Assembly (NCBI GenBank): GCA_944474755.1 | Contig: OX104112.1 | Coordinates: 17,696,273 to 17,760,272 of the forward strand | Length of the DNA stretch: 64,000 bases | DNA from: Limnoperna fortunei | Lineage: Eukaryota; Mollusca; Bivalvia; Mytilida; Modiolidae | Direction of reading: 5' to 3' | Part shown: piece by piece, positions 1 through 64,000 of the stretch | How the letters are laid out: each line of letters starts with the position of its first letter | Numbering within the stretch: the stretch's first letter is position 1 | Position numbers and translations under genes: made by a program | Notes under the pieces: generated by a model | Database searches by the model: none | What the model was told of the DNA's origin: nothing | Seen by the model: only the letters and a program-made list of their open reading frames with translations

Positions 1-492
1 CCAGGCTGTGTTATAAAGTGGACCTGGATGTGTTTTGAAGTGGATCTGGGTGTGTTATGAAGTGGATCTGGTTTGGTTATGAAGTGGACCAGGTTGTGTT
101 ATGAAGTGAACCAGGTTGTGTTATGAAGTGGACCAGGTTGTGTTATGAAGTGGACCAGGTTGTGTTATAAAGTGGACCTGGTTGTGTTGTGAAGTGGACC
201 TGGTTGTGTTATGGACCTGGTTGTGTTATGTAGTGGACCTGGTTATGTTATGAAGAGGGCCTGATTGTGTTATAAAGTGGACCTGGTTGTGTTTTGAAGT
301 AGACCAGGTTGCATTATGAAGTGGACCAGTTTGTATTATCAACTGGACCTGGTTGTGGTATGAAGTGGGTCTGGTTGAGTTATGAAGTGGACCAGGTGGT
401 GTTATGATGTGGACTAGATTGTGTTATGAAGTGGACCACGTTGTGTTATGAAGTGGACCTGGGTGTGTTATGAAGTGAACCTGGTTGTGTTC
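1..492. repeat. 22-bp minisatellite
   Basis: About 22 imperfect tandem copies of a 22-base unit, consensus TTGTGTTATGAAGTGGACCA plus GG. Copies differ mainly by CCTGG versus CCAGG and by occasional deletions. The array begins before base 1, so its full length is unknown. No reading frame or promoter signal is seen in it. Confidence 0.93.
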
Positions 493-627
493 GGTTAGTC
501 CGAGAATCCTCTGCCTTCAACGCTTTATTTATTTTTTTGCGTGGGACGTCAGAGAGCTGTCCATAACTAAAACAACGGATTTGGCGACACGAGTCTCCGT
601 CGGCACATTTCATCGTGTCCAGATGTG

Positions 628-926
628 AACAAACATTTTCGTCCAGTTAAACTATAGATAATTCGCTTCTTTAGTTATATTTCTCTATGAATATAATCAT
701 CATACATTCAATCAAGCTAATTACAGCACTCGAGTTAAATCACATTGTTGTCACGAGACATTTTGTTCAAAAGAAAAGCAAAATGTAGGAATGTAAGGGT
801 ATCGATGGAAATGAGCTTAGAAATGGACTTAAATCATCTCGATTGAAGGTATGATGATTATATTCAGAAAGAAAAATAGCTAAAGAAGCAAATTATATAT
901 AGTGTACCTGAACGAAAATGTTTGTC
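628..926. repeat. Inverted-repeat element with 86-bp arms
   Basis: Bases 628-713 and 841-926 are reverse complements of each other over 86 bases with roughly 85-90% identity and no gap, separated by a 127-base unpaired spacer. This is the layout of a foldback/MITE-type element or a long hairpin. I see no convincing target duplication, so the class is unknown. Confidence 0.75.
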
Positions 927-1592
927 AATATCTTTTTGGATTTACATGTGTCATTAAGAAGTTGTTTTCTTTCGTCGTTTACATCTTAAATGTGTAAATG
1001 GAACATAATATTCAAATCTTCAAATAAGATATTTTAAATTGGCATGGATATTAAGTTTTTTATTTAAATTTTATTTTCAATGTCGTTTTCTGTGTTCACT
1101 ATTATATTTTCCTTCTGTGAATTGCATTTTGCCCAAAGACTTGGCGAAGAAATAAAATGTATAACCGTAGCATTTTGTTTAAAAACAAAAAAAAAGTAAT
1201 TGTTAGAGGAAAACCATAGATTTTTGTTTTATTTTCAGAAAAGAAAGTTAAAATTTTTTAAACTTATATTTATATGGAAATATATAATACAGGAACATTT
1301 CAATACGATGTATTCTATAATTATATTTTTTACTGCAGTACAAACACATTTTCACTTTTTTAATTTACATTTCATTTCATTAATAGCCTTCACAACTGCG
1401 TCTGATTAAAATACAATACTAGCAAATCACAGAAATGCTAGTATTTTCGATCACAGCCAAAACATGTATTACTGTTCTACCTATAGAGGATATCATCGTC
1501 AGGGCACCAGAATAACGATATCGTATAAAGGTATAACAGTAGTAAATGTGTACCAGTAACAGGGTACCAGATTGTGTACCCTACATTTAGTA
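927..1592. other. Intergenic, AT-rich
   Basis: No gene is recognised. The only structure is a 60-base stretch at about 1421-1480, containing CAGAAATGCTAGTATTTTCG, which recurs in direct orientation at about 2441-2505 on the far side of the foldback element. Confidence 0.6.
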
Positions 1593-2180
1593 TAGCTACA
1601 ATAATGTAGCTCCTTTTTTATGGACAAACAGGTCCCATTACTCGTAATGGAGCAAAAACACTCTTGAGATTAATACATATTTCCGCTATTAAACTGCTAT
1701 TTATGTTCAATTTATATTTTTTCCTTTCTCCGCCATTCAGTTGACATTTCTACAATGTCTAATTAAATAATTTTAACACTTTTTCGTAATCATGGCATTG
1801 TTGACAAAATTGATAGTGTGGAGTGTAGAATCGTAGAATCTTATCGGTAAAAATTTGATCCCTGCTAATGAAATAAAGCCGGAAAAAACTCCATCCAGAT
1901 GAATATTTCACCAAATCGATTAAGAAATTACGCATTTCCGAAATTAAAATTTGTAAACAATGCCATGATTACAAATAAAGTGTAAATCTTACGAATTAGG
2001 TGTTATATCAGTTAAACTTCAAAGACATTAAAAAGTATGTAGCAATTTAGGGAAACAGTTGAATAGAGTATTATATGCATAAAATCCGCGGGTGTAAATC
2101 ACTCCCGGCTTGCTCCATTACGAGTAATGGGATCTCTTTGTAGCTCCGTCCATAAAAAAGGAGCTACATTATTGTAGCTA
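1593..2180. mobile_element. 588-bp foldback/MITE element with 9-bp target duplications
   Basis: The ends are inverted copies of TAGCTACAATAATGTAGCTC followed by CTTTTTTATGGAC. Inside them a second inverted block contains the perfect hairpin CCATTACTCGTAATGG. Further in, 1775-1812 pairs with 1957-1990 (core CAATGCCATGATTAC), so most of the element can fold on itself. Direct repeats CATTTAGTA (1584-1592) and CATTAAGTA (2181-2189) flank it, differing at one base, as expected for a 9-bp target duplication. There is no coding capacity. A 9-bp duplication fits Mutator-like or Merlin-like transposases, but the family cannot be assigned from this copy. Confidence 0.82.
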
Positions 2181-2189
2181 CATTAAGTA

Positions 2190-3770
2190 CAGAACTGAAT
2201 ACTAGGTTGTGTTCTGATTTGGTAAATAGTGGTTAGATGTGTACAATTGTTTGTGTAAGCTCCTGCAAAAATTAAGTTAGAAATTGCATGGGTAAAAGTG
2301 TGGGCGTCTCAAAATGTTCTAGCTAGCGAAAAAAGGAATTGGTCACGGATACATAAAGCATATATTTTTTTTAATGTTGAATGAAAGTTTATTAATTCCC
2401 TAGTCCAGGTAAATGCTGAGGAATGTTAGAAAGGTATGCAAATGACAGAAATGTTAGTATTTTCGCCTATATCTAAAACATTTACTACTGTTTACCTACA
2501 TTCTTTATCGTCCAATACTCTAATTAGCGAACAAGTGTCGACACGGACATGATCGTATTTACGGCTTTCGTAAGAAGACATATCCTCATTAACGCTGTCT
2601 TTTCGAGACTTTGAACTATCACTTCGTTTATATCTCAATACTTTGATGCATATAATAAAAATAAAAAATAAAAATAAATAAATAAATAAAAAAGAACAAA
2701 CAAACAAAGTGTTCAAAAAGGGGTCACAGAAATATGATTATTTATCGTGTTCTTAATTATGACCTATTTCGTCCGGTTTTTCAATCATTGTTCGTTCAGA
2801 ATATGTCAGAAAAAGAAATTATGCTTGCATAATAAAGGCGTAGATCGCCATCATTTAAGGGGCCGATTAAAAATTTACGCCTACTTCACAAAAATCTGCT
2901 AATATTTCATGGTACCTCATCCAAAAGTATCTGCGAGATTTGCAAAATGAATAATATATGCCGAAAGGCGACACAATACGAATTTAGTGTATACAACTCA
3001 AATATTTAATTTTTCATTACTAGAATATACGCTGATTTTATTCTTTTTAAACGATCAAATATTGCCACGAAAATACAATTAAGTAAATACAGCTAAAGAT
3101 TATAAAAAAATTAAACCTTACTTACTGTCACGAGATAATTGCATGAATAACACGTATCATATCGTTCTAGCTACTGTCACTTGTGTGTTCTCGTTTCATC
3201 TCATTCCGGTCTCGTGGCTGACCCGGAAATTGTATATATTTAAATGAAGACTTAGCGAATGTCCAATCCCGTTAGTTATACTGTTCCCAGCTAGGGATCA
3301 AACAATCTCACAATTCTTAGCACAAGACCAATAACACATCAAACCGTGAATTTAACAATGACTCGAAATCAGAAGGACGAACGAATAAGAAATTCAACTG
3401 CGAAAACAATCAACTAAAGTAAAAAATCAACAAAAAATATCAACAAAAACCAGGAGTGTAAGGAGGAGCTCCGGAAGGATAGGCGTTTCCGTCATAATGA
3501 ATGACGCACTTGTGTTGTATGTTAGTCATATATAAGGGTACGTCAATTTTTGGACATGTTTAGATATTAAACTTCAATGAACTTTACACTTTCATGGTAA
3601 ACAAAATTTCTCTATCGAATATAAAACGTTTCGGCTAGTTAAATGTTTTACCATATAAATATTGCCCAATTTCTTATATACATTAATTTACAAAAAAAAA
3701 CCTGATTATTCAGAGATCAAATGCGATATTTCCTATTTAATGTGGAATACAATTATTGTATCATGTCCAC
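2190..3770. other. Intergenic, no recognised gene
   Basis: AT-rich sequence with a short TAAA/ATAA-rich stretch near 2665-2695. I see no supported exon, RNA gene or repeat except the dispersed copy at about 2441-2505. Confidence 0.6.
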
Positions 3771-3932
3771 ACATGTCATACTGGAATATAGTATTATGTA
3801 CCACATGTCACACTGGAATAAATGTATTATGTAACACATGTCACACTAGAATAAAAGTATTGTGTACCACATATCACGCTGGAATAAAAGTATTGTGTAC
3901 CTCATGTCACACTGGAATACAAGTATTGTGTA
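3771..3932. repeat. 33-bp tandem repeat, about 5 copies
   Basis: Five imperfect copies of a 33-base unit beginning ACATGTCACACTGGAATAAA and ending AGTATTGTGTACC. Because 33 is a multiple of three, the array happens to translate as an 11-residue repeat, but there is no sign of a gene around it. It abuts the 3' end of the LINE at 3931. Confidence 0.9.
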
Positions 3933-4109
3933 ATAATAAAAATATCCTTTATTTAGACAGAATGACATATTTAGTACAATGACTAGTTCACAATATGGTT
4001 CTGTTTGTATATACAATATTTACAATGTTAAATTATCAAAGCGAAAAAGCAAACAAGTGTTATAGAATTAAAAATAATATAAATTACATATATGACATAA
4101 GGAAGAAAA

Positions 4110-5948
4110 AACTACAATATTTTTTATAGAATGTTATTAAAATATTTTTTTAGATAAAGACCTTTAAAACTGTCAATTGTGGTTGAGCTTCTTACATGAT
4201 GCGAATGCGATAGCGTATTTCACAAAACACTACCTGATATTAAAAATTATCTTTTAAAAATCTGTACGAGCTCAAGGCACAAAAAGCATAAAAATTCACT
4301 ACGTCTGGTTGTCCTAGTGATGACTTCATAAACAAATATAAAAACAAACAAGTGTTCGAGTGTAAGTTGATTAATAGACTTAAAAACTAAAATAGATTTT
4401 CTATATACAAAATAATCAATAATTGGCATCTATTTCAATCAATAAAAAAGTTGTTTTGATGGTATGAAGATGTTATTAACATTAAGAATAATCCGTGCAG
4501 CTCTTTTCTGTAGTTTAAATATCTTATCCAGTTGCATGCATTTTTACAGCCAGCCCAAATTGTACAACAATAATTAAAAATGAGGAAAAATAATAGTGCC
4601 TCAGGTGAAATAAAACTTTACAAACGTTTCAAACGTTAAATTACAATCAATATGTACCCCTTAAATTTTGAGCATTTAACAGTTTCTAATAAGATACATC
4701 TATATTAATACATGTTTTTCTACATTTACTCAGTTTCTGTTTGGTTCCAATTAACATACATTGTGTTTTCTTAAGATTCATTTTAAGTTTATTATTATTC
4801 ATCCATTTTAGTGAGTTTTTCAGATCTTCTGTCAATTTATATAGTCGTTTACAAATAATATAAAGAATAAAGGACCTAATATTGACCATTGAGGTACGCC
4901 TATTGTAATATCTTTTGTTTCAAACAATGGACCATTCCATACAACACATTGTTCACTGTTTGACAAAAATGAACCAATTATAAGTATTTTCACAAATACC
5001 AAACATTTTTAGCTTATGTCATAAAACAACATAGTTAACTGTTTCAAATGCTTTACTTAAATCAATAAATAAAACTCCTGTTAACTTCCCCTCATCAATA
5101 TGTTTTAACCAACGATCAATTAAACTATTTAACACAGTTTCACATGAATGTTTGGGTTGAACCCCAGAATGACAATTTGTTATTAACTTAATTGTGGATA
5201 AATACTCACTAAAAGTTTTAAACACACGCCGTTCAAGTATTTTACTAACAATCGGTATTACTGAAACAGGTCTATAGTTGTTAACAAAATGTTCATCTCC
5301 CGATTTAAAGATAGGAGTTATTTTTGCTTGTTTCCATTCATTTTCAACACATGTTTCTAATGAAAAGTTAAAAATATATGTTAATATTTTAACACAACAT
5401 TGGATGTCATCTTAAGTAATTTTACCGAAACTTGATCTAAACCAGTAGCTTTAGGTGAAGACGTAGCAAAAAATTTCTTTTTTAACAAAAGATTCAGACA
5501 TCATAGGAAAATGAATTTGGAGGCATAATTTGATATACATCTTGCACAGAATCGTCAAAACGTTTAGCAAGATTATGACCAATATTACAGAAAAATTAAC
5601 TGCAACATCAGCTATTTCATTGTTATGAGAAGTTACTTGACCATTTACATTAATATAGGTGGTATTTACATAATTTGATTTTGTTGGCAAAACTTGTTTT
5701 AATCTATTCCACATGTCTTTGGGTTTCATGGATGTCTGTTCGATAGCCTCGTCAACAAATGCAATTTTTACTTCTCTACTTTTGGATACCACAATGTTGC
5801 GTGCTCTCTTGTAGAGGGCCCAGTCAGTATCGGTGTTTAATTTCAACGCTTTTGAATATAAATAGTCACGTTGGTCCATTGTTGATAAAATGTCATCATT
5901 GATCCACTGCTCCGATTTAACGTTTATTCTTCTCTCCTTGTATGGCAA
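4110..5948 (-). pseudogene. LINE reverse transcriptase and linker remnant
   Basis: The linker (5451-5948) includes PKDMWNRLKQVLP. RT pieces follow: PKATGLDQVSVKLLK, then KITPIFKSGDE and NNYRPVSVIPIVSKILERRV (about 5240-5450), then the motif A region LTGVLFIDLSKAFETVN (5019-5225). Next comes a GVPQWSILGPLFFILF block (about 4855-4905), where the canonical GVPQGS has W for G. The YADD catalytic block that should follow is missing: the sequence jumps to a TEDLKNSLKWMNNNKLKMN region. The C-terminal part (4247-4429 and down to about 4110) holds FVYRKSILVFK and HVRSSTTIDSFKGLYL. Several frame breaks are present. Confidence 0.88.
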
Positions 5949-6089
5949 ATGCTTGTCTATAATTTTAAGAAATTTATTTTTAAAACATGTCCACGTCTGA
6001 TTTATGTCATTACTTTCGTTTATATTATCCCAGTCTACATTCTCATATCTTCAACTAGTAAGGCTTCATGTTATTTTTTAAAGTTTCTG

Positions 6090-6500
6090 TATTTGATTGT
6101 TGTGTGTTTTCTAGGGCAGCATTTTATTCTTTTCCGAATGGCATAGGTTCAGTGGTGATCACTAATACCGAGTGGAACGACACAAGAAGCAAAACAACTT
6201 TCATTGGTAACAAAAATATGGTCAATTAATGTACTTGTAGTTCTTGTTACTAGTGTTGGTTCTGTTATAAGTTGATTGTAGCTACTGGACTTCATTATAT
6301 TGTTCATTCTATCATCCTGTTGAAGTCGCCTATCATGATAACATTTTCTGCTTGGGTTGTTAGATGTTCTGCAGCACTTTCAAACTCGTCATTTCCAATT
6401 AACATTGGAGTCAGGGGTCGGGTCTATAAGCAAGTCCGACCAAACTGTTTGGTGAGTTCAGTGGTTTAATTTCAAGTAATACCATTAAATATTCATCGTC
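6090..6500 (-). pseudogene. LINE apurinic endonuclease remnant
   Basis: Minus-strand translation gives SLVGLAYRP (near 6420-6450), IMIGDFN (near 6330), a TSTLIDHIFVT block (near 6220) and GISDHH (near 6160). These correspond to the catalytic and metal-binding motifs of APE-type LINE endonucleases. A stop immediately after the GDFN motif and frame changes between blocks show loss of function. It belongs to the same element as the downstream RT. Confidence 0.85.
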
Positions 6501-6761
6501 GGATAACTCCTACTCCTAAAATCCTTTGAAAATGTTCTCCTTTATCGTCAGCAAAGGATCCAAAACAATGATACGTGTTATGTTAATGCAGAATTTGTTT
6601 CACTTTACTTCTGTCTAGTACATGGTCTTGCCATATTTCTCAGTGATTTCCGCAGTCAGCACACTATATGTTTTTTACGGTCGTATATTTACAAAATTGT
6701 AGTAAAAAAATCACACGTGTGAATTATTTTGTAAAAGTATTAATAGTCACAAGTAACATTT

Positions 6762-8417
6762 TTAACAAGAAAAGACGAAAACCGACTTTCCATTATCGTT
6801 TGTCACAAACAAAGTGCGATAATTTCTACTAAATGCCAGATCGAGAGGTAGACTAATTTTCTTCTCATGATCCAGTATGATGTCAATGACGTTCCCTTTT
6901 GGCGAAAGTCGATGTATGTTATTCGAGTCCCTACAAGCAATGTACAGATTACCTCCCTTGTCAGTAGTCACAGCTATAGGTACATTAAAGTTCTCAGGTG
7001 TACATATAAAACGTACTTCTCCACTGAGTTTGACACAGCCTACTGTGTTATAGTGATAACCAGTATAGTAGACACTATCATGTGGACCCGGATGTAGGTA
7101 GTTAATGTAACCACCAGGTATAGCTATTGTAGTTATTGGCTTCCCTTGTTTACTGAGGATGTAAATCTTCCCTTCATCATCACCAGCACAGATCTTATCA
7201 CCGACAACAGCTATACCGTAACACCAACCAGGGACAGAATGTGTACCAACGGACTTCATTGATTTTATGTCAATATACTCTATTGATTTCTGTTCAGGTA
7301 GGGATACTGCTGCTTTATCCTCACCTGGTATAATTGCAATATTCCACGGTTTATCAGATAACCTACAATCCTGTAGGTACTCACCACGGTCACTGTATAC
7401 CAGTAACTTTGTACTAAGACGGTTACAGAGTAGTAGACGGTTGTCGTCTGTCACAGCAATACTGGTTATCCAGACATCATCGGTTGATTTAATATCAAAC
7501 TTAAAGTCAAACACGAACTTTGCTGGCATCTGAATTGTTGTTGGTAAAACTTGATTTGATTTGGATACTTTATACTTGATCGGACATGGTGTAGACTCAA
7601 TGTGTACTGATCCAAAGGATTCGATCTGGAGTGGTTGCTGTGGTGATTGTTTAAATGAAATTGTAGAGGTAAACATTGATGCTATCATTTTCTTTATTTT
7701 AATATTGTATTCTGAAACTTTCAATTTGTACGAATATAATAAAATAAATAGTTGGTTCTCTGATCCATGTTTTGATACAAGATCTAATTTACTGGTAACC
7801 TCGTGAAGAGACTCTATCATTTCCAATAATGTGTCCTGATCAGATTTGATTTGAGTCTCGCATTTACTCTTTGTAGATTTGACCTCAGATATGACTTTCC
7901 TCTCGAAATCATCAAGACGTTCTACAATTTTAGATTTTATACGCGACACATTTCGCAGCACATCCGCTTCTTCATCATTCAGACTCTTTAAATTCGCATC
8001 GCGGTTGCAAATAAGTTTTTCCAAAGTTTCACGTAGGCTTGATACGGTACCAAATAAATCATCCATCATGGGTGATCTTCGTACTGCGTTTGAAGCAACG
8101 TCCACAGCAACGATTTTTGGACATATCCGGTGTGTTTCTGACATGCATGAACGACAGCATAGACAATCATGATCCACACAGAAAAAATCGAGCATCATTT
8201 CCTCGTGTCTAGTACAGGAATTTTTAACGGATAATGTTTCCATGGGCAACGATCCAGAATCGATTAAATGATGAAAGGCAAAAGTTTTAAATAAACTATG
8301 GGCATTTAGGCAATCCTTACAGAGATTCTCTTCACAATCAGTGCAATACTTTAAGGCCATTACGGGTGACACTTGGTTGCGTAAGCATGGGTCACAATTA
8401 TTCCTGGACGATGCCAT
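6762..8417 (-). CDS. B-box/coiled-coil/NHL-like TRIM family protein (no RING)
   Basis: A 551-residue protein in a single coding exon. Residues about 5-50 form a first B-box (CDPCLRN, then CTDCEENLCKDC). Residues about 66-110 form a second B-box (CTRHEEM, FCVDHDCLCCRSC, ETHR). Residues about 120-245 are charged and heptad-like, as in a TRIM coiled coil. Residues about 300-551 carry repeated beta-blade motifs (TSIAVTDDNRLLLCN, GIAVVGDKICAGDD, LAFSRNYRTLFVTND) consistent with an NHL-type propeller. There is no RING finger, so E3 ligase activity is not supported; a scaffold or regulatory role is an inference. The start is the first ATG after a good 3' splice site (TTTTCAG ending at 8424 on the minus strand), so at least one 5' untranslated exon lies upstream. 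Many similar intronless-coding TRIM genes occur in bivalve genomes. Confidence 0.9.
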   Translation of the reverse strand: MASSRNNCDPCLRNQVSPVMALKYCTDCEENLCKDCLNAHSLFKTFAFHHLIDSGSLPMETLSVKNSCTRHEEMMLDFFCVDHDCLCCRSCMSETHRICPKIVAVDVASNAVRRSPMMDDLFGTVSSLRETLEKLICNRDANLKSLNDEEADVLRNVSRIKSKIVERLDDFERKVISEVKSTKSKCETQIKSDQDTLLEMIESLHEVTSKLDLVSKHGSENQLFILLYSYKLKVSEYNIKIKKMIASMFTSTISFKQSPQQPLQIESFGSVHIESTPCPIKYKVSKSNQVLPTTIQMPAKFVFDFKFDIKSTDDVWITSIAVTDDNRLLLCNRLSTKLLVYSDRGEYLQDCRLSDKPWNIAIIPGEDKAAVSLPEQKSIEYIDIKSMKSVGTHSVPGWCYGIAVVGDKICAGDDEGKIYILSKQGKPITTIAIPGGYINYLHPGPHDSVYYTGYHYNTVGCVKLSGEVRFICTPENFNVPIAVTTDKGGNLYIACRDSNNIHRLSPKGNVIDIILDHEKKISLPLDLAFSRNYRTLFVTNDNGKSVFVFSC

Positions 8418-8659
8418 TATTACCTGAAAAATATTGAGTCAATGAACTATATTATTAAACTTCTAAACTAAAACAATAAGTACAGTTATTCGAAATACTG
8501 GTGGTTAATGTGTATTATAATACTTCATGCATAAATGCTGTCCTTTTATTGGACAGTAACCATGTGTTAATTTCTACTGATTCCGCTTTTAGCAACGTCC
8601 ATTATAGCAACGGGTGTTTATTCCTCGTGCTTTCGTCCCAACAGGTGATAGAAAAAAAT

Positions 8660-8805
8660 TCACACCCGCTCACACCGAAGATTGCCGAACACGAAAATTA
8701 TCACCCGATCCAGCCGAAGTTTACGAATGATATAAAAGTTATCACCCGCTCAGAACGAAAATTGCCAACAAGGAAAACTATTAGCCGCATCAGCTGAAAT
8801 TTACT
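8660..8805. repeat. Degenerate ~40-bp tandem repeat
   Basis: Four diverged copies of a unit with the core TATCACCCGCTCAG followed by CCGAAAATTGCC. It lies inside the insertion that splits the duplicated TRIM upstream region. Confidence 0.6.
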
Positions 8806-8990
8806 TGCAAGTCGTTTGTCCTTTCGCGCAAACGTGTCAGAGGCACAACAAATACATCAAAATGTGCAATAATTATTGAAAAAACAACTAGTACACAAAC
8901 AAGCATTTTCTATTAAAAATATAATTTAGTACAGTATCTATATGGTAGTTCTCGTTTCTTCTTTAGATAAAAGGCATTAAGTATAATAAA

Positions 8991-9131
8991 AATCATACTG
9001 CCATTCAACACAGGTGTTAGGGTAGATTATCACATAAAGAAACCATTATCACCCTCGACATCGTCTCGGGTGATATTTTTTTCTTCATGTGATAATCTAC
9101 CATAACACCCTCATTCAAAGGCAGTATGATT
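8991..9131. mobile_element. 141-bp palindromic MITE-like element
   Basis: The ends are AATCATACTGCC and GGCAGTATGATT. The whole element is close to a perfect palindrome: GGGTAGATTATCACAT pairs with ATGTGATAATCTACC, and the centre pairs ATCACCCTCGA with TCTCGGGTGAT. It sits at the distal end of the sequence that separates the two halves of the duplicated TRIM upstream region. No clear target duplication is seen; ATAAT occurs on both sides. Confidence 0.78.
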
Positions 9132-9398
9132 ATAATCTAAACACCAACTCAGTTGTGTCAAAAGTGATAATTTTGATTAAAAATAAGTTAATTGCAGAAA
9201 TATTATATTATGATATGCCATTATTACCTGAGAAGTATTGAGTCAATGCAATATATTATTAAACTTCTAAATTAACAACAATAAGTACAGTTACTGGAAC
9301 TACTGGTGGTTAATGTGTAATCTAAACACCAACTCAGTTGTGTCAAAAGTGATAATTCTGATTAAAAATTAGTTAATTGCAGAAATATTATATTTATG
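9131..9398. repeat. Duplicated segment from upstream of the TRIM-like gene
   Basis: Bases 9212-9318 repeat 8412-8513, including the splice acceptor and start-codon region of the TRIM-like gene (GCCATTATTACCTGA in plus orientation). Bases 9319-9398 repeat 9131-9193 (core CAACTCAGTTGTGTCAAAAG). The simplest reading is a tandem duplication of a segment of about 190 bases, with one copy later split by the sequence at 8514-9130. The second start region leads into no TRIM coding sequence. Confidence 0.8.
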
Positions 9399-9608
9399 AT
9401 AGCAACAAAATAAATCCTAGAATGCTTTTTGTCACATAAGGTTAATTACTTCAAAATATAATATTTAAACATTCATCCAAATTTCGACATTGTTAATAAC
9501 TATGAACCCGTTAACATCATTATTGTTCAAAATTACTTTAAAACTATTTCTGCGTTTTTTATGAGGTGTATCCTTGTCATTTAAGTTTGGAGTCGAACCA
9601 CATTGCCC

Positions 9609-9639
9609 GTAGCTACAATAATGTAGCTCCTTTTTTATA
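9609..9639 (+). repeat. Solo terminal repeat of the 588-bp foldback element
   Basis: Matches the terminus of the element at 1593 (TAGCTACAATAATGTAGCTC followed by CTTTTTTATA). No partner end is seen within the next few kb, so it is a truncated copy or an excision relic. Confidence 0.7.
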
Positions 9640-9848
9640 TACCCTCAAACCAGCATTCTCAGTATTGACATAACCATTCGCCCATACAGGCCAACCCACA
9701 TGATGCTTAAATATCATTGACTTGCCATTGGGTTTTTATACTGAAACTGACTCAATTACAAAACTTAACAACTGTTGACGACGTCGCTGCTCATTCTAGG
9801 AATGTATGCTCTATGCCTCGCCTTTCCCTGGATTATACACCTCGCCAT

Positions 9849-10829
9849 AAGTTAAGCAACACCCTATTTTCCAGGGATTCATTTAAGATTTTATATACTT
9901 TAATATTGTTTAAAGAAATGATAATTTATTGAACATTAATGACAAATGAAACATACAACATGTTTCCAGTCCACTTATTGTTTGATGAAAAAATGTTCAA
10001 GCATATAAAAAAATAAGTTTGAGTGCGTACTTCAATTTCATGAACGTAAAGCGATCACATCATCACAGATCAACGTTCAGGGAAAGAAAAGTCACTTTGA
10101 AATGTGTTAAACGCAAAAATACTCAGGAAGTCGTGTAACCACCACGCTTCCGGTACAGTTTTTTAACTCTCCTCCTCATGTTGTTGACAAAACGACGGAG
10201 TGTGTAGCATGTAGTGTATTCTGCCATTCATTTTGAATGGCAACACGTAGTTCTTGGAACATTTTGACAAGCAGATGCTCTGTTATTGATTTTACGGATG
10301 AAATCCCACAAATGTTCAATTGGATTCATATCGGGTGACACGGATGGCCATGGAAGATGCTCAATAGCTTCCCTTTCGATAACATTATACACAATTGCAG
10401 CTCGGTTAGCACTATCGTTGTCATCCATAAAGATGGGTCTGTTACCAAGTGCATGATTGTCAAAATGTGGCACAATAATAGCGTTAATGACTTCCTTTCG
10501 ATACTTCTGCCCTGTCATTGTCCCATCAACCACAAACAGATTCAGTTTACAGTCGTATCAAAAGCCTCCCAACACTGTAACACCACCACTGCCAAACGCT
10601 GTAGTGCCTATGATGTTGTTCTGGTTGTAAGCAGTGCCTCGTTGTCTCAAAACGCGTATGCGCCCATCAATATGACAAAGAAGTAATCTGCTTTGGTCGG
10701 TCCAGTGTACTCGTCGAAAGCTTCGAATATTCATATGGCGGTGATATCGTGCCCACTCGTGCTTGGCGATGTCTCTGTGTCAACAGTGGAATTTTCAAGG
10801 GACGACGAGCTCTCAACCTTGCACCTTTA
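9849..10829 (-). mobile_element. Tc1-type DNA transposon, 5' truncated
   Basis: A transposase remnant (10123-10810) is followed on its 3' side by an AT-rich tail and a terminus-like sequence AAGTTAAGCAACACCCTATT at 9849-9868, typical in style of Tc1 termini. The other end is missing: at about 10,830 the sequence passes directly into the 1.46-kb repeat. The TSD cannot be checked because one end is lost. Confidence 0.75.
10123..10810 (-). pseudogene. Tc1 (DD34E) transposase fragment
   Basis: Read on the minus strand, the first catalytic Asp lies in RVHWTDQSRLLLC. The second is in NRPIFMDDN and the Glu is in SPDMNPIEHLWD, with exactly 34 residues between Asp and Glu, the Tc1 signature. The C-terminus (NNMRRRVKKLYRKRGGYTT, stop 10123-10125) is recognisable. 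An in-frame stop between the GG(V)TVLGGF and DCKLNL blocks and a frameshift near 10,235 disable it. The N-terminal HTH DNA-binding region is absent. Confidence 0.9.
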
Positions 10830-10842
10830 GACGTTAATTAAT

Positions 10843-12297
10843 TAGACACCCGTCGAGTTACTAATTGCAATGTCTAGGGAAAAGTCAAATACAGGAATAG
10901 GAATCACTACCTATGACTCAGCGAAAATGTTAGATCGTATTTCAGACATAGTGAAATTGTGAAAGTTTGACAGAATATTTACCCGGTGCATTTATGAGGG
11001 ACAGAAGTGTCACTTTATTTGAAATAAAGGTAAATTTTCTAGGATAAGTCAAAATCATCAAATTTAGCATGTTTAATATAGCCGAAGAGTCCAAAAGCAA
11101 TGGTGGTCCAACACCTGTAAGAGGCAATACATTGTAGACAAGTATATCAACTTCTATTACTTTTTATAAAAATGGTACAGAAACAAGGTGAATCACCAAG
11201 ACAATCATTTAAATTGCTTATTAGAGCCAAAACCTACGTGGATGTCCAATATTAGCCTTAACATGATATTATGTAATATTTTATCAGATTTTGGGAAAAA
11301 TAGTGGTTCACTGGTAATCACTTAGTAGAATATGCTTTAATTTAAATAAACTCCTGTTTAAGGTTTTTGATGTAATGAATGGGTCAAAATGTATAAAACT
11401 AGATCTGGTAGACATTTTAGTCTGCAGCAAAATAGTGTATTTAAGATGAATTTGTAAATTTTACACCTATGGCTTACATGTAAGTCGGTTACATTGCTGG
11501 CGTGGGCTAAAATTAGTTATTTTCTAATCTGATGCATGCTGGGGGTCAATTTGTTAGTAAACTAGTAACCATATACAATAATTTTACTTGTTAAGATAAT
11601 AGGGCATTGAGAGATGATAGTACTTCTGTAAAAAATTCCTTAAAAATAAGCAGTAATGGGAATTTTCCAATGTTTGCAATTTCATACCAAAAGCAAGATA
11701 TATTATTGTGTTTCTTTTTATGCCAGTTTGTACTTTAGTGGGGTTCCTTTTAGTAAGGACTGTCCATATGACTATTAAGCTTAATAGAACAGTGACCGCA
11801 TTAAATGAAATTAATAAATGTTTAGTCTCAGTTTAGAAACTATTAATATACACCTCAAAAATATAGTACATTTGAATATCAATATATTTAAATTTGAACT
11901 CAAAAAATTTCTCAGGATGGTCTAGGTGCATATTTAGGACAGTTTTATACTATTTTTCTTAATTGAAATGTATTTCAAGGGATACAAGTCTTATTCCAAC
12001 AGTTTGAAGGCACTCTGAATCTTACTTTGAAAAAAGGGGAAGTGAAATAAACTAAAAAAATGCTAAATTTATTATAAAATTATGTAATTAGTGCCTTTCT
12101 ATGTGTGAAATAAGTTCATTTGTGTTGGATGTCGATTGCAAAGCTTGCCATTTACATCTACAACTAAGAAATTGAAAAAATAAGGAATAATGTATTTCTT
12201 GATCGCCAAGCTAATTTTTCATGATCATGCGCGTGTGAGGTCTTTGTTTTTTTTTTATGCATTTCTTGAAAACCGCTTAATGGAATTCAACAAAATA
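10843..12297 (+). repeat. 1.46-kb dispersed repeat, copy 1
   Basis: Aligns almost end to end with 12,416-13,879, starting TAGACACCCGTCGAGTTACT and ending near GAAAACCGCTTAATGGAATT. Divergence is mostly point changes and small indels. No conserved open frame runs through both copies and there are no terminal inverted repeats, so this is a noncoding repeat or part of a larger retroelement. Confidence 0.92.
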
Positions 12298-12383
12298 TAG
12301 ACAAAGACAACACAAAAACCAAAAACACAAAGAAACAGAAAGAGAGTCACCCGAACCCAATAATTACCATTGTTGCAATCAGG

Positions 12384-13879
12384 TGCTCCGGACGAGTAAG
12401 CAGTGCCTTCCTCTAATAGACACCCGTCGAGTTACTCATTGTCATGCCTAGGATAAAGTCAAATCCAGGAATAGGAATCACTACCTATGACTCAGCGAAA
12501 ATGTCAGATCGTATTTGAGACATTGTGAAATTGTGAACTTTTGACAGAATATTGACCCGGTGCATTTATATGGGACAGAAGTGTCACTTTATCTGAAATA
12601 AATGTACATTTTATTTTCTAGGATAAGTCAAAATCATCAACTTTAACATGCTTAATATAGCCGAAGAGTCCAAAAACAATGGTGGTCCTACACCTGTAAG
12701 AGGCAATACATTGTGGACAGGTATATAAACTTCTATTACTTTTGATATAAATGGTACAGAAACAAGGTGAATCAACAAGACAATCGTTTTAATTGCTTAT
12801 CAGAGCCAAAAACCTATGCCGATGTCAAATATTAGTCTTAACATGATATTATGTAATATTTTATCAGATTTTGGGAAAAATAGTGGTTCACTGGTAATCA
12901 CTTAGTAGAATATGCTTTAATTTAAATAGACTCCTGTTTAAGGTTTTGATGTAATGAATGGATCAAAATGTATAAAACTAAAACTGGTAGACATTCTAGT
13001 ATGCAGCAAAATAGTGCATTTAAGATGAATTTGTAAATTTTACACCTGTGGCTTACATGTAAGTCGGTTACATTGCTGGCATGGGTCAATATTAAATGAT
13101 TTATTTTCCAATCTTTCTAGTCTGATGCATGTCGGGGTTAAATTTGTTAGTAACCTAGTAACAAAATACAATAATTGGACTTTTTAGGATTATTGGGCCT
13201 TGCGATGATAGTACTTCTGTCAAAAATTCCTTAAAAACGAGCAGTAATGGGAAATTTTCCAATTTTTGCAATTTCATACCAAAGCAAGATATAATTTTGT
13301 TTCTTTGATGCCAGTTTGTACTTCAGTGGGATTTCTATTAGTAAGGACTGTTCATATGACTATTAAGCTTAATAGAACAGTGACCGAATTAAATAATTTT
13401 AATAAATTTTTAGTCTCAGTTTAGAAACTATTAATATACACCTCAAAAATATAGTACATTTGAATATCAATAAATTTAAATTTGAACTAAAAAAATTTCT
13501 TAGGATGGTCTAGTTGCATAATTAGGATATTTTATACTATTTTTCTTAATTGGAATGTATTTCAAGGGATAAAAGTCTAATTCCAACAATTTGAAGGCAC
13601 TCTGAAAAAAGGGGGATGTGAAATAAACTAACAAAATGCAAAATTTATGATAAAATTATGTAATTATGTAATTAGTGCCTTTCTAGGTGTGAAATAAGTT
13701 CATTTGTGTTGGATGTCGATTGCAAAGCTTGCCATTTACATCTACAACTAAGAAATTGAAAAAATAAGGAATAATGTATTTCTTGATCGCCAAGCTAATT
13801 TTTCATGATCATGCGCGTGTGAGGTCTTTGTTTTTTTTTATGCATTTCTTGAAAACCGCTTAATGGAATTCAACAAAAT
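12384..13879 (+). repeat. 1.46-kb dispersed repeat, copy 2
   Basis: Second copy, direct orientation. It carries an extra 5' piece, GGTGCTCCGGACGAGTAAGC (12,391-12,410), which I recall as a motif widespread in mussel sequences. The 3' conserved block, with TTCATGATCATGCGCGTGTG, is the best preserved part and matches copy 1 nearly perfectly. Confidence 0.92.
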
Positions 13880-13979
13880 TGTAGAATTTGTTTCGAATAA
13901 CATACATGTAAGACTAGGAAAAATTTTATTTTTATTTGTTGAATAAAAACATCTCCTGTAAGAGATAATAGACAGGCAT

Positions 13980-14462
13980 AAAAACCTCTATCATTTTAAT
14001 TGCTTATCAGAGCCAAAACCTATACCGATGTCAAATTTCAGCCTTAACATGGTATTATGTCATATTTTATCAGATTTTAGGGAAAATAGTGATAGTGGTA
14101 ATCACTTAGCAGAATATGCTTTAATTTAAATAAACTCCTGTTTTAGGTTTTGGATGTAATGAAGGGGTCAAAATGTATAAACTTGAACTGGTAGACATTC
14201 TGGTATGCAGCAAAACAGTGTATTTAAGATGGACTTGTCAATTTTACCGGTTTAAGTCGGTAACATTGCTGGCATGGGTTAATACTAACATTATTTATTT
14301 TCTTATCTGATGCATGCTCGGGGTCAATTTGTCAGTAAACTAATAACCATATACAATAATAGTACTTGTTAAGATAATAGGCCTTGAGATGATAGTACTT
14401 CTGTCAAAAATTCCTTAAAAATGAGGAGTAATAGGAAATTTTCCAATTTTTGCAATTTCATG
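13980..14462 (+). repeat. 1.46-kb dispersed repeat, partial copy 3
   Basis: Corresponds to the middle of the unit, from TTTTAATTGCTTATCAGAGC to the AATTTTTGCAATTTCAT region. It is more diverged than copies 1 and 2 are from each other, so it is probably older. Confidence 0.88.
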
Positions 14463-14858
14463 CTTTATTTAGTATAGTAAAACAGGAATCGGTCTGTTTT
14501 GTTCTTTCTTGTTCATTGGTCTAAGAGCAGTCTTCAAATTTTGACAGGATTTTTTCCTCTTGTCCGATGGTTTGCTTATAAGTTGGAACACTTCCCGAAA
14601 GAAATATTTTAACTCAGAGTTTTCCTGTCTTACATGTATGCAAGTAGGTATGGTAAAATTGATAATATAGTACTTATAGAGTAGTCCAACAAACAGGACA
14701 AATCTGAACTGATATTTGTTTAGGTCTTATTAAGGTTTAGTCCTGGTTTGCCCACATTTAATTAGCTTTATAATCAAAAAAGTTAAATAAAAAAAAGACA
14801 ATGGTTTCACTGACCATGAAGATCTAAAGTCTGTTCTTTTTAATAGGTACAAAATGTA

Positions 14859-15985
14859 AAGCCAAAGTTGACAAAAAGCCATATTTATTGATATTAATAA
14901 TTCATTCATTTATATTAGTAAATCATTTATTAATATCAATAATTCATTTATTGATATCAATAATACATTTATTGATATTAATAATTCATTTGTTAATATC
15001 AATAATACATTTATTAATATCAATATTTCGTAGAGTTATTAATATTAATAATGTATTTATTGATAATAATAATTCATTTATTGATATCAATAAATCATTT
15101 ATTAATATTAATAACTCATTTATTGATATCAAATATGTATTTATTGATATCAATAAATCGGCGAATTATTAATATCAATAAAGCGCTTAAATGAGAACAG
15201 AGCAAGTGCTCCCTGTTGTCAAAACAACATGCAAAAGCGTTTATGACGTAATAATTACATCAATGTCCTAGGCTTCCAGCTATATGGCGGATGCAATACG
15301 CCGGGTTGCGAAGGAAGCGAAGGCTTGGCTCCCCTCCAGTCTCAATCTAATACTAGTACATGTAGCTCAGCTGACTATTTTGTCAGATCCAATGTAATTA
15401 TTACTTAGTGCAGCAGTGTCTCTTCAATCTGCCCTTTTTACTTGAGTGTACAGTACACAAAGGAGAATTCATTATTTTCTACACAAACGGTTAGGCGACT
15501 AGGATTTGAATTATTAATATTAATAAATGATTTATTGATATTATTAACAATAATTATTGATATTAATAAATGAATTATTAATATAAATAGATCAATTATT
15601 AATATATATAAATGAATTATTAATATTAACGAACGATTTGTTCATAGTAATAAATGAATTCTTAATATCAATAAATGAATTATTAATATCAATAAATCAG
15701 TTCATTTTATTAATATGAACAAATGAATTATTGATATTATTAAAGGAATTATTGATATTAATAAAGGATTTATTGATATTAATAATGGAATTATAAATAT
15801 TAATAATTCCATTGAGAATTATTAATATCTATAATTTGAATTATTGATATTAATAAATCAAATTATTTATATCAATAAATAGTTATGATATTAATAAATA
15901 ATTATTGACATTAATAAATGAATTATTGATATGAATAAATCAATTATTAATATCAATAAATACGGCTTTTTGTCCACTTGGGCTT
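14859..15985. mobile_element. Foldback element with AT-rich satellite arms
   Basis: The two ends are inverted: AAGCCAAAGTTGACAAAAAG on the left and, read on the other strand, AAGCCCAAGTGGACAAAAAG on the right. Each is followed by an array of a unit close to ATTCATTTATTGATATCAAT. The left array (14,884-15,180) and the right array (15,510-15,962) are in opposite orientation. The centre (15,180-15,510) is ordinary non-repetitive sequence with no recognisable protein. This is the architecture of foldback transposons, whose long inverted repeats contain internal tandem repeats. No unambiguous target duplication is visible. Confidence 0.8.
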
Positions 15986-18200
15986 GCCATAGTATACAGT
16001 TTTCATGTGACACCCTTTTTAATCATACATGTACTTGCTAATCATTTTTGCAATTGCCAGTAAAACACTAATTGTTATCAATTGTATGGTACAAAGGAAA
16101 AGAAATATAATAAAAATTGTTGATAATTTCTATAGGATTTGTAGGCCTTGTACTTTGATTATGTTTGCTTGTTATGTTAGTTTTTAATTTACATGTATTA
16201 TAAAGCAAAATGTGTCTTACAATTGTAAACCATAACTGAAGAGCAATAACCCTTTTACAAAATGTAAGGAGTCATTTGATACTTTCGGACCAATAGAGTG
16301 ATTTACGAATGGTCGGACAATTGATTGATTGCTGTGTCCAGCGAGCAATATTCCAGTAATATTGAACCAACTATGTGATTTGTACATTGACTTGTTGATC
16401 ATTTTTTGCAATTGACAATGTCAATATAACTATTATACATGTAGATTTCAAATTATCTGATTATGTTGCAAAAAACACAAAATTTTGGCAAAATTAATGG
16501 ACAATAACTCCTGTTTACAGTAACGTCATTACACAAGATTAATCAAGAGCTTGATGTGTCAGGTATATGTAGCTACACTGCATTATAATTTGTTGATAAA
16601 TTTCTAAACCAATTTGTGGATTTCTATTGTTAGTAACAGCAACAAAGATGGTCCCCGATTCACCACACATGATACAGATTAAAAACGAGGCACCTTAAGG
16701 GTGAATGGGGCCAAGTTTAATAACAAGTATGGAAACGGATAAATGTCTTGCTTGCATTCCGAATCAGAAGTGAAACAAATTACTACATGAGCAATATATT
16801 ATATGAATATCAATGGTTAACTTAAATGGTTAATTTAGGTGCCCGCTTTTTGGTAAAAATTAGTGTAAAATGTCTATTTTTTGCCATTTTTCATAATTTT
16901 AACCAATTTGCTCCAATATGAGTCATCAGCTTTCATTTTAGCCATAAATGTATGACAATAATTTTAGACCATTTTACATTTACGTTGGGTAAAACGTTTA
17001 AGTGGTAACGACTACTGATAACATTATCGACAACCTACAGCCATTTTGTAAATTAAGAAATTTAATTTAACTGTCGAAAAGATAGTTTAAATTTTACAAC
17101 ATGTTTTAAAAAATGATTATTAATTATTTAAAGTATTTCATAAGTTCTGCACTTAAAATAAGTTTCCGTGAATACTCTAGTTCCAGTACTGTTAGATCTT
17201 TGGTATAAAATAAATAACTTTACAATACATGTACATGTATATATACCACTCCAATGACCCAGCTTTAGAATTTGCCACTCAGTTGGTCAAAATACATGTC
17301 GATGCACCTAGCATGTCCTTTTCAGATCGTGTTAAGAGTAAAAAAATACATGAATATTTTATAATTCTAATATAGTTTACATCAATGAACAGTGGTTTTG
17401 ATATCTGTTACTATAACAATGTATAGGTCAAACGTTACAACCATTTGCACCCTAAACTCATTGATGTCACAAGAAGCCGGTTTTCTCAGCAGCAATGAAT
17501 CACAGCATCTTGTTTTTATTATGCCATACAGAATAATACTAGTAAGTCTGTTTAAGGTAACATGATAGAAAAAAATAGGGTAGGTTCATTTAATTTTATT
17601 TTTTCATTTAATTTTTTTTTTTGTCATTTTTTTGAATGCGTAAACCTATTTCTATAGAAATAGGGTGAATTAATTGTCTTACTATGAAGTAGTTATTTGT
17701 TTTAATTAAAAAAAGCAGATTATACTGAAGTAAATTTAAATAGATAAAGATCTAAGCATCAATAAAAAATCAAAGTATTCATGATTTCGACTGTCTATCC
17801 ATACTATTACTTTAGATTCTGTCAGACACACATAGTATATTTCTATCTACATGTAAATGTATAAAGGAGAATAGTGGAATATATCAAAACTGGTCTGCTA
17901 GTTAATGTTAAGAATTGAGTGTATGAGTGCTTAATTTATGTCTCTTCCCACCTGCAATCAAGACTTGGAAGGCATCTTTGTTTTTTGGTGGCAGCATTTG
18001 CAGCAGCATTGACAACATCTATGCATGCAGCTTAATTTTTATCTGATTCCACACACAGGAAACTTAAATTTTTAATTGGGAAGTTTGAATTCCCATAAAG
18101 TTAAATTTGGTGAAATTCAATATTATGATGAAAAAAGAATCAATTGTCAAACGCAAAAAAAAGACAAATACAATTTAATGAACTGTGACTTTGTTGGGAC
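15986..18200. other. Intergenic, no recognised gene
   Basis: AT-rich. At about 16,320-16,360 a weak match to TGATTGATTGCTGTGTCCAG resembles the 5' end of the element at 18,214, suggesting an eroded related copy. No supported exons. Confidence 0.55.
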
Positions 18201-18643
18201 CCTTATGTGTATTGATTGATTTATTGATTGGATGTTTGCTTTACGTCCAGCGAGCAGTATTTCAGCTATATTCAGGACCGGAACAAGTTAACAAGCAATA
18301 AATCAATGGAAAAGGGATGGGATGGGACACCGGGAACACAATTTTGACTGCCATTGGAAAAGTATGGAGTATTGGGTAGGGTCAGAGAATTTAGCCTTTT
18401 GTAGCGGCTACAACGAGCCTACTCTTTTTCGAAATCTACAAAAGCGGTCTTTTTCGTGCAAGGAGCGTGGCACTCTCCAAACACGTTACCCACTATGGTC
18501 CGTGGCCAGGCTTTCCGTATTATGACCTGACAACTTCCCAACGAGAGGGTCTCCCCTATGCGCCACCCGGGAACGCGCTGGGCTCCTCTGGGGGTCGAGC
18601 ACTGGGAACCATCCCAGTATAGTCCCAGTCCCTATGTGTACTG
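18201..18643 (+). mobile_element. GC-rich retroposon-like repeat
   Basis: A block much more GC-rich than its surroundings starts TGATTGATTTATTGATTGGA and contains TTACGTCCAGCGAGCAGTAT. It is flanked by near-identical short direct repeats (CCTTATGTGTATTG and CCTATGTGTACTG), which look like target duplications. A short open frame inside (18,322-18,525) has no recognisable motif. It may be a SINE-like or other retroposed sequence; the family is not known to me. Confidence 0.55.
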
Positions 18644-21600
18644 TGTTATTAAATATTAAATTGTATTTAACAAATTTAAAACTTACCAGTATAAGACATC
18701 CTGCACAAGGCTGGGGACATCTGTCGTAGTCTGCGTAACAATTAGTTAAGTTTCATCTATCAAATTTAAAACTACTAAAACATCCTGCTCACGGCTCAGG
18801 ACATCTGATTTAGTCCGCATAACCATTAGTAAAATTTTACTTTTAATTTACTGCATCTTTATTATCCATAAAACCTTAGTCAAACCTCCATGCACTCGGG
18901 CATTGTTCTAGGATTCCCATTTCCCGTCACGCGTGGAAAGTGATTTCTCAGCACGGGAAAGCTATTTTTATTGTCCGTGGGCAAGTACATATTAAAAGTC
19001 GCGATTCTTGAAAAAAAGCTCATACTTGCCCTGTCATGATACACAAATACCTTAATTTTGTTCAGCAGTTTTATTTTGAAAACTCAAGATAAATTGAAAA
19101 AATCAAGTGTGGATGACCGTTTTCCTTTTAATTTCATCAATGTTATACAGGTGCTTGTAATTCGAGTTTTCACCACTGCTGCAAAACATTTTTGACATCA
19201 AGTATGAATGGAATAGTACCAAATCAAACTCTGTAAACTGGCAAAATCCGGTTTTTGGAGGAACAATTTCAGTTTTGTTTGTTTTTAGTTTGAATTGTAT
19301 TTAAATGAATTGAATAATATTTTATTGTTTTTTCTTACCCACATTGACTGATTCAAAAATATATGAGGGATGAAAATTTATGAAATTTTTTTATGTACAA
19401 ATATGTGTACAATATATTTTGTGATTATGGGGATTTTGTAAAAATACATATTTACAACAAGAAACCTAAGCCATCTTCTTAAACAGAACTGCACAATAGT
19501 TGTACAAAAAGAAAATTCATCAATTTTATTTGTGTATTTTGAAAAAAAATACAAATATATGCAATCACCATATCGTGATACTAAACATTTTTTGACAGAC
19601 ATGTTTTTTTTTAAAGATATAAGGCCTCAATCTTTCAAATCTAGAAACAAATGTCAGTATGTAATTCAGAACGTTATCCCGTCTGTATGATTTAAGCCTG
19701 AATAATAAATAAGCATTTTTTTTTACAGAAAATAGTTTTGATGTAGAATATTTATAGTCAAAGATGGTTACTCTATGAACGTTAGGTCACTTATGTTTTA
19801 AAAGCTGTATGTGATTTTAAAGCTTATAATTTCTACTTTATAATAAGCTTTTAAAGTTTGTTAATATCTTTATTACTTCAAAAGTTATGACCATTTATAT
19901 ATAGAAAATGTCCCTTCCTGGTTTTCTTCGTCCTTTTTTGAGACCAACCCGCAAATTTCATTCTCTTCCGGTAAACAATCACTCATGAGTAACATGTTCA
20001 TTCTTAGTTTATACAATGTTAATGCGTAAATTCTTAATTTGTACAATGTTAATGCTTACTTTGTAAGCGATTTTGAAAAATTTGTAAATAGCTACAAAAA
20101 AAGATAATAGTAAACTATATATATGAAATTGAAATACTAGTATTTAAGAAATATACAAAGAACGAATGAAAAACTACTGAAACAATATAATGCTGTACAG
20201 GCCTCGCGAATTTTAATTCCTCAGTGGAGGAAATTGGGTGTCTCCGCGGTCTCTTCGCGGTCCTCTCCACCGCGACTCGCGATCGCGACTTGCCGGTAGA
20301 GTGCCAGTTTATGTTATTAAATGTCAAAGCTCAATACTTATGACAATATACACATTAATTACTATGACAACAAGAAGCCATTTGAATTTCTGGCTTTCTT
20401 CATTACTCCAACACCTTTTATATACATGTAGTACCTCGTGTTGTAATAATTAGTTGTTTTAAAATTATAATGAGTCAAGTAATTTAGGGTTTCACATTAA
20501 CTCTAGATTTATTATAAATACTTAACCGAGTTCTATACTATCAAACACTTTCCTAAATGGCAACTTACCGTACGTTATCAGAAAGAGCCAACACATTTTC
20601 TCGTAAAGTATACTACTGACAACAAACTACAAGTGCGAAACAGGATACACATCAAATAGGAAGAATCTGTAAGTTGCTATTTATTTGATTTTATATGCTA
20701 GACTTGGTCGTTGTGTATCGTGGTACATTTTGTAAAAATGTATGTTGGTTTAATAGTTTTCGATAACGGTGATAAATAAATTCATCATTACTTAGCTAAC
20801 AGGTCATGATATCCCCGATTATTTTTTTATTTTTATAAGGTTTAACACCACTTACGCCATATCATAGCGTACCTGTACTATTAAGTAAAGTTTTTATGTG
20901 GCTTCTTCATGTTATCAAGTAAAAACTATTTAGTACGTGTAATAAAAATTACACGTTAGATTATTGTAAAAACGTCCGGAAATGTGTGTTGAGCAGCCGG
21001 TATATTTTTCAGCTATATCGAAGGGTATAATACAGAATTTATTTGCTTTACTATGTCTTTATCTTGTCAAATTTTCAATACTGAGCATATGTAACACGGA
21101 ATAAGTAAATTATTATTTACAGTATTTAAATAATATTTAAATTATATCAAAGTTGCTTCTCAAAAAGTAAAGTATTTTAAAAGTCAAAACAACATTTCGA
21201 ACATTTACTTGTAATCCTGAGTTTGCAGTATTTTATTTATTTTCTTTTTATAAACTGTAAGATGTGTAGCAATTGAATAAAATATTGGTGCGAGTTAATT
21301 ATGCCACTCTTGCTTTATGTCACCTGTGTTGTATTAAAATGAGCATGACAAATTTATAATTGTGCCGCTCGGTACAGTTGTATTTAATGTAATGTATCTG
21401 ACTTTTCACTTTTATATCAATTATAGTTTTATATAAATGTAAACAAATGTGTTCAATTACTAGTGTAAAAAGTTACTTGCAATGTTAACATCTCATGTAA
21501 TTAATTTATGACAAGGTAAAATAGCCACAGGCAAAAAATCTAAAGTTTAAAAATATATGTAATTATAATATGGATTCTTCATGTATTACCTAATTAAGAT

Positions 21601-21838
21601 GTGTATTTTACCTGCTCCAAAAGGTAAATATCCCCAGGGCAAAACAAGTTAAGAAATATATGCACTTTTGCTAACTATAAACAGATGTCATTTATGCAAT
21701 CATTAATGTTCACCTGTATTACCTATTTAAAACAAATAACATCAGAATAAATCCCATAAATTCCTATCTATATTAAAATCTGTACTGGTACTAGTAATTT
21801 CCCACAACTGCCAGATGTGTAGGTCTTTTATAATTGAC
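18644..21838. other. Intergenic with one CpG-rich patch
   Basis: No recognised gene. Bases about 20,225-20,300 are conspicuously CpG-rich in an AT-rich setting and contain the perfect palindrome TCGCGATCGCGA. This could be a fragment of a CpG-rich repeat or a small promoter; no exon can be attached to it. Confidence 0.5.
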
Positions 21839-21842
21839 ATAA

Positions 21843-22192
21843 CAACAATTATTTTCCACAGTTAAACGGCGTTTTAAAATGCGCCTGAATTTTCGTTTTG
21901 ATAGATCGAATTTCCATAGTAAGTCAGCCATTCTTGTTTCTAAAGAGTTAAATGTTGTTTACAAACGTTCGTCTGCTTTCGTAACGTACAATGGTATTCG
22001 GACAAAAAGCGAGACTTTTCCGCCTCAACTGCAGACAACATTACCCGAAGGATTTGGAATAGACAACAATGGAATTTTTCTAACGTACATTTCCATTCAA
22101 AACAAGGTCAAATTAAGTATGGAAGATCGCTTTATCAAAATGAAAATTTAGCCGCATTTCAAAACGCTCTTTAACTGTGGAAAATAATTGTT
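21843..22192. mobile_element. ~350-bp MITE with ~100-bp inverted arms
   Basis: The left end, CAACAATTATTTTCCACAGT followed by TAAACGGCGTTTTAAAATGC, pairs with the right end, where the same string occurs inverted at about 22,146-22,192. Pairing continues more weakly for about 100 bases per arm (GAATTTTCGTTTTGATAGA versus AAATTTTCATTTTGATAAA). An open frame of 90 codons crosses it (21,879-22,151), but this is expected by chance and shows no motif. Confidence 0.78.
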
Positions 22193-23022
22193 GATTTCAA
22201 AAACTGTATCTGAGATCTACAAAAGGACTACAAACTCGATCAAACGCGGTAAGCAGTTTTCCATTTTGTCAGATAAAACGCATCGGAAAGACACTGTAAC
22301 GTTTACTATAAGAGGATGTAATCGGGCAGGCGGTTACAAAAATCGATTCCAGCTGTAACATAAAGTGTAAAAATTATTTCACAAATATTGGTTTATTATC
22401 ATAATACAGGCTTTGAAGCTACTTTTTGCAAATAATAGGGACTTTTTTAGGGCTAAACTCTCAAAAAATAAAGGCAAATTTGAGGAATTCTTAAACAAAA
22501 ACAAGGGATAAAATGTGATATTTTGGGGGCTTAACAATAGTACAAAAGTTAATTACCAATTCAGAAGACCATTTGGATGATATTTGTGAAAGTATACTAA
22601 AGCTAGCTTCATTTATCTTTAATGTATTTTATGTTTATTTTTTATTGTTATTTTTGAAAGTTTTAAAATTAAAAAAATTAGGATTTTAACCCAAAAAGTA
22701 GGGCCTTTTTAAGGATTTTACAGCTTTAATTAGGAATTTAAGGGCTGTTTGTAAAAATAAGGAAAATTAGGGCTAATATATTGTAATATCAATCATTTCT
22801 GAAGGGTTTCACCATAGATTTAGCTGATTTTACACCTTCCGGTGGATTTTACAATTTCGATGTACCCATAAATATGTACAAATAAAAATAATTTTATTGG
22901 CTGAAACTCATCTACAATAAATGGTTAAGGCCTTTGACAATTATTGAATACAAAATTGAAATTACAACCCATAGATTAGGGTTACTATTATAATAAAATA
23001 TAATATGGATAATACTTATTTA
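22193..23022. other. Intergenic with AGGGC-rich low-complexity stretch
   Basis: Bases about 22,430-22,790 repeat short motifs such as TTAGGGCTAA, AGGGCCTTTTTAAGGA and TTTAAGGGCTG in a degenerate way. No gene is recognised. Confidence 0.5.
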
Positions 23023-23226
23023 TTATACCGGTAAAATACGTACCATCACCTGTTTGTTGTCCAGTTTAATGACTTGTTGATGTTGTAGAGACAGCAGCCA
23101 TGATATGCCCAAGAAAACACAGCTTATGATACAAATGTAGAAAATTTGTTCAAAGAAAATTTTCCGATGTGTGTAAAACGGAAGTTGAACCGAAATACAC
23201 AAAATTAGTAAAATCCACATTGCCAT
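23023..23226 (-). CDS. Hypothetical exon with two hydrophobic segments
   Basis: An ATG-started frame of 67 codons. Residues 2-16 (MWILLILCISVQL region) and about 30-46 (IFYICIISCVFLGISWLL region) are strongly hydrophobic, as in a signal anchor or two short membrane segments. Splice-donor-like GTGATG and GTACGT occur near its 3' end, so it may be a first coding exon. I do not recognise the family. The large TTAA-flanked transposon starts about 120 bases upstream of its ATG. Chance cannot be excluded at this length in AT-rich DNA. Confidence 0.27.
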   Translation of the reverse strand: MAMWILLILCISVQLPFYTHRKIFFEQIFYICIISCVFLGISWLLSLQHQQVIKLDNKQVMVRILPV

Positions 23227-23343
23227 ATTTGTGAAAGAAGGAAGTTAAAAAATCTTATAAAGGTCTACTCGATGTCGGTAAGAAAACGAGGGCAACACGG
23301 AAAAACCACTAAATAGCGTAAGGTTATTTTTTGTATATTTTAT

Positions 23344-23360
23344 TTAAAGGCATACAAGCT
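23344..23360 (+). repeat. Left TTAA target duplication and terminal inverted repeat
   Basis: TTAA (23,344-23,347) followed by AGGCATACAAGCT (23,348-23,360). It is an exact inverted match to 33,167-33,183. Confidence 0.88.
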
Positions 23361-24185
23361 GTCAAAATGTGTGAATTTTAAAGAATGAAAATTTAACTTG
23401 AAATTAAATATTTGTTTATAAATTCGTTGTTTTGCGGACGCAATATTACATCGTACTCGTTCACCAAACAAGAAACCCAATTTTTTCACTCTACAACTTC
23501 GTTTGTTTGGTGCCATGACGCTCATTAATTATTCATTGGAACCGATTACGAAGACTTCCGATTCGATGTTTTGAAACTTGACCATCTTCGCCATGGAAGC
23601 TGAGGTAATTACTTCTACGATGCACTCTTTGAAAAACAGCGATAATTACTTATTTTATTAATTGCATTTCAACTTCAGTGAAATACATGCTTATATAAAT
23701 GTCAATTGACACAAATACAAAGCCTTGTCACAGAAATTCGACGAAAAATTACTTTTATTTGAAAAAATACTTGCAATTTTGTATATTGGGGTACCGTTAG
23801 GGGAAATTGTAATACATGTGCGAAATTTGATAGATTGTCAAACTATTCTTTAGAAATATCTATTCATGATTTTAAAAGATATGTTACTTTTCTTTTTAAT
23901 AGCAATAAACAAAATCTGACTACTTATCAGGGAGTAGTTGTCGCCTTCAAATAGTTCTCGCTACACGATCGTCTGAATTTATGTGAAAAATAAGCGTAAC
24001 TTGTTTTAGATGGGAATAGTGAAATCTATCCAATTAAACTTGGGAAAATAACGGCATCTCAGCAAAATGGCGAGAATTTGATTCTGTTATTTAAATGGAG
24101 AGCCCTGCTACCTGACCAGCAGACTTTAAAAGTACTTTACATTTGTTTTTACATTTTGACAGTCATCTGATGAATCATCAACATA

Positions 24186-25023
24186 CTGTAAACGTATAAA
24201 TTTTTGCGGATTCTAATTTTCGCGTTTTTGTCAAGTTGAACACTTTCGCGGGTATTGATTTTCGCGGAATTCATCGAAGATAAAATAATTAAATATGACT
24301 ATATATACACCTATTTTTAATTTTTTTCCAAACCTACTTTAATCCTTTGAAAAAAGTTCACATACGTTAATGACGTGTGACTTTGCGTTCTTGGATAAAT
24401 TCGAAAACAATAACATTAAATATAGATTCATACCGGCTTCATGTACTGGGGAGTTACAACCCCTCGATTGATCAGGGAATGGCGAATTTAAAACCAAAGT
24501 CCGTGAATCATATGTGAACTGGTACAGCGATGAATTAAACAAGGAACTAAGTAAGGGGAAATCCGTCCAAGATGTCAAAATCGATTTAAAACTTTCTTAT
24601 CTTAAACCAAACAATGCAGCTTGGATGGTTAATGCATTTCAACAAATTAGACCTGAGACATTAATTCGAGGTTACTAGTAATCAGGCCGTCTTGATGTAC
24701 GCATTGTAAATAGATATGTATTGATTTTGTCAATAATTTGTAAAATATTCTTTGTATTTTTATTCACGCCAATTTAAGGTAAATAATATCAAACATTTGA
24801 TTTCAATAATTGATTGACGAAAATATAAACAATATGTTTTTTGTAATTAAGATAATTGCGTACAATTTATAACAGTTCTTACTCGATCAATAATTGATCT
24901 CTGACGTTGACCGTGTGTCTGTTTAGTATACCAAAGTTTTTCGAGGGTATCTATTTTCGCGCTTTTCTTGGTACCGCGAAAATAGCGAAAATTAGTACAA
25001 CGCGAAAATTACTATGTTTACAG
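24186..25023 (+). mobile_element. Pogo-like element inserted in the P2X7-like exon
   Basis: The ends are CTGTAAAC and GTTTACAG, flanked by TA on both sides (24,184-24,185 and 25,024-25,025), the TA target duplication of Tc1/mariner/pogo elements. Inner terminal regions share TTTTCGCG-rich sequence in inverted orientation. Removing the element and one TA rejoins the acidic/serine-rich exon sequence of the host gene smoothly, which confirms the boundaries. It carries a transposase C-terminal remnant. Confidence 0.87.
24370..24681 (+). pseudogene. Pogo-class DDE transposase C-terminal remnant
   Basis: Frame fragments read FAFLDKFENNNIKYRFIPAS, CTGELQPLD, an in-frame TGA, then VRESYVNWYSDEL and VDIKV-like DVKIDLKLSYLKPNNAAW, ending at TAG near 24,679. 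The order (PASCTGELQPLD, then FK...YVNWYSDEL, then DLKLSYLKP) is that of the last part of pogo/Tigger/Jerky-type transposases. The catalytic part is missing, so the element could only move with help from another copy. Confidence 0.78.
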
Positions 25024-26372
25024 TATTTAAGCAAACGCTCTAGCAGCAGCGAGAGTGACAGTCAGGAGCGTATTTCTTAGGGACTAAGAGAGGAAGAGGT
25101 AGAGGAGGCAGAGCTAGGGGCGCACGAGGTAGAGCAAGGGGCGCAGGACGTCGAGCTCGGGGTGTTTTATATGGACCTGCGCTGCCAACAAGAGCTGAAA
25201 GAGCCCAGATGTTACGCCAGGAGAGGGATGGACAACTTAGGGTATGTAAAATTATTCTATATATTTATATATACATAAATGTGTGAATGTGTGGTGGTAC
25301 TTGTCTAAATGATCCATATTTCATTTTAAAAAATTGTATAATTTCTAAATGTATTGGTGCACGCCCCAATACTTTTCATACATTACTATTTACTGTCCTT
25401 TTGACATGTGTTATATGCTTATATCTTCTTTCAGCTAACAGATGAAGGAAGACAGGATTTGCTTTGCAGGATTGTTGAAGCACACCCCCAATTTGTGTTC
25501 GACATCCTTACGAAGTCTACACAGGAACAACAAGGAGGATATCATCCTGCTCCAATTGTGACAGCCCCAGACTGGTGTCAATGCACACATTGCAGGGAAA
25601 TGCCCTCATATGAAGAAAAGCTGTGTTGCAACCAGTTTCCTATGAACTGCCTGTCAAGACTACAGGTATACAGGTTTTTTTTTTAACCTTGTACAACTTA
25701 CTTATTTATAAAATGAAATCAAATAAAAAAAATCATTCAAAAGTTTACAAATGATCATTAATAAGATTATAATATACAAGCGAAGATGATAAATAATATC
25801 TTGTTTCAGGACTTTGATCTTGTTGTCTTGGACGAAGTCATCTTGGCTGTTCCACAAAGATACATGCAAGATGTGTTTGCCTTGGACCACGACGAATATT
25901 ACAACAGAGGCAAGAGACACACTGCCTACAGATATTTTATTTTGTGGCACCATGGATATTTAGGTGCAGGCAATAGAAAAGTGATCCCTTCATTTTGTGT
26001 TTGGAGGATCAGAGACAAATATCCAGACCGTTTTGGGCAGTACACTGGTTTTCTGTTAGGACGACTTACATAACTGAAATATTGTTTTACCGTTGTTTTA
26101 TTTTTTAAAGTTTATTTTTATTAAAGTTGCTTCGTATTTTTTGAAGTGTTGTGTATGTAGTTGTCATATATTTCAAAAATATGGACCTAGGATTGGGTTG
26201 TACACAGACTGGTTTTGATTTATTCACATGATTTTCTTTGGAAGTATATACAGAACTGCATAAGTGGAAATTGGTTTGCTTTTGAAGACTGCCCCATGTT
26301 CTCTCTTTTAGATAAAACATAATAAATACAATTTAATTATTGCAAATCAAAATCTTAATCTTAACAAACACA

Positions 26373-26470
26373 TTATTATTATTATTATTATTTATCAAAT
26401 TTATATAGTGCCCTTTTCATAAACATGTTCAAAGGCACTTTAGATAACAAATTACAAGCAATATCATTAA
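26373..26470. repeat. Dispersed repeat between the two transposon genes
   Basis: A run of ATT trinucleotides is followed by TTTATATAGTGCCCTTTTCA and CAAAGGCACTTTAGA. This is similar to a TTATATAGCGC...CAAAGCGCTTT motif that I recall as common in many animal genomes. It lies in the intergenic gap between the convergent genes. Confidence 0.5.
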
Positions 26471-27938
26471 AATACTAAGGCAATACTATAACTAAAAAAG
26501 TACGACACACAATAAGGATAAGAATATGAAGAAATAAATTAAAATGTAGTGTTAACCTAGAATGAATTTATAATAATTAAATATCAACATCATACGAAAA
26601 ATATTCCATCGGAACTTCTTAGATATTGAATTGAAACTGGTCATCTGAAGTACAAAAATGTACGATCTCGTTTTGACGAAAATCTTGACTTTTGCTGCTG
26701 TACAATATCAGCTGTGGCAAGTGGTGGTATTGGCACCAACACTCTTGAAATGTGTCTAGGGTCATCAGCCTCTAGAACTACAGGCCTATTCATACCAATG
26801 TTGTCGTTTAGGCGCAATTCAATTACCTTCTGCATTAACTCGGTTATGTTATTGTATCGTTAATATTCTTTGACAGGGTAAGCTGACCAGCTTCCACTTT
26901 TTTTGTTAAAACTCCTTTGATACCTGAAATAGAAAACCTTTTATATACTTCTTAAATTATAACTAATTGAAATAAGTTAGCTAGTTGATGTATTGAATAA
27001 GCATGAATATACCTTAGTGTTACATCTCTGTTAACAATAGAAGGTCTGTTGATGTGTTTGTTGTGGTCAATCGCAGCTAACACGTTTCTTGATCTGTACG
27101 TTGGCGGGCGGTAGGCAATTCTTTTGGAGGCATACATCAAAATTAGATTTAGACAATTCTCCAATTCTGCAGTAGATCTGAAGAAAAAATTGAGAAGTTG
27201 ACAGGAATACATGGAAATACCCCCCAAAAAGAAAAGAATTTTCTCTATCCAATAAAAAATGCTTGTTATATAAAATAGAAATGAATTTTTCCAAGAAAAT
27301 AATGCTTCATTTCAGACATTTACAACAAGAATTACAACAATAACAATGTAAAACCAATTTTAAGAGATATACTGTAAAACCAACACATTTTGCACCAGAA
27401 AAGTGAGATAAATTCAACAGAAATTAAGTTATTGATGAATGGTTTTGAGAATACCCCTAAAAGCAATACATGTCGTTAGCATGAATCTGTTTAAATACCT
27501 GAAAGTTAAATAGTGATGAATCTGATTAAGGAATCTCTTGTCCAGGACAAGCTTTCTCAATGCCACATGAGCTGGACTACCTGGTTTTAGCCATCCCTTC
27601 TCTCTGTTGCTATCAAGTGGTCCATGTTGACAACAAACAATTTTTCCAGCACTGTCTTGAGGACATAGCCACTCATGTTTGTTTACAACATGGTTCAACA
27701 CTCCTGCCCAGACAACCTGAAAACAAAACATTATCGTTAAGCTATATAATGAAATAAGCAATATTCATCTCATCATGTGAACATTTCTTAGTTAACTATG
27801 TGTATGTGTTATCCAAAAGCAATTTACAAGAAATTTACATTATGGTTGAATGTCGACTATAAATATAGCTAGAGCTATAGACTCAATAATGAAAGTACTG
27901 TTATGGAATTAATTCTGAAAAAATATTCATAATTTCTG

Positions 27939-28208
27939 GAGGCCTCGGTGGCCGAGTGGTCAAGGTAGTTCGTCTACTATTGATCACGTGGTCTGTCAAC
28001 ACTGAGATTGCGGGTTCGATTCTCACTGCAGGCAGGGTGTACTCGACTCCAATCTTAATTGACAAGGATTGCCAGTTTTCCTAACGCAGGTCGGGGGTTT
28101 TCTCCGGGTACTCCGGCTTCCTCCCCCAATAAAAACTGGACGCCACGATATAGCTGAAAAATTGCTGAAAGTGGCGTTAAAACCATCAAAAAAAACAAAC
28201 AAACAAAC
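27939..28208 (+). mobile_element. tRNA-derived SINE, full length
   Basis: The head resembles a class II (Leu/Ser-like) tRNA: box A TGGCCGAGTGG (27,949-27,959) and box B GGTTCGATTCT near 28,013. It is followed by a conserved core (GGGTACTCCGGCTTCCTCCC), then CAATAAAAACTGGACGCC, then GCTGAAAGTGGCGTTAAA and a CAAACAAAC tail. It is inserted in the transposase intron between exons 9 and 10. It is the reference copy for the other SINE pieces in this window. Confidence 0.93.
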
Positions 28209-28727
28209 ATGATTTCTATTAAAAATATCTAGGAGTTATGCAGGGTGGTCACAAGATTCATTTTACCCCACAGGCTGGGTTTTTGCCTCCAACATGTTCA
28301 AGATTTCCATTCTTGATTTTATTTTCTAGTTACTATTATAATTTCTTTCTATAAAACAGTAAAACTAAAGTTTGCATACTACAAATTCTTCTTTAGTGTT
28401 ACAAATGTCGTAACAATGCCACAAGTGGTTGACAATGTCTTTTGACCATTCTGCCAATTCGCCAGTTTGCTTATCTTTGCTGGCAGCCTGAAAAAAAAAG
28501 TTATAAATGCAAAATGAAGTGAAATGTTTATGAATTTATAATTCATAAAAGATAAACAAATGCTAAACATTGAAAAGAACAAAATATTGTATAGAATTAA
28601 GCATACAACAGCCAACAATTGCCTTAACTTCCAATAAATTGTGTATGCATGTAATGGCATATAGCCCTTTTATGTTACTTGTGTTTTACAAATATTTGCA
28701 AATACAATGTCCGAATAAGAAAACTAA

Positions 28728-29423
28728 AGCCCCAGTCACATTAGAGCTTACGACCACTTGCGACCACCGGCGACGCGTAAAACCGACGATCATCGGCGAT
28801 TGTCTGCGACCAAACCCTCTTTGCGCAGAAAAATTTACTACCGCGATTATCGTACGACCAGTTATTGACAATCGTACGACAACTTGTCGTAAGACCATCG
28901 CACGACTACTAAATACTACTCAAGACTATCAGTGACTAATAATGTCACGTGGTCTGTGTCTTGTCACAGGAAATCTTTAACTAGTCTCTGACGATCGTAC
29001 GATGGTTGCAATTTATCGTAGAGAAGTCGCTAATTGTCATTTGTAATCGTGGGTGGTCGTAAGACAAGTCACTACTAATCGCACGATGATCTTAAGACTT
29101 TGGAAAGACTACCTGCGACCGAGGGACAAGGACATCGGCGCCGACCAGTTGAAGATTATTACAGACTTTCTAACGACGATCGTGCGACAGCCTAAGACCT
29201 TATAAGATCACTAGCGACCTGTTTGATCGCAAGGAGGTTTTTGTGCAAGCTCAAAAAAATCTCTGCTACTGAAATTGGTCGTGGGACCTTAATAAGATAA
29301 CCTGCGACTGTCGAAGATCACCGATGACCGTCGTAAGACTTTTTAAAGATTCTTCGCGACCAGAGGTCACTGGTGATCGTCAACTGGTCTTAAGTGGTCG
29401 TAAGCTCTAATGTGACTGGGGCT
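28728..29423. mobile_element. 696-bp MITE with TAA target duplication (Harbinger-like)
   Basis: The ends are inverted copies of AGCCCCAGTCACATTAGAGC followed by TTACGACCACTT, flanked by TAA at 28,725-28,727 and 29,424-29,426. A 3-bp TAA/TWA duplication is the PIF/Harbinger hallmark. The interior is unusually CpG-rich for this window, made of degenerate repeats of TGCGACC and GATCGTACGAC. It contains no transposase. It lies in intron 8 of the minus-strand transposase gene, ending only 14 bases from the splice donor of exon 8. Confidence 0.85.
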
Positions 29424-32400
29424 TAATTAAACAATACCCTGAAAATCTTCTTTGCAAAGTTCTTTGCGCCATGCCAGACATCGAAAGAATGTTGGATATT
29501 TGGGAAGTCTTTTTCTGAAAAAAAAGAGAATATTGATCATGATGCAAAACAAAATGTAAACTTAACAACCTTATTATCTTTCCATCTCATTCTGGTTATA
29601 GGTAGCAGCAAAATGAAGCATACCAATATTCGGCAGTAAACTAGTTAAGATTAGTGTTTTATTATAGGCTAATCCATCTTCATTTTAAATTGGTGTTTAA
29701 AGTATGATGTTTACCTGTAATGACATTGTCGAGCTAGCAAACTATATACAAAAAACAAGTTTCCATTGCTACATCATGTACTTGTAGTATTTAGACATTT
29801 ACAATAACATGCCCATTGCAAGATACAGAGGTACATACTTGAAATATGTTCTCAAATGATAATTATAAATTAAAACCACTTACTCATAACAACAGCTGCT
29901 ATCTGAGTGTGTGCATCTGTCACTACTTCTTTAATGTTTAAGTTGTTTCCAATGAGGTATCGCAATCCCTTTAAAAAACATGCCTTTTCTAAATTGCCAC
30001 TTTTGCGATCTGTGACCCTCTTGTCCATTGTTATAATGCTCAAGATTTCCTTAGAATCGTACTCCATAAAGGTGTACGAGCAGTACTGGGTTCTATGTCC
30101 AGGACTATCCATACGTCCATCTCCTGAAGTACAGCAATCAAACCCTTTAAATTACTACATTAATTTAATACCAATATTTAATCATTTCAAAGGAGACAGG
30201 CTTCTCATAGGAAAAGATAAATGAGACAATTCTTTTCAATGTTAAACTTATACAATGGCAACACAATAAGTGTGATAAAACGTTACCTATATAAATCCAT
30301 AACTGAAGCGATACAATCATTAAAGCTCACAAATCACTAAATATCATAATGAGCTGTAAGTTGTGCTTGATTTGAATGTGACTGTTCACAAAATGGTTTT
30401 TTTAAAATCACAATAGTTAATAAAGGACTAACCTAAAATTGTTATTTCTTTTCCAACATATCTTTGTAGCACATCTTCCTGATTGTCTATCCAATAACGG
30501 TCAACAACTGGTATTAAATAAGTCCTCTGAATCTTGTTAAAAGAGGACTCTCCAAGAAAAGGAAGGTTAATAAACTTGGCCAACATTGCTACTTTTTAAA
30601 AGTTGTTCCCCGAAAATAATATAGCAGCTGCAAAGAGTAGATCCCCACCATGAAGTCGATTATTTAGAATAGGCTGGGAACACCACTGTGCACCATGTGT
30701 CCTTTATTACAAACCTAAGAAAAATATAATCACACCTAAAAAGTTCATTGAAAATAATATCCATCTGTATAAAAAAGTATTTTCTGTATCTATTTTCTGG
30801 TATCATGTTTAGCTGAAACATCCAAGTATGTGCTAACAACATTACTCGTCGTGGCTAAACAGCACACTTGTAATAAAAATTAAATCAAATACATTTACTT
30901 TATTGGAAAAGTTATAAATCTTGCATGTATAGCTCATCGGGTGCTTTCATTTTTCCAACTGTCCTCCAAACATCATTTTAAAGTTTGTATTACTTGAAAA
31001 TGATTTCAAATTACATGTTAAAAGTATATACACTTAAATAAGCAATTATTATTCTCTCACCCATTTAACATATAAGGCCGAACCAATAACTTCTTTCTGT
31101 AGGGATACATTTTATCTACATTTATCAAAATTGCACACAGACTTGATGTTATAGTTGAATAGATTATCCAAACAACTGGAGAAGATGATGTATGGTGTGT
31201 CTCCAAGTAATTCATTGACATTTCCCAAGTTAATTTTGTTGATTCCAGGACCTCCCATCTCTGGCTTTAGAGATTCATCCTCCTCGTCAGTTGATTCATC
31301 CACGTCTGTATCATAAAAAACTATGTCATTTTTCTTTGATCTGTTTTAAAATTAAAAAAGTTCAATAAAAAGTTAACACAGGTTATATTACAATATTCAA
31401 AACCTGAGCATAAAAGCATCTCCTAGTCCTACAGCCTTTCGACACACATTTAGCTGAGCACTTTACACAAATTATTGCTTATGAAAGGTTAAAAAAAGCT
31501 GTTCAAAATGTTTACAAAATAATATACCTTATTGTAAGGTTAAAGCCAGGTTCATAATCCTCATCAGAAAGGTGATCGTCATCAAGATACGATTCTGAAA
31601 CATCAATAGTTAAACTGAAAAAAAAAGATTTCCGGACATGAAATAATAGAAATATATGACATGATAAAAAAGTATTACACAGACATGGCATAAAGATTTA
31701 TACAGTTAAATGGAAAATCTAAAAACAAGATTGCTACATGTAGCCTTATGTCCACATGTCGTTTATGAGAATTAAGATAATAACAACTTGACATTATATT
31801 ATTATAGTATTAATAATTAATCAACATGACAAAGATAACTGATGGTCCACCAAATATTACACTGAGGGACACAAAGTTACTTACTCGAAGGGATTTAAAA
31901 AGTACTTGACATATTACAAGGGGTGCTCTATTGTTGACAACCTGTTGGTTCTTCTTCATGACTAAGTGAATGGAACTCTTCTACTCCAGACATTTCATTA
32001 TTACTGAAAATGAAATACATTTTTATAAATAGTTATGAACTGGACATGGAGGGTAAAGTAAACTTGTGTTACACCACATGACACTTGTGCATATTTCAAG
32101 TACATTTATGTGGGCCATAAGGTTGCAATCAGTGCATTTTATGAAACATTAATTAAAGAAATGTAACTGAAATCTGACATACATCTGCATGCTATCTAAT
32201 ACAAAAATAAAAAAATGGATTTGATATTTGATATGAATTTACATTAAAACAGAAATCAGGATAAATCGACATGTGATACAAACCATACCTATTGACTGTA
32301 TCATGATCTGAGGATGTTATTTCTGAAACATCAGAAGGAAGGACCATAAAATGATTGCCTGGGCCAGGAGTAGATGTCAGCTTCTGCATATGGATGTTAT

Positions 32401-33166
32401 TATGGTCAATATCAACCAGCCTTTTCTTTGCCATGAAGGATCCGTCCTCAGGTCGATTTATGTAGCTTCAAATTTATATAAAAATAAAACATTATGTTTT
32501 TGGGTGGAATTCATGTAAAAATCTATATCCGTTAAAATTTCCCCTTGGTTGGCCCCTTAATTTTCAGTCTAGTTTTACATTGCATTTGTCAAACAATTAC
32601 GCCAACGAGCTCGAATAAAACGAATGGAAATGACTATATACGTTAGGGATAAATTTATTAATACTTATAATTTTATTTTAAAATGCATTTGACTAAGAAA
32701 AACAAGAAATAAGTACTCGTGCATAACACTCACCATGCAATCAAAACTTTCGCAACTTCAGCATGTGTTTTGACATTCAACTCCTCTTTTATTTCCATCC
32801 AACGCTCGTGTTGGTCACCAAGGCATATCCTGGTTTGATTATATTTAGCCGTGGAATCTTTCTTTTTTCTTTTACGGGCACTATCAGTTAAAATTCTCTT
32901 TCGTCCTCTGTTCGATTTTCTTTCCGACATCTTTTCTTCCTAACAACGCACGCGCATAATTTGCATACGACTGGTAACGATCGGACATCGTAGATTTTAC
33001 GATTGAATTTCTTACTGGATGGAAGAAATTCAGATGATAAATTTAAGTTAAAAACCTTAATTATTAAAATTGTTTTTAAAGAAAAAAATCATTTTATCAT
33101 TATGAATGTGACAGGAGAGGTAAAAATCAATGCTTAATAATGACAACGAAAAATATGAAAAATATT

Positions 33167-33183
33167 AGCTTGTATGCCTTTAA
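33167..33183 (-). repeat. Right terminal inverted repeat and TTAA target duplication
   Basis: AGCTTGTATGCCT (33,167-33,179) followed by TTAA (33,180-33,183), the exact inverse of the left end at 23,344-23,360. Confidence 0.88.
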
Positions 33184-35639
33184 ATATTAATTTATCAATT
33201 AATTACTGTATTATGGCTTTGCACAGTACAAGAGGGAAGCACAATGCAAAGTCAATTTATAAGTGTTGACATGTTTCATGGTTTTACTGGACTAGAATAG
33301 GGTCATTTAAATAGAATATTTGTCTTCATCTATTGGTAGCCAGATCCAAGACTCAACTATATATGTCTGGGTGATCGAGTCTGACTTACCACTAAAGAGT
33401 CTGGAACTGATAGTACTAATACAATAGAAGACAACATTGCAATCATTCTCTTTAATTTCTCTATAGTTCAGCAAAACATTAACATTTATGAAGTAAAATT
33501 TATTCATCAGGTTTATCCTCTGTGATCTTATTCCATGAATATTTAGATTTCTGACATACAGAAGATTTTTCATGACTTCTTGGCTTTCTTGAGCAGATGA
33601 TTTAAATAAACAAGTCATGTAGACATGCAAATAGAACATGATTTGAGTGTTTTAAAATCCGGAAGATAAAGGTCATACTTGAGAACACGATGAAACTGCA
33701 TACTTTTATGACCCTCCGTCCTGTTACATATTTTCAGCTTTTATTTTACAAGAAAGTTGAGCACAACCTGCTTGCAGTAAGACCAACTTTAAAATTGTTA
33801 ACAGTGCGTGTAGTGAAATGTAATTAATTTTTCTAATATATTTTTTCAGATTATATTGATTCAAAGTTCTGGGCACTTCCTGGTCGCGTTCACTGATCAC
33901 TGATGATGACCTCTAGATGGCATGTTGCATATTATAAATGAAACAGTGGAACATTTTGTTGTACTGGATTACATTGTAATTAATATAATGTATAACACAC
34001 TTTTAAAATTTGAATAAATATTTAAAACATCACATACTCTTTTAATTTGGTAGGCACCTGTTGCTATTGTTATGTAATCACAGGTGTGGTGAACAAATGG
34101 AGCAATCAACAAGGATGTCATAAGTTGTCTGAGGGTAGATCCCTAGGTAGCTAATAATCTGTGTCATTATATAATTTTGCGAATTGGTGAAAGCCATAAA
34201 TTTCAAAGAAAACCATACAGGGTGGCTTTGATTTTAACTCACTGGGACTGTACAACTATCTAATTTTAGAATTAATAATAAATTTGTGTGTTTGTTTGTT
34301 TACAATCTAGACCTAGGTTTCCGGATATAAAAAATAGAATAACACATGTTTTAGAGCTTTATTATTTTTTTATTTCAATTTGAATTACATAATGACTTTC
34401 TAAACCATGTAGTATATGGTGTTAAGATACAAATATAACATGTTTTGTGTTTTTTATTGAAAGGTGAAAAAGAAGTATACAAAGCCATACTAGTGTTATT
34501 TACAATCTAGACCCAGATTTCCGTATGTAAAAAATTATATAATTATATGTCTCTGATAAACCAGATTAAATGCAATGCTTGCAATTATTATGTGACAGTA
34601 GATATGTTTAATGTATTCATAGTATTTGGTGTCTTGTTTACCTAATTGTATTATCATGACCATGTTTTATCATTCAAATCAGCGGTATGGTCGCCATTTT
34701 TGTGTGCCACTTTGAAGACCTTTATACAGTGTTATAATCTTTGGCTTATATTCTCGTAATAAAAAAAAATTAAAAGGTATAGACCAACCAATTTATATTT
34801 TTGTCGCGTTGCAGCTTTTACTATTTTTGTTATGAATAACCAGATACTTTTGTATGAGGTAGCATGAAATATTAGCATGTTTTCGGGGTAAATGGAAAGA
34901 TTGTCACACGATAAAAAGTCACAGGCAATAAAGACACCGTTTTGATGAGAAAAAAAAGAAAAAAAAGTCATTTCAATTCCATCAAAATTTAGAAAACATT
35001 TTGTGGAAAACACATTACTGTTGACAGCTCTTTTTGTGCTGCTTTAACAGTTAAAAATATGTATACGAAATAAAAGTATTAGATGGACAACTATAGAAAT
35101 ATTTTTTTAAATACATTGATCCAAGCCAAAAATATAGTTTCATCATTTTAGTAATTTATTTATTAAATAATGTGTAGTGAAAAATGTGTGACCAATAACT
35201 GACTACTAATTGCTTATTTATTCCTTTGTTTTATATGATAAAAGTTGTTAATTTGTTATAATATATATTTTAATTTAAAGGTCTTTAAATATCCACTTTA
35301 CTTTTTATACACAAGAACATAAATCTTGCAAAAAACTTAAAAAACACACTCAATACCAATACAACTTATTAATTGTGACTTTTTTCCATTGACTTTTTTC
35401 TTGTGACTTTTTCCTTGTGGGACTTTTCCTGGGACTTTTAAGCCGTGACTTTTTCCTGTGACTTTCTTTCCTACAACCGTTTTCGGAGCAAATTTTGGAG
35501 TGTTGAATTTGTTTGGAAGAATGTCTCCGCTATGAGACTACATTTTGTTAAAGGAACCTATTGTTACGTTTTATTACGTAATGTATATGTTATAAAGACT
35601 TGTTCGGTTCAATTTTATCATATTAGCCTTTATTAATGC
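33184..35639. other. Intergenic; short direct repeats
   Basis: No confidently recognised gene. TACAATCTAGACC followed by a TTTCCG(G/T)AT block occurs at about 34,303 and again at about 34,500. Bases about 35,375-35,475 hold a degenerate tandem repeat of GTGACTTTTTCCT-like units. A minus-strand open frame at 33,307-33,639 is discussed among rejected items. Confidence 0.5.
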
Positions 35640-37140
35640 AACTAAAGACTAGTACAGTCATGGCATACAATACAATAGAGTACAGTGACATACATATATT
35701 CATAAATTGACATAAAGTAAAAGGAACAAACAATCAAATAATAAGTTCTAACATTCTATACTGAATTATAATTATGGAACATTACCATAAAAAGAATTGA
35801 TCAAAGCTAATTTGGGTCTCCCTTCCTCAGTTCTAATGAGAGTTCTATAAAAGAGACAACAGTCCCAATTTCTTCAGGTGTTGACGGGTTTAAAATTTAT
35901 GTTAGTTTTGTTCGTATTTTTCTATTTTTATTGGTGTCTTTTAACTCTCCTCTCATTTCAAATACATAGGCGTAGCAGCCGGAACCAGTATCAAATGCGA
36001 TGCTACGCCTTTGTATCTCCGAGTTTCAATCAATAATTTATGATCACTTATTCTAAATTTGGTAATGTTTTGACATACTTTTTTATTTGGATGTTTTAAG
36101 TAAAACTTCATTTGATTTTTTGTTACTTTAATGTTTTTATATAAGAATAACTGTCTTATGTTAATTTTTCAATTTTTTATCATATTCATTCATACAGTTT
36201 TTAATTATATTTTTAACATGGCCTATTTTTTAATAGGGTCCAAATTTGCTAACTGATCTTTTTGTATATTAGTTTTTTCCAGAATATGTTTTTGCAAAAA
36301 GTGTACCAAGAATATGTTCCCTCATCATCTAGCTTTTCTGTCAGTTGAAAATCTTCCTTTAGTATATGATTAATATTATTACCGTAGAGTTTAGCAAGAT
36401 AAGAAATAGCTTGTGTTTTGACAAAAGATTCAACAGGTAGTCTATCCAGTTCAGTGCTGGCCGCTAGATTTGAGCAACTTCTCTTAGTTCCAGTTGTATT
36501 TTTACAGAAACTTAGATGTAACCTCTCAAAAGTGTATTATCTATTAACATAATGATATTAACTTCTAAGTTGTTCTTGTGAGCTTTAATTTTGGTTCTAT
36601 AATATTTCAAATAATGATCCATGAAGCTTTTTCCAGCATTATAAGTTAAAATAGGTTGTATGAGTGCATCAAATATATTGCATCAAACTTTTACAGAAAT
36701 TTGACTTAAGTCTGATGTTAACAGTAAAGAGTACTTTTTATCTAGCCTTATTTGTCATATCTAGAGTGCTGTTTGTCAGACTACCATTGCTATTTATTAA
36801 GCATCCCAGATATCAAAATGTCAAGAAATCCTTGACATTTTGAATAGGAATACTTTTATATTCTGTGAATGAAGTTGGTATATTTACAGTTTTATTCTGA
36901 AAAATCATAGTTTTAGTTTTATTGACATTCAAAGTTAATTGTCATTGATCACAATATTCCGAGATATATGTTTAACTATTTTGCAGGCCTTCTTTACTCT
37001 CCGATAGAATAATAAGGTCATCTGCAAACAGTAAGCTTCCAACATTTGAATTTAATAATTTTAAAGCAGCATTAGCAAATATGTCACTTAAGTCATTAAT
37101 AAAAATGTTAAGTAAAGTCGGACGAATGGCGTCTCCTTGT
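35640..37140 (-). mobile_element. Second LINE fragment, reverse transcriptase and 3' end
   Basis: Minus-strand translation gives QGDAIRPTLLNIFINDL near 37,100-37,140. The RT active-site block is SLLFADDLIILSESK near 37,000-37,036, and KTKTMIF lies near 36,905. Downstream are blocks typical of LINE C-termini (LERLHLSFCKNTTGTKRSC, then ELDRLPVESFVKTQA and YLAKLYGNNINHIL, 36,350-36,530). Many stops and frameshifts are present. The 5' side ends abruptly at 37,140 beside a GT microsatellite, so endonuclease and upstream RT are lost. It is a different family from the LINE at 3.9-6.6 kb: the FADD and downstream motifs differ. Confidence 0.86.
35968..36010. other. 10-bp perfect hairpin in the LINE 3' region
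   Basis: AGGCGTAGCA (35,968-35,977) pairs perfectly with TGCTACGCCT (36,001-36,010) around a 23-base loop. It lies in the 3' untranslated part of the second LINE fragment. Confidence 0.6.
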
Positions 37141-37740
37141 CTAACTTTTTATTTTACTGTGTGTGTGTGTGTGCATGTACCCTTGACTATGTGTTTCATA
37201 TACTTTCATACCCATAATTGGGTTCAATATTTTTTTCAAACATTTTAAATACTGACCCACCCCATTTGTACTTAGGTGTATACCATCATAAAAACAATTG
37301 TCCTTCATGTTAAAGATCGACATAATTAATATTGCTATCAAAACAAAAATATTTTAGTAAAACATTGAACACACCTTTTTTCATTAAATTCGGCACTTTT
37401 TAACCATTATTGTAGTATCTTAGCTCAAATATTATAATTGTTGTACTTGGTAACACTTCTTTGGTTTCTCTAATGAGTCGTTCTATTTCTTTAGATACTT
37501 TTGATATCATATATATTTTGTTTTGTTTGGATTGTTTCACGATTGATAGGGAAAACTTCATATCTTTGTTTGCATTCGTATCTTTACACAAGAAATGTTG
37601 ATAAATGTGACTTGATCGATAATTGTCAATTTTATTTTCGCTTAGCTTACGCTTTGTATTTTTATGGAATTTCTAATGTTCACACAATAAGTCTAGAGGA
37701 TTATGCAACGATACAAATGACGGTGTTTTTGTCAAAATTA
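37141..37740 (-). pseudogene. SGNH/GDSL hydrolase-like remnant
   Basis: Two broken minus-strand frames (37,400-37,591 and 37,141-37,341) read in order ERLIRETKEVLPSTTIIIF, then NINYVDL, then NCFYDGIHLSTNGVGQYLK. The central beta strand after a helix, and the D-x-x-H block (DGIHLS) near the end, match the SGNH hydrolase fold. Such esterase-like domains are known in ORF1 of CR1-type LINEs and as separate mobile genes in molluscs. The catalytic Ser block is not visible. It lies just upstream of the second LINE fragment in the same orientation. Confidence 0.5.
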
Positions 37741-37944
37741 TAGACACAAGACTTACCAACGAATGGCCTTAGTCATTTAGTGTCAATATAAATAAATAAC
37801 GTAAACAAGTAATAAAATATTGATCTTGAATTTTCTCACTCCAACTGAACTTAAAACTTCAATACATAGCACCAACCATCCCCTACCTGGGGACGCGCTG
37901 TGCTCAAATATGCCAACCAAATGTTATCATAATTACCAAGGTGA

Positions 37945-38015
37945 CAAATTCATTACGCCAGACGCGCGTTTTGTCTATTCAAGACTCATCAGTGGCGTTT
38001 AACTCTAAATGCTTA
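37945..38015 (+). repeat. Dispersed repeat with CCAGACGCGCGTTT core
   Basis: Contains CCAGACGCGCGTTTTGTCTA and CAAGACTCATCAGTGGCG. A related copy lies at 57,612-57,840. I recall this core as frequent in mussel transcripts. A nearby segment at 37,865-37,900 (CCCCTACCTGGGGACGCGCT) resembles 63,358-63,375. Confidence 0.65.
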
Positions 38016-41000
38016 AGATATTCTTTATTGGGAGATGCAAAAATAGCATTCTTCATTGGGAGATGGAATAATATAAGTCCACCGGGATCGTGTAAATACA
38101 CAATACAGGTATATATCTTCACAATAAATCATTTGTTAAGCTTTGTCAAAAAATACCGTTAAGGTTTTAAAGTACGAAATTATGGCGATTGTTGGTACAA
38201 ACCAATGACTCAATTATACAAAAAATCTGACAGATTTATAACCAAAAAACATAAATTCCTGATCTTCGCAGTACAAAGTAATAAAATTTAAAACAACATC
38301 AAATGCAAATTTTTACTGGAGGTTTATTTAGTGTTTGAAGTGTTTGCATACGTGACATTTCTTAAGAGAAAAAGTATTACGAGACAAGGAATCGACCTGT
38401 AACCTATTCAAGATGTAATCAGATGATTAATGTAACTTTAATTTTCAAAATATTTCATTTAAATTAAAAAGTTATAGTTCGAAATAATGCAATACCTATT
38501 GGATGTAAAAAAAATGCAATTGTGTAATATCACCCATTATTTTAGGACGTTCTGGACTGCCATTGCAGTGCATTTTTATCGAAGTTAAATATTCCATACA
38601 AACACCAAGCAAAGAAGACAACAACACAAAATATAGACATTTTTATAATTAGTATTTTTCAACGAAAAGCAATGTGATAACTGAGAGCAAACAGCCAAAA
38701 GCACTATAGTCATGGTCACAACTTTTTGGAGTTCGGAAAATCGCGATTTTAAAATAAATATGCATAAATTTGCTTACATTTTGATGTGAAGATGTGTTAT
38801 TGCAATTTACAAGATGATTCACACAATCGGTTTGGTATAATTGTCTTCCTATGTACGCCATGTGACGGTTTTTGTACGTGTCTACGGAAAATTAACATTG
38901 AGCGTTCAGCCATTGTTTACCAGCGGAAACTCGTCAAGGAGCCGCTGTTTACGTCACCAAAGTTCACGCGGTCAATGATGTAGTGCAATTACGGGAAATA
39001 ACTCGTACAAAAAAAGACGCTAGAAACAGCTGGAAATGGAGGTATAAGTATTGAATTGGTAAGTATATTCTTAAATAATAAAAAATAATTACTTCTTGTA
39101 AAATTGATTACGATTTCAATTGGTTTTGCCACAAATTCATGTAATAAACATGATAAATTGCCTAGAAAAAATTAGAATTGCAGTAATTTATAAATGAGAC
39201 TAAAAACAATTACCTAATCCTTTTATAGCTTTTTACGCACAATTCCCCGTTGTTACAAAAAAAAACTCGTTACATCACAGTTTCTGTTATATTCCTTTTT
39301 TGTCATACAGAATTTACATATACATAATGCGTGTAAATACTATTATGGTGGGACAATGTACCATCTATATATATAGCACTACATACAGAATTTCGGCGAT
39401 GAACATGTCCTTTAACTGCCGGTAATTTAGTTGAAACACCTGTTTATTTATTATTAAGAAATAATTTGTTTATATAAATAAATGCAAGATATTTCAACAG
39501 TACAATTAGTTTACACCGCTGAATGAAGGGAAATTTCCTAAATTCGAGTATATGCCCACAGTACAGATTGGTAAGCATGCACGTCTTTATAAATTAATAA
39601 ATACAGACTGGAGGGAGGGGAGGAGGGGTCATCATCCCGAATTCCCGATCCAAAAATTAGAACATCCCGAATTCCTGGTTATAAAATGTCATTTTCCCAA
39701 ATTCTCGAGAAATTCACAATGTTAAGAAAAAACTTGCCGACATGTTAATATTGAAAAGTATATCAACCTGAAGTTGCTATATACTGATTTGACATAATTT
39801 TCACACTATTTTATTAACAACAAACAAGTTCAGCATTGTAATTGGACAAGATAAAATGACACTAAGGCCATACTTATAAATATGTCTGTTTGCTGTTCCC
39901 CTTCCAGTGAGCTGGGAACATGAATAAAATTTTATTTCGTGTTTAAATAAGGTTCGTCATTTATTAAACAATAAAAATTAATTCCAGTAACGTAATATCC
40001 CCGAATTTCCTGCGCAAAATGTGCTCTTTCGTGATCTCGCTTACGTTTTAATACAGAATTCCCGGTTAAATGTTAACAAAATCTCAAATTCACGTTCAAA
40101 GAAATGCCCAATCCAGGCGTCCCGAAAAATGTCCTCCTGACCCTCAGACTGATAAGCATGCACCTCATAAACAGAACAACTAAAGTTAGCCTCTTTTTCG
40201 ATTTTATATACATTCGAATTAATTCTACGAAGGATTTTTTTTTTATTTATTCTGTTCAATTCTCGGAGAATGTTTCTAAAAAAATAATCACAGTGAAATT
40301 TATCACTGTAAACTAGAATTTTATTTTTAATAAATCACTTCTTAAATATAGGCATGCGCAGAAAAATGACAGTGTCTTCTTTCAGTTGAAGTTGGTCATC
40401 AGACAGTAGAAGTAGAAGTAGAAGCCACAAAAAACACTTGAAATTGCAACTATTTAGAAATTTGATAGCTTTAAATAGGGTCTTTAATTCCACTTCCAAT
40501 TTTCGGGTTTATCATGGCATTGTTCCCTAAATCTAAACTGCGGGTGCAGAATTGTTTTTTTGGCATGTTATTTTAGTAAACTGGTTTACAAAAAAATTGA
40601 TACATTTTACCCCACGAGCGATTCTAAAAACTTGCACCTATTTGTATGCACGCCTTATTATTGTTTGGTAGAATTAAAAAATTTAGTAAGCTCGAATCAA
40701 ATATAGTGATAAAACAATTGCTGGGACGATTCCCACTGGTTAACCTATAACTATCCTTAGTTTCTAGGGGGAGATCTGGTTATACAATGTAATACGAAAG
40801 CCTGCACGCAGACCGTAGCGGGCATACGCACCTCGGGGGTAAAACCTTTTCTACAGTCCATCAGAAAGAAATATTCAAACATATAACCATTGGATGTGAA
40901 CCCCACTTTATTGGAAATTAAAACCCTTTCTCGATTAGTTGTACGATTGATTAAGTACCTCAACACTACGAGATCCTGCAACCTCCTTTACTGAATTGCG

Positions 41001-41051
41001 ATAAATTTGAAAGAGACGGTATTTTGAGCTGTATGTGCAAACTTTAACACG
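38016..41051. other. Intergenic; candidate promoter and low-complexity repeats
   Basis: At 38,830-39,060 the sequence is less AT-rich, has several CpGs and a TTACGTCA element (38,950), and ends with a strong splice donor (TTG then GTAAGTAT at 39,061). It could be a noncoding first exon on the plus strand, but no downstream exon is found. At 39,610-40,130 degenerate copies of TCCCGAATTCCCG-like motifs recur. The rest shows nothing recognisable. Confidence 0.4.
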
Positions 41052-41291
41052 TTGTTTGTTTAAATGGTGTTTAAAGCCACTTTTAGATATATCATAGCGT
41101 CCAGTTTTTATTGGGGGAGGATGCCAGAGTACCTACCAGCGGTAGGAAAACTGGCAAGCCTTCAGCCCTTGTCAATTAAAAATTATAGTCGAGTGCACCC
41201 TTCAGTGAGAATCGAACTCTCAATCTCAGTGTTGACATATCACGTAATCAATAGTAAATGAACTACCTTTACCACTCGGCCTTAGAGGCCC
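41052..41291 (-). mobile_element. tRNA-derived SINE, near full length
   Basis: Reverse-oriented copy of the SINE at 27,939, from the tail (GTTTGTTTAAATGGTGTTTA) through the core to the tRNA-like head (ACTCGGCCTTAGAGGCC). Box B is degraded (AGAATCGAACTCTC on the plus strand). Confidence 0.85.
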
Positions 41292-41944
41292 AAATGTACA
41301 TAATATTGTTTTATTTTCTTTTTATCGTGCACATTATTTTCGGTAAACACATTCTTTTTTATAGACCATATTTCTGTCCTGAATATAGCTGAACGATAAG
41401 CAAACAATAATCATCAATAGACCACATCTCTTGTTGCCATAACTTATCAACACAGAAAAAACCTATATGCTTGTGAAAGTTACAGTAAAAAACTAACATG
41501 TACAAAAACATCCTCCCAAATCAGGGATTCGGAGTCCACGTTCGCTTCATGTTGATGGGAAGGGGACGATTCGTTCTATATACCGGTCAATTTTTTATAA
41601 CCATTCTGTGCCACATTGTATTTTATTTTCATAAATAAGAACTAATTCCATTATAATAAGATGCGCAAGTTCAATAAATGTCTAATTGTTTGTTACCGTA
41701 AAGAGATCTGGACTGAAAACTTTAAGAGGAGTTGATTACTTAAAATAAGTACTAATTCAAAGTCAAAATCCATGTTTCCTATCGAAAACCCCAAATATCA
41801 TTTCAATCAAAATGTTAACTATTAGTTGCACACTCGGGCTACGATTCATCATATTCCATTCAGTGTTGATAGTGGAGTTGTGGATAAGAGATGGGTATCC
41901 TGAAGAGTAACTGACAGATACACACACATATATAATGGCATCAT

Positions 41945-42060
41945 GGATTGTCAGTTTTCATACCTTAGGTGTTGGGTTTTCACCAGCTGCCTTTACACAA
42001 TAAAAAAACGCCTCAGTACATGAATAGCTGAAAAATTAATAAAAGGCGCTAAACAATTTA
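41945..42060 (+). mobile_element. Degenerate SINE tail
   Basis: A diverged match to the 3' half of the SINE: GTCAGTTTTCATACC, then CAATAAAAAAACGCC, then ATAGCTGAAAAATTAATAAA and AGGCGCTAAAC. No head. Confidence 0.5.
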
Positions 42061-42843
42061 AAGTCTCTTGAAATATATGTTTAATAGAATGTTTGCGTAT
42101 TAACCATACAGAAGTGTTAGGTCTGTCATACATGTAGTTAATAAATATTATCTGTTGCCCTCTTAAAAAAAGAACTAATAAAATCAATTTAATAAAAATA
42201 ACTCCTGTACAAGATAAATGCTTATTTCAACACAACAAGAATGTCCTCCCATTGACAGATCAAGCCATGAAATAGACCAGTCACAAATTTTTTTTTCAGT
42301 TATTCAGTATTTCACACTTTTTCTCTTAGGAATTCCCAAGTCATCACTGATGGGACACATACAGCGGTCATCTCCAGTGGAACAAGTAGTTGTTTCACTC
42401 TGTCGTATTTGTACCCAATGCAACAGTAACCAGCAGTAAATGCACCAGTGACCAGCAGTAATCAGAAAAACCATGAATCATCATCCATCCAGAAACTCCA
42501 ATTATGTATATCTGCAATCATGTAAAAAACATTCTGTTAATTATAATTTATACATACTACAATCATGTTTTTTTTCCTGAATGAACTTTAATTTCACATG
42601 GACTGTGATACAAAATGTTTTATTTTTATTTTGCAATTATGTTTACATGTTTATTAAATTTATATAATATTACATGACTGATTTAAATGCATCATGCTTT
42701 ATTTTAATTATACAAATTTACATGGTTATTCATTGTTTTATTTTTTTATACAAAATCTTAATGTATCTGGTATATGCCAGAAATTTCCAAGTTGACTGAT
42801 GAAACACAACTTGATAATTCAGCTAACTCTTTCTGAGCTATGA

Positions 42844-43080
42844 TTAAAGGAGTATTTTTAATTTCAATATCATATGCATGTCTAGACAAAACCTGAGATT
42901 GTTACTTAAGTTATGCATGTCTAGACAAAACCTGAGATTGTTACTTAAGTTATAGTCAAGTAAAAGTGTGAGCAGTAAACTTGGGACTTCATATTGGATA
43001 CTGAATACTTTAGCAGTCCACAAGTTTAAATGGCAAATTGATTTCAGTTCATTAAATTTACTGCCAGTTAAGGTGACAAA
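42844..43080 (-). CDS. Hypothetical coding remnant
   Basis: A minus-strand open frame reading FVTLTGSKFNELKSICHLNL, then WTAKVFSIQYEVPSLLLTLL and DYNLSNNLRFCLDMH, looks more protein-like than the AT-rich background. A 39-base tandem duplication repeats the NLSNNLRFCLDMH segment in frame. I do not recognise the family, and no splice acceptor or start is convincing. It may be a fragment of a transposon protein. Confidence 0.28.
   Translation of the reverse strand, partial: FVTLTGSKFNELKSICHLNLWTAKVFSIQYEVPSLLLTLLLDYNLSNNLRFCLDMHNLSNNLRFCLDMHMILKLKILL
42874..42951. repeat. 39-bp tandem duplication
   Basis: Two perfect copies of a 39-base unit beginning ATGCATGTCTAGACAAAACC, at 42,874-42,912 and 42,913-42,951. 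Perfect identity implies a recent event. Confidence 0.93.
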
Positions 43081-43383
43081 TGGTTGCATTGTAAAGTAGT
43101 AATAATATTGATCACATTGTAAATTAGTAATACTATTGATCACGTGCCTGTCAGCACTGAAGTAAGGTTGCAGACACGCACATCCATATGGAGTGTGTAA
43201 CATAGTACCTTACCACTTTGTGTGGTGGGGTATAAAAAATGAATGGAGCTTAAATCTAAAAAAATTTAACAATTCGATAAACTTTCAAGAAAATTGGTGA
43301 AAATGTTTCAAGAACAAACTCTCATTATCCTTAGTGGAAATTCACATATTTACTAAAAAGTACTAGTATAAAACAAACACAGA

Positions 43384-43568
43384 GTTTGTTTGAATGGTGT
43401 TTAACACCACTTTCAGCAATTTTTCCGCTATTTCATGGCATACAGTTTTTATTGGGGGGGGAAGATGGAGTACCCAGAGAAAACCCAGACCTTCGGTAGG
43501 AAAACTGTACATCCTGGTCAATTAAGATTGTAAGCCAAGTACACCTTGCCCGCAGTGACACGATACAG
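43384..43568 (-). mobile_element. SINE, head truncated
   Basis: From the tail (GTTTGTTTGAATGGTGTTTA) through the core to GCCCGCAGTGACACGA. The tRNA-like box A part is missing, the usual 5' truncation of a retroposed copy. Confidence 0.85.
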
Positions 43569-44070
43569 TGTGACTTGGTGATGACATATAAAAATGAACA
43601 GTTTTTATTGAGTTTCAGGGTCCCAATCTGCTAGAAAAACTTATTTTCAGGTTTAAGAAAGGCACCCCCTTTTCCCAAAGTTCTGTTTATCATGTTTATA
43701 CCTGCTCATAGCGTTTCATTAATTAAATAATAAATTTTGTCTACATTTAATTATTTGCTCAAGTAATGTACATGCTTGTATGTATTTTATAAAAGCAATT
43801 AGTCTTAAGTGTAATAATTAATTTATGAACATTAAAAACAAGGAAATTTTAGCTTAGAAAAAAATAAAAAACAGTAGTCAAATCTCACTTTTACAGTACA
43901 TTTATGTCGTATATTAAATTTATTTCAAACAAAGGACGAAAGGCCTATTTAAAAATATTTATAAAAAAAACAAAACAAAACAGTGGTTAAAATTGTAAAA
44001 TGGAAAGAGAGCGAACGAACCCAGGCAAACTGGTAAGGTACTATTTCATTGTAAGAAGTAAATAATTTAA

Positions 44071-44366
44071 CAGGGGCGCATTTATTTTACCCAAATCTGA
44101 AACATGATTCTGAATCATTTTCATGTTTCACTGTTTCTTTTACTTGTAACAGAAACATGATATCGAAACATTTGAAACATAAGTGATTGATGTTTCAAAC
44201 TGAAACCGATAAGCCATTTTGTTAATGTTTTGATAGAAACTGAAACATGTTACAGTTTCTTAAATTTAGTTTTTTAAATAACCGAAACATGTTTCTGTCT
44301 TTTGAAACATTGAATTACATTGTACTGAAACATTTTTCATATTCAGGTAAAAGAAATGCAGCCCAG
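44071..44366. mobile_element. MITE-like element rich in GAAACATG motifs
   Basis: The left end, GGGGCGCATTTATTTTACCC, pairs with the right end, where GGTAAAAGAAATGCAGCCC occurs. Inside, GAAACATG and its complement CATGTTTC recur about ten times, giving much potential secondary structure. CAGGGGC-type ends are reminiscent of hAT elements, but no 8-bp duplication is seen. Confidence 0.5.
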
Positions 44367-44382
44367 GTGACGTTTTGACTAT

Positions 44383-44460
44383 TCCGAGGTGCCGAATTGA
44401 CTAGTTATATGGGTGCCGAATTGTGTTTTTTTTTGTAGGTGCCGATTTGACTTGCACCGC
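44383..44460 (+). repeat. Short tandem repeat GGTGCCGAATTGA
   Basis: Three spaced copies of GGTGCCGA(A/T)TTG, about 30 bases apart, followed by a run of 13 C near 44,489. Confidence 0.7.
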
Positions 44461-44784
44461 TATTGTGAACGACCCCGATTCCCGACCCCCCCCCCCCAAA
44501 ACCACTTTACCGAACCGTTTCCAAATAGTCACATTCATCATTCAGACCCTATCTACGGCACTGAATATAAACAATGAAAATAGTCTGTATTTCCTTAATT
44601 TATCAACTAAAAGTCATACAGAGATTGTAAACAAAAAAATAATAACCACGTGGGTCTGGTTTTTACTTAGACAAAGTCTGCCGTGGCTGTGGTTTCCTAC
44701 TAACTACTTTGTTAGTGTATATTTAAAGACAGTTGACAACTGTTCTGCAATAGGGCAAATTAAATAATTAACTAAAAATTACAT

Positions 44785-45000
44785 ACTCACGTCAGAACTG
44801 GCAAGAATGTGCATAATTTCCCATAATATTTTCCTCAATCATTTGGAAAGAAGGTGTGTCATCAATATGGCGCGAAATTGCGTAATCGGCCAATGGAACT
44901 CAATTCTGATTGATTGACAAATGATACGGAAACTGCCGACAATTTGTAAACAACAAGTTCCTCCCCAATGTTGCTTGGAGGCAAAACATGGCGAAATGAC
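44785..45000 (-). promoter_or_regulatory. Candidate promoter and noncoding first exon
   Basis: On the minus strand an inverted CCAAT element (plus-strand CCAATGG near 44,890), a GCGCCATATTG segment and local CpGs precede a strong splice donor (TCTGAC then GTGAGTATG near 44,790). No downstream exon could be linked, so this is only a candidate. Confidence 0.25.
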
Positions 45001-46690
45001 AATGGGAAATCTCCGTTGAGGTCAGAAAAATCCGATTTAAGTAGTAATGAGCATAACATTTACTAAAAGAAAGTTTCGATTAGCTTGTAAATTCATTTTG
45101 AGGCTTTTCTGGTAACAAATATAAAGCCATGAATACAAAACAGGCAAAATATATGCATTCCCCCGGAGGGACCGACGCTGACTTTGACTATAGAATAAAA
45201 ATACGGATCGTGTATTATGTGAGGTGATTGATTTATATAGAAATATATATTCATGCGTCCCAACGTACATTGCAATATTGTAGCAATTAAGGTGGTTTAG
45301 GATATTACTCATTAAAATTGTCAAATTTTCTTCAAACTCGTCATATAATACTTTTTATACAATAACTTATAATTCAAATTAAAACCAAATCGTAGGATAT
45401 TCCCAATAGCACCGCCATTTCACATTTTCTAAACGATAGTACAGAAACGAGAAAAAAGTATAGTAATAATCGATTTACTAAAGTCTGTCCGGTGACATTT
45501 TCAGAACTTTTTGGTTACGGACTCTACATGAAATAGACAACTATGCAATACGAAACAATGTAATTGACCATGTACATTGTTAAAAATACTCGTCTAGGAT
45601 AATTTTATGTATTTAAGCCATAAAGATCTTTCAACCATAGTCTTTAATAACCGTGCAAATAAAAAGCGGGATTACAATACGTACCAAGGCTGCCACACTA
45701 GCAGTACATTAATAAAAATCATATTAAGGCCTGAATATTAAAAGCTTTGTTTCAAACGCGTAGTCTAATGCAAATAAACGCAACCTATGTGTAAACAATA
45801 CTTTATTACAGAACAATCATATATGTCTTTTAGTATGGATCTAAATGCTGACATCAGCACAACCGACTTATTCTATTATATATGTAATGGCGTACCATGT
45901 AAGATATCAGATTGAGAACATTAAAGATGAACGTGCAACTAATTATTTATGATGTAAAACAAAAGTTAAGGATTTTTAATGCTAATAATCTAAATCGCAT
46001 TACTAGAGTGGCCTCAAGATGGACAAAACATGAAACAAATAAACAATAATAGCAGGGCTGGAATAGGACTGCACTTTGTCATGGTATAAATAAAATAGCA
46101 TCAAGACGTTATAAAACTTTCATTTATTACACAAATCTTTATTCTCGTTTTAAAAACGAATTCACATAATTCTTAGTATTAAGTAATAAAATTGAAAAAA
46201 AACAAGCAAATAAGCATTGTTTATTAAATCCACCATCAAGGTTTTAACGTTTTAAGATTATTTACATAATGTCTTTACATGTAAATTAAATTCAATTATA
46301 CGGGTACAATTTGACGTATCCTATAAACCTACGACAGGCAGAGTGTATATTAGAAATATTTGTAATAAATAAAGCAATGAGTGTAACTAAGGGCACTTAC
46401 ATTTCGGCCTAGGACGTAAAACACCCACAAAGTCAAATCGTCGCAGTAACTTTACAAAAAAAGTAAATTTGTAAATGTTTTTATTATATGCTTCAACTTT
46501 TATTCAAATTTATCTACATTGACAGTTTCAGATTAAAAAAAAACTGCTTTGTAAAGATTATGCATAGCTCACGATAAAAATAGCATAATATTCAAATAGG
46601 TGCAGTAAAATAAACATACGAACGATTTATTGTTAAGGATTTTGTGTTTTGAAATGACTGGTAGCTATTTTTCTTTTATTGTTGTGATTC
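45001..46690. other. Intergenic, no recognised gene
   Basis: AT-rich sequence without supported exons or elements. A short CCCCCGGAGGGACC patch lies at 45,160. Confidence 0.5.
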
Positions 46691-47055
46691 ATTATTTGGA
46701 CACCAATATCAGTTATAATCGACATTTAACAAACATAAACATGTTATCCGGACTTCAAGCATAACAATACTCGCTTACGCCACTCAACTGAAAACATTGC
46801 ACAACATTAAAGTCTAGTTTAAGTAAGGTAATTATAATGAAATATCCCTTCCCATTCACCTTTACTCACTTACATTATTTGGACACCCATATCATAGCTT
46901 AAGATTTTTAGGGGATAAGATATAAAAATAGCATGTTATAATCTACAAATAATAGACATTAACATATCATTCGTACTCAATACAACTTGAAGGGTAGCAT
47001 AATACAATTCACAAAGTAAAAATATAGTTTAAGTAAGCTATTTGTAATGACCTGT
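46691..47055. repeat. ~183-bp tandem duplication, diverged
   Basis: ATTATTTGGACACC followed by ATATCA occurs at 46,691 and 46,874, and TAGTTTAAGTAAG(G/C)TA near 46,815 and 47,028. The two units align throughout with moderate divergence. Confidence 0.7.
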
Positions 47056-47733
47056 TCCTTCCTATCTACCTTTATATATAGCCTTTGTGCAGAGTACAAA
47101 GGACCGGATGGTACACTTTTATTAGGATGGATATCATAAAACAATGTGTCGAATACCAAACTGTTATCATCACTCTTAAACCCAGTCTTATCTGGAGGTT
47201 CATGTTAATTGGACATACTGTTTGAAAACAGTGATTGCATTCAAAGTCCCCATTAACCATTGATAACAGTATTGAATATTTCTTTCTTTATTGAAAATAT
47301 CAATAACGATCATAATCCAAATGTCGAATTTCTATAGGACATTTTTAAGGAAAGACAAAAATGTCTACATCTATCAACCATGGATCAATTCACCATATCA
47401 TTATATATGACAAGACACCAATGGTTAATGTATTTAGCTGTATTTAAGACGAGATCTAGTTCACAAGTAATTAATTGATTAGGGAAAATAGAACATGGAG
47501 GCAGAAAAATGTGCTTCCGCTGGAAATAAAAGTGCAAAATTAAGCATTTGTCAACGGTTCTGGAATTTTTTTAATCTACTAAAGTGGTTTTAATCGAGCA
47601 CAAATCCACAAACGATACACACTATGTTCCTTTGTAAGGTTTCTGTTTATTAGCCACAAAGGAGATCTCAATATCAAGCAAAAGGGAACACGAAGAGCAA
47701 ATTGATTGATCGATCGAAGAGAACATTTCCAAA

Positions 47734-47843
47734 TAGTCGAGCGCACCATACCAGCAGTGAGACTCGAACCCGCGTTCTCAGTATTGACAGACCACGTGAT
47801 CAATAGAAGAAGGACTACCTTAACCACGTGGCCAACAAGACTC
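47734..47843 (-). mobile_element. SINE head only
   Basis: The tRNA-like head in reverse orientation: GTGAGACTCGAACCCGC (box B complement), then GACAGACCACGTGATCAATA, then TTAACCACGTGGCC (box A region). The core and CAAACAAAC tail are absent, so the copy is 3'-truncated. Confidence 0.8.
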
Positions 47844-48146
47844 CACTTAAAATAGCATACTGTTGCTTAAATTTTATTTTTGGAGTTGAAAACGGTATAT
47901 ATTAGTGTTTATGTTTTGTCTTAATAAAACTCCTCAATAGATATCTAAACATTTAGGTAAACAACTTTAACCACGGTTCATTTTTGGCATATTGTTTTCA
48001 AGTCATGTGAACAGAACCTTTTGTTTTTAACATTATATTGTGAAATGAAAACCCTGATCAATTTAATGGTGTGTACTACACATGAGTTTTTTTTATATAA
48101 TGAATACTACACTAGTTTGTGGAATTGAAATATTAGTAAATTTTTT

Positions 48147-48238
48147 TTAATGTGACAGCCAAATGTTGTTTTCTATTTTGTGTAAGTTTATTTTAATGTG
48201 ACAGCCAAATGTTTTTTTCTATTTTGTGTAAGTTTATT
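48147..48238. repeat. 46-bp tandem duplication
   Basis: Two copies of a 46-base unit (TTAATGTGACAGCCAAATGT start), 48,147-48,192 and 48,193-48,238, differing by one base. Confidence 0.93.
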
Positions 48239-48772
48239 TAGACTATTTTATCCAACATATAATAAATTGTTCTTAACAAAAACGATTAATATTTTTCACA
48301 ACTATTTGTATTCCCAATGAAACAAACTTTCTGGTTACATCAGTTATATATTAGAATGAAACATACATTGGAAAGCCCAGGGGTTTTACCCATTTCATGG
48401 TATAGACAGAAATTTGAATAGTAATTTATTTATACTTGATCGTCTAGTTCTGAATGACATAGGATCTGGCATTTGACATTTTATTAATCAATAAATTTTT
48501 TTTTCATCAAAATATAAAATATATTTTTGAACCAAATTACGATAAAATTACTTGTCTGTGTACCAATTTCTAATAAAAAATTATTTCAAACATTTTTGTG
48601 ATTGATTTGATGCAAACGCCAGAACTTTCGTGACTTTTATAATGTATGAAACTTGTATATACTCGTTTTGTGTGTATTCACAAACTATTGAAATTAAGAT
48701 ACATTAATATATTGCTGTACAATAATAATGCATTAATCGCACCTGTTATAATGCACTGTTTGTAAAGAATTC

Positions 48773-48913
<141 letters not shown>

Positions 48914-51900
48914 GCAGAAAACCTTACCACGCACTAAAGTGGATTGCGTGTTTCAAGATAGCCACGCTCCTTACGAAATAAAACCCTTTTGAAGGATTTT
49001 TAAAAAATGGCAATTTGTAGATTCAAGAAAATGTTTAATTTACTGTTCTTACCAAACAAACCACGTTTTACGTTGACAGTTAATTTTTGCTCTAAATGGT
49101 TCATCCTTTTCCCCCTACTTCATTTATAGTGTGTACGTGACTGTACACCATTAAATATTTGACGTCAGTTTAAACGTCTATTGCTGCACCACTGAGATAT
49201 TAAAACATTCTCAACAGTTATAAGTATTTTATGTTAAACAAGTTTGTGAATGTATTCAGTTGCCAAATGAGCGATATTTAAAGAACTAACAAAGTCTGAA
49301 CAAATGCAGATCATTAAACTTGGCGATGTATACAATCATATTTTGTAATTATAAACATTTTGAGACACAATTGGTTATATTGACATATATATAATATAAC
49401 TTATCACTGAAAACAACCCCATTTACAATTAAAATTACTTTTAATTGGAATATTGTGAAGAAATTACGTGTATGTTCAATTTAAGTAGTTGTGTATAGAT
49501 TAATTGTCTTTACGGTTACAAAGACGAGTGGAGAATACATCTCCTTACCTATCTTGGTGTTTAATATGTTTATCTGGTTAAACAAATAATATACTATTAT
49601 TATTAGCATATGTTATATTATATTTTGTAACAAAAACTTGTTAGGTAATATTGTATGTTTGGACTACAACTATAACAATAATATCAGTATACATTTTAAC
49701 ATATGATTTGGGCATAGTGGCATGTATCTTCTATTGTGGGCAGGGTTGTAATAAATCAATAAAAGTCTAAATCAAAACAAAACATGATCGATGTTGAAGT
49801 TGTGCACTAGTCGTCACTCACGTATCTCAGTATAGCCGACAAGAATTGTAATCGGTCGCTGTAATGCAGTAAAACAGTTCTTATTTAGTCCTAACTACAA
49901 AGAAGCAAATAGTAATTGATTTTGTGTTGGTATTTTATCTTTAACTTATTTTAATTCTCTTTTACGATCTTTATGTATAATATAAACACAAAACTTAGGT
50001 GTTATCACTTGCAGTTTATAATTAATTGAGTAGGCTGAATATATAATTACATTTATATATCGATGGCAATTATGCTAATTATATATACAAATGTTTGCAA
50101 AGCATAAAAGACGTCGATAGCATATTAACGGTATTGTTAAAATCAACCGGATTTATTTGGCATCACCCAGAATAGTTTAATTGTATTTATTGATAAATCT
50201 AAACTGTCATCCGAAGGACGTGCTGAAATTCAATCATGTCATTGTCGGAGTGAAATCAGACTTAAATAAATTTAATTCAGTCGTGCAGTGGCGCGTTGTG
50301 TTGTCGTCGACCACAACAAATGAATTCGGCATAACCAGGAAGTTACTCTTTAAAGTACTAACTATCTACTGAAGAATCTGAAGGCCAACGGTATTATTAA
50401 CTTTTGCCATTAATCTTGTTGATTGCAAGTTCGATAAAATACAAGTACGTATGTACATTAACACAAGTGGCTTCCAGTGTAAAAAATGAAAGATTAACTT
50501 TGCTTGTGCCTGATAAGGAGGCCAGATATAACAAGTTGTCAGGTCTAACTAAAGGCTATAGTATATTATAGTACAGTATGGTATAGGCAACCTAGTAATT
50601 TTCCAGTGTGATCTAGGTAATGTATATACCAAATAAACAGCATTCATTGGTATTTATCCAAATACGAACCTGTAAATAAATAAACACCAGTCGGCCAGAC
50701 AACATTACAATCATGTTACTTTAGAGACGTTGAAAAACCAGAACAGTACTTCGGGCACTGCCCACTATATAACAAACGGAGACATTATAGTGCTAAACAG
50801 TAGGCATAAAAGAACAGTCATGAACACCCTTCGTAGCTGCAAGCATCACTTAACCCGCGATTTATTCATCGCAATATGGTGCAACTTGTTGCAATTTCGT
50901 TAACAGCAGTTGATAAAACATGGTCGACCCAAACCCAGCAACATCCTTATCTGATCTTAGCATATATCTCAATTAATCATAAATATTAAACAACACAAAA
51001 CGAGAAATAAACAGTGCATAGATGAATCGTGACTTTAAGTATCAGGATATACTAGGACCAAACATAAATATTTTATTTACCAGTTTATTTTCAATAACAT
51101 ATAAGCAGCATACTTTCATTTTTAAAACAAAAAACGTAATTGTTTTGGATGGTTTCCATGTGCACATTTTGATATAAATGATTAGATGAGAATATATGCA
51201 TGAAAACAGTATCATTGCATGCAATCAGCAGTTGGTATTGATAGTTAAACCTATACCGAGTACGAAGTACCCAGACATGTTATAACTTTGTTTTTTTTTT
51301 AAATATTTACATAACTACTTTCTGTAAATCGCCAACAAAAAATCATTAATGTTTTCAACAGACTGACTCATAATTTATTTGATATTTAAATTCGTCGAAT
51401 TAGAATACAGCGTTTTTAATGTCGTTAAAGGATATGGCACCTAAATGTGTTTAATATATGCAGTGGTGATGGTTATGTGAAAGTGCATTTACATGACAGA
51501 GTGATGTAAGCGTGGCCTTTCGGTGGACGATTGCTGTCCCAAATGCACTTGCTCTCTCCTTAATGACCCAAAGTATCAGTGGTACTAAAATTAGACGTTC
51601 CTTTGAATCATTCCCTCAGTTGAAACGCACTAGACATATTGGGATTATTAACGCGTAAAACTAATATATCATACGTCCTGCATCTGTCAAAAACATTATA
51701 TATGTTTTATATCTAAATGAATTATTGTATCATGTGTGTACACAAACAACTCATTTCCTCACATCCAAATTCTTTCTGACAAATTATTCGTCGCAAAATA
51801 TATTTTCATGGCTAAAAATACTATAGTCTTAATGAATGACTATAATCGTATAGACTAAACATTATCTCAACTATGAACAATTTCTATTATTGTATTAACT

Positions 51901-51915
51901 AATACTTTACTCCTT
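48914..51915. other. Intergenic, no recognised gene
   Basis: Only short, motif-free open frames occur (for example 50,181-50,372 plus and 51,042-51,224 minus). No repeat family was recognised. Confidence 0.5.
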
Positions 51916-52154
51916 GAGGCCTCGATGGCCGAGTGGTTAAGGTAGTTTGAGATTGCAGGTTCGAGTCTCACTGCGGACAGAGTTTACTCGACTCCAATCT
52001 TAATTGACAAGGATTGCTAGTTTTCCTACCGAAGGTCCGGGGTTCTCTCCGGGTACTCCGGCTTCCTCCCCCAATAAAAACTGGACGCCATGAAATAGTT
52101 GAAAAATTGCTGAAAGTGTCGTTAAACACCATTCAAACAAACAAACAAACAAAC
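51916..52154 (+). mobile_element. tRNA-derived SINE with internal deletion in the head
   Basis: Box A region GATGGCCGAGTGGTTAAGGT, then a jump to GATTGCAGGTTCGAGTCTCA (box B). About 35 bases found between these boxes in the 27,939 copy are missing. Core and tail are intact, ending in CAAACAAACAAAC. Confidence 0.92.
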
Positions 52155-52895
52155 AGAACACACTATAGATACTCTGGGGATAGATTAGAAACTGCAGATA
52201 AAAGGTATGTACAGTTCATTGAGGCATAGGGTATAATATTTGCGAAATTAATATGATTTGCATTGAGACATTGAGACATTTCTAAAAATAAACGACACAT
52301 TTGGAAATATTAGTGCTAGTGAGAGATGCTGCTGACATTTTAAAGATGATTAATATTATTAAGATATGTGAAGGAAGATGTACGTAACGCTTAATTTTTA
52401 ACTAGATATTAACAGGTTTGTCCTTACAATAATTATTTCTTGTGTATTTAAGACACTGTGAGCCTGTGTAATACCGACAATGCTGTTCAAAATAGAAAAA
52501 GTGCCACCTACTAAAGCAAGATTGAAACATTTTTGTTGAAAAATAGCTTATAATGACTTAAATTACTGTTTGTAAGCATACTAATTATTAATCAACGAAT
52601 AACATGTTATTTTGGTAAACGGAAAGCAGGTCACGGGAAAAGGTCACAAGGAAAAAAGTCATAATATGAAAATATGTTATATATATTAGAATGATAATTG
52701 TGTTATTTTGTCCAGCATGTTATATTTGGTTCTTTGTTTTAAATGGGACATTAAAATCACTGCTTACTTCGCATCCGTTTTTAAGACATAAGTGCATTGT
52801 CATCCCGTTACAGTTATTCAAAATTAAATTATCATATACTAGTACTGAGTAAATTATATTTTTGCATATATGATACTTATATATTTTCAATGGAG

Positions 52896-52928
52896 ATTCA
52901 TATCTGCCCTGCAGGGCAAGATATGAAT
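52896..52928. other. 33-bp near-perfect palindrome
   Basis: ATTCATATCT and AGATATGAAT are inverted around the palindrome GCCCTGCAGGGC. It may be the core of a dispersed repeat (52,890-53,150), but no second copy is in the window. Confidence 0.7.
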
Positions 52929-53475
52929 GTTGATTTGAAACTTGCCATTTTTAGTATATGATAAAAGGGTTAATATCCCTATAACATCCAGTATCAATCA
53001 GTCAGATAAAGGTCTCATGTTGATACGAGATGTGACATGGATATTGCCATTTAATGACTTCTTCATATATATGTATGTCGATTTTCATATCATACACCAT
53101 ATCAACCCGAGAAAACCATATCTACTAGAGGGCGTTTAGGACGAGGGTACATGTGAGTTGAGGGTTGATATTTGTGTGAATTGAAAATCGCCATATAATA
53201 ACCACCTGATCATACTTTAGACATTTAGATTTGAGACTATTAATGATATGGATTTTTCGATCAGGTATGGAATGAATATTAAAATATTATCTTGAACAAC
53301 TTATGAATAAATATGATTTTCTTTTGATTGTAAATAAACATGAAGTATCTTATTGAGTACCTCGAAATATTGAAGTTTTTACATGTCGAATTACGATAAC
53401 ACGCATCATAATTATCACTGTTTAATATTCGTCTGAATCAGAGTCAATTTCGTTTGGTTAGGTCAGGAACTTTTC

Positions 53476-53587
53476 CGAGTCGAGTACACACTACCCGCAG
53501 TGAGACTCGAACCCGCAACCTCAGTGTTGACAGACCACGTGATCATCAGTAGACGAACTACCTTAACCACTCGGCCACCGAGACCCC
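53476..53587 (-). mobile_element. SINE head only
   Basis: Reverse-oriented tRNA-like head from GAGTCGAGTACACAC through GTGAGACTCGAACCCGC to TTAACCACTCGGCCACCGAG. The core and tail are missing. Box A and box B are both well preserved here. Confidence 0.85.
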
Positions 53588-53902
53588 ATCTATAGTGTGA
53601 CAAAAGGTTCCGTGAAAAATGCATAAATCGAAATTTCTAATATAAAAACGTTATGCATAAAGTATTCTTTAATTACTGACAGTATTCATCAAAGTGTTCA
53701 TCTCAAGCAAACATTTTGTTTAAAATTACACATGGGATTGTTTATTGCAGCATTAAAGTAGTAATCAGACTATAATCTTTCAACGCACTTAATTGTTTTA
53801 ATTATTCGTTCTGGCAAAAACCTAGCAGTAAATGTAACAGTTGTAACTTAGTGAACAAATCCAACGTAGGAACCATTCTAAATAGCATCGGTAACTGTAG
53901 TA

Positions 53903-56715
53903 TCAGTAGTAACGACAAAACCATCTCTTGTGGACATGATTCTCTGAAATTGTAAAATTGGCACAAAAGGACTTTTTAAATATCTTAATTCCTTCTTATC
54001 AAAGCGCAAGAAAATAACACAGAAGCTAGGTGGAAACAACACATGCGACTGATCAATAAGGGTGTTAGTCATGTTATTATGTTCATCTCCGATATTAGAA
54101 ACAATGCGTGCATAAGCATGCAATTCTTTTGCCATTTAACACACAATTTTCTCTAACTAATTTCATTCAGCCATTTTTAAACAAAGACCCAAAGAGCTGC
54201 AGAGCGGGGCGTTCCAATAGTGGTGAATAGAAAAAATCCTCCCATATGTGATTATTAAGTCATAATACGGAAATCCTAGCCTCAAACCGTAGCGTAAACT
54301 GTCTGGAGAATGTCATTCTTTGCACGATAAAGGCCCATTTTGAAGAGAATTGTAGTTTCCATTACTCCATCAAGTTTACAATGTATTTATTGTTTGTTTG
54401 TTTTTGTTATGTCTAATTGGGAATAGATCATTATAAGTATAAAGTAAAAAAGTAATGAACTAGTTAATATTATGTTCAGATAAAATTGAATCATTATATT
54501 GCAAGAGTAATTTATCAATCTTTAAAAATAGCAAGCCTTTTTAGACGTATATATATTACAAACGCTTTTGGTTATATGCGTTTGTAACTTCAGAGCATCA
54601 TCATTTGATTAGTAAAAGCAGCGACGTTTTATTATGATCTCCATTATTGGTATATTTGAGAATACAAAAGAAAATATTTTATTTCTTTGTGGTTTATTCA
54701 ATTACAAAATGTATATATTGCCGAAAAATCCCAATTTTGCTTTCAATTTGTGTGTTTCGTGGCTGATTAAGTTTAAAATCTAGATGAGAAAGCTTATTAG
54801 CAATTTTAATATGTTATACGAGTTTAATTTTGAACTAAAACAGTAATTCAAATCATGGTAACTGTCAAGTATAATGAAATCAGAATGTGATATTTACGTT
54901 GACACATCAGATACCTGATGAACAATTCACTGGGTTGACGAAGCGGACTTCTAAACTTTGACACTCTGCCTTTATATCTTCGGTTATTTCATCTTCACTT
55001 GGTGTCCTTCTGGTGTAACATGTATCATTAATCGACTTTTTCTGACAATTATCAAATAAATTGAGTTATTATGTCTGTAGGATTTTCACTTTCCAATTTA
55101 AAATTTCGCAGTAGGCACCTTGATATACCTTTTATCACGGTTCACATAGAAAAAATCATAACTTTACTTCTTTTACCTTTTTATGTAGTATTATCTTAAT
55201 AACAAGTTATGTATCGTTGATTACTGTGATGAGTTCTGGAATGAAAGTTAGATTTTCTATATTTTTGCATTTTGTGGTTTATTTTAACAACACTGATTGC
55301 CTGATTTTCTGCAGAAGGTCGTTGGTACTCCAGCTTACTCATGATAAAGCTAGACGTAGTATAGCTGAAATTTCTGAAAATGGCATAAAATCCTAAATAA
55401 ATGAATAATCCTAAGTATTTTAGTAAATGCATAGTGGCATGCATTTGGGTGTGAATGTATATTTTCAAACGGTAAAATTTTACTAACGTCAACCACAAAT
55501 TCGACGTTACATGTATTGTTCACCTTTGTAATTACATATTCCTGCAAACAAAACACTTGTTAATGTTTGGCTGTAAAGAAATGTAACGGACAGACAGTAA
55601 ACGTTTTAATTTTGATCATCATATAATGAGTAACATGTTAAAAGAAGTCCAATAATTCTATCCTGCTTAGTAACAATCTAGTAGGCCTCATAGGTTTTGA
55701 GAAGATTTTTTAAAACTTTTTAAATATATACATAGCTTCCTTCCTTGACATTCAGATTTCAATCAGCCCAAAATGGGAAATTTGTATCATCTAACATACA
55801 ATGTACACATTATAGTTAAAGAGGAAGATGCAATCAAAAATAAATCAGAAACAAATTCCGTGCAACATTAAATTGAAATTTAATAGCTTTTGGCCGTTCA
55901 AGACAAAAGTTAATTATGAAATATTCATCAGAGCGGTGATTTTAAACACTTATATTAAAGCTGACCTGGTCCACTTGTGTTATTTGTTGTTCATATATCT
56001 GTCCATCTTTCTTGAGGATAACAATATTCGTGTCATCATCAGCAACTTCAGTCACTTCAAATGCGGTGCCATCATTAGCCGTGATCTTGCGTTCCTTAAC
56101 CTAACTAACGATGTAGACACATTTGTTAAATATTTAAATATCTTCCTTTGCTTTATTGCACCACACATTTAAATTGGCTTATTTTTAATCTTTCATCGAA
56201 TATTTAAATGTATTTCTTCCTTAAAGTTTAGACAAACAAATGTTATGTTAAAGTCAACTGTTTTCGACAAGTAATGTATTCAAAAATCAAACCATGTACA
56301 CTATGAAACTTAACAGTCACTGAATAAATTTCAAATAAATAATATATATGTATGTTTCAAAGCTATGAAATTGTCCGTGTAAATTGCAAATTTGTCAAAA
56401 CCCAAAGATTCTTCCTATCCCAGGTATAGGTTGATCTTAGTCATAATTTGTTTTCCAGTTTGGTATATTTTGGTTTTATTGTTCTATGCTCTTCATATAG
56501 TGTTTGGCATTTTCAATTTTTTGGGTAGAGCGCCTCTGATAAATCTTGGCATATTAACATACGTTCCAGATAAAGGAAATGCGTTTAAATTTTAGTAGAA
56601 TTCTTACAGAGTAAAAAACATTATAACATTGACTTACGTCAACAGCCTCGAGGAAATGTGCTATAGTGAAAGAAACAAAAATACAGATCAAGCACACGTT
56701 CTTTATAGTCAGCAT
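53903..56715 (-). CDS. Secreted cysteine-containing precursor with C-terminal peptide after Lys-Arg
   Basis: Five coding exons on the minus strand: 56,638-56,715; 55,966-56,100; 55,488-55,541; 54,915-55,041; 53,903-53,943 (stop TGA). Lengths 78, 135, 54, 127 and 41 sum to exactly 145 codons, and all junctions are GT-AG in phase. The 144-residue product begins with a signal peptide (VCLICIFVSFTIAHFLEA, residues 7-24). An acidic domain follows (FEVTEVADDDTNIVILKKDG), then TKVNNTCNVEFVVD, NDTCYTRRTPSEDEI and KAECQSLEVRFVNPVNC. It ends ENHVHKR then WFCRYY. The NxT/S sites (NNT, NDT, NCS) suggest glycosylation. The layout, prodomain then dibasic KR then a short aromatic/Cys peptide, resembles antimicrobial precursors such as arenicin, but I cannot confirm a BRICHOS domain. 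The function is unknown. Confidence 0.68.
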
Positions 56716-57091
56716 CTGAAAAAAAAACAGTCACAAAAAGACTTATGGTAAGTGGTTGAACATATTTTTTTTTAAAATACGGATTGTAAAATTCATGAAC
56801 TGTGAATTTAAAACATTGTTTGAGAAAATGTCCTCAAACTTACCTTTGTATGTTTGTAGCATGGACGAAACGACTCTGAACCTTACGAATTATATAGCAA
56901 GCCTGCTTTACTTCCTCAATGGTTTACTAGCCAATGTTTTCGTTCGAATGTTCCGTTATCAATAAAATTATGTGTTTAAATTTAATTATTTATAACTAAT
57001 TCGGACTAATCGTTGCAACGCATAAAACTTCATTCATTTTCAAACCAGGCCAATATACAAAAAAGTAGCCTATAGTCACAATAATACTTAC

Positions 57092-57330
57092 CATAATGAT
57101 AAAATCCAAGGCACAGATTAAACATGTTACTCTTGATGAGTCCAATATCTCAAAACCAAAATCTCTTTACTTCTGTCTTTAATTAGATGGAGTTTGATTA
57201 TATTCGTTTATATTACAACTTAAAGGCATGTTGTTTTTTGCAAAACAAAACAAGCGTGAACACAGAGCAATGGCTCACTAGTAGTGAAAAAATACTCCCC
57301 TAATGTAGTAACTGATATAAAAGTCAAGGT
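57092..57330 (-). promoter_or_regulatory. Promoter and noncoding first exon of the secreted-precursor gene
   Basis: A strong minus-strand splice donor (TATG then GTAAGTATT) at 57,091/57,092 lies upstream of the signal-peptide exon, whose acceptor CAG abuts its ATG. About 220 bases further upstream is a TATA-like TTTTATATC (57,314-57,322), and near 57,340 an inverted CCAAT (plus-strand ACCAATCAG). The first exon probably starts near 57,290. A short upstream frame (MFNLCLGFYHYG) lies in it. Confidence 0.4.
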
Positions 57331-57611
57331 CAAGTGACACCAATCAGACTATAATGCACCGCTGATGAGAAAACTATATACCAACTATAGCCATGCCATT
57401 ATTTATAGTTAATGAGAACTGATCTTATCATTACACTTGACGTAGCTACTGGACTGTAAATTTGATGTGGAGTGGGGTGACACCAAATTCATTTGCATAG
57501 TTTATCACAGCAACTATTTCAGTATGTGAAATGTTGTGTATTCCTTTAACTCGACAGTCATCGGACCCATATACTTATAATAAAATGTCATCAAAGATAC
57601 AAAGGTTAATA

Positions 57612-57840
57612 GAATTTACTACTCCAGACGCGCGTTTCATCTAATCAAGACTCATCCGAGGCACTCAAACCCAAACAACATTTAAAATCCCAATGATTAA
57701 GTTGTTGTAGAGCTTTGATCACCAAAATTCCAGAACGTCATACCAAAATCAGGCTAAGGCTATCTACACCTTGAAAATAGAAAAACCTTAGAATTAAAAT
57801 AATTTTCGAAATTTCAGGGCAGTAAATTTAGACAAGGACT
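57612..57840 (+). repeat. Dispersed repeat with CCAGACGCGCGTTT core
   Basis: Starts CTCCAGACGCGCGTTTCATC, continues CAAGACTCATCCGAGGCAC and GATCACCAAAATTCCAGAAC, ending near CAGGGCAGTAAATTTAG. It is related to 37,945-38,015. I recall this sequence type from mussel mRNA tails; the basis is memory, not a search. Confidence 0.7.
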
Positions 57841-58419
57841 ATATCACAGAAAGAATCGATGATATTCCTGTCAAAATGTTAAATAATAGCGGCACAATTT
57901 TGTCAGGAGGATGTACATGGTTTGCGTTGGTATCATTGAATATAAATATACTAAACCTACCTACAATGTAGGGCATTATATATTATTTATGTACCATGGC
58001 GGTTTTTTTACCATGTCAGTTTCTTACCATGCATAAATTTTAGTGGTGAATATTATATACTTCCAATTTTTCACTTGCAATTTCATATTTAAGTTCTTGT
58101 GTATTATTTAGAATTTTCATTTTTTAAATATATGTGCCATAATTCCAGTGACAGAGTACCACAGCCATTCTGTAACACCGCCTATGGAGTTTTCAATGTA
58201 AAATTATTTGTTGAGATATGTTTAGACCATTTCTTATCATCTGGAAATTTCAATGTAAAATTGTTTGTTCATATATTTTGAGACCATTTTGGAATTTTTT
58301 TGTGTTTATAAAGTGACAAATTTTGGGCATGAAATTGAGATTGTACTAAAATGACATGGTACAAACAACAAGATATGCCAATATCTATTATCCCTTTTTA
58401 TATTTGATTTTTTCTCAAG

Positions 58420-58473
<54 letters not shown>

Positions 58474-60028
58474 ATTCGTACATTGTCAGAAAAAATATAT
58501 AATTTATTTGTAAGAGCCTTAGAAATGCGAAGCTCTGCCTAGAATTTCTCACCTTTTCGCGGCGAGTTCAAATAATCTTTATATTTTCTGACAATCTACG
58601 AATATTTTTCTTATCCTGCAACCCTAAAATACTTTTAATATCATTAAAATATAAAAAGAGCAAATTTGGCAGATTTCTGCCTTAAAATTTGTTGTGCATA
58701 TTCTAGTGATAGCCTGATATCACAAATGTCGTATTTGACCACGTGTCGTCAGCAAGAACAGAACACTAACTATCGTAAGAAGGAAGTAAACGGGTACTAG
58801 GAGACTAACGTATTTAGCTACCTTTATTGCACAGCAAATGTACTGATTGCAGAATAAACAAGTGTAATTGACACCTATTCCATATACATGTACATGTAAT
58901 CTAAATTTTAGTCTACGTGCTTTTGTTGTTGCTCATTTTGTTAGAAATGAACACAATGTAATATGAATCTGTTTTCGCTATTTGTGAATATAAACATTAT
59001 TCACACGGTCAGGAACTGTGATTGTCACTACTCCTGTTTGTTTGGATTTTATGACTTTTAATGTTACATTTGGTAATTATGTTCTAGCCTTCTAAGTGAA
59101 AACTAGCTTCCAGGGAAAGCCCGAATCTATTAGTAGTACTTGCATTCCTGAAAATCTTGGTTTATAGGTCATGTAGCTAATGTGACATACAATATCTTCA
59201 AAGCCATTAAAAATAGAAATTTAACTCAAAATTGTCCCAATATATCCACCTTTCAGCAATATGGTCATTTGCATGTATAAAAATCCATGTTCTCATTTGT
59301 TGTTGAATTTACATCTACAAATACTCGTACATTTATCAAAAAAGGAAAACGTAACAAGGCACTAAATTAATTGTTTTATTTTTATTTCAGTAGAGATAGT
59401 AGTTGCAAGCATTGTTGCTGCTCTTTTGTTTGACTTTGGTGAAAGATATACAGACAGAAGCACATTAGTTGGTACAGATTAATGTTGTAAATAGGAAAAA
59501 ACAAGGAAAAAATTTGAACCATCAACAACCTCTGATTTACAAGATAGGAGACACAGTTCAACTAAGGAATTAAGTTATACATATGTTTCCTACAATTACT
59601 TTTAGTTAGCCGAGTTGAAAGGGTCATGTTAGCTGTTGTCGTCATTCGGCATTTTGTTGTTTGTTCGTCTAAATGTCCTTATGAATCAGAAACAGAATGA
59701 ATAAAACTACATATAGGTATAAATGTTGATGAGAAAGAGCCTGTGTGTTGCAACACGCAAAAACTGCTTACCCTTCTGGGGCATCTGAGTTCAGTCTCAT
59801 TTTATAGAGATTCGGACATTTATAGTCTTTTTGTGTGTTGATGTAATTGTTTTTGGCAGTGTTTTATACTGTTGTTACTTAACCATCACTTTTGTATCGT
59901 TACTTTTGAACTTCAAGATTCTATTGATCCTTTGAATTTTTTCATACTTCTTTTAACTCTTTACTTCAAAGGACATAAATGTCACAAACTTACCAATGTT
60001 ATTCTGTATTCATGAAATTTGGTTAATT
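57841..60028. other. Intergenic; small tandem duplication and (AT)n
   Basis: Bases 58,192-58,300 are a tandem duplication of a unit of about 57 bases (TTTCAATGTAAAATT(A/G)TTTG). Bases 58,423-58,469 are (AT)n. At 59,391-59,483 a good acceptor (TTATTTCAG) precedes a short frame (VASIVAALLFDFGERYTDR, stop TAA) that could be a terminal exon, but no partner exon was found. Confidence 0.45.
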
Positions 60029-60244
60029 ATACCACCCGCAAACTTGTTTGGGGTATATATGAATCACCTGTCTGTCTGTCAGTCTGTCCACATCCCTTGT
60101 AAGCGCAACTCCTCCTAAACCGCTGGATGAAATTTAATGAAACCTACCATAAAGGAAGTACCTTATATGTAGATTTGCATGAAGGGTTTTAATTGACCTC
60201 GGATATCATTAAGGGGAGATAATGGACTTCAAAGCGGGCGGTAT
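60029..60244. mobile_element. 216-bp repeat with ATACC(A/G)CCCGC inverted ends
   Basis: ATACCACCCGC (60,029-60,039) and GCGGGCGGTAT (60,234-60,244) form inverted ends. The interior carries TGTCTGTCTGTCAGTCTGTC and GCAACTCCTCCTAAACCGC, a combination I recall from a widespread mollusc repeat. No coding sequence. Confidence 0.55.
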
Positions 60245-60457
60245 CCCTTTGTGAGCTTGCTCATAGTCCACACTTGTTTTCGAGCAGGCTCCGGTTTTGT
60301 TCCATTTGTTTTATAATTCTTTTCTTCATTTGTTCTTGTAGTATTTTAAAACTACTGGTTCTGACATTCTTAATACACCAAGAAAAACTTCAAGAATACT
60401 TATTCCTGTGTAAAATTTTACTTTTTATATGTTTCCAAATATTTATCTCTCATGTTT

Positions 60458-60565
60458 TCAGACTTTTAATTTTTTATTATGTTGTATAATATCATCTATA
60501 TCACTTCCAGATCTGTTTGAATGGCAATATCTTTGAATTTGTTCTTGAATACCAAACTTTGTTCT
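60458..60565 (-). CDS. Possible terminal exon
   Basis: A minus-strand frame after an acceptor-like TATCTGCAACAG reads FGIQEQIQRYCHSNRSGSDI and then DDIIQHNKKLKV stop. It is hydrophilic and protein-like. It could belong to the small gene starting at 62,182, but the phase does not join directly to that gene's second exon. A competing plus-strand exon (60,572-60,626, TTGCAG to GTAAGT) overlaps the same signals. Confidence 0.25.
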   Translation of the reverse strand, partial: RTKFGIQEQIQRYCHSNRSGSDIDDIIQHNKKLKV

Positions 60566-61043
60566 GTTGCAGATATAAACATGATAAAACATAACGATTT
60601 TCATATAGAGGAGGGTGGCATAAAAGTAAGTACAATACATTGGGTTTCAATATTACAAAATACTAAAAATTTGAAAAAGCAAGTTTTATTTCTTTTTAAT
60701 CTAAACAAGAACTTTTCATTTTGATTTCGATGTCAAGTGTTATATGCAGTTTAGGAATGGATCTTTTTTCCTCAGTGTTTTATAAGCATAAACAATTTTT
60801 TAAGGCTAATATACTTATCAAAAATACACGTAGAAGACAATGCTAGGTGTTTTATATCATCATTTTGAATTATGTTTTCATCTGTCTTGTAAAATTTAAT
60901 TCCACTACATTAAGTCATTAATAATTTTACTTTAATTTGACTAATATTTGAACACTTAAATATTCATTCTGGCCTTATCTTTCTTGATTCCATATTTTGT
61001 AAACATTTATTCAGATTTAAGATTTGAATAAAGATTTACTTCA

Positions 61044-61131
61044 TCCTCAATAAAAAGTGGACACCATTATATAGCTGACAAATTGCTTAGAGTGGCGTTA
61101 AACAACATTCAAACAAACAAAAAAAAAACAA
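61044..61131 (+). mobile_element. SINE tail only
   Basis: CCTCAATAAAAAGTGGACAC, then ATATAGCTGACAAATTGC, then GTGGCGTTAAAC and CAAACAAAC. The 5' part is missing, consistent with 5' truncation at insertion. Confidence 0.85.
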
Positions 61132-61215
61132 TTGTTATCCGTGTTTCACAGAATCTGGGAAACCTGAATAAATTGTCGTTTTATCAAATTCGCAATTAAA
61201 TAAATTTTGCAATAT

Positions 61216-62182
61216 TTACCACAGTACAAACAATTTATCAAATAGGTGCTCACACTGAACGTCTCCCACACTTATTGAACGAATATTGAGGTTCTGGAGG
61301 CCTTTGAATACCAGATGTCCAGGAGAACTGGAACTCAACAAGTAGCCACGAACTTTTCTAGTTCCATAACAAAAAGCCTCCCATTTCACGTTTATATTTA
61401 TCGTTTTCAACGGTCTTTTGCAGGGTTTTATCTGTCAGTTGAACTGACAGAAACACAAAGACTATACCTGTTTTCAATAAATTAAACTATGTTCACTTCA
61501 GTAATCCCGGTTTGAAATATTGATGCAAAATTTTACCGGAAGCTGACCTTTTGAATTTAACGGTAAATCAAAATAACGGAATCAATTAAAATTTAATGGA
61601 GGAATACAATTTGTCGTAATTGTAACAAATAATAAAAAAATCCGTTTCGTCAAAAACAAAGCCATAAAATAGATTTAAATTTTGTCGGCCATTCAAAGTA
61701 ATGGGAATGAAGGAGTATCTAAAATAAATCTTCAACAGGACTTTAAATATCCTCCATATACTAATGTAAGAAAATTGTAAGAAAATTTAGACATTTTTCT
61801 TTTAGTTTAGCGTAGTTTGCATTGATGTCCAAACGTTTTCATATCAAACTTAACCTAAACATTCCGCACGATTTTCTTGCGGAATTTGCGCACGTGTTTA
61901 AAGTTTAAACCTCGCGTTTCGCAAAAAACATAAAATATCAATATCCGATAAAAAATGTTGCAAATAAACATGAAAAGCGAGGTTTTATTAATGGAACTAG
62001 AACTTTTCCTGTTCTGAGAGTCTTCAATAGCATAAAAACAACTCGTCTGAAGCTACCCTTAAGCATTTATTCCGTTATTTACTTACTTGCAACTGGATCG
62101 CTCTGATCTTCTGCGAAATCACGACAGACCGAATACACAAATTCTCTTTATATACTATTAACGCGACCTTCGTAGAAGACAT
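61216..62182 (-). CDS. Small two-exon gene, unknown function
   Basis: Exon 1 (62,087-62,182) has ATG, 32 codons, and a strong donor (CAA then GTAAGTAA). Exon 2 (61,216-61,431) follows an acceptor (GAACTGACAG) in phase 0 and runs 72 codons to TAA, giving 103 residues. The sequence begins MSSTKVALIVYKENLCIRSV and includes KWEAFCYGTRKVRGYLLSSS and FKGLQNLNIRSISVGDVQ. There is no signal peptide or membrane segment. A GTGAGC donor inside exon 2 (after GACGTTCAGT) could splice to further exons, so the C-terminus is uncertain. I do not recognise the family. It is supported by two matching splice sites in phase and by composition, not by homology. Confidence 0.45.
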
Positions 62183-64000
62183 CTTAACGAAATATAAATT
62201 GTTCATTTAATATGTTACTATCAATAGCTAAACTTAAAAACATCGATTAAATGACTTAGAAGTAATTAGATATCTCAGTTTATTTAACACCAAACTAATG
62301 TATATATATATGTTGTTATATATATATATAGATATATTTTTTTAAAACTAGCCGTATCAATTTTTGTTACAACTTCATCGGGGTAATGATTTTCATTTTT
62401 CATATTCCAAATAATTAAGAAATAATTCACACAGGCTGCGGTTTATCATTGTTTTACAACTTGGTGACCATTTGTATCGTATTGTGTTATCCCGTGCGAC
62501 AGCGAATGCGAATTATTTCTATTCTAATAAGACAATTACGGTACATTTATAATATTTTCGTACCTATAGAAAACATATTTCCGCCATAAACATGCTATTC
62601 CGTCAATGTAACACACAATATATTGCACCGGATAATTATAGCGCATGTCGCTATTTATAAGATTAATACGTCATACGCAATAGCTTTCCGGTGGAGTTAC
62701 AGTTTTTTAATTAGAACAACCCTTTAAAACACACCCTCCTCAGCACGAGTTGCTCATAAATAAATAATTTTTTACCACAGTTGTGGTCTGAAAGCCTTTA
62801 AAGCACGTCATATTAGAATAAAATACAAAAAAATGTATGGAATTGTTTTAGCCATATTCAAATGTATGAATGCTAAATTATGATCATGGGGAGTTGTTTT
62901 ATTGTTTTCTTTTTAATTATAATAATTACGAAAATAATAAACAATAGATATTTATTGTCGAAAAATTTAGAATTAAATTGGTTGGGTCTAAGAAACACCT
63001 AAAATGTGAGGTTTGCAAGGTATTTCTCATCTGTCTCATGGCAATCCAAAACAAATCTTGCCATTGATTTATCATATATATTGTTTTATTCTGCAACTGT
63101 AAATCTATTTATTTTTTGCTATAAAATCTGGTTGAAATGACAATCATCTGCCAATTTAGCAGAAAGGGTGGTGAATAACTTCATCATTGTAAACCAATAA
63201 ACAATTAGAATGTCCCTTGCCTTAGACAGTGAGGGAAAGGATACTATGCACTGCATAGTATGATGCCATAAAATATAGATTTACTGTATTTAACACCCTG
63301 TATTCATATAATAGAAAGGATTGCATGATAAACAATTTAATTTGATTTGTACATACCCGTCTCCTGTCTAGGAACGCGCTACATTCGATCTATTTTGAAT
63401 TGGACCAGTTTTGGTATGTTGTTTGGCAAGGCTCGGGACATTTAACGGTCTTCTTATTTCTTCTTTACCATAATTGTTCCATGGAAAAAGTGTAGGAATG
63501 TTTGAATTATTGGAAAATTGTCCACTTTATACTCAGTGCTACACTAGAGGCTAGTAACCCGCAGGACGTCTGATTGCATTCAACCATTTACGTTTGATCG
63601 GTACATTTTGTGAAAATGAAAGACAAAATAACATCTCTTATGAACGGATACTTATATACACTCGGGAACAACACACCACTGATTGCATATACCCATTTTG
63701 GCATGTATAATTCATTAATCTTTCTACGATCCATGATTATCTACATTGACAACACACCTGCAATGATAGTGCATCATGTTGAGTAGTCTCCATCCAGATT
63801 CTTAAATTGCATTTGTGCGTCCGGATTCATCCCTATATTGAACTTGTTTGCATTGCGCCCAACAACTGGCGTAAGTTTTTTATTTGATGATATTTTTATT
63901 ATTGAAAAAATTACTTCCGGTCATACGAAGAAGTGTACGAAAGTTTACATTTGAATATTTTTTATTAAATATTGCATGATCAATTAATTAAACAATTATT
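62183..64000. other. Intergenic to window end
   Basis: Contains an AT dinucleotide patch (62,297-62,338) and a perfect palindrome ATACTATGCACTGCATAGTA plus T (63,241-63,261). The segment CCCGTCTCCTGTCTAGGAAC (63,357-63,376) resembles 37,865-37,885. No gene was recognised. Confidence 0.5.

Follow-up and report, generated by a model that had tools for sequence, protein, structure and literature searches.

A probable degenerate two-gene Kolobok transposon carrying a P2X7 ballast-domain gene in Limnoperna fortunei

Ends and genes of the element

The window (the whole stretch of 64,000 nucleotides that was analysed, from the genome of Limnoperna fortunei) contains two convergent spliced genes between inverted terminal sequences, as proposed in the initial annotation (Table 1). 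One gene encodes a Kolobok-type transposase and the other, KolX, a protein with the ballast domain of P2X7. The ends consist of TTAA followed by AGGCATACAAGCT. This 17-base sequence was present at two sites in the window, 23344-23360 (+) and 33167-33183 (-), and no match beyond this inverted pair was detected in the window with up to three mismatches, so that the end match first described is exact and the sole one. A common palindromic flank, TATTTAAAGGCATACAAGCT, extends the inverted match to 20 bases. When the terminal 300 bp on either side are compared, the 17 bases are the longest match, and the next longest is 10. In random Markov-1 sequences of the window's composition, any inverted pair of TTAA plus 13 bases at a spacing of 0.5-15 kb was found in 1 of 100. 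The real window has two such pairs, the other lying inside AT-rich tandem arrays at 14.9-15.9 kb of the window. The inverted repeat by itself is unusual, not decisive; further copies decide.

Table 1. Features of the element, with positions in the window
Feature	Position	Strand	Remarks
Left TTAA target-site duplication	23344..23347		TTAA at 12/12 element-type 13-mers of the genome
Left terminal inverted repeat AGGCATACAAGCT, 13 bp	23348..23360	+	termini 5'-AG...CT-3'
Ballast gene (KolX)	23593..26073	+	4 exons
KolX exon 1, MEAE, donor GT	23593..23604	+	Sinanodonta homologues P0001/P0002 start MEAESSDGS/MEAEPSDGS
KolX exon 2, amino-terminal exon with acidic-serine and Arg-Gly-rich part	24163..25241	+	split by nested element; one frameshift
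Nested 840-bp TA-flanked element, CTGTAAAC ends	24184..25024		inside KolX exon 2
KolX exon 3, encoding six of the seven ballast-domain cysteines that bind zinc	25435..25665	+	
KolX exon 4, remaining ballast domain and stop	25810..26073	+	
Kolobok-type DDE transposase gene	26641..32930	-	12 exons, 11/11 introns GT-AG
Transposase exons 1-4	32930-32734, 32465-32289, 32003-31942, 31594-31528	-	
Transposase exons 5-8	31340-31061, 30714-30433, 30123-29884, 29514-29438	-	
Transposase exons 9-12	28487-28380, 27716-27499, 27177-27013, 26923-26641	-	
Nested SINE-like insertion, ATTTCT duplication	27938..28209	+	in C2 duplicate, not in C15 copy
Nested 0.7-kb element, 40-bp inverted ends (95% complementary)	28727..29424		
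Right terminal inverted repeat	33167..33179	-	exact inverted match to left end
Right TTAA target-site duplication	33180..33183		adjoins right terminal inverted repeat

The ballast domain of KolX matched PF20478 (E 3.5e-29) and the solved P2X7 structure (E 1.1e-17), and its exons are open in the window copy. The seventh zinc cysteine, equivalent to C572 of P2X7, is Phe in the window and in a duplicate of it on the same contig, which leaves six; it is Cys in the copies on contigs C15, C13 and C9, which have all seven. The AlphaFold model of the KolX homologue P0001 was poor (pLDDT 50) and was left unused.

For the transposase, D357, D425 and E577 were conserved in all 16 aligned sequences, D447 in 15 and H450 in 14. 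The D-x-x-H (C/DxxH) motif is located between the second D and the last E, and a zinc finger lies between this motif and the last E (H507 and H512 in 16/16, C527 and H529 in 15/16). A modelled homologue has an RNase H fold closest to the ISCth4, P element and Hermes transposases. Homologues were present in molluscs, echinoderms, acorn worms, turtles and fish among the matches listed (at least 120). A quick tree (35 rows, no Repbase references) grouped the window transposase with Sinanodonta with full support but leaves the Kolobok lineage undecided.

Copies, target sites and decay

The window's own genome (1.335 Gb, with the window in contig C2) was searched for the exact 13-mer. The sequence AGGCATACAAGCT occurred 25 times, versus 5 times for the reversed control, and the surroundings of all 25 were inspected. 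TTAA adjoined 12 of 12 element-type 13-mers and none of the other 13. These element ends, the tally covering those with the exact 13-mer, are distributed as two each in the window, at C2:15.589-15.598 Mb, at C15:12.172-12.181 Mb and at C12:49.480 Mb, and one each on C5, C8, C9 and C13.

The copy at C2:15.59 Mb has the window's own flanks and lies within a duplication that spans the window and whose main pieces are about 94-99.8% identical, and thus it is not an independent insertion. It may be a true duplication or an unmerged haplotype. The C15 copy, on another contig and in the opposite orientation, is 96.5% identical to the window element. It has TTAA at both ends and both genes in the same convergent order within the same ends, and its homology to the window stops at the TTAA, with unrelated flanks beyond. 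In the C13 and C9 copies, exons of both genes are present and arranged as in the window, except that C9 has no match to transposase exon 8. The C8 copy matches transposase exons 1-6 only, with neither the ballast exons nor transposase exons 7-12, and the C5 copy retains 51 bp at one end. For the C13, C9, C8 and C5 copies, the opposite end was not found within 15-25 kb. The C12 copy is an ends-only derivative of 468 bp (both TTAA counted), in which the outermost 112 bp of the left end and 358 bp of the right end are joined. The termini of three copies (window, C15 and C12) read AG...CT, following the 5'-RR...YY-3' rule. The C15, C13, C9, C8 and C12 copies, with TTAA at the ends that were located, indicate that the ends and the genes form one mobile unit. 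The claim of a TTAA transposon with a transposase and a ballast gene is thus supported by independent copies that share the ends, the gene order and the TTAA, not the flanks.

No clean empty TTAA site was shown among the loci compared; when the two flanks of the C15 insertion, and those of the C12 insertion, were joined and compared with the loci retrieved, no empty site was matched. The window's flanks, joined likewise, aligned with a diverged paralogue at C2:15628357-15628549, where two copies lie about 5.1 kb apart, with 72-74% identity across the junction. On the left side of the junction the alignment covers 14 bases; these 14 bases alone were equalled at 2 of 1623 TTAA sites, and the 160-base left flank scored at chance level, with 119 of 300 control TTAA sites scoring as well. 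The paralogue was not accepted as an empty site, and by its sequence it gives a hint of one, not proof.

The window transposase has in-frame stops near 31113, 30597 and 26861 and a frameshift near 30697, all four common to the C2 duplicate. In the C15 copy, KolX exon 2 is open throughout, and the transposase and the ballast gene are each interrupted by one stop; the C13, C9 and C8 copies have several breaks each. The window copy is dead, and the gene-bearing copies inspected are all broken. Because none of those copies is intact, we infer the activity of the transposon rather than observe it. Pairwise dN/dS between decayed copies ranged from 0.32 to 1.15 for KolX (6 pairs, few changes) and from 0.41 to 1.22 for the transposase (10 pairs, few changes), which does not prove selection on KolX.

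Three further elements are nested within the element. Where the window has the TA-flanked element, both the C15 copy and the C2 duplicate have a bare TA, and clean empty sites in other copies were found for this element and the SINE-like insertion. The 0.7-kb element is likewise missing from both the C15 copy and the C2 duplicate, and its site is not clean. The head of the SINE-like insertion is tRNA-like as judged by eye; ARAGORN detected no tRNA in the window. The nested elements sum to about 1.8 kb of the 9.8 kb, and therefore the element proper measures about 8.0 kb. Of the transposon of 9.8 kb described initially, the ends (23344-33183) are real and the length has to be reduced.

Relationship to Kolobok transposons and alternative explanations

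The best explanation of the element is a Kolobok transposon of the Kol0 type, autonomous and with two genes, of which the window contains a degenerate copy (probability about 0.94). Kolobok elements have TTAA duplications and RR/YY termini, and the Kol0 elements encode a DDD/E transposase and KolX, a protein like P2X7 residues 476-595 with seven conserved cysteines round two zinc ions, according to the cited parts of Kojima & Bao 2022 (PMC9587614). The window element shares with Kol0 (type Kolobok-1_XT) the TTAA duplication, the termini, a DDD/E transposase with C/DxxH and zinc finger, and a KolX with the P2X7 ballast fold; the seven zinc cysteines are present in the element family, as judged on the C15, C13 and C9 copies. 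The hesitant assignment to a Kolobok-like group made at first sight fits these features. The window element differs from Kol0 as a new, decayed family with a 12-exon transposase, and its placement in the Kol0 lineage is probable. With KolobokP, a lineage rich in bivalves, it shares the superfamily and two genes on opposite strands. However, KolobokP has terminal direct repeats of 450 or 660 bp, whereas the longest direct-repeat pairs in the window are 33 bases (among 20 of 41 families listed) and the terminal 300 bp on either side share no direct repeat longer than 10 bases. Identity with KolobokP was ruled out by the lack of long direct repeats. In addition, a ballast gene is present where KolobokP has a His-Me finger nuclease, of which none was noticed here. 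The CCHC finger that follows the first Asp in KolobokP, KolobokE and KolobokD was not found after the first catalytic D of the window transposase, which has just two cysteines between D357 and D425.

It is unlikely that the transposon acquired its ballast gene from the host in this lineage, as a passenger foreign to its own machinery. Such a capture would agree with the literature consulted, including the cited parts of PMC9587614, which gives no function for KolX, with selection on KolX not being clearly shown between decayed copies, and with the report by Rump et al. 2020 (PMC7016195) that ballast genes are linked to two marker genes in various invertebrates, which they interpret as ancestral synteny. 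However, both genes occur in four of the five independent gene-bearing insertions (the window with its C2 duplicate, C15, C13 and C9; the fifth is the deleted C8 copy). The KolX and transposase homologues of Sinanodonta have consecutive locus tags (ACJMK2_012892 / _012893) on contigs equally long, and KolX is reported to accompany the transposase as second gene in Kol0 elements from other groups of animals (PMC9587614).

Membership of another TTAA group, piggyBac or a new one, is very improbable. The TTAA duplication is common to piggyBac, and a few piggyBac families have a KolX-like protein, but those versions are described in the cited parts of PMC9587614 as missing most of the cysteines, of which seven (C15, C13, C9) or six (window) are present here. 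Moreover, the transposase core weakly matches Mutator/MULE models (Pfam Mutator, 19.8 bits, under the curated cut-off of 26.5 bits), and no piggyBac model was among the Pfam matches of the 325-residue transposase piece searched. The D-x-x-H motif, the zinc finger and the AG...CT termini also argue against piggyBac. Finally, a chance inverted repeat around two unrelated host genes, of a kind expected in about 1 of 100 random windows, is refuted by the C15 copy, which has the same ends, genes and TTAA in different flanks, and element ends occur also at C5, C8, C9, C12 and C13.

Possible role of KolX and significance of the pairing

In the Kol0-type transposon, the transposase, with the RNase-H-fold DDE domain of the hAT/P/MuDR assemblage, would bind the short inverted ends, cut the element out and insert it into TTAA, duplicating the TTAA, by a presumed cut-and-paste chemistry. 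KolX would be the element's own second protein, a small one that combines an acidic-serine/Arg-Gly tail with a zinc-binding ballast fold, and most likely binds nucleic acid as an accessory factor in transposition or expression.

A doubtful, bolder reading by analogy is that KolX may serve as a guanine-nucleotide-binding cofactor subunit of Kolobok transposition. It is based on the GTP/GDP site of the P2X7 ballast, which also has zinc sites (PMC9859053, cited parts), on the P-element transposase, a fold relative, which positions transposon ends by bound GTP (PMC7776569, cited parts), and on the conservation in window KolX of three of the five nucleotide-contact residues of rat P2X7 named by Rump et al. 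(R546, H547, R578). The equivalents of R574 and K583 are absent, and that of Y550 is present. The two Arg equivalents (R546, R578) were found in 15 of 15 aligned KolX homologues and the His (H547) in 11, nine of these from named bivalves. Rump et al. 2020 (PMC7016195) state that, of the nucleotide site, R546 and R578 alone are retained beyond deuterostomes; this is not so for window KolX, which also has the H547 equivalent. Compared with the P2X7 receptor ballast domain / nanor (PMC7016195), KolX lacks the channel part and has an Arg-Gly-rich amino terminus. If the cofactor reading were true, P2X7 would have its nucleotide site as a remnant of a cofactor of transposition.

The suggestion that inclusion in a transposon offers a mechanism for the spread of ballast domains is not new. 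Ballast domains were described earlier across animals by Rump et al. 2020 (PMC7016195), in which the string 'transpos' occurs 0 times. The origin of P2X7 from a P2X4-like gene fused to KolX is stated in the cited parts of Kojima & Bao 2022 (PMC9587614), the only literature found that joins the ballast domain or KolX to transposons; a review that came up beside it names Kolobok and P2X7 once each. The evolutionary conclusion that the P2X7 ballast is derived from a Kolobok protein is thus already published, and the pairing of ballast and transposase in Kol0 has been known since 2022; the window element is a further, inactive example. Its independent insertions in one genome show that invertebrate ballast-domain genes can be transposon cargo (KolX), not receptor relatives. 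Names such as 'P2X purinoceptor 7-like' on bivalve proteins, of which several were among the matches listed, should be read with KolX cargo in mind.

Second copy of the window region

The whole window (1-64000) has a second copy on the same contig, 2.1 Mb away (C2:15564500-15633500 of the same genome, G000; loci L028-L034 and L009). Between the two copies, identity is mostly 94-98% to the left of the Kolobok element and exceeds 99% over most of the sequence to the right of it. The second copy may be a true duplication or else an unmerged haplotype.

Nested elements and other features of the window

The features recorded in the window are listed in the table. The empty site of the 840-bp element is clean in two other copies of the Kolobok element. 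By eye, this element includes a stretch resembling the end of a pogo/Tigger transposase. Short CGAC-type repeats are abundant within the 0.7-kb element. The head of the SINE-like repeat looks tRNA-like by eye, and no tRNA was called in it by ARAGORN. The 558-residue frame appears TRIM-like by eye, and the two AT-rich arrays appear mutually reverse-complementary.

Open frames, arrays and repeats in the window
Feature	Position	Strand	Characteristics
Two open frames	5019-6050	-	Resemble non-LTR reverse transcriptase (by eye)
Open frame, 558 residues	6762-8438	-	B-box-like cysteine clusters and NHL-like repeats (by eye)
Two AT-rich arrays	14883-15962		Units of ~21 bp
TA-duplication element, 840 bp	24184-25024		Ends CTGTAAAC
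SINE-like repeat, two copies	27938-28209 and 51948-52155		~90% identical; recognised via the second copy of the window
0.7-kb element	28727-29424		40-bp inverted ends AAGCCCCAGTCACATTAGAGCTTACG...

Candidate empty site

Locus L034, in the second copy, carries a repeat (858-1050 and 5957-6149 of the locus) that matches the sequence flanking the Kolobok insertion on the right at ~72% identity. The match runs 14 bases further, over the TTAA junction. This repeat is possibly a diverged empty site of the insertion.
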